Virus record (IMG/VR): IMGVR_UViG_3300017776_000121
Location: 1-28,668 of that record
Length of the DNA: 28,668 bases
Reading direction: 5' to 3' (one strand)
Source of the DNA: a virus
Both the position numbers and the translations under genes were made by a program. Numbering within the stretch: the stretch's first letter is position 1; every line of letters starts with the position of its first letter. Under the pieces are notes generated by a model that ran no database searches, had not been told where the DNA came from, and saw only the letters and a program-made list of their open reading frames with translations. This document shows, in pieces, positions 1 through 28,668 of the stretch.

Positions 1-2
1 CT

Positions 3-1031
3 GATGGCACTAGTATTTTCTACAATGAAGAATTTACTGATGCCTTAACTGAGCCTCAGCTAGATGGTGTAAAAGTTCACGAGGCATTGCATCGAGTTCT
101 TAAGCATCATCTCAGGATGGGCAAGAGAGATCATCAGCTTTGGAATATTGCTTGCGACTATGCAATTAATCCAATCATTATTTCAAGCGGTTTAGTTTTG
201 CCTGATGGTGCTTTGATCGATGCTAAGTTTAAGGATATGTCAGCGGAAAAAATCTACGACATTCTTCAATCTGAAAGCAAAGACAAGCCTCAGAATGGCA
301 ATGGTGTTGGTGGTGATAGCGGTCAGCCTCAGCCTCAGGCATGGGGCAATGTCGATGCACCTAGCAGTATGAGTGAAGATCAGGTCAAGCAAGAAGAGGC
401 AACGATCGATGCTCAGACTATGATGGCGGTTAGTTCTGTTAAGAATAGGGGCGAGATACCATCAAGCATCAAGGACATAATCAAAGCTATGGAGAGATCA
501 CAGATCGATTGGGTCGATGTACTCAGGAGGTTTGTTGGTGGCGATCAGCCTCAGGACTACAGTTACCGCAGACCTAATCGTAGGCAATGGTATCTAAATG
601 AGGTCATAACACCTACATCAAACATGGTTGGTTGTGGCAATGTGGTTGTTGCTATCGATACGTCAGGATCAGTCTCAAACAAGGAATTATCTTATTTCTT
701 GGGCGAGTTAAACGAGATCACAAAAAAGTGTGGTGCTGATAGTGTGACAGTTATCCAATGTGATGCTGACATTCAAGATGTTAAGCGATACGAAAAGGGC
801 GAGGATATCGAGCAGTTCTCAGTAGTTGGAAGAGGCGGTACTTGTGTTATGCCTGTGTTTAACTACATCGACAAAGAAAATATTAAGGTTGATAACTTTA
901 TATATTTTACTGACATGGGAATATTTGACTATCCTAAATCAGATGTTGGTTATCCTATCCTTTGGGTATCAAGTGATATCAGGGGCAAAGATGCACCAAT
1001 AGGTCAGACTACTTATCTCAAAGTAGCCTAA
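3..1031 (+). CDS. VWA-like/metallopeptidase protein, 5' end cut by window
   Basis: The frame is open to the window edge, so the gene starts upstream; the TTG at 87 is internal. Counting from the codon at position 3, an HEALH sequence (H26, E27, H30) matches an HExxH zinc-metallopeptidase site. A Q/P/G-rich linker follows, then a C-terminal VWA-like domain with a MIDAS-type DTSGS at residues 219-223, a downstream GGT and a FTDMG segment that could supply the remaining metal ligands. This pairing is that of COG3864 (DUF2201: N-terminal peptidase-like domain plus VWA-like domain). Members are usually encoded next to a MoxR-type AAA ATPase, which would lie left of this window; that is inference. 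The biochemical role in phages is not established. Family call is fairly sure. Confidence 0.8.
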   Translation, partial: DGTSIFYNEEFTDALTEPQLDGVKVHEALHRVLKHHLRMGKRDHQLWNIACDYAINPIIISSGLVLPDGALIDAKFKDMSAEKIYDILQSESKDKPQNGNGVGGDSGQPQPQAWGNVDAPSSMSEDQVKQEEATIDAQTMMAVSSVKNRGEIPSSIKDIIKAMERSQIDWVDVLRRFVGGDQPQDYSYRRPNRRQWYLNEVITPTSNMVGCGNVVVAIDTSGSVSNKELSYFLGELNEITKKCGADSVTVIQCDADIQDVKRYEKGEDIEQFSVVGRGGTCVMPVFNYIDKENIKVDNFIYFTDMGIFDYPKSDVGYPILWVSSDIRGKDAPIGQTTYLKVA

Positions 1032-1046
1032 CCAATCCAAAGTTAT

Positions 1047-1075
1047 CCACAAGCACCGCTGATTGGTGTTTGTGG
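1047..1075 (+). other. Intercistronic stem-loop
   Basis: CCACAAGCACC (1047-1057) pairs with GGTGTTTGTGG (1065-1075), an 11-bp stem with one G-U pair and a 7-nt loop. No T-run follows, so it is not a standard intrinsic terminator. ACCAATC (1031-1037) could instead pair with GATTGGT (1061-1067), which would break the main stem. It lies in the 82-bp gap between the VWA gene and the next gene and may set relative expression or mRNA stability. Confidence 0.45.
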
Positions 1076-1113
1076 CAAATCCTTAACTACTATCATTATT
1101 ATGGAGATTTCAT

Positions 1114-1932
1114 ATGTTAAAAAATTTAGATAATCCCCAAGTTGTAAAGCACTTGGCTTTTAAGAATGCTCACGAAATTTTACAGTACAATCTATCCAAG
1201 TTCGGTCTTGATATAGAGCATATCAGGGCGATGGACTATAGGACTAGCAATAGAGATCAGGCAAAAAAAAATGAGTTCGAGAAACTTAAATCTTGTTTTG
1301 GTTACGATATGCAACAGTTCTTCGATGGTCAGTTAAAATTATATGAGGCGGTCAAGTCTTATAGAAAAGATATGATAAAAGGTTCTGTCACTTGTGAGAC
1401 ACATATGCATCAATATGACATATGGAAAACCGCCATAGAGATAACCAAAACAGAGGTTCAAAATTGGTGGAGAGACAATCATCCTAGAACGTCATGTAAA
1501 GTAAAATGTGACAAGGAAACATCAGGCAATGTCAGGATAGAGCAAGACCTAGACAGTTATTGGAAAGAGGGCAAACTTTTTATATCTCCTTTGTGGTTTC
1601 ATAAGGTTTATAAAAAAGGCTTGTCTACTGTTCAGTACATGGGAAGACCTTGTTTTGTTGGCGATGTTCAAAAAGTAGAGATCGATAGATTATCTGCTGA
1701 TGGCATCAATGCCTACAAAGTCAATATTGTTTCAGCAAAAAGTGGCGAGTTAAAAGTCCATAATGATATGTGGCTTGCATCCTATCAGGTCAATGAGGGA
1801 TCAGTTGGTGTTGGCGGTGGAAAAATCGTAGCACCTGAGACAATCAATGCAGTTAGTCCTGAGTTAAGACGAGCAGAGACTAATGTTTCACAACGTATAA
1901 CAAGAGAAGTTCTTGGTAACCTATTAGATTAA
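1114..1932 (+). CDS. Hypothetical protein, 272 aa
   Basis: I do not recognise this protein. It is a soluble, charged protein of 272 residues. The N-terminal half is predicted mostly helical and rich in K/E; the segment from about residue 150 has W, F, Y and G residues suggesting a beta-rich fold; a G-rich stretch (GSVGVGGGK) lies near residue 230. There are no obvious catalytic motifs or membrane segments. The ATG at 1114 is preceded by GGAG at a suitable distance. It follows the VWA gene on the same strand after a gap holding a stem-loop, and is followed 13 nt later by the next gene, so co-transcription is likely. Partnership with the VWA protein is possible but unproven. Confidence 0.7.
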   Translation: MLKNLDNPQVVKHLAFKNAHEILQYNLSKFGLDIEHIRAMDYRTSNRDQAKKNEFEKLKSCFGYDMQQFFDGQLKLYEAVKSYRKDMIKGSVTCETHMHQYDIWKTAIEITKTEVQNWWRDNHPRTSCKVKCDKETSGNVRIEQDLDSYWKEGKLFISPLWFHKVYKKGLSTVQYMGRPCFVGDVQKVEIDRLSADGINAYKVNIVSAKSGELKVHNDMWLASYQVNEGSVGVGGGKIVAPETINAVSPELRRAETNVSQRITREVLGNLLD

Positions 1933-1945
1933 AAGGAGTTAAAAT

Positions 1946-2185
1946 ATGTCTAATTTAAATCAGAATGTTAATCCAAGCGATTTAGTCGCTTGGGTTCATA
2001 AGGGGTATATGTACTGCCCCATCCTTACAGTTGGAGATCAGATATTCAGCCATGAAATTATTGATATGTCTGATCCTGACAAAGAGCCTTTTTTTTACGA
2101 GGGCAGTTTTCAAAAATTTATGGATCGAGATACGTTTATTGATTTTGTAGATTACATGATCAAATCAACCAAGTCAGGTCTGTAA
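1946..2185 (+). CDS. Hypothetical protein, 79 aa
   Basis: Small acidic-to-neutral soluble protein with no recognised domain. An aromatic-rich core is visible (VAWVHKGYMYCPIL, then FFYEGSFQKFMDRDTFIDFVDYM). A clear ribosome-binding site (AAAGGAG) precedes the ATG. It lies 13 nt downstream of the 272-aa gene, suggesting one operon. Its TAA stop is followed without a single spacer base by the 16-bp palindrome at 2186-2201. Confidence 0.7.
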   Translation: MSNLNQNVNPSDLVAWVHKGYMYCPILTVGDQIFSHEIIDMSDPDKEPFFYEGSFQKFMDRDTFIDFVDYMIKSTKSGL

Positions 2186-2201
2186 AAGTTAATCTTAACT
2201 T
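2186..2201. repeat. Palindrome AAGTTAANNTTAACTT, copy 1
   Basis: AAGTTAATCTTAACTT begins at the base after the TAA stop of the 79-aa gene. Symmetry extends two bases outward on each side (AAAAGTTAA / TTAACTTTT). It lies just before the ribosome-binding site of the 41-aa membrane-protein gene. It is one of seven near-identical palindromes in the window. Confidence 0.85.
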
Positions 2202-2215
2202 TTAGGAGTTTAAAT

Positions 2216-2341
2216 ATGAAATATAATTTTAAGCACTACCAAAACAGAATGTATCAGGACAATTATGTAAGAAATATTTACATCAAGATTGGCTTGGCAT
2301 TCTCAATATTAATCTCAGTAATAATCATAGGAGTTTTATAA
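2216..2341 (+). CDS. Small single-pass membrane protein, 41 aa
   Basis: A 41-codon gene starting at ATG 2216 with a good TAGGAG ribosome-binding site 7 nt upstream. The N-terminal half is polar and aromatic (K, N, Y, R). Residues about 26-41 form a strongly hydrophobic segment (GLAFSILISVIIIGVL), consistent with one transmembrane helix at the extreme C terminus. Its TAA overlaps the ATG of the next gene (TAATG), a common translational-coupling arrangement. Small membrane proteins of this kind are frequent in phage early regions; no specific role can be assigned. Confidence 0.6.
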   Translation: MKYNFKHYQNRMYQDNYVRNIYIKIGLAFSILISVIIIGVL

Positions 2342-2490
2342 TGGACTATGGAGATCATCAATGTGTGGGATGCGATGCCCACACATTTGGAATATATAGA
2401 GCCAATCCTAATTGGCATCTGTGTTGGAGTTGCTATGAAATGTGGCAAGATAATCAGGAAGAATTGCAAGAGGAGACAAGCGATGAGTGA
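2341..2490 (+). CDS. Zinc-ribbon-like microprotein, 49 aa
   Basis: Starts at ATG 2341, overlapping the stop of the previous gene, with GGAG upstream inside that gene. The 49-residue product has two CxxC pairs: C8-V-G-C11 and C28-W-S-C31, separated by 16 residues, with H6, H14 and H26 nearby. This spacing is typical of a small treble-clef or zinc-ribbon knuckle. The C-terminal 15 residues are acidic (E/Q/D). The TGA stop overlaps the ATG of the next gene by 8 nt. A longer open frame from 2348 runs across this region but has no ribosome-binding site and merges two genes. Likely a nucleic-acid- or protein-binding accessory factor; function unknown. Confidence 0.65.
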   Translation: MDYGDHQCVGCDAHTFGIYRANPNWHLCWSCYEMWQDNQEELQEETSDE

Positions 2491-2653
2491 GTTAGAAATA
2501 ATCCAAAAGTTAGATGATATAATTGCTGATTTATTAGCGGATGGATTACACGATATAGCAATGAGTATTGAGATCGAAAAGCAAAAGGTCGCAAAACAAT
2601 TTAACCAAGCTGAATTTAATAGTCAGCAAATAGATTTAGAGGAGTATCTATGA
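2483..2653 (+). CDS. Small acidic helical protein, 56 aa
   Basis: The start is placed at ATG 2483 because GAGGAG lies just upstream, and because the longer frame from 2348 would run through the zinc-ribbon gene without its own ribosome-binding site. The product (beginning MSELEIIQK) is 56 residues, predicted almost wholly alpha-helical and acidic, with heptad-like spacing of L/I suggesting a short coiled coil. The stop overlaps the next start (ATGA at 2650-2653). No family recognised; typical of tightly packed phage early genes. Confidence 0.6.
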   Translation: MSELEIIQKLDDIIADLLADGLHDIAMSIEIEKQKVAKQFNQAEFNSQQIDLEEYL

Positions 2654-2832
2654 GCAAAATAAAATGGAAAGACCTACCGCCTGAGTTTACATATGAAATA
2701 ACTTGGGCAGATGCCATAAAAGGTTTGGAAGATTTAGTGGATGAGAAACGTCTTGAGTTAATGAAAGATCAGGATTTTCATACTGCCCATCTATTAGATA
2801 AATATTTAAATATAATTAAGAGAGGTTATTAA
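2650..2832 (+). CDS. Hypothetical protein, 60 aa
   Basis: Small charged protein coupled to the preceding gene by an ATGA overlap. A short aromatic N-terminal segment (KWKDLPPEFTYEITW) is followed by an amphipathic helix from about residue 20 to the end. No domain recognised. It belongs to the run of genes under 80 codons between 2216 and 3956. Confidence 0.6.
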   Translation: MSKIKWKDLPPEFTYEITWADAIKGLEDLVDEKRLELMKDQDFHTAHLLDKYLNIIKRGY

Positions 2833-2833
2833 T

Positions 2834-3010
2834 ATGAATATTAATCATTTATTTACTAAATCTGACCTAGTTTTTATAAATGTTCTGTTTGATTTTTACA
2901 TAAAAAATTTATCAGAAGAATATAAAAAGGGTGATAATTTAAAAAGTTATGAGCAAATATTATCTATAAGAGACAAATGTATTAATAGATTAAATAAGAG
3001 GGGGGATTAA
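2834..3010 (+). CDS. Hypothetical protein, 58 aa
   Basis: A 58-codon open frame beginning MNINHLFTK fills the gap between neighbours exactly: it starts 1 nt after the previous stop, and its TAA overlaps the next ATG (TAATG at 3008-3012). AGAGG lies about 7 nt before the start. The product is predicted helical with a hydrophobic middle (FINVLFDFYI) and a basic C terminus. No family recognised. The perfect fit between neighbours is the main reason to call it. Confidence 0.5.
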   Translation: MNINHLFTKSDLVFINVLFDFYIKNLSEEYKKGDNLKSYEQILSIRDKCINRLNKRGD

Positions 3011-3351
3011 TGGAAATTCAAACTATAAATGTAGATGAGATAAAGTCTCTGAGAAAAGAATTGGGATATAATAATGCTCAAGAATTATCAAAATTATTAG
3101 GCTTTGGTAGTGCAACTATTCCTAGATGGGAAAGCGGTATGTCTTCCATGAGTAAATCTCATGGACTAATGGTTGAGGCTTTCCTAAAAGTTCCTAGTTT
3201 TAGAGAATTTATTTTAAGCAAGAATGGTATAGATATGTTTGAAAATGGAGAATGGGTTGAAGAGGGTACAATCCATCTCTCTGAGGATCAAATGAAAGGT
3301 TTTATGAAAGACTTTGCAAAATATATGCATGGAGATAAAAATGAGAAATAA
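3010..3351 (+). CDS. XRE/Cro-type helix-turn-helix regulator, 113 aa
   Basis: Residues about 8-62 form a helix-turn-helix of the XRE/Cro type. A typical opening (VDEIKSLRKELGY) is followed by the first helix of the motif (AQELSKLLG), a turn, and a recognition helix with the family signature IPRWESG. The C-terminal 50 residues are acidic and contain a second small domain (ENGEWVEEGTIHLSEDQMKGF) of unknown function. A GGGGG(A) ribosome-binding site sits just upstream, inside the previous gene. In phages such proteins repress or activate early transcription. It is one of two regulators in the window that could bind the repeated palindromes, but nothing in the sequence proves that. Confidence 0.75.
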   Translation: MEIQTINVDEIKSLRKELGYNNAQELSKLLGFGSATIPRWESGMSSMSKSHGLMVEAFLKVPSFREFILSKNGIDMFENGEWVEEGTIHLSEDQMKGFMKDFAKYMHGDKNEK

Positions 3352-3541
3352 TCCTGACGATTTATCTAATCAGCTTATAGCTAAGATAAAAAAAGAAATC
3401 TCTTCAGAAATAAGAGACTATAAAAACCATAGCCATGAAGACGATGTTGATAGTCGAGAGTTAGGTATTCTTGATGGTCGATATGAAATGGCTATGCAAT
3501 TAAAAAACTTAATAAAAAAATGGGAGAATGAAGATGAGTAA
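3341..3541 (+). CDS. Hypothetical protein, 66 aa
   Basis: The start is set at ATG 3341 because GGAG lies 6 nt upstream; an in-frame ATG at 3314 lacks a site and would deepen the overlap with the regulator. The gene overlaps the regulator's 3' end by 11 nt. The product is charged and helical, with a D/H-rich middle (NHSHEDDVDSRELG) and a segment GRYEMAMQLKNLIKKW that could be a short amphipathic helix. No family recognised. Confidence 0.6.
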   Translation: MRNNPDDLSNQLIAKIKKEISSEIRDYKNHSHEDDVDSRELGILDGRYEMAMQLKNLIKKWENEDE

Positions 3542-3755
3542 AAAAGAATTTAAAGATTGGGAAGAAGAATATAAATACTATGAAGAAAAATATTATCCTA
3601 TTACATGGGAAATTAATCATGGGCAAATTGAAATACATTGTAAAAATGGAAAGTTATTACCACTTGGTCATGAATTATACTCCATAGAGGCAAGTTTTAT
3701 CCAAGATCAAATCTCGGACTATGGCTACTATAGTGGCGAGATATGTTGTATTTAA
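3534..3755 (+). CDS. Hypothetical protein, 73 aa
   Basis: Start placed at ATG 3534: GGGAG at 3522-3526 is 7 nt before it, but only 1 nt before the in-frame ATG at 3528. It overlaps the previous gene by 8 nt. The product is tyrosine- and glutamate-rich at the N terminus, then has alternating polar and hydrophobic residues (ITWEINHGQIEIHCKNGKL), suggesting a small beta-sheet domain, and ends in CCI. No family recognised. Confidence 0.6.
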   Translation: MSKKEFKDWEEEYKYYEEKYYPITWEINHGQIEIHCKNGKLLPLGHELYSIEASFIQDQISDYGYYSGEICCI

Positions 3756-3770
3756 CAAAGGAGAAATAGA

Positions 3771-3956
3771 ATGATTGATAAAATATTGTTATTTTTAATT
3801 GGCATATGTGTAATGCTTATGTCTATTGTAACATTAGCTGATCCTGATGGATATTATATGCAAAGTGTCGAGGGCATACTCATAACTATATTTATAGGAT
3901 CGATAGGTTTAACCATGATACTGTTTAGTTTTTTCAGTATCTTTTTTAAAGAATAA
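3771..3956 (+). CDS. Small two-helix membrane protein, 61 aa
   Basis: AAAGGAG precedes the ATG. The product has two strongly hydrophobic stretches, about residues 5-23 (ILLFLIGICVMLMSIVTLA) and 35-58, separated by a polar loop with DPDGYY. This fits a hairpin of two transmembrane helices in the inner membrane. It is too far from the lysis genes to be called a holin on context. It is the last gene before the 300-bp gene-free stretch; the stop is immediately followed by the 5' strand of the first stem-loop. Confidence 0.6.
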   Translation: MIDKILLFLIGICVMLMSIVTLADPDGYYMQSVEGILITIFIGSIGLTMILFSFFSIFFKE

Positions 3957-4101
3957 GGGGGAGAGATCAACTCCTGAGTGGTGGGCAAAAGTGGATGCCT
4001 GAGGTTTTGTATTATTGCCCTCTCCCTAAATGCTATACATCCCTAGATAATTGTTCCCTCGTCTTTATTCGACAATTATTGTGGGCAAAACTGCGATCTC
4101 T
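3957..4101 (+). ncRNA. Candidate structured RNA / leader with competing stems
   Basis: No convincing gene lies between 3957 and 4257. The first part can fold into alternatives. GGGAGA (3959-3964) pairs with TCTCCC (4021-4026), enclosing GGGCAA (3983-3988) paired with TTGCCC (4015-4020), so the two 3' strands are contiguous. ATAATTGT (4047-4054) pairs with ACAATTAT (4072-4079). A second GGGCAA (4083-4088) competes for the same TTGCCC, and AGAGATC (3962-3968) can instead pair with GATCTCT (4095-4101). GTGGGCAAAA occurs twice exactly 100 nt apart. It matches no riboswitch class I know. It could be a leader of the 75-aa gene, a small RNA, or the 3' end of the upstream transcript. Confidence 0.35.
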
Positions 4102-4135
4102 TTAAAGTATGAACAGTTAATGTATGGAAAGCCAC

Positions 4136-4188
4136 AAAAAAGGCTCGTTTAAGCCTTATACAGAGGGGGATACCTCCCCCCTCTGTAT
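4136..4188 (-). terminator. Tandem stem-loops, minus-strand terminator
   Basis: Read on the minus strand, a perfect 12-bp GC-rich stem (4158-4188, 7-nt loop) is followed at once by a second hairpin (AAGGCT/AGCCTT, 4140-4157) that runs into a T6 tract (complement of A4136-A4141). The second hairpin plus T-run has the form of an intrinsic terminator for leftward transcription and would catch read-through past the terminator at 4516-4542. On the plus strand neither stem is followed by T residues. The rest of the gap, 4189-4257, shows nothing I can name. Confidence 0.55.
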
Positions 4189-4257
4189 CATTCCTACCAA
4201 ATCAACCTTAAGTCTCTGTGTGAGGCTTATACAACCATTAAAGGATATATCAATATT

Positions 4258-4485
4258 ATGCAGAAAAAAAAGCACGATCAACTAAGAATTAGGGATAGTC
4301 TTAAGGATATACACATACAAATCCAAAAAGAAAACAAATCTAAAACACCAAAAGAATTAGATATGCATGAAAGGTTTGAAGATGTCCCTGATAAACTTTC
4401 AGACAGAGATAAAATTGGCAGAGTAAAACGAGTATCCACCTCAGGCATTCAGCATATGCGAGGTGGCTCTACGTTTGAGCAATAG
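4258..4485 (+). CDS. Hypothetical hydrophilic protein, 75 aa
   Basis: Very hydrophilic, K/D/E/Q-rich 75-residue protein with no hydrophobic core, likely disordered or nucleic-acid-binding. The C terminus is RVSTSGIQHMRGGSTFEQ. The ribosome-binding site is weak (AAAGGA about 12 nt before the ATG). It stands alone after the structured gap and is the last plus-strand gene before convergent leftward genes. Its TAG stop is followed directly by a copy of the 16-bp palindrome. No family recognised. Confidence 0.5.
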   Translation: MQKKKHDQLRIRDSLKDIHIQIQKENKSKTPKELDMHERFEDVPDKLSDRDKIGRVKRVSTSGIQHMRGGSTFEQ

Positions 4486-4501
4486 AAGTTAATTTTAACT
4501 T
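4486..4501. repeat. Palindrome AAGTTAANNTTAACTT, copy 2
   Basis: AAGTTAATTTTAACTT starts at the base after the TAG stop of the 75-aa gene. It lies in the convergent intergenic region, just left of the leftward terminator hairpin. The arms are perfect 7-bp inverted repeats around a 2-nt centre. Confidence 0.85.
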
Positions 4502-4515
4502 TTAGAAAAAAGAAT

Positions 4516-4542
4516 GAGGGCGGTATTGGAGTTACCGCCCTC
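4516..4542 (-). terminator. Intrinsic terminator of the leftward replication operon
   Basis: GAGGGCGGTA (4516-4525) and TACCGCCCTC (4533-4542) form a perfect 10-bp GC-rich stem with a 7-nt loop. On the minus strand the stem is followed by ATTC and a T6 tract, giving a classical intrinsic terminator for the operon whose last gene ends at 4612. On the plus strand only TTGCG follows, so termination of rightward transcripts would be weaker. Confidence 0.75.
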
Positions 4543-4611
4543 TTGCGTAAGAAGTGAGATGCTGAGAAAACAATCACTTTTACAGAAATCTAATCCCACC
4601 TTTTAAATAAG

Positions 4612-5076
4612 TCAACTATTTCTCCAACTTTCATAGAAATCTTTTATTGGCTTAACAATTTCCCAAACATTATTTTTAATAAATTCAATATCAATTCTAG
4701 TTAAATTTCTATCAGTTATTATTTTTAATAGCACCTCGTAGCAACTAGATCCACCTGCTGATTTTAACGAGGCTAGGCATTCAGTAACTTTTCTTTTTAA
4801 TATCTCGTTATCGTTGCTCATTGTGTCGTAACTAGCGGTAACTCTAGGATTGTAGTTAGATGCCTTAATTCCAACCATGCCTGATTTATTATAATCCATC
4901 TGCAATTTATCCAAGATCATATAATTATCTAACGATATACTATCATTAAGTAACAACGTATCTAGGCAAGTCTGATCAACAACCCTCATCCTAACTTTAT
5001 TTGTTTTGCCTATAAACTCAGGCTTAACAGTTTTATTGTCAAAATGGTACGTCTTCGTCATCGTCATCTTTTTCAT
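4612..5076 (-). CDS. Hypothetical protein, 154 aa
   Basis: Last gene of the leftward operon, overlapping the primase-helicase 3' end by 38 nt if the first ATG is used; in-frame ATGs at 5067 and 5061 would shorten the overlap, and no start has a clear ribosome-binding site. The product is soluble. The first half is predicted mixed alpha/beta; the C-terminal third is helical (SCYEVLLKIITDRNLTRIDIEFIKNNVWEIVKPIKDFYESW). No known catalytic motif is visible. Its position directly behind the primase-helicase suggests a replication or transcription accessory role, which is inference only. Confidence 0.65.
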   Translation of the reverse strand: MKKMTMTKTYHFDNKTVKPEFIGKTNKVRMRVVDQTCLDTLLLNDSISLDNYMILDKLQMDYNKSGMVGIKASNYNPRVTASYDTMSNDNEILKRKVTECLASLKSAGGSSCYEVLLKIITDRNLTRIDIEFIKNNVWEIVKPIKDFYESWRNS

Positions 5077-6871
5077 AATAGTTTTTTGCTATTGGCTGAT
5101 TTGTTTTTTTATATTTACCCTTAGAAAAGCTATCAGGTAAAAGCATATCCTCTGTAGTCTTATTAACACTAATATATCTAGACGTTATCTTATCAAAAGA
5201 CAATGCACAATCCCCAATAGAACCTACCCAAGAAAATCTACATTTCCAAATCATTATCTGACTTATGCTTGACCCTGATGGATTAGGTCTGTGTACTGTC
5301 ATCCCTATATCAGCCTTAGCAAACCAAGATGCACTACCTGATATATCGTATCCCTTAGGCGGTGGTACAGTTCCATCGTCTTTCCTCATCATCTTTGTTG
5401 GATGGGCAACAAACCAAATATGTATTCCATGAGCCTGAGCAAAAACTCTAAGTTTTGTCAGCATATCAGATATCCAATCAGTTTCGGATGTTGCGGTATC
5501 TCTTGATATGTAATTATATGGATCGATTACCACTCCCCTGACCCCGTGTCGCATAACCGCCACTTTCATTCTTTCTAAAATGCTATCCAAAGATGATAAA
5601 CTGCCATCAGCTTGATAGAGAAAAGAAAAATGATCTTGCACAAATCTTTTCCCATCTTGCAATTCTTCGTGATTAAGTTTAGGTGTCATGCCATCAAAGA
5701 ATGGCTTACCTTTATGCTTACTAATTAACTTAGCTATATGTATTCTAGGCTCGTTTTCAAAAGAGCATATCCCAAATTTCCATCCTTTTTCTTTTGCTAT
5801 GTTAATCATAATCTGATCTACAAACTCAGATTTACCGCTTGATGGATGCCCCGTGACTACGGACAACTGCCCCTCTACAACTGTGTATAATTCGTCTACC
5901 TCTTCATATCCAGTAGATACACCTGAGCCTATACCTTTTTCGTAAATGTCATCAACCTCTTCATAAAAATGAGAGGCATCGTATAAACCTGAAACTGGAT
6001 ATGGTACTGGATTAGATGCCAAATCATCCAACTTTTGTCTGCCATGCTTAACTAAAACTTCATTGGCATCCTTGCAATCCTCAGGATATTCTATCTTGTA
6101 ACATCTGTCTTTACCAACTCTCCTAGCTATCTCCTCAGCCATTGCCTGACCTGATTTATCGCTATCCATAGCTATGACAACCTTGTCACATAAATCCAAT
6201 TTCTTTTTGGCATTCCAAATAAATTTAAATTTACCATCTTCATGGGCATCTATCTTGCCATCCACAACTTTCATTACTGCCCCATGCGGTATTGATACAA
6301 CAGATTTGTACCCAACTTCCATGAAAGACAAGCAATCCATCTCTCCCTCGCAGATAATTACCCAATCGTTAGTTTCAACATTATCTATGTTGTAAAAGTT
6401 TACCGCTGATCCCTGAGAAGAAAAACCTTTATCAGGAAACGATCTTATCTTTGCAAAGTCTGTACTGCCTTTGGTGGTGTACGGAAAAACTATACAAGGC
6501 ATTTCTTTTTTCTCAGAGGCTATGTATTGCTTTACATATTTTAACCCCCCTAATTTTGCCGTGTTCTCTGATATTCCCCTACTTTTTAAGTATTTTATAC
6601 TGTCTGTATTTGCTGATAAATCTGACCAATTCTTGTTAACAGCGACCAATGGCTCTCTCCTTATTAGCTTAAAATTATTATCATTAAATCGTATTGAGCC
6701 ATTCTCAGTACAATGCCAACAATTATAAACGATTGTGTCGCTATTAACTCTTAGCGATAATGTTTTCTGATCTTTTTTCTTTCTGTTTGGAGAACAAAAA
6801 GGGCAGTTTACCTTGTGTTGACCACTACCTAGTCTGAGGGCTTTTGCCCTTATATTTGATTTTAGTTCCAT
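5039..6871 (-). CDS. Primase-helicase, T7 gp4/Twinkle type
   Basis: Bifunctional replication protein that primes DNA synthesis and unwinds the fork. Numbered from the chosen start (610 aa): an N-terminal zinc ribbon C23-P-F-C26 ... C51-W-H-C54; a Toprim domain with EGEMD (E175) and DSDKSG (D236, D238); then a RecA-like SF4 helicase domain with Walker A GHPSSGKS (K347), a Walker B-like VVIDPYNYI, HIWFVAHPTK and SGSASWFAKAD. The C-terminal tail is acidic and ends DDDDEDVPF, which may bind a polymerase or SSB partner, as the acidic tail of T7 gp4 does. The start at 6871 is preferred over the upstream ATG at 6907 because TAGGAG lies just before it. All key motifs look intact. Confidence 0.93.
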   Translation of the reverse strand: MELKSNIRAKALRLGSGQHKVNCPFCSPNRKKKDQKTLSLRVNSDTIVYNCWHCTENGSIRFNDNNFKLIRREPLVAVNKNWSDLSANTDSIKYLKSRGISENTAKLGGLKYVKQYIASEKKEMPCIVFPYTTKGSTDFAKIRSFPDKGFSSQGSAVNFYNIDNVETNDWVIICEGEMDCLSFMEVGYKSVVSIPHGAVMKVVDGKIDAHEDGKFKFIWNAKKKLDLCDKVVIAMDSDKSGQAMAEEIARRVGKDRCYKIEYPEDCKDANEVLVKHGRQKLDDLASNPVPYPVSGLYDASHFYEEVDDIYEKGIGSGVSTGYEEVDELYTVVEGQLSVVTGHPSSGKSEFVDQIMINIAKEKGWKFGICSFENEPRIHIAKLISKHKGKPFFDGMTPKLNHEELQDGKRFVQDHFSFLYQADGSLSSLDSILERMKVAVMRHGVRGVVIDPYNYISRDTATSETDWISDMLTKLRVFAQAHGIHIWFVAHPTKMMRKDDGTVPPPKGYDISGSASWFAKADIGMTVHRPNPSGSSISQIMIWKCRFSWVGSIGDCALSFDKITSRYISVNKTTEDMLLPDSFSKGKYKKTNQPIAKNYYEKDDDDEDVPF

Positions 6872-7005
6872 GTTTTCTCCTACGCAATGCGAAAAAGATA
6901 GTGCCATAAAAAATCCTAGTCAACGAAAAAAAGATATTAATTTTATAAGTTTAGAAAACAAAAACTAATTCCCTAGAGTACCCCCAGATAGAACAACCAA
7001 CGTAA

Positions 7006-7021
7006 AAGTTAATTTTAACTT
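7006..7021. repeat. Palindrome AAGTTAANNTTAACTT, copy 3
   Basis: AAGTTAATTTTAACTT in the gap upstream of the primase-helicase gene, 3 bp from the first ACTAGT site of the adjoining repeat region. This is the only copy that neither touches a coding end nor lies within a gene. Confidence 0.85.
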
Positions 7022-7023
7022 CC

Positions 7024-7094
7024 ACTAGTATTACTAGTTATAACTAGTATATATATATTATATATTTATAACTAGTAGTACTGTTATAACTAGT
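7024..7094. repeat. ACTAGT repeat region; candidate origin or operator
   Basis: Five ACTAGT hexamers lie within 71 bp (7024, 7033, 7043, 7071, 7089). Three belong to direct repeats of TTATAACTAGT (7038-7048, 7066-7076, 7084-7094). The second and third hexamers form a perfect 16-bp palindrome, ACTAGTTATAACTAGT (7033-7048). Between repeats is a pure A/T tract (7049-7071). Iterons beside an A/T-rich tract upstream of a primase-helicase gene fit a replication origin; overlapping operators for this operon are equally possible. The last repeat overlaps the TAG stop of the upstream minus-strand gene. Confidence 0.6.
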
Positions 7095-7416
7095 TGGGAA
7101 AACTTCTGTTTTGAATTGTTCTTTTTAATTTCTCGCCCAAGTACCTAGCAACGATAGGTTTGCTAGTGGCAATTTTTTCTAAATGTATTTTTAATTTACT
7201 TGAATTTAATTCAGCCATATCGCAAACATCAACAAAATCATTGCTCTTCATCCAAATGGCTACGTTTAATTTTTCTTTTGGGCTACCTAAATAAAGATCA
7301 GAAATCGCTTGGCACATCACATATTTCCAAAGGCGACACTCTGACATGAGTTCTAGGTCTCTCTCTATCCAATCCCCAATATATGTACTTCTGTTTGACT
7401 TGTCTGTCATTAGCAT
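7090..7416 (-). CDS. Hypothetical protein, 108 aa, overlapping the resolvase gene
   Basis: The start at 7416 is chosen because AAGGA lies 7 nt upstream; an upstream ATG at 7455 would deepen the overlap and has no evident site. Even so, the first 119 nt overlap the RusA gene in another frame. The C-terminal part has the pattern of a small helical phage protein (LMSECRLWKYVMCQAISDL, then VAIWMKSNDFVDVCDMAEL): a tryptophan-containing helix, then a W-x-x-S-x-D-F-x-x-V-C-x-x-A segment. I have no firm family name. A later ATG at 7347 would start just before this conserved-looking part. Operon position suggests a replication-linked role. Confidence 0.6.
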   Translation of the reverse strand: MLMTDKSNRSTYIGDWIERDLELMSECRLWKYVMCQAISDLYLGSPKEKLNVAIWMKSNDFVDVCDMAELNSSKLKIHLEKIATSKPIVARYLGEKLKRTIQNRSFPN

Positions 7417-7690
7417 ATATTTTTCCTTGCATACAATCCAATATAACACTCTCATCTAAATCAGGTCTTCTCGAAGAGTAATATATAATTAACTCTACTT
7501 TTACGTCATTTTCAATAAGATTTTCTAATTGTGGGCATTGTAGGGCAAATATTTTCTCATAGTTCCTAGCTTTATCTGATTTTATGAGGGCAGGTCTTTT
7601 GCCAAATGTGACTATTTTTCTAGAGTTTGACTTACTTGCAGGCTCTCCCTCTATAATAAAATTTATTTTTTTATGGGTTTTTGTTGACAT
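7298..7690 (-). CDS. rusA: RusA-type Holliday junction resolvase
   Basis: A 130-aa protein of the usual RusA length. It has the N-terminal EGEPASKSNSRK segment and the central signature RRPDLDESVILDCMQGKIY followed by ANDRQV. The metal-binding acidic residues expected of the family would be D77, D79 and D95; K20 and R24 are basic residues in the N-terminal signature. RusA is a homodimeric endonuclease that nicks four-way junctions symmetrically; in phages it resolves branches before packaging or during recombination. First gene of the leftward operon, with its start 47 bp from the divergent Cas4-like nuclease gene. The 3' end overlaps the next gene by about 119 nt. Confidence 0.85.
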   Translation of the reverse strand: MSTKTHKKINFIIEGEPASKSNSRKIVTFGKRPALIKSDKARNYEKIFALQCPQLENLIENDVKVELIIYYSSRRPDLDESVILDCMQGKIYANDRQVKQKYIYWGLDRERPRTHVRVSPLEICDVPSDF

Positions 7691-7737
7691 ATTTGGGCTT
7701 TCCTATTACTTATAAAAATGCGTAAGGAGAAAATTAC
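7691..7737. promoter_or_regulatory. Divergent intergenic region, presumed promoters
   Basis: Only 47 bp separate the divergent starts of the resolvase (minus) and the Cas4-like nuclease (plus). The rightward gene has TAAGGAG 8 nt before its ATG; the leftward gene has AGGA about 10 nt before. An A/T-rich TTATAAAAAT in the middle could be a -10 element for either side, but I see no convincing -35 hexamer. Promoters are inferred from the divergence, not from clear motifs. Confidence 0.35.
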
Positions 7738-8643
7738 ATGAAAATAACCAATAAGTTTGGTATGCCACAACCTTTTGTGGACTTTGCCATAAACGATAAA
7801 TACAGTAAAGGCAAAGCTGACATATCTGTCACTACCTTGATAGATAGCCCCAAGATAAGATTGATGAAAGAAAAGCACGATCATGAAATAGAGGTCGATG
7901 CAGTTGATATGGTTTGGGCATTGTTTGGTACTGCGGTTCATTCTGTTTTAGAAAACTCAAAACAATCTAGCGATGTTATAACTGAGGAAAGACTTTATCA
8001 AGAAATTGATGGTTGGGTTTTGTCAGGTGCGGTTGATAGGCAAGAAATAAAAGATAACAATGTGACTATAGTTGATTACAAGGTTACGTCAGTTTGGTCT
8101 GTGATATACGGAAAACCTGAGTGGGAGAACCAATTAAATTGTTATTCTTTCCTAGTTTCAAACAAGATTGGTCTCTCTAAACAAAACGTAAGTAGCTTAA
8201 AAATATGTGCAATTCTAAGGGATTGGAATAGAAGAGATGCTGAAAGAAAAGAAGATTATCCAAAAGCACCCATAGTATTTGTTGATATACCTCTGTGGGA
8301 TCACGAAAAAATATCAAATTATATTAAAGAAAGAATGGCTTTACACCAAGAGGCACAGATTTTGTCTGACTTGCATGGAGATGTAGGTCTTTGTAGCGAC
8401 AAAGATATGTGGAAAAAGAATGATACATGGGCAGTAAAGAAAAAAGGTCAGAAGAGAGCCTTAAGAGTTTTAGATAGCGAAGAAGAAGCTATCAAGTACA
8501 TGGAATGGCATAATGAAACTGACAAAGCCTATATCAAAAAAACAAATTTAGAAATGGAATTTCGTAGTGGAGAGTACACACGATGTGGCAACTATTGTTC
8601 AGTTGCTGATTTTTGTAACCAATATAAAGAGAGGGTAAAATGA
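7738..8643 (+). CDS. Cas4/RecB-type PD-(D/E)XK exonuclease
   Basis: A 301-aa nuclease of the PD-(D/E)XK superfamily (PDDEXK_1/Cas4/AddB-C-terminal type). Visible motifs in order are GTAVHSVLE (H68), LSGAVD (D100), IVDYK (D113, K115) and the QxxxY motif QLNCY (Q132, Y136). The C terminus has three cysteines, C283, C287 and C293, as in iron-sulphur-cluster members; the fourth ligand is not certain. Such enzymes resect DNA ends, and in phages they often pair with a single-strand annealing protein, as here. Good ribosome-binding site. First gene of the rightward recombination operon; its stop overlaps the next start (ATGA). Confidence 0.85.
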   Translation: MKITNKFGMPQPFVDFAINDKYSKGKADISVTTLIDSPKIRLMKEKHDHEIEVDAVDMVWALFGTAVHSVLENSKQSSDVITEERLYQEIDGWVLSGAVDRQEIKDNNVTIVDYKVTSVWSVIYGKPEWENQLNCYSFLVSNKIGLSKQNVSSLKICAILRDWNRRDAERKEDYPKAPIVFVDIPLWDHEKISNYIKERMALHQEAQILSDLHGDVGLCSDKDMWKKNDTWAVKKKGQKRALRVLDSEEEAIKYMEWHNETDKAYIKKTNLEMEFRSGEYTRCGNYCSVADFCNQYKERVK

Positions 8644-8864
8644 AAGAACAAAAACCAAAAATTAAAAAAGTAATTAAAAAAGTTAAGAAAAGTGGTGTTG
8701 TTAAATTAAAGCCTAGAATAATAAGCGAAAGACCAAAGGATAGGTCTCTAATTGCTGAACATATTGTAGAGGCTACAAGTAAAGGAAAAGCAGATGATGT
8801 TTTTTTTCTTTGCAAAATTTTCTTTAAAATAAAAGACAAAATAAAATTATGGATGAAAAAATGA
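8640..8864 (+). CDS. Small lysine-rich protein, 74 aa
   Basis: Very basic: the first 30 residues are packed with K and R (KPKIKKVIKKVKKSG). A middle with alternating charge follows, then a hydrophobic-basic C terminus (VFFLCKIFFKIKDKIKLWMKK). It overlaps the nuclease by an ATGA and the next gene by 4 nt. Likely DNA-binding by charge alone; no family recognised. Confidence 0.6.
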   Translation: MKEQKPKIKKVIKKVKKSGVVKLKPRIISERPKDRSLIAEHIVEATSKGKADDVFFLCKIFFKIKDKIKLWMKK

Positions 8865-9553
8865 AAAGCAATATACCTGATAAGGTTGTCGAAACCTTAA
8901 AAGAAATCGGCATGACCCATCAAGAGGCAGGATGGAATTGTCACGGAACTTATGTACTTTTGCACAAAGCACTTGAAAAAGTGGCGGTTGCAAGAAAGAT
9001 AAAGTTTGATGCCCCTCAAATATTAGAAAGCGATAGCAGTAAACGTATTGTTAGCTTGATGGTTATGGGGCATATGGGAGACAAATCAGAATGGTCTATA
9101 GGCGAGGCATCTCCATCAAATAATAAAAATAGTTATCCATATGCTATGGCAGAGAAAAGAGCAAAGGACAGAGTGATACTCAAGTTAGTTGGTCTTCATG
9201 GAGATGTATATGCGGAAGATGAGGCTGACAGTTTTAAAGAAGAACGACCTGAGGAAATAAAGGGCGGTACTGTTGAGACAGAAGATAAAGATGATCTTCC
9301 TGAAGTAACATTTAAAAAATTAGATAATACTGAAGAAACTGTAAAAGGTATCGAGTTTATCAAAGAGGTCTTTATAACATTTTTACCAATACAACATAAC
9401 AGAGCAGACATAGTTGGTTTTTGGAAAAATAATAAAGAGGCAAGAGAGACACTAAAAGAACTCTCTTTAAAAGACTACGAAGAAGTAGAAATCGCTTTCA
9501 AAAAGAGAGCAGAAGAAATCGTAAATAACAAAGGAGAAAACGATGGAAAATGA
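8861..9553 (+). CDS. Probable single-strand annealing protein (Rad52/Sak-like)
   Basis: The start at 8861 is preferred (ATGA overlap, GGA 7 nt upstream); ATG 8849 is also in frame. The N-terminal domain, about residues 1-115, contains the segments EAGWNCHGTYVLLHKALEKVA, IVSLMVMGHM, EWSIGEASP and YPYAMAEKRAKDRVILKLVGLHG. The last resembles the helix of Rad52/Sak-type annealing proteins in which a conserved A-x-x-R-A-x-x-R pattern precedes a small hydrophobic helix. The rest is acidic. Its place between a Cas4-type exonuclease and an SSB-like gene matches two-component phage recombination systems. The assignment rests on pattern and context, so moderate confidence. Confidence 0.55.
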   Translation: MKSNIPDKVVETLKEIGMTHQEAGWNCHGTYVLLHKALEKVAVARKIKFDAPQILESDSSKRIVSLMVMGHMGDKSEWSIGEASPSNNKNSYPYAMAEKRAKDRVILKLVGLHGDVYAEDEADSFKEERPEEIKGGTVETEDKDDLPEVTFKKLDNTEETVKGIEFIKEVFITFLPIQHNRADIVGFWKNNKEARETLKELSLKDYEEVEIAFKKRAEEIVNNKGENDGK

Positions 9554-9878
9554 AAATAAGTTTACTGCAACGGGAGCCTTGTTTACCGCTAAAAACAAGA
9601 GAACTGAGAATAGTCCTGACTACTCAGGGTCTATGGAATTAGAGATGGATGTTGTAGATGATCTCATTGCACAAAAGAATGAGGGAATATCTCAACCAAA
9701 GGTAAATCTTGTTGGTTGGAAGAAAGTGGCAAAGTCAGGTGTTCCATATCTTAGGATAATATCTAATGTTGAAAAAGCAAGATTGGATGCAAAGGAAGAA
9801 ATGGCTGAAAAAAGACAAAACGATATAAAAAAAAATAATGCATCTGACGACAAGTTAGATGATGAAATACCATTTTAG
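9543..9878 (+). CDS. Probable single-stranded DNA-binding protein
   Basis: The 111-aa product has a beta-rich N-terminal part suggesting an OB fold (FTATGALFTAKNKRTENSPDYSG, VNLVGWKK, VPYLRIISNV). A charged linker then leads to a C terminus of DDKLDDEIPF, the acidic tail ending in I-P-F that is the hallmark of SSBs and recruits partner proteins. It starts 11 nt before the end of the annealing-protein gene, with GGAG upstream of the ATG. It would coat single-stranded DNA made by the primase-helicase and exonuclease. The fold is inferred, the tail is seen. Confidence 0.65.
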   Translation: MENENKFTATGALFTAKNKRTENSPDYSGSMELEMDVVDDLIAQKNEGISQPKVNLVGWKKVAKSGVPYLRIISNVEKARLDAKEEMAEKRQNDIKKNNASDDKLDDEIPF

Positions 9879-9889
9879 AGGAGAGTTAA

Positions 9890-10126
9890 ATGGAAGAAGA
9901 AAATAAAGTTTCTAATATAAATTTTGAGGCAGTTAAAACATCTATGATGCAAGATAAGAACGGAACTAACATCAGGCTGACCATACATCCTAATGATGTT
10001 CCTCAGGATTTACACAAAGATTGGGTTGGCTCTAGGTACATGGTTGTCATGGTTAAGTTAAATGAAGACGGAACACCTGATGAAAGGAAAGAAAATGACC
10101 ACGAAGAAGTCACAGAACAAAGCTGA
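9890..10126 (+). CDS. Conserved phage protein, 78 aa
   Basis: Small protein with a beta-strand pattern: IRLTIHPNDVPQDL, then WVGSRYMVVMVKLNEDG, followed by an acidic tail. The 'HP-x-D-x-P-x-x-L ... G-x-R-Y-x-V-V' pattern recurs in small phage proteins encoded among replication genes, as far as I can recall; the function is unknown. GGAG precedes the ATG. Its last 32 nt overlap the next gene. An association with the SSB just upstream is plausible but inferred. Confidence 0.6.
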   Translation: MEEENKVSNINFEAVKTSMMQDKNGTNIRLTIHPNDVPQDLHKDWVGSRYMVVMVKLNEDGTPDERKENDHEEVTEQS

Positions 10127-10331
10127 CATAAATGCTGACTATTTAACTTTAGATGGTGTTGCCAAGCTATTAACTATAAGTAGAATGACACTTTATAAAA
10201 TAATGAATGACGAGGATTCAAAATTTCCTAAAGGATTTGTTATAGTCAAGTCAGAAAAAAACAGACCCACAAAACTTTATAAGCGGTCTGAGGTTGTTAA
10301 TTGGTTAGAAAACCAAACTCCTAGAAGTTAA
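10095..10331 (+). CDS. AlpA/excisionase-like helix-turn-helix protein, 78 aa
   Basis: Start at ATG 10095, with AAAGGAAAG upstream; in-frame ATGs at 10062 and 10080 lie deeper in the previous gene. The product is a winged helix-turn-helix of the MerR/AlpA/excisionase group. YLTLDGVAKLLTISRMTLYKIM is the helix-turn-helix, then a wing (KFPKGFVIVKS) and the closing KLYKRSEVVNWLENQ typical of the family. In phages these act as transcription factors or excisionases; no integrase is seen here, so regulation is more likely. Its TAA stop lies inside a copy of the 16-bp palindrome, which makes it a natural, but untested, candidate to bind that site. Confidence 0.75.
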   Translation: MTTKKSQNKADINADYLTLDGVAKLLTISRMTLYKIMNDEDSKFPKGFVIVKSEKNRPTKLYKRSEVVNWLENQTPRS

Positions 10332-10340
10332 GTTTAACTT
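10325..10340. repeat. Palindrome AAGTTAANNTTAACTT, copy 4
   Basis: AAGTTAAGTTTAACTT contains the TAA stop of the helix-turn-helix gene (10329-10331), and its last base touches the ATG of the nuclease gene at 10341. It therefore occupies the position where a ribosome-binding site would be expected, and no Shine-Dalgarno sequence is visible there. A protein bound here could control the nuclease gene. Confidence 0.85.
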
Positions 10341-10784
10341 ATGAGACCTCTTTATGAGACAAATATTGACTTAAACTCAGAAAAAAAAGTTATGGACTAC
10401 GTTTCACAATGTTGGAACGTAGTTTATTTTAAACTGCCAATGTCTTACAAAATGGATTATGCAGTATATCGTGATGAGGCATTAGTTGGTTTTGCAGAAG
10501 TTAAGTGCAGAACGCATACTTTTGGAACATTTCCAACGTACATAATATCATTAGCAAAAGTTTTAGAGGCTAGAAGATTAGGAAAAGAAACAAACACAAC
10601 TCCCATTCTCGTTGTGTCGTGGCTAGGTGCGTTGGCTTATTTAGATTTTTTTTCCCCTTTCACCATCAAGCAAGGGGGTAGATCAGATAGAGGCGATTGG
10701 CAAGATCAAGAACCAATGTGCCACTATGAATTGAAGCATTTTAAAAAGGTAGGAGATATTAATGAAACTAGCAGATGGGTATGA
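10341..10784 (+). CDS. PD-(D/E)XK nuclease-like protein, 147 aa
   Basis: The core MDYAVYRDEALVGFAEVKCR shows the D-(x)n-E-V-K active-site pattern of small PD-(D/E)XK nucleases: D near residue 40, E and K near 53-55. Helices with FPTYIISLAKVLEARRLG and strands such as PILVVSWLGALAYL follow, as expected for the restriction-endonuclease-like fold. It may be a VRR-NUC- or endonuclease-like enzyme acting on recombination or host DNA; the exact subfamily is uncertain. No ribosome-binding site is visible because the palindrome abuts the ATG. The 3' end overlaps the next gene by 23 nt. Confidence 0.65.
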   Translation: MRPLYETNIDLNSEKKVMDYVSQCWNVVYFKLPMSYKMDYAVYRDEALVGFAEVKCRTHTFGTFPTYIISLAKVLEARRLGKETNTTPILVVSWLGALAYLDFFSPFTIKQGGRSDRGDWQDQEPMCHYELKHFKKVGDINETSRWV

Positions 10785-11025
10785 CGATGCATTCGTAGGT
10801 AGTAGTATAAGTGCCTTCGACAGAAAACAAGTGGCTATATATGATTATGATAAATGTTTGTTAATATTAATGCATGATTATGGCTTGGATGAAGAGACCG
10901 CTATAGATTGGTTTCATTTCAATGTCATAGGTTCGTGGGTTGGGGATGACACTCCAATATTTATAAATCAACATAGTGTCAAGAATATAGAAGATTACAA
11001 GGAGGATGATGATGAAGAAGAATGA
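10762..11025 (+). CDS. Conserved phage hypothetical protein, 87 aa
   Basis: Acidic 87-aa protein with a compact core (VAIYDYDKCLLILMHDYGLDEETAIDWFHFNVIGSWVGDDTPIF) and a low-complexity acidic tail ending DDDEEE. The 'M-x-x-D-x-G-(x)-D-E-E-x-A ... N-x-x-G-x-W-x-G-x-x-T-P' pattern recurs in small proteins of replication regions of tailed phages, to my knowledge without assigned function. GTAGGAG lies 7 nt before the ATG. The tail overlaps the DUF3310 gene start. Confidence 0.65.
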   Translation: MKLADGYDDAFVGSSISAFDRKQVAIYDYDKCLLILMHDYGLDEETAIDWFHFNVIGSWVGDDTPIFINQHSVKNIEDYKEDDDEEE

Positions 11026-11233
11026 CAATGTAAACAGACCTAAACACTATAGAAAAGGTAGTGTCGAGTGTATAGACGCAATCAAAAGTGCTACGGGAGA
11101 TGGCTACCAATTCTACTTACAGGGAAACATAATCAAGTACATGTGGAGATTTAATCATAAGAATGGATTAGAGGACTTGCAAAAGGCTCAATGGTATCTC
11201 TCAGAGTTAATTAAAATAAAAAAGAAAAAATGA
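11012..11233 (+). CDS. DUF3310 family protein
   Basis: A 73-aa protein with the DUF3310 signature in full: NRPKHYRKGSVECIDAI near the start, then QGNIIKYMWRFNHKNGLEDL followed by KAQWYLSEL. DUF3310 proteins are widespread in phages near nucleotide and replication genes; no verified activity is known to me. Of three consecutive ATGs (11006, 11009, 11012), the last is 6 nt after AAGGAGG and is chosen. Last gene of the rightward operon; the convergent late operon ends 245 bp away. Confidence 0.85.
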   Translation: MKKNDNVNRPKHYRKGSVECIDAIKSATGDGYQFYLQGNIIKYMWRFNHKNGLEDLQKAQWYLSELIKIKKKK

Positions 11234-11247
11234 TAGTATGATAGTAG

Positions 11248-11314
11248 TTGGTGCAAGATGGTCGCTTTTACGTTACTTTATGCGATCCCTAGATCAAAGA
11301 CCATCTTAAACCAA
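11248..11314 (+). other. Long imperfect stem-loop in the convergent gap
   Basis: TTGGT (11248-11252) and AAGATGGTC (11255-11263) pair with GACCATCTT (11299-11307) and ACCAA (11310-11314): 14 base pairs interrupted by one 2x2 internal loop. The 35-nt loop contains a further GATC-CCTA-GATC hairpin. No T-run follows on either strand. It may end the rightward transcript by a factor-dependent route, protect the 3' end, or act as a small RNA. I see no tRNA cloverleaf. Confidence 0.5.
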
Positions 11315-11447
11315 CGTATAAATCTACTTATTTGTCTCCGCCACATCTGGCTGCGGGAAAAAATACAATTAAAATCACTAACTTTTGGATACTTGGTCGT
11401 TTAACTTAGCTGTCATCCCGCTGCAGAGAAATTGGGCTATGATATAC

Positions 11448-11478
11448 TTAACTTTTAGCTATAAGTTAAAATTAACTT
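11448..11478. repeat. Palindrome copy 5 with an extra half-site
   Basis: The palindrome AAGTTAAAATTAACTT (11463-11478) abuts the TAA stop of the 3157-codon minus-strand gene at 11479, so on the minus strand the order is again stop codon then palindrome. An additional TTAACTT half-site lies 8 bp to its left (11448-11454), and another at 11401-11407, giving the densest cluster in the window. Confidence 0.85.
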
Positions 11479-14400
11479 TTAACCTGCTTTTTTGTATCCT
11501 ACTGATCTCATAAGTATAAGACCTCTTTGCTGAAGCTCGTTTATCTTCTGTCTTCTAATTCTTATGATCTTTTTCTTAGTTTCTTCAGGTATTCTAGGGT
11601 TTCTCTCTATTTCTTTAATCTGTCTTTGCATTCTATTTCTTGCATTATCTATAGCTTTCATTCTTCCTATAATGCTTAACTGTTTCTTATTATCTTCGTA
11701 GATAGACCTGACCGCACCAATATCTCCTGATTTCCTTGCCATGTCTAGTTGTGCCTTCAACGTAAATAGGTCTTGTCTGTTTTCTAAATAGTTACCCGTA
11801 TCTGCTCTCGGGGAAGGCGTGGTTATAACCTTTCTAGCTAAGGGGATACTATTGACTAAACTACCCTCAAAGTCTCCTTGTAATGCATCGTATATGTCAA
11901 CGGGAGCCTCAAGAGTTCTCATTGTAAATCTTCCAACACCACCCGTGAAAGTTCCTATCCAATACTCCATTATGTCAGGAGACATATCTACATATCCGCT
12001 TTCTATATCGTCTCCACCCGTTAATGAATTTATCCCACTTGCAATAGATTTAGTTATTTCACTAGTATTAGACCAGTACTGAGAACTATTAGGTTTCTTT
12101 ACAGATGCGTAGGTAGGCGATTCTTTATAAATAGGGTCTCCTTTGTAGTCCTCATTCATATAAACTGAAGCAAAAGGGTCTATTACAGTAGGAAGAGCAA
12201 AGTTTAAAAAGTTATCAAAAGCGCCTATGGGACTAATAGCTTCTACAGTTGTTCCAACGATACTGCTTGTTGCTTCGCCCGGGGTGTATTCGCCTCGTGC
12301 AACCCTGCTCATACTTCTACCAAAATTAACCGCCATATTTAATCCATACGCAAGAGGTATAGTAATATGTTTTTCTCCTGTAAGACCAAAAGTTGGTACA
12401 ATTATATTATGTTCTAATATATGCTGCGGTAATTCGTCATAATCATTAATACCATCTTCATCTTCATCTCCTGCAAACAGCCCATTCATCATGTCTTGCA
12501 TAATTCCAAACACAATTAATCCTGCCCACATTTTTCTAACCTTAGGCGATTTAACAGCCGCGTTTACAAGTGCCATAGATCCTTGTAATGATGCATTATA
12601 AAATAAATACATAGAATTAAATACTGCTTTATTCTCACCACCTTTGGCAAAGTTAACAGTTACGTTCCTAGCTGCTTGAGCTGCCTGTATCTTAGACACG
12701 CCTCTATCACGAAGTGCTTTATACAAAGCAACCCTAACCCCGTTCTCAACTGCATTATTAGCATTATCAAGCACAGACATTACTGATCTTATATTTTTAC
12801 CTGCAAACTGATTTTTATTTAGCCCTAGCTTTTGTTTTATACCGCTATCAGCTACATCTCCTAAAATGCTTCCTATATTGTCTATTTGATCTTTTACGTC
12901 ACTCATTTGGTTGGTGGCATTCTTACCACCAGCAGAAACAAACTCCTTGTATATATCTGACCATTGATTAGGTGCATTTTTATCTAGAAAAGGAACGCCT
13001 AACAACTGTGCTATGCCTTTAACGGCAGATGGAGTTCCTTTAATAACCTCAGCAGTCATACCTTTTTCATCATATTCTTGCATGTTTATACCTGCTGTCT
13101 CTAAATCTCTAAAGAAGTTAGGTATTACGAATGAAGGGTTATATGTTGTATTAACTGCAGAAAGAAATCTATTAAACTTACCCATACCTCTGACAAGAAA
13201 GTTGTTTTGTTGAGGTGTTAATGCTCCGTTCATAGCTTTTGCTATTCTTGGATCTTTAATAAATATAACTCTTTCTGTTCCGTTTTCTTTATATTTAAAC
13301 TCATTATCAGATTTAATACCCATATCTCTTCTTTGAACAGGTGTTTTGTTTGTTACATCTAAACCAATCTTTTCCATTTCTTTTTTTAAAGATGCGTTAA
13401 TAGCTGTAGTTCCATCAGGTTGTTCTTCTTGGCCCTCAAGAAGGCGAGCAAACGATTGACCAACTTTATTTCTTTCAGCCCTATCTATTGAGTTATTATT
13501 TTGTGCCATCAAAGATGCAGTTAAATTTTCAGCATAATCATTTACAGCGGCTCTGCCAGTTGCTCTTTTATCCTCCCTGCCAGTTGCACCAAAGAAATTA
13601 GTATAAACTCTTTTTCTTCCGTATGTGCTTTCTAACATAGACTCAACTTCTATGTCGCTGTCTCCTTGTAACGGTACATAAGAACCATCCTGATATATAA
13701 TTATAGGCGGGTCTCTGTTAGGGTCTCTTGCATCTGCCGGTAATAAACCTGCCTCTATACGTCTGTCTATTGTGTCTTCATTTATTCTTCTAGCAAACTC
13801 CCTTAACTCATCAAATTTTGCCATTTCTGCTTGTTCTAAACTTGCATGCCATGCAATAATTTCATCAGCTTGTTGATCAGTCATACCTGATCCAGACTGA
13901 GTTTCACCTGCTGATTTATTTCTAAGATAAGCATTTCTTTGTTTGGCATGAAATGCATACAAGACCGCATCTGTCATAGCTAACTTTTTACTAATATAAT
14001 CTTTTTCTACGCTTTCAAAAAAACCCGGGGAGCCACCAGCACCCTTAATATCTCTTAACTCTTGTATTTTATCTTCACTAATATTTAATGTGTCCATTGT
14101 ATCAACCATAGGTTGAAATAACTCTTCTTGGACTTGTGTAACCTTATCTCCTACTATTCCTTGATACACTGACTCTTGCATATATGTATCCATAGCATCT
14201 GTAATTGTGAAACCATTCTTTCGTAGCTCATCCATCATAGCACCCACAGGTAACATAGCATCTTGAAAGTATGTTAATATTCTTTGCGCCCTTGCCTTTG
14301 CAAGGTCTGGCTCCATAAATACACCTAAGCCTTTAGCTATAAATCTAGATAAGTTGTCATATTTAAGTTTAAGTCTTTTTACCCTTATATCTTCTAAAAG

Positions 14401-17400
14401 TTCAGCAGAATTAGGGCTTGTTGTTTGTGTTGGGTTGGCACTAATACTAGAAAACTGAAACCTTTGTTTAGCCGCTGTGTTCTGTGGCTTAGAAAATGTA
14501 GTCCTAACTTGATATAAAGGTCTCCACTCAAACTCTTTTGGCGCAAATACTTGTCTTACATTAGCAGTAAAGTTCTTTGGCTTAACTCTTTTTACAGCTT
14601 TAAACCCTTGTGGTTCATATTTCAAAGACATAACTAGAGTTCTTTCTTGAGGAGCCTTGTTTGAAGGTCTTGGATTATCTCTAGTCCATCTCCTACCATA
14701 CTTATCTTTACTCATGGTAGATCCATCAGGAAACTTACCATTTGCATCAGGTATCATGCGTTCTTGTGTCTTTAGTGGTGCATTATCCCACTCAATTCTA
14801 ATATCATTATTGCCTACACCACCATCAGGAAACACTCTAATGCCATAATCTTTAATTCTTTTAATAGTATTTGTATTTCTAGAGTCTCTTAAATAATCAC
14901 TATACTCATTAAGCATAGAATAAACTAATTCTAGAGGGTCATTATTTCTTACATCATGATACTTTAGTATAGTCTCTGCATGAGTAGGCAGCTTTACGCC
15001 TATGTCATCAAATCTATCTCCAAACATATGCTCGTAACCATAGCCACCATACTTGCCTTTTCTATTAGCTAACTCAAAATGTTCTCCTCTAGGCATAACA
15101 ACATAGTTGTTTGTGCCATTCATAGATTGAGCCATTCCATAAGTAAAAGGATTGCCATATTTGTAGTATGCTTTTATGTCGTAACCACCAAGACCTGTAG
15201 TAGTTTTCTTTAATTGACTTTGTGGCAACATAACAAAACTCTTAGGGTCGTCTAAAGAAGCAGGTCTTCCAATCATAGAATACTTCATATCTAAAGCATC
15301 TTCTTCTAAAACAGCCGCCTCTGATCTTGGCAAACCTTCAAATGGATCAGTTTCTACGTCTGTTTTGTTTGTTCCTTGCTCTCCTGCAGAATCTCTATCA
15401 TCGCCTTTGCGAAGTTGTCCATCTGGTCTAAGGGAACCTGAGACACTAAAGAGTCTGCCTCGCTCTGCTGGGGCGATCCTAGTGATTGCGTCTGCGATTC
15501 TTTCATTGCTTACTCCTCTTTCTTTTAATAATTGTATAGCTCCATCTAAGTAGTCGTTGTCATCTCCTTGACCTTTTCTAACACCAGATGCAAACCAAAA
15601 TCTTTTTTCTGCAAACCATTGCTGTGCTTGAAAGTCAGCCATAGTTAGGTCTATTTTACCACCAGATCCATCTTTTAATATTTCTCTGGCTCTATTAGTT
15701 ATTTTTCTTATAACAAGTCTTTCTCCACCATTTGTAGGGTCTTCTTGTAATTGATTTTCATGATTTGCCACAAGTCTTTCTGCAGCTTTTTGCATTTCTG
15801 TTTTTACTGGTCTATTACCTTCAAACTCTTTACTTCCAAATTTAGTTTGAAAATTATCACTTAATACTTTAGAAAACTCAAGAGCATTGCCTCTTGTAAC
15901 ATTATCTATGCCCATAGTTTTCATGGCATATTCAATTTCATTTATGTCAAATTCATTTAACGGATCTGCATATAAAGTTTTATTTTTTCTTGTGCTTATA
16001 CCCTGTAAATTATTTAAAACTCTATCAAAATTAGCATCTAATGTTACTTGTTTTCTTGGTTTTTGAAAAGGTCTACCTATAAGTCTATTAAACATTCTCA
16101 TAAACCACATATCCATAGTCAAAGCATCATAGTTGCCACTAAGATTTTGAAAAAATCCTTCTCCTATCTTAGCACCAATAACATATGATCCCGTAACTTC
16201 AGTTGTTGAGTACTCAGAAGCAGGTACTTTATAAGGAATCTCAGTACCTACTGGATTTTTAACTGTTGATCTTTTTTTAGCTATTTCTCTAGGAATAGTT
16301 AATAACAAACCTTTTATTCTAGGGTCTTGCCTTAACTTGGCAGGAGTAGTCTTCATATTCATAAGCTCATATATTTGCTCAGAACTTTGACCTTGATTCT
16401 TTAACGCATTATAAAATGCAAAAGAATTTTCCATTGATTTGGCAGAATCTCCCCAACCTTGTATTGGAAACCTTCTATCTTCAACAACTTCACTTGAATT
16501 AACCCAAGCATCATAAATTTTACCTGCATAACCAAAATTAGGAACAGCACCAATACCATTAGATGTAACACTTAATGCCCAATCAAATGCTAATCTATTA
16601 TCAACATTCTTTGCTATATCTTGATAAAGACCAACGTCAGGGTCTTGCAGTAATGCTTTAGCAGCTTTTAATGTTCTGTCATACCACCCTAAAGCGCTTT
16701 GATCTTGATTATGTGCCGCAAATCCTTCAGCTGCCATCATAGTCGCTACATCTTCTTGTGCTTTTTCTGCTATAGCTGGGTCATCAGAAAATATATCAAA
16801 CGTAGCAGCATTACCCGCAAAAACTTCGTATCCCTTAGCTTTGGCATGATTTAATGGGGCATGAGCTACAAGAACATTATTTGCTTTAGCTTCTGTGGCT
16901 TTTTCTGGATCAGTTTGATATTCTGGCTGAACATTAAAAACACCAGTTTTTGGCTCTTGACCTTCCTTTGGTTCTGTAAAAGGATCAATCATTCCTGTGG
17001 TATATTGATTTGCAACAGTGAACTCTATGAGAGGCTTGCCATTCGGGCCGAGTCTTTCAGTAGCTAGTTCTATTGGGTTTTGGCTTATTGTAGAATATTT
17101 TATTCTTTGTCCGGATGGATCTTCACGCCTTGCCTCAACAAATTCTTGACTATATTGTCGTATATTTGATCCAATTCTTGCTCTGCGGTCGCTACTGTAA
17201 GTACGATCTTGTTTGAGTCTTCGGATTCCTTCTTCGGTTTTTGTTTCATAGAACTCTCCTAAGTCAAAAATTGCTAACTGATTTCCTGCTTCTGCAGTAT
17301 ATAATGCATCTCTAGGGTCTTCAATAACCATAGTTGCATCTAGATAAAACAAACCATCACCATCAGGATTATCTTCTGTCTTTTTATTTAACCATCCACC

Positions 17401-20400
17401 TGCATAAACTTTATTATCTAAACTTGCTCCACCAACTATTTTGGTCATTATCTGCACATTCCTAGCAAAATCTCTTATTAGACTAGGTGTGATTAATTCA
17501 GGTCTTGTTACGATCTCAGCAGCCTTAACTGGAGCAACCGCCTTGCCTTTATTAGGAATAATAAATGTATCAGGATCTATTGTGAAACCATCAGGATTGT
17601 CTTTTATAAAACCTATTAACCTATTTTCAAATCCCTCAGATGTTTCTGATATCTTAGAATATTTAAAATTAGACTTACCTTCAAATACAGGGTTTCTAGC
17701 CATAACTAATGGGCCGACCTGTATAACACGGTCCGCAGAAGCAACAGGCTGAGTAGTCATTCTGTCATAAAAATATGAATGTCTTTCAGGATCATATCCA
17801 ACCTGAACATATGACGGGTCGTTCATAGCCGCTACAGCCTCTGCATGAGCTGCATCAGGCGTAGTTTTCTCTAAGTTACCTTCTATGGTAGCAAAAGGAC
17901 TCTTTGCCCCACCCATAGCTACCTTTAAACCCTTTTCTTCTTTTGCGGTTCCCATTAAAAAATTTGCATTATTTACTATTGCTACACTGTCATGTGATAT
18001 TGGGGCATCTTTATTCTTAGATAATCCTAGTCTTACAGTTTCAGCAGAGCCATGTATTGTCGGAACCCAAACCCCTTTTCTTGTATAAGCTGGGATATCT
18101 AATCTTAACTGTACTTCAGTTCCTTCTGGAACATTATCCAAAGCATTTATTTTTTCTGCTTGTTTATCAGTCAGTGCAAAACGCATCTCTTCAACTGTTG
18201 CAGGTGCCGGTACAGTTTCATACGGCACTATCGGCTTTACTTTATTTACTAACTTATCATACTGCTCATATGTAATTTTACCTTCTGATAATCTTTTTGC
18301 TGATTTCTGGAGTGCGTCTAGTCTAGCAGTAACGTCTGTAAATGATTGCTTTATTCTTTCTATATTACCTAGCTCAGGTCTTATGTACCCGGCAACAACA
18401 CCAGCAGTAGAGAACTTTTCATTACTTTTGGCAGCTTTTGGAGTGGTTTGCCTCTTTTTAATCTCTGTTTCTGTCTTACTAGAAGCAATATTAGCAAATA
18501 TTTGATTAGACTTAGTAAATCCAGCATCATAATTACTTGTAAATATAGCTTTTATAATTCTAACTATTCTGTCAAATAAACCTTTAGGCTTGCCAACTAC
18601 TTTAAATCTGCCATTTGCATAGTCTCTAAACATTTCTGCAACAGCTTCTTCTTGCAACCCTTCCTCAGTCATGCCTTCTTGATTTCTATATATGGCTGTA
18701 GCTCTTTCCATATATGTGTATTCTTTTGTCTCAAATTTTCCGTTAACTTCTACTACATATTTTCTTTTTGTAGCCGCTGTAACTAAAATAGCATAATCAG
18801 CATCAGTAATGGCACCCATATCTCTTAAGGCATGTATTATTTCGTGGTTTAAAACACCAGATAATTTCTTTGTTAGTTGTGCCTCTGTAAGATTTGGATC
18901 ATATAAGTCCATAGCCAAGCCAATAATACGCTTACCATCAGGAGTTGATGTAAAATAACCCTCTATAGCAGGATTAAGGTTGCCTTTATCATCCGCAATA
19001 ATTGATTTACCTTGTAAATTAACATCGCCTATACCCATATCATTTAATTGTTTTTTTAAATTATTAAGTACAGAAGTTAATTTTAACTTATACTCATCTG
19101 TATAAGGTGATTTTGCAGCTTGATCAGACTTTGTTTTTGATGTGTAATCAGGAACAACATTATCTGCATCTACCTGCTCTGTTTTTTCTGTTTTTACTTT
19201 CTTAGAAGCAGCTTCTAATATGTCTGCCTCATCCTTTAATTTTAAATATTCTTGAGCAAGCGCATCTTTTTCTTCTTCAGATACAGTTTTGCTTTGAAGA
19301 TTAAGTATTTCTTTAGCTCTTTGATTTATAGCATCTGACTTCGCTTTGATATCCAAAACTTTTTCATCTGCTTTAATATATCTACCTTTTTTATCTTTAG
19401 TAATAAGACCTTCTTGCTCTAAAGATTTTAAAGAGTTATCAACAGTTGCGTTTGTTATCTTTACAGAGTCACCAAAAACATTTTGTAAAGATTTTTTTAA
19501 TGCATTTTTGCTAATTTTGCCATTTACAATCAGATCTTCTATTGCAATAGCTGCTTGTTTATTCTTAACGCTTTCAGCATCTTCTTTTTGTTGTGTAAGT
19601 ATAGGTTTTTGCTTACCCATTTCTCTTTGCGCGGCACTAGCACCAATAACATCTTTTAATTCTTCAATAGAAACTTCCGCACTAAGATCCATACCGAGCA
19701 TTGATCTACGCTTAGCAATTCTCTCTGCTTCTTGTTTTGGTAAATTTTGTAAAGATATACCTAAGAAAGGCTGGTTTGTTTCTCTGGCAGCCGCCATAAT
19801 AGCTGACGCATTTTGTTCACCTTTAGTCTTAAGTTCTTCTATAGACTCAGGGACAACTGATTTTTCTATTTTTTCAGTAGGGCTTTGTTCTTCGTTTTCA
19901 GCAACTGGCTTTAATGACTTAGAGTAATTGTCATAGTTTTCTTTTCTTTTTAATGCCTGTCTATTTAAATCTTTTATATCAGCGTCAAGCTGCATTTCTT
20001 TCTTATAAAACTTGTTTAACTGTCTTCCTCTTACACTATCAATAACCAGATTTAATGCGGCACCCGCTCCACCACCGTACACTGCATCATCATAAGCACT
20101 TTGACCAACCTCTAAATCAGGATTGTATTGTCCCTTTTCAATCATATCTTGAACAACACCAGCAAAAACTTCTTGGCTACCTTCCGCTAACCCAACACCA
20201 AATGCTCTTTTTAACCTGCCGCCTATTGTTAGCAATGCAGCATCTGTAGCGTCTTTAGGGACTTTTTTAAGAATCTTCATGGCAGTACCAAGAGTTCTAA
20301 ACATAGGAGTGAAAGGTAAGGCTTCTGTTGTTCCTAACAATCCACTTAATGCTACAGCATTTCTTTTGGTGTCTTCATCTATTTCACCACCATTCTCAAT

Positions 20401-20952
20401 AAAATTTGCCATTCTATTTAATTGATCAGCAGATTGTAATGCGGCACCTTGTGTAGCCATTGTTCCTAAAGCACTAGCACCTGCCACTCTTGCTCCGCCA
20501 CCTAATAAACTTGCACCTTTGGCTACAGCTGTACCCGGAACAAAGAATGACAATAAAGAACCTAATGCCTGTCCAGATTTACTAGAGACACTTTCATTCA
20601 TATCAAATGTATTTTGTAATGATTCTACTTTTTCATTAGACCATTCTTGTGCAGCCTTACCAAAGTCTGTAGATCCTATATCATATCCACCAACATACTC
20701 TCCAAGAGCTGATAGACCACCGGGTATTTGGGCAAAGCTAGAAAGCGCTCCTCCAAGAGTAGACTTACCAAATGTTAATAGTCCACCTTCCTCATCTGAG
20801 GCCGCTTCTTCTGCAGGGCCCTCAACAAGGACACCATCGTTAGATATAAAGTTTTGTATCTTGTCAAACTCTTCAGGGTTTGGATTATCCCCCTCTATCT
20901 CAAAGTCATATAACTTTCCAGATACAGGACTTATAGTTGAGTACATTCCCAT
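11479..20952 (-). CDS. Giant phage polyvalent protein with zincin motif and LPD38-like region
   Basis: A 3157-residue multidomain protein, one third of the window. Seen in order: acidic start; G/A-rich hydrophobic stretch (about 57-175); EGSQEVFAGVVQDMI near 255; coiled-coil-like charged segment (about 320-350); winged-helix-like region (about 470-530); zincin region with HEIIH (H703, E704, H707) and EEAVAE (E773, possible third ligand); a region with GYDPERHSYFYDR near 1050; a long region of unknown fold; and a C-terminal region from about 2600 (NPSFVIPNFFRDLETAG) resembling LPD38, with hydrophobic segment near 2805-2825 and a basic coiled-coil end. Such architecture is known for polyvalent proteins, thought to be packaged and injected to counter host defences. 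Last gene of the late operon; domain names beyond the zincin are tentative. No frameshift is seen. Confidence 0.8.
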   Translation of the reverse strand: MGMYSTISPVSGKLYDFEIEGDNPNPEEFDKIQNFISNDGVLVEGPAEEAASDEEGGLLTFGKSTLGGALSSFAQIPGGLSALGEYVGGYDIGSTDFGKAAQEWSNEKVESLQNTFDMNESVSSKSGQALGSLLSFFVPGTAVAKGASLLGGGARVAGASALGTMATQGAALQSADQLNRMANFIENGGEIDEDTKRNAVALSGLLGTTEALPFTPMFRTLGTAMKILKKVPKDATDAALLTIGGRLKRAFGVGLAEGSQEVFAGVVQDMIEKGQYNPDLEVGQSAYDDAVYGGGAGAALNLVIDSVRGRQLNKFYKKEMQLDADIKDLNRQALKRKENYDNYSKSLKPVAENEEQSPTEKIEKSVVPESIEELKTKGEQNASAIMAAARETNQPFLGISLQNLPKQEAERIAKRRSMLGMDLSAEVSIEELKDVIGASAAQREMGKQKPILTQQKEDAESVKNKQAAIAIEDLIVNGKISKNALKKSLQNVFGDSVKITNATVDNSLKSLEQEGLITKDKKGRYIKADEKVLDIKAKSDAINQRAKEILNLQSKTVSEEEKDALAQEYLKLKDEADILEAASKKVKTEKTEQVDADNVVPDYTSKTKSDQAAKSPYTDEYKLKLTSVLNNLKKQLNDMGIGDVNLQGKSIIADDKGNLNPAIEGYFTSTPDGKRIIGLAMDLYDPNLTEAQLTKKLSGVLNHEIIHALRDMGAITDADYAILVTAATKRKYVVEVNGKFETKEYTYMERATAIYRNQEGMTEEGLQEEAVAEMFRDYANGRFKVVGKPKGLFDRIVRIIKAIFTSNYDAGFTKSNQIFANIASSKTETEIKKRQTTPKAAKSNEKFSTAGVVAGYIRPELGNIERIKQSFTDVTARLDALQKSAKRLSEGKITYEQYDKLVNKVKPIVPYETVPAPATVEEMRFALTDKQAEKINALDNVPEGTEVQLRLDIPAYTRKGVWVPTIHGSAETVRLGLSKNKDAPISHDSVAIVNNANFLMGTAKEEKGLKVAMGGAKSPFATIEGNLEKTTPDAAHAEAVAAMNDPSYVQVGYDPERHSYFYDRMTTQPVASADRVIQVGPLVMARNPVFEGKSNFKYSKISETSEGFENRLIGFIKDNPDGFTIDPDTFIIPNKGKAVAPVKAAEIVTRPELITPSLIRDFARNVQIMTKIVGGASLDNKVYAGGWLNKKTEDNPDGDGLFYLDATMVIEDPRDALYTAEAGNQLAIFDLGEFYETKTEEGIRRLKQDRTYSSDRRARIGSNIRQYSQEFVEARREDPSGQRIKYSTISQNPIELATERLGPNGKPLIEFTVANQYTTGMIDPFTEPKEGQEPKTGVFNVQPEYQTDPEKATEAKANNVLVAHAPLNHAKAKGYEVFAGNAATFDIFSDDPAIAEKAQEDVATMMAAEGFAAHNQDQSALGWYDRTLKAAKALLQDPDVGLYQDIAKNVDNRLAFDWALSVTSNGIGAVPNFGYAGKIYDAWVNSSEVVEDRRFPIQGWGDSAKSMENSFAFYNALKNQGQSSEQIYELMNMKTTPAKLRQDPRIKGLLLTIPREIAKKRSTVKNPVGTEIPYKVPASEYSTTEVTGSYVIGAKIGEGFFQNLSGNYDALTMDMWFMRMFNRLIGRPFQKPRKQVTLDANFDRVLNNLQGISTRKNKTLYADPLNEFDINEIEYAMKTMGIDNVTRGNALEFSKVLSDNFQTKFGSKEFEGNRPVKTEMQKAAERLVANHENQLQEDPTNGGERLVIRKITNRAREILKDGSGGKIDLTMADFQAQQWFAEKRFWFASGVRKGQGDDNDYLDGAIQLLKERGVSNERIADAITRIAPAERGRLFSVSGSLRPDGQLRKGDDRDSAGEQGTNKTDVETDPFEGLPRSEAAVLEEDALDMKYSMIGRPASLDDPKSFVMLPQSQLKKTTTGLGGYDIKAYYKYGNPFTYGMAQSMNGTNNYVVMPRGEHFELANRKGKYGGYGYEHMFGDRFDDIGVKLPTHAETILKYHDVRNNDPLELVYSMLNEYSDYLRDSRNTNTIKRIKDYGIRVFPDGGVGNNDIRIEWDNAPLKTQERMIPDANGKFPDGSTMSKDKYGRRWTRDNPRPSNKAPQERTLVMSLKYEPQGFKAVKRVKPKNFTANVRQVFAPKEFEWRPLYQVRTTFSKPQNTAAKQRFQFSSISANPTQTTSPNSAELLEDIRVKRLKLKYDNLSRFIAKGLGVFMEPDLAKARAQRILTYFQDAMLPVGAMMDELRKNGFTITDAMDTYMQESVYQGIVGDKVTQVQEELFQPMVDTMDTLNISEDKIQELRDIKGAGGSPGFFESVEKDYISKKLAMTDAVLYAFHAKQRNAYLRNKSAGETQSGSGMTDQQADEIIAWHASLEQAEMAKFDELREFARRINEDTIDRRIEAGLLPADARDPNRDPPIIIYQDGSYVPLQGDSDIEVESMLESTYGRKRVYTNFFGATGREDKRATGRAAVNDYAENLTASLMAQNNNSIDRAERNKVGQSFARLLEGQEEQPDGTTAINASLKKEMEKIGLDVTNKTPVQRRDMGIKSDNEFKYKENGTERVIFIKDPRIAKAMNGALTPQQNNFLVRGMGKFNRFLSAVNTTYNPSFVIPNFFRDLETAGINMQEYDEKGMTAEVIKGTPSAVKGIAQLLGVPFLDKNAPNQWSDIYKEFVSAGGKNATNQMSDVKDQIDNIGSILGDVADSGIKQKLGLNKNQFAGKNIRSVMSVLDNANNAVENGVRVALYKALRDRGVSKIQAAQAARNVTVNFAKGGENKAVFNSMYLFYNASLQGSMALVNAAVKSPKVRKMWAGLIVFGIMQDMMNGLFAGDEDEDGINDYDELPQHILEHNIIVPTFGLTGEKHITIPLAYGLNMAVNFGRSMSRVARGEYTPGEATSSIVGTTVEAISPIGAFDNFLNFALPTVIDPFASVYMNEDYKGDPIYKESPTYASVKKPNSSQYWSNTSEITKSIASGINSLTGGDDIESGYVDMSPDIMEYWIGTFTGGVGRFTMRTLEAPVDIYDALQGDFEGSLVNSIPLARKVITTPSPRADTGNYLENRQDLFTLKAQLDMARKSGDIGAVRSIYEDNKKQLSIIGRMKAIDNARNRMQRQIKEIERNPRIPEETKKKIIRIRRQKINELQQRGLILMRSVGYKKAG
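19074..19089. repeat. Palindrome AAGTTAANNTTAACTT, copy 6 (inside a gene)
   Basis: AAGTTAATTTTAACTT within the giant gene. On the coding (minus) strand it is read in the frame that gives K-L-K-L-T, followed by S. It falls in a charged linker just before the zincin region, where sequence constraint is probably low. Confidence 0.85.
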
Positions 20953-22515
20953 TTAGGCTTCCTTTTGAGACGCAGGTAAATCCTTAACAAGTATTGAGTT
21001 TCTAGGTCTTATCTTAGCTGAATCATACAACTGTGACTTTTCTGTTTCAAGTTCAATTATTTGTTGTTGTAATTGTTTTATTTGGTCATCAACACCGGGT
21101 GTACCAGCAAGTTCAGATAAATCACCTATCTCTTTTCTTATGGCAGTAATAGAATTATTATATGAAGATATTGCGCTTAATGCATTTGATCTTGTTAACT
21201 GTCCTTTTGTTCCTGCTTTTATTTGAGCTTGTTTAAGTTTGCTGCGCGCATTCAATATGTCTGTTAATCCTTCTTCATATCTCTTGTTAGCTTCATTAAA
21301 AGCTGTCAGCCCTGCTGTGCCACCTTCTCCTATAGCACCTGCTAATGTAGGTTTATCAGATGCCATTATAGCTAATCCTGCTTGAGCTAATGCCATATAC
21401 TTATCAAAATCTTTTGATTTACTTAAATCAGCTTGTCTTTTTAACAATTCTTCTTCAATAGTTAATGGTGTGTCCTTAGAAGTTAAATTTAACTTTTGTT
21501 CAGTTTTTTTCTCCGGTTGTTTAGATACTGCATCATTTAATGCTTGATCCATATCTTTAGCATCTTCTAACTCTTCTTCTTCTTGGTTTCCGGGTTGTGT
21601 AAAAAAATTATAAACTGGATCTGTAACTTTTTTTGCTAAATCATAGCCGCCTTCTGCTATATTAGAAAATCCTTCAGGTATTAATCCTATATTTCTTGCA
21701 GAGCCTTTCATCATACTAGTAAAGCCTGTATCATCTTCTTCAGGAACAAATAAATTTTTTAATGCTTCTTTATTATCAAGCATAGCTTGAGGCATACCTT
21801 TAATATATTCTAAAAACTCATCACCATAATTTGTTTCTTTTGGCAATCCATCTTGTGCTTTTATAACGCCACCTTCTGCAAATCTTCTAGACTGACCACC
21901 AAAAGGTACATTTCTTAATTGACCACTAATAGGCTGATGTTCTCTTAAATCTACTGAAGGCATAACTGCAGGTCTAACCATACCTTTACCACCTATACCT
22001 ATTTGTGGTGGAGGAATTCTTCCCATAAAAGGTTGACGCATTTCTAAATGAGGTCTGGGTTGAGACATCATTGGTGGCACTCTGTCCATATTATTATCTA
22101 AATCAATATTAAACTTTTGCTCTGCTTCTTGTTGCACACCATCTAAATAAGGATCTATCTCTTGACCCATGCTATTTCTTATTTCATTACCAAACTGCGC
22201 TAGTCCTCCAGAGGCCATCTTCATAGGTGCGCTTGTACCCACACCTTCTGATACTGCACTTTGAGGAGCCATTGCTTCAGGCATACCCATCATACCTTGT
22301 TGAGGCACACCTGCTGATGCTACAGCTTCTTCAGCCACTGTAGGTTGTTGCTGTGCTTGCCTAGCTTCAAAGTCACCCTTAACTCTTTTTCTTCTATTTA
22401 ATTCAGATAAAACGAGAAATTGCGGTGTAGAGCCACTAGGCTGTTGCATTTCTTTAACAAGCTGATCTTGAGAAAAATTTTTTAAATCATCTTGAACTTG
22501 TAATAAATTCATCAT
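20953..22515 (-). CDS. Putative internal virion protein, 520 aa
   Basis: Low-complexity, Q/M/A/G-rich protein. The N-terminal helix (LVKEMQQPSGSTPQFLVLSELNRRKRVKGDFEAR, residues about 18-52) is followed by Q/A/P-rich disorder with recurring MASGGLA and FAEGGVI motifs, an acidic central part, and a C-terminal helical domain (MALAQAGLAIMASDKPTLAG, then a region predicted to form coiled coils). This organisation is common in phage proteins encoded with internal core or ejection proteins; the precise role is unknown. Its TAA is followed immediately by the ATG of the giant gene. The start overlaps the previous stop (TAATG). It contains one 16-bp palindrome. Confidence 0.65.
   Translation of the reverse strand: MMNLLQVQDDLKNFSQDQLVKEMQQPSGSTPQFLVLSELNRRKRVKGDFEARQAQQQPTVAEEAVASAGVPQQGMMGMPEAMAPQSAVSEGVGTSAPMKMASGGLAQFGNEIRNSMGQEIDPYLDGVQQEAEQKFNIDLDNNMDRVPPMMSQPRPHLEMRQPFMGRIPPPQIGIGGKGMVRPAVMPSVDLREHQPISGQLRNVPFGGQSRRFAEGGVIKAQDGLPKETNYGDEFLEYIKGMPQAMLDNKEALKNLFVPEEDDTGFTSMMKGSARNIGLIPEGFSNIAEGGYDLAKKVTDPVYNFFTQPGNQEEEELEDAKDMDQALNDAVSKQPEKKTEQKLNLTSKDTPLTIEEELLKRQADLSKSKDFDKYMALAQAGLAIMASDKPTLAGAIGEGGTAGLTAFNEANKRYEEGLTDILNARSKLKQAQIKAGTKGQLTRSNALSAISSYNNSITAIRKEIGDLSELAGTPGVDDQIKQLQQQIIELETEKSQLYDSAKIRPRNSILVKDLPASQKEA
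21480..21495. repeat. Palindrome AAGTTAANNTTAACTT, copy 7 (inside a gene)
   Basis: AAGTTAAATTTAACTT within the 520-aa virion-protein gene. On the coding (minus) strand it is read in the same frame as the copy in the giant gene, giving K-L-N-L-T then S, again within a polar linker. Confidence 0.85.
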
Positions 22516-23453
22516 TAGCCTGCTATCCCTTTATATAATCCTAAACCAGCTATACCTGTTCCAAGTAAATCTTTTACAGGATTATATTGCTGAAATTTAG
22601 TTGTTTCAGTAGACGGCTGTACAGGTATACCTCTTAACAATGAAGAGTAAAACTGTAACTGCTCTCTTGGATAATCTCTTTGTCTAACAAAATCTTCGTA
22701 ATCTAAGTCAAGTCCTGCTTGATCTCTTGCCTGTCTGTCTTTAGCTATCTTTTCTAACAACTGTGCAGACTCAATATCACCTGCTCTAGCCTTCTCTCCT
22801 AATGAAGCTAACTGCATACCCTGTTGTGTAAGAGCGTCAGCCGCACCTAATCCAAGTTTTTCTGCTGCCATTCTAGACTCTCTGTCTGCACCAAATTGTC
22901 GCTGTGCATCTTCAAAAGCCTTTTGCTGACCTGTTGCCTGTATTTCCGCAAGTTGTCTTTGCAAACCTTCACCTGCAAGAGCTTGTTGCACACCCTGTCT
23001 AGATCCACCAAAGGCACCTTGTTGCACAGCTTGAGCATTTCTACCAGCTTGACCTCTATTAAAGTCCAATACTGCTTGTTGTTTTTGTACATCTAATACA
23101 TTCTGCAAGTAAGGTGACATATACTTTTGTGCTTGTGCAGAATCAAAATCTTGTGATTTGTATTGTGTTCCCTGTAACGCTCTATTCATTGCAGTCGTTG
23201 TACCTGCTGTTGCTGTATCAAAACCAGCAATAGGAGACCCTGCAACTTGCCTTGCTAAGTCTCTTGATGCTTGTGTGTCTTGATTTTCTGCAGCTAATCT
23301 TTGACCCTCATAAGGGGTATAGTCACGCTTTGACTCCGCCTCTGCTCTTTCAATTAATCTCGTAGCGTACGGCTCATAATAATCAGGCAAAGATGTTTGT
23401 GTTATATTTTGTTCCGTTGGTTGACTTGGAGGTCTTGATCCACCTTTACCCAT
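22515..23453 (-). CDS. Putative virion-associated protein, Q/A-rich, 312 aa
   Basis: Long helical, glutamine/alanine-rich protein. After a proline-rich start, residues about 20-60 contain PDYYEPYATRLIERAEAESK and YEGQRLA. The central signature QQGAFGGSRQGVQQAL (about 145-160) is one I associate with structural proteins of marine and other podovirus-like phages, where it sits next to internal or tail proteins. The C terminus is hydrophobic and glycine-rich (GTGIAGLGLYKGIAG). It overlaps the GNAT-like gene by 8 nt and is coupled to the next gene by TAATG. Structural role inferred from composition and position. Confidence 0.65.
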   Translation of the reverse strand: MGKGGSRPPSQPTEQNITQTSLPDYYEPYATRLIERAEAESKRDYTPYEGQRLAAENQDTQASRDLARQVAGSPIAGFDTATAGTTTAMNRALQGTQYKSQDFDSAQAQKYMSPYLQNVLDVQKQQAVLDFNRGQAGRNAQAVQQGAFGGSRQGVQQALAGEGLQRQLAEIQATGQQKAFEDAQRQFGADRESRMAAEKLGLGAADALTQQGMQLASLGEKARAGDIESAQLLEKIAKDRQARDQAGLDLDYEDFVRQRDYPREQLQFYSSLLRGIPVQPSTETTKFQQYNPVKDLLGTGIAGLGLYKGIAG

Positions 23454-23874
23454 TATCTATCTCCATTCTATATGCTATATACTCAGGTTTCCAGTTATAA
23501 CTTTTTAATACCTTAGTCCATGCTTTTCTACCATAGCCTTCTAAATGACTACATCCACAATCTTTTGCAAAACTATTAAATTTTTCTAGGGCAATAGGGA
23601 GCCATTCACTCATTCTTTTGCCACCTACCCAATCCATAGCTAATGCTCTTCTGTTAGGATATTCTATTAATCTAGTTGTTATTGCAGCTATCACTTTTTC
23701 ATCTTCCTTTTCATCTATAATTAGCCATAAATTATAGTATCCTTCTTTTATATGCCTATAAATATCATCTATATGATACTTACCGCCACTTGTTTGTATG
23801 GCTTTGTTTAACATCGCACTAACATCGCCCCAAACTATATCTGTCGCCTCTAGAGGAACTGCCGTGCATATCAT
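23446..23874 (-). CDS. GNAT-like acetyltransferase, 142 aa
   Basis: A small alpha/beta protein with the outline of a GNAT fold. There is an N-terminal helix region, strand pairs (YNLWLIIDEKEDEKVIAAITTRLIEYPNRRALAMDWVGG), a helix (EWLPIALEKFNSFAKDCG) and a C-terminal strand-helix-strand (HLEGYGRKAWTKVLKSYNW, then YIAYRMEI). The G-Y-G-R-K-A-W segment is characteristic of the phage version, found among structural genes. The acceptor is unknown and the acetyl-CoA loop is not classical, so catalytic activity is uncertain. Overlaps both neighbours by a few bases (ATGA and an 8-nt overlap), so it is expressed with the virion genes. Confidence 0.65.
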   Translation of the reverse strand: MICTAVPLEATDIVWGDVSAMLNKAIQTSGGKYHIDDIYRHIKEGYYNLWLIIDEKEDEKVIAAITTRLIEYPNRRALAMDWVGGKRMSEWLPIALEKFNSFAKDCGCSHLEGYGRKAWTKVLKSYNWKPEYIAYRMEIDNG

Positions 23875-24947
23875 GCAGGCAACATCATCTCATCAGGCAC
23901 TGCAGGTGGTTGTGTAGTACCACCAGTTCTTAATTGTCTTACTCTGTCCATCATTTCTTCTAGTTTATTGGAACCTGCGTCTGAAGACCCATTTCCGATG
24001 CCACTAACAACGTCAGCAGGAACAACAAACTCACCATCACTAAGTAATACATCTTGATCTCCTTCCATAGAAGCAGGTATCATGTCAGACATACCATCAC
24101 CAGCACCCCTTACCATACCATCCCCTTCTTGTTGACCAGATGGTATATCTCCAGACTGAACTCTTGTCATAAGATCTTGTAATGCCTCTTGTCCAAACTG
24201 AGCTACAAATTGACCTAGTATAACTTTTTGTTGATCAGGATCGGTTACTTCGCCTTGTATGACATCTATTGCACTACTTATTAACTCTTTGTCATTCATG
24301 CCTTCTTCTGTCATGCCACCTAGACCCATATCCATAGCCATCATATCGTCTTCTACTGGACCTCCTTCGGCCATGTAGTTTGGTGCAAAGTTATAGTCAA
24401 ATTCACTGGTATCTTTTGGATCACGCTTTTTCTTAAATCTAACAGTATCTTCAGGGGCCATACCTTCAGGAAAAATTCTTTTTTCTTTTTTCTCATATTC
24501 AGGTGGCTTAATCATTGAATCTGCCATTAAACCGCCCAATCCACCACCTATAGCCTCTGGTCTAGTTAATGCAGACATAATTCCAGATTCTGCCATTGGA
24601 GCGTAACCTGATGTCATTGTTGGTATAGCGCCCTTAATTGCTTCTGCGGTTGATGCACCGCCACCGGCTGCTCCGGCAACATTAGAAAATCCATATGGAG
24701 TTGCAGTTGTTGCCGCCAAATTAGGATCAACAGTAGCACCGCCTACGCCACCTAATTGACCTCCCAAGTATCCGCCAAGCCCTCCTAAAGCAGCGGCTCC
24801 CAAGGCATCTTCTGTGCTACCGCCTTGTAATAATGAGCCTATTCCACCGCCTATTGCACTAGCCATCATTGGAGTCATACCAGATATAGCAAATCCTGCT
24901 GGTCCTAATATCGCTGGCGCTGCTAAACTTAATATTGTTGATAACAT
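23871..24947 (-). CDS. Putative internal virion protein, G/M-rich, 358 aa
   Basis: The first 110 residues are hydrophobic and glycine/alanine-rich (ILSLAAPAILGPAGFAISGM and repeated GGLGG), as in membrane-active ejection proteins. The middle is charged (KKEKRIFPEG), with MAEGGPV near residue 190. The C-terminal region has LLSDGEFVVPADVVSGIGNG followed by SSDAGSNKLEEMMDRVR (about 295-335), a signature I know from internal or tail-associated proteins of marine podovirus-like phages. GGGAG precedes the start, 1 nt after the lysozyme stop. Likely part of the DNA-ejection apparatus, by inference. Confidence 0.65.
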   Translation of the reverse strand: MLSTILSLAAPAILGPAGFAISGMTPMMASAIGGGIGSLLQGGSTEDALGAAALGGLGGYLGGQLGGVGGATVDPNLAATTATPYGFSNVAGAAGGGASTAEAIKGAIPTMTSGYAPMAESGIMSALTRPEAIGGGLGGLMADSMIKPPEYEKKEKRIFPEGMAPEDTVRFKKKRDPKDTSEFDYNFAPNYMAEGGPVEDDMMAMDMGLGGMTEEGMNDKELISSAIDVIQGEVTDPDQQKVILGQFVAQFGQEALQDLMTRVQSGDIPSGQQEGDGMVRGAGDGMSDMIPASMEGDQDVLLSDGEFVVPADVVSGIGNGSSDAGSNKLEEMMDRVRQLRTGGTTQPPAVPDEMMLPA

Positions 24948-24948
24948 A

Positions 24949-25395
24949 TTATGCTCCCACTGCTTTCATTCTGCTTATTAATCTTTCTGCTCTGTTTGGT
25001 ACTTGTGTTCTCCACTTTGACTGATGCATCTGCTTTGATGCCTCTTCCCAATTACTTTCAGTTATAGCTTTCTTTAGTTTACTAAATTTTGAGAGCCTTG
25101 TGTACCCCAGATTGTACATCATATTGCATAATATTAATTTTACTTCCTCTGGCAACCTATAGAAATCTTTATATAACTTTTCGCAATCTTCTATAGTTCC
25201 TTGTATATCTTCATTAAAACAGCTATTTACACGCTTTCTACTTACCGGTGTGCCAACAGGCATACCATGTTCTGGATCTATCTTTTTTACAAGGTGACCA
25301 ATTCCAAAAGTTGGTAATTTTAAATGATCGAGGTATATTTCAGGAACGTTCCCCTCGTCTGCCTCTATCTCTAATCTTAGTTGCTCTATATCCAC
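24949..25395 (-). CDS. T4-type lysozyme (endolysin, GH24)
   Basis: Peptidoglycan-degrading muramidase of 148 aa. The catalytic triad spacing of T4 lysozyme (E11, D20, T26) is reproduced exactly as E14, D23 and T29, in EADEGNVPEIYLDHLKLPTFGIGHL split across that region. The C-terminal lobe has MMYNLGYTRLSKFSKLKKAI and WRTQVPNRAERLISRM, typical of the family. There is no signal peptide, so it should depend on the holin encoded upstream. The start codon is GTG, supported by GGAG 6 nt upstream. A 100-bp A/T-rich gap precedes it, the largest in the visible late operon. Confidence 0.92.
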   Translation of the reverse strand: MDIEQLRLEIEADEGNVPEIYLDHLKLPTFGIGHLVKKIDPEHGMPVGTPVSRKRVNSCFNEDIQGTIEDCEKLYKDFYRLPEEVKLILCNMMYNLGYTRLSKFSKLKKAITESNWEEASKQMHQSKWRTQVPNRAERLISRMKAVGA

Positions 25396-25495
25396 GACTA
25401 TCTCCTTTGGTTTCTTTTAACACATTGCACATGTTTATAATAAAAATAATTGCCTATCTTATTAAAAAACTTTGATAATCTTAACCATGTCCAAA

Positions 25496-25816
25496 TCATT
25501 TTTTGTTAGCTTTCCTAATACTTTCTTTGCCTTTTTTAAATATACTAGCTACATCCGCCTTACCCATAACCTTTGCTCTTTGCTCTCCAACAGTCAAGAT
25601 TTGTATCTTTCTTGCAAAAGGTTTGCTAACTTTCTTAACTTTAGCAACTGTAGCCCTTGCATCTGCAGGTGTTGCAAACTTAATACTCACTGTGTCTTTT
25701 GGGTTTTCATCGGTATATAAACGTCTACCAGAACCTTTTGGCTTTTTACCTGTTCCTACTTTGGGATCTTTTTTCTTTGCCATTTTTCTTCTTATCCTAA
25801 AAAGTCTATCTGACAT
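25496..25816 (-). CDS. Small basic protein, 106 aa
   Basis: Lysine/arginine-rich throughout, with a central segment GSGRRLYTDENPKDTVSIKFATPADARATVAKVKKV. The 'D-T-V-x-I-K-F-x-T-x-A-D-x-x-x-T' pattern recurs in short basic proteins of marine phages, to my recollection, without assigned role. The ATG at 25816 overlaps the preceding stop (TAATG). An internal ATG at 25783, after MSDRLFRIRRK, is an alternative start. Between holin and lysozyme it might be a DNA-binding virion component rather than a lysis factor. Confidence 0.6.
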   Translation of the reverse strand: MSDRLFRIRRKMAKKKDPKVGTGKKPKGSGRRLYTDENPKDTVSIKFATPADARATVAKVKKVSKPFARKIQILTVGEQRAKVMGKADVASIFKKGKESIRKANKK

Positions 25817-25956
25817 TATTTTTTCTTAACTGTTTGCTTTGCTCTTTTAAAATTCTTTTTAGAAGGCGCTCCTTTTGCACCAGCTTTACGCATTTTCTCA
25901 CCACTACCAGCAGCTATTCTTCTTCTCTTGGCTTGTATATTTCTATATAAACTCAT
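25816..25956 (-). CDS. Very basic small protein, 46 aa
   Basis: A 46-codon gene that exactly fills the space between the holin and the 106-aa gene. Its ATG overlaps the holin stop (ATGA), and its TAA overlaps the next ATG (TAATG). The product begins MSLYRNIQAKRRRIAAGSG and continues with K/R-rich sequence to the end. Short proteins beginning M-S-L-Y-x-N-I and rich in lysine are found near lysis and structural genes of cyanophages and other marine phages. Function unknown. The precise fit and familiar N terminus support it. Confidence 0.65.
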   Translation of the reverse strand: MSLYRNIQAKRRRIAAGSGEKMRKAGAKGAPSKKNFKRAKQTVKKK

Positions 25957-26348
25957 TTAGTTAACCCTTTCTGCTTTTCATATGTTCTAAGTCCGCCCAA
26001 TCCGAGCATACCCATCAAGACAGTCATAAGTGATCCCATATCAAAAGTTGGTAAATCTGGTATTTGTATAGTCAAATATGCACAAACAAACATAGTAACA
26101 GGTGCCAGTACGAAATGCCAACATAGGGCAATACCGCATGTCCAGCCAATAAAGGGGCGCCATCCAGCAACAAAGATTGATTTATGGGTGGCTTCTGCCT
26201 TGTTAATTTCTAATTGACCCTTTGCAAGCTCCTGCGCATGATTCTCAGCCATAGTTGCCACTTCATGTGCCAACTTGTTTTTCATGTCTTTGTCTTCTAT
26301 AAACTTGCCAAGCAAGTTACTTACTGGCCCTATTAGTGCTGTTAACAT
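25953..26348 (-). CDS. Holin of the GTA/3TM type
   Basis: A 131-aa protein. The amphipathic N-terminal part (residues about 1-55, with charged helices) is followed by the signature AEATHKSIFVAGWRPFIGW, which marks the three-transmembrane holin family (GTA_holin_3TM). Hydrophobic segments then run at about residues 58-97 (two passes) and 104-121. It would form pores in the inner membrane to release the lysozyme encoded two genes downstream. Its start overlaps the previous stop (TAATG). The family call rests on the WRPFIGW motif and neighbourhood. Confidence 0.85.
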   Translation of the reverse strand: MLTALIGPVSNLLGKFIEDKDMKNKLAHEVATMAENHAQELAKGQLEINKAEATHKSIFVAGWRPFIGWTCGIALCWHFVLAPVTMFVCAYLTIQIPDLPTFDMGSLMTVLMGMLGLGGLRTYEKQKGLTK

Positions 26349-26545
26349 TAATATACCCTCACTTTCTCTTCGTTTACTAATGGCACAAGTTTACAAATAC
26401 AATCATAAACCTGTGTTTTACCTTTCATATCATATTCTTGCTTACTTAAATATCTAGAAAAAGTAACGCAATCTGCCGCTGATCGAAAGTATATTTGTCC
26501 ATCTGCAACTCCATTTAAGTAGCATGCCAACATAAATGCTGTCAT
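26348..26545 (-). CDS. Small cysteine-containing protein, 65 aa
   Basis: The short hydrophobic N terminus (MTAFMLACYLNGV) may be a signal or lipobox-like sequence, though the region is brief. The remainder has cysteines at about 8, 26, 49 and 51, the last two in CICK, suggesting disulphides if exported. It is coupled to both neighbours by TAATG junctions and lies immediately upstream of the holin. It could be a lysis accessory such as a spanin-like or antiholin protein, but I cannot confirm it. Confidence 0.5.
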   Translation of the reverse strand: MTAFMLACYLNGVADGQIYFRSAADCVTFSRYLSKQEYDMKGKTQVYDCICKLVPLVNEEKVRVY

Positions 26546-26928
26546 TATAAAGCGCTCTGTGGAGTTCTGTGTATCGCAAACTCCTGAACACTAGCAACAA
26601 CATGCAATCTGTTTGCTGTAGCTGCTTGTACTTTTAATATTTCACCCTCTTGTATTATTAAATCTCTTGTTAACAGTTCTATTGTAGTATTTGCTGCCAC
26701 TGCTTTTACTTTAAACAAACTAAATACTGCATTGCTTGAGTCAGTTAATGTTACTGTTATTGTGTCTGCATTACCGCTATCTTCGGATACAAGTATAGAA
26801 TTTATAACAGATGCATTAAAATCTGCTGTTGTAGGCGCTGTATACAAAGTAGTTAAATTAGTAGTGGTTAAATCTACTTTTGCATTTGTAAGACCTTGTA
26901 CATATTGCGGTATACTTACAACTAACAT
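26545..26928 (-). CDS. Putative virion structural protein, 127 aa
   Basis: Threonine/valine/asparagine-rich and predicted all beta (VDLTTTNLTTLYTAPTTADFN, INSILVSEDSG, ITVTLTDSSNAVFSLFKVK, TTIELLTRDLIIQEGEILKV). This T/L-Y-x-A-P and 'I-x-x-G-x-x-L-x-V' pattern is what I expect from small beta-sandwich phage structural or fibre-associated proteins. It starts on the stop of the long structural gene (TAATG), so the two are translated together. Specific position in the virion unknown. Confidence 0.6.
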   Translation of the reverse strand: MLVVSIPQYVQGLTNAKVDLTTTNLTTLYTAPTTADFNASVINSILVSEDSGNADTITVTLTDSSNAVFSLFKVKAVAANTTIELLTRDLIIQEGEILKVQAATANRLHVVASVQEFAIHRTPQSAL

Positions 26929-28668
26929 TATCTTCTTCCATCTGGAACCACATTAATTTGTGGTGATCCTAACTTAAATTTTGTTCCAAGTGCTGTAGAT
27001 TCAACTCTTAAAGCAAATGTTCTGCCTCTTACTCTTAAATCTAATTTTTCTGTATAAACTTCTACTGGTGTTGTTGCGGTTCTTTGTGTTGTATTGCTAT
27101 CATCTGTTTGTGTAAACCCTGAACCAGAATGAGTTCTGGCTTTAACAGTAAAATCTACAGTAGGGTTTATAGATGTAGAGCCACTAAAATTTACATCAGG
27201 TATTATTCTATTAACAAAAGATAGCCTGCCTGCATCTCCTAATGACATTGGAGCTGACTCAACAAATGCTGTCATGGCTGATCCATCATCATCGAAACCT
27301 GTCTCATGATTGTATAAATATTGATCTCCAGTAGATACTGGCAATGTTCTAATGCCTCTATCAAGCCACGCCTGTCTTCCTAATGTGCCAAAATACCAAA
27401 TATTCTCTAAATAATTATATGTAATATACCTATCTACTTCAGTACTACTTGCACTAGGATAGAACCATATTATCTCACTAAACTCAGAGTTTACACCTGA
27501 ATGTACCTTATCTTTCTCTTCAAAGTTAAAATCTAAAAATACTTTGTCTTTGACACTACATGGTATTTGCTGTGTTTGTCCTGTGTACATATAAAATGTA
27601 TCTACACCCATCCAATAAACGCTATCATCAACAGCTATGGCTGCTGCAGGACTCATTATAGTTATATTTTTAGAAAGCTCTTTTATACCAAATGTAAATG
27701 GTGGACCAATAAATCTCATAGAATGTAAACTCTTATTGGTAAAGACTAATATTTGTTCTTTTGTTTCTATTGCCTGCATAAACTCAGAACCACCACCAAG
27801 TCTTATATCTCCTGCTGTATTTGTAGTTGTAGGAAACCAATCAACAGGATTTTCTTGAGATGAGAATCTAATTAATAAAGGATCTTGCACTCCATTGCCT
27901 TGAGTTGCAGATAAACTTGCACCTAATCCATCGCACCCAAAAGCTATTACATGCCTATCACTATCTGATACTATTATTTGTTTGCATATCTGTGGTACAC
28001 TTCTTTGACCTGTGTATGTGCTACTAGCACTTAACTCTACTGCTCTAGCAGCTAGACCACCTGTTCTATCCCAATAGAATAAACCACCATCTCTTGGATT
28101 TAGTAAAAGATCTTCGCCAAAGTTATCATGTGACCACAGCCTTATTTGCGCACCCGGAACTGTAATAGATGCTGCGCTACCCCAGCCAACAAAGTCATCT
28201 GTTGAAATTGTATTACCAACAGCTAACCTCACAACAGTATTGTCTGCATGAGTTGCTGCTGTTGTGCCGCTATGTCCACGAGTTACAGTCATTGTGTTGT
28301 CATCGCCAGTTGCTGATATAAGCATAAGCTCATTATCAACCAAAATAACATCGCCCTCTGTATTCATACCTGTTTCATCGTCTACATCAACACCAGTTTC
28401 ACTATCATCTAATGCTTCGTTAAGCTGTGTAGATAAAGCGCTACTTGTAGTACCACTCCATTGTCCAGCACCCCAGCCTGTACCACCAACAGTTGTGTTT
28501 AATCCTGTGTTTAATTGATACGCACCAACTACACTTGATCCACCGTTACCAGTATCTGATCCATTAGCAGTAGCTGTTGCTGTTATTATGTATGTATTAG
28601 AGCTTATCAAAGATGTAATTTTATATTCTGCATTTAATACTGCGGCAGTTATGTTGCCACCTAATGAA
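26928..28668 (-). CDS. Virion structural protein, 5' end cut by window
   Basis: The frame remains open to the window edge (upstream of the TTG at 28610 the reading continues with SLGGNITAAVLNAEYKITSL), so this is an incomplete gene of more than 579 codons. The product is beta-rich, G/T/S/N-rich, with GWGAGQWSGTTSS near the visible start, many W/Y-G turns, and a segment (IIVSDSDRHVIAFGCDGLG, TKEQILVFTNKSLHSM) that may represent a beta-propeller-like or tail-protein fold. It resembles large tail or stabilisation proteins encoded upstream of lysis genes in marine podovirus-like phages. The role is inferred from size, composition and place. Confidence 0.7.
   Translation of the reverse strand, partial: SLGGNITAAVLNAEYKITSLISSNTYIITATATANGSDTGNGGSSVVGAYQLNTGLNTTVGGTGWGAGQWSGTTSSALSTQLNEALDDSETGVDVDDETGMNTEGDVILVDNELMLISATGDDNTMTVTRGHSGTTAATHADNTVVRLAVGNTISTDDFVGWGSAASITVPGAQIRLWSHDNFGEDLLLNPRDGGLFYWDRTGGLAARAVELSASSTYTGQRSVPQICKQIIVSDSDRHVIAFGCDGLGASLSATQGNGVQDPLLIRFSSQENPVDWFPTTTNTAGDIRLGGGSEFMQAIETKEQILVFTNKSLHSMRFIGPPFTFGIKELSKNITIMSPAAAIAVDDSVYWMGVDTFYMYTGQTQQIPCSVKDKVFLDFNFEEKDKVHSGVNSEFSEIIWFYPSASSTEVDRYITYNYLENIWYFGTLGRQAWLDRGIRTLPVSTGDQYLYNHETGFDDDGSAMTAFVESAPMSLGDAGRLSFVNRIIPDVNFSGSTSINPTVDFTVKARTHSGSGFTQTDDSNTTQRTATTPVEVYTEKLDLRVRGRTFALRVESTALGTKFKLGSPQINVVPDGRR

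Follow-up and report, generated by a model that had tools for sequence, protein, structure and literature searches.

The window analysed here, a 28,668-nt stretch of DNA, derives from an uncultured marine phage, whose distant kin (~29–34% protein identity) are phages that infect Pelagibacter, Roseobacter and various other bacteria of aquatic habitats. Near the end of a + strand operon, two small ORFs, a transmembrane-type one at 3771–3956 and a second at 4258–4485, flank a stretch that is gene-free on the + strand, as an earlier note on this DNA had claimed, and that holds the RNA described below. Only one small gene separates this RNA from convergent terminators, the neighbouring gene (5039–6907) encodes a primase-helicase (PHROG 239), and the window contains no tRNA. 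An open frame runs through the stretch in 3 of 46 relatives on the + strand and in 0 of 46 on the − strand; conserved coding was rejected, as frames are broken in nearly all relatives and lengths are not multiples of three. Elsewhere, the window encodes an HTH_3-like protein (3010–3351) and, on the − strand, a 3157-aa protein (11479–20952) that carries, close to its C-terminus, a Large polyvalent protein associated domain 38 (LPD38). It also carries the palindrome AAGTTAANNTTAACTT in seven perfect copies, where 0.03 would be expected, at 2186, 4486, 7006, 10325, 11463, 19074 and 21480, five of them between genes or at gene ends and two inside genes. These copies are conserved in relatives and are possibly operator or stoperator-like sites.

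Using the primase-helicase gene as bait, we collected 60 loci from IMG/VR, most of which hold a homologous copy of window positions ~3944–4260 by BLAST. Pattern scans, a second primase scan with alignment and then profile searches enlarged this set to 49 distinct core sequences, carried by at least 61 contigs of marine phages in IMG/VR. The RNA is present in all 61 clade loci that extend at least 1.7 kb past the primase, at 899–1600 nt past the primase stop, and the covariance model finds a single copy in each long clade record searched. It gives no match in the searched records of a remoter clade, whose primase is 58% identical, nor in those of the isolates HTVC023P, CRP-902, DSL-LC04 and 023Pt_psg01; a free pseudoknot descriptor, tried for the same distant clade and isolates, is too unspecific. 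No similar DNA was found in 50,697 phage records. Two pattern matches in 84,980 prokaryote species genomes (L101 and L102) lack a profile match and were rejected as chance, and in the literature searched on related pelagiphages and Roseobacter phages we found no mention of a noncoding RNA.

The structured core spans ~180 nt (3957–4136, + strand, as for all elements below) and is supported by profile and covariance model matches in the phage clade together with covariation among the distinct sequences. Helix PY pairs CTATACAT (4033–4040) with ATGTATGG (4120–4127), with 99.7% of cells paired and two-sided changes in four pairs. It encloses hairpin C and stem-loop PX and closes the three-way junction that the three helices form. 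Hairpin C (4041–4085) combines CCC at 4041 and GGG at 4083 with ATAATTGT at 4047 and ACAATTAT at 4072, while PX (4089–4118) pairs AACTG at 4089 with CAGTT at 4114. The PX loop holds the 3′ strand of P1 (GATCTCT, 4095–4101), a pseudoknot with AGAGATC at 3962–3968 that crosses both PX and PY. A second long-range contact, the loop–tail pseudoknot PZ, is made by hairpin A (3983–4000; GGGC/GCCT, 100% of cells paired), whose 10-nt loop AAAAGUGGAU pairs through GTGG (3991–3994) with CCAC at 4132–4135. Hairpin B (4001–4022, GAGG...CCTC) varies in length and sequence and is missing from several relatives. Among the unpaired segments, the nearly invariant ACUCC at 3970–3974 reads [A/T]CTCC in 46 of 46 full-length copies, and the junction strands are A-rich and nearly invariant (AA.GC, GRGYAAA, AA and GAAA). 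The 5′ end, which reaches the PX loop as P1, probably reaches the hairpin C loop as well: P0, in which the G-run GGGGG (3957–3961) pairs with 4056–4060 and which appears in relatives as GGGGTT/AACCCC and TTGGGG/CCCCAA, is likely a sixth interaction, and we regard it as provisional. It was put in the place of a 5′ GGGG/CUCC hairpin, which fails in the L018 clade.

The helices persist while their sequences change. P1, with two-sided changes in 7 of 7 pairs, occurs as AGAAACC/GGTTTC, AAGTCC/GGACTT, GGAGTTC/GAACTCC, AAAGCAC/GTGCTTT and ATGATGC/GCATCAT; PX as GCCT/AGGC, TCTG/CAGA and AAATG/CATTT; PZ as ATGAGT/ACTCAT, GTGCA/TGCAC, GTGT/ACAC and GGTTAG/CTAACC; and PY as CTATGTC/GACATAG, while hairpin A moves from GGGC/GCCU to GCGU/GCGU, GCGA/UCGU and UUC/GAA. 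P1, PX, PY and PZ persist, with different sequences, even in L044 and L058, which are very divergent copies. When register-free duplex energies of cognate strands were compared with those of permuted strands (31 non-redundant copies, 20,000 permutations), z was −10.7 for P1, −9.6 for PY, −9.3 for hairpin C, −6.4 for PX and −4.3 for PZ (0/20,000 each), and −3.1 for P0 (9/20,000). By column count, 93.0% of 1804 aligned cells are paired, against 35.6–49.9% in slid controls, with two-sided changes in 33 of 44 pairs and 0 of 500 shuffles as good. A tree-aware count, before which one ambiguous gap in the alignment, next to the 3′ strand of P1, was shifted in eight rows, gave 55 double compensatory branch events against a null mean of 3.0 and maximum of 8 in 300 simulations. 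Every helix except P0, which is not significant in this test, exceeds its own null maximum, including hairpin C (19 events against 4), P1 (10 against 3) and PX (8 against 3). When pairs were tested one by one in an R-scape-like manner against a phylogenetic null, 1 of 44 was significant and none outside the structure; because this test has little power here, we used tests at the level of helices. G-U pairs far outnumber A-C mismatches on the + strand (120 versus 30), which places the RNA on this strand and led us to reject both a − strand RNA and a DNA cruciform. Judged from covariation, these data show that the + strand encodes a compact ~180-nt RNA with a conserved multi-pseudoknot fold.

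Could this fold be one state of a switch? The earlier note had proposed mutually exclusive pairings, in which TTGCCC (4015) joins either of two GGGCAA strands (3983 and 4083), and AGAGATC (3962) pairs with GATCTCT (4095) as the alternative to a domain closed at TCTCCC (4021). The strings lie at these positions, as do the two copies of the direct repeat GTGGGCAAAA (3981 and 4081, exactly 100 nt apart), and both folds can be computed from the window sequence: folding 151 nt yields the AGAGATC/GATCTCT stem with unremarkable stability (z −1.2), and folding 304 nt yields the TCTCCC-closed domain with moderate stability (z −3.2). Mutual exclusivity, however, fails in relatives. TTGCCC is present in only 3 of 48 copies, permuted-strand duplex energies reveal no cognate specificity for GGGCAA:TTGCCC and GGGGAGA:TCTCCC (z −1.0, −0.3 and −1.2), and the 100-nt repeat is not preserved as a repeat, each copy being part of its own helix. 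The TTGCCC pairing is confined to a few close relatives, and since it is rare and without cognate specificity, the stem named as the alternative, AGAGATC/GATCTCT, is the conserved one. The missing covariation and conservation that the note had named as grounds for refutation thus apply to the TTGCCC pairings and are contradicted for AGAGATC/GATCTCT, which is real and conserved by compensation as P1, though not as an alternative stem. Relatives show one static, multiply pseudoknotted fold with no conserved alternative pairing; a two-fold switch is largely refuted, and we consider it very improbable. The broader proposal of a structured noncoding RNA is strongly backed by covariation in homologous phages, and most of its helices (hairpin A, PX, PY and PZ) are additions to the original description.

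Two further stems follow the core. Pairing in hairpin D (4140–4157) is weak in the column count, and hairpin E (4158–4188) is a conserved accessory stem with 98.7% of cells paired and two-sided changes in 6 of 10 pairs; both are missing in L021. On the − strand, a terminator scan reads the hairpin D region as a terminator-like hairpin with T6 behind it, oriented towards antisense transcription. Its T-run faces away from the primase operon, and the U-tract side is absent in L058 and L044. Five relatives carry a 54-nt extra hairpin directly after the PZ strand (L014:8116–8169, L051:8281–8334, L139:6831–6884, L140:6831–6884 and L143:7286–7339), at the same insertion point behind the core in otherwise distant relatives, as if a cassette had been exchanged.

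What does the genomic setting say about function? The next ORF begins ~85–120 nt after the RNA, at ~110–120 nt in most relatives, and this constant spacing, the common downstream protein family of most relatives, with the C-terminus 'TPKELGMDERFED..GRV.K.STS' in most copies, and an aptamer-like fold with an invariant junction are all consistent with a cis-regulatory leader of ORF 4258–4485, either a ligand-binding aptamer or a protein-binding translational operator, for which hairpins D and E would serve as linker or expression platform. However, the RNA is kept beside unrelated downstream genes in three clades (L048/50/51, L058 and L043–45), and in L048, L058 and L044 the upstream gene differs as well. 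The downstream N-terminus is changed in other relatives, L021 lacks hairpins D and E, and a conserved alternative pairing is absent. Because the flanking genes are swapped in some relatives while the RNA stays, a gene-specific riboswitch is unlikely, and we consider a cis leader of either kind a minor possibility. The family of ORF 4258–4485 itself consists of small mosaic proteins with a shared C-terminus and interchangeable N-termini, which are basic, glycine-rich or zinc-ribbon-like (L021/L024/L036). Conservation at one syntenic site, independent of the genes, points instead to a stand-alone structured noncoding RNA or to a generic cis element. The latter might be an RNase-resistant block, a processive antitermination element or a packaging signal, and the location near the + operon end would suit it; an antitermination element, however, would have little to act on, with one small gene only before the convergent terminators. 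We regard this group of cis elements as quite improbable.

Comparison with known RNAs does not assign the RNA to a described family. Rfam 15 at gathering score yields no family anywhere in the window, in agreement with the earlier statement that no riboswitch class is recognisable, and permissive E-values return only chance-level matches for the window copy and for the divergent copies L044 and L018. No covariance model of Rfam 15, including riboswitches, ribozymes, sRNAs, GOLLD, ROOL and pRNA, matches. A riboswitch would combine a conserved aptamer and a conserved alternative pairing with one gene or pathway, whereas here alternative pairing is absent and the downstream genes differ. As in a structured phage noncoding RNA, the sequence is noncoding, and its secondary as well as its tertiary helices covary among homologous phages. 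In architecture, the RNA recalls the intergenic-region IRES of dicistroviruses, eukaryotic RNA viruses in which ~200 nt with three pseudoknots lie between two ORFs and the 3′ tail is paired to a loop. Similar size, location between two ORFs and loop–tail pairing make this an analogy of architecture only; the downstream ORFs here are ~110 nt away and have their own Shine-Dalgarno-like sequence. The phi29 pRNA is likewise a small phage RNA that uses loop–loop pairing, but has different helices and belongs to a different type of phage. The nearest in kind are two phage noncoding RNAs, GOLLD and ROOL (PMC12286853), together with marine motifs, for example those in Weinberg et al. 2010 (PMC2864571). 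GOLLD and ROOL are phage-encoded, structured, of unknown function and not bound to a gene, and contain several pseudoknots or kissing interactions (PMC12286853); our RNA is also multi-pseudoknotted and independent of one gene. In contrast to these much larger RNAs, which measure ~660 to >800 nt, are often found close to tRNA islands and assemble into cages (PMC12286853), it is ~180 nt long and has no tRNA in the window and no Rfam match. The marine metagenome motifs manA, wcaG, PhotoRC-II, Ocean-V and Ocean-VI include some found in marine phages (Weinberg et al. 2010, PMC2864571); those present in Rfam 15 do not match, and Ocean-VI (PMC2864571), which has no Rfam number, lies outside this Rfam-based comparison. 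None of the known families available for comparison has a member that works like this RNA.

Small RNAs with multiple pseudoknots are commonly ribozymes, aptamers or RNP cores, and to our knowledge few are known from phages. As an A-rich invariant junction is a type of core that aptamers and ribozymes can have, catalysis is conceivable by analogy. A ribozyme or processing element might cut the polycistronic transcript between the upstream transmembrane ORF and the downstream gene; the compact multi-pseudoknot fold, its A-rich invariant junction and a 5′ end directly behind the upstream stop codon in most relatives are compatible with such a role. However, no Rfam ribozyme family matches and no obvious invariant cleavage dinucleotide is present outside the fold, and we think this role unlikely.

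The best explanation, to which we give about an even chance, is that the conserved knotted RNA is co-transcribed and would act in trans as a stand-alone structured noncoding RNA. Its transcription would either be part of that of the small-gene operon or start at a promoter within the upstream ORF, although no promoter for the RNA was identified, and the transcript would fold into a stable knotted body. In trans, this body might serve as an RNP or oligomeric scaffold or might regulate the infected cell, in contrast to a switch placed before one gene. Against such a role count its placement between an ORF stop codon and the next ORF, as for a cis element, and the one downstream protein family common to most relatives.

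The RNA occurs in every examined clade member that spans the site, and divergent copies fix its structure by covariation. At ~180 nt it can be made in vitro, and both fold and activity are directly testable. The family has been missed by current RNA catalogues and hence by marine virome annotation. More tentatively, and with somewhat less than even odds, it could form a so far undescribed class of phage RNA, compact and multi-pseudoknotted, that has a biochemical activity of its own and equals the adjoining replication genes in strictness of conservation. This activity may be catalysis, or that of a scaffold or RNP acting on the infected marine bacterium.
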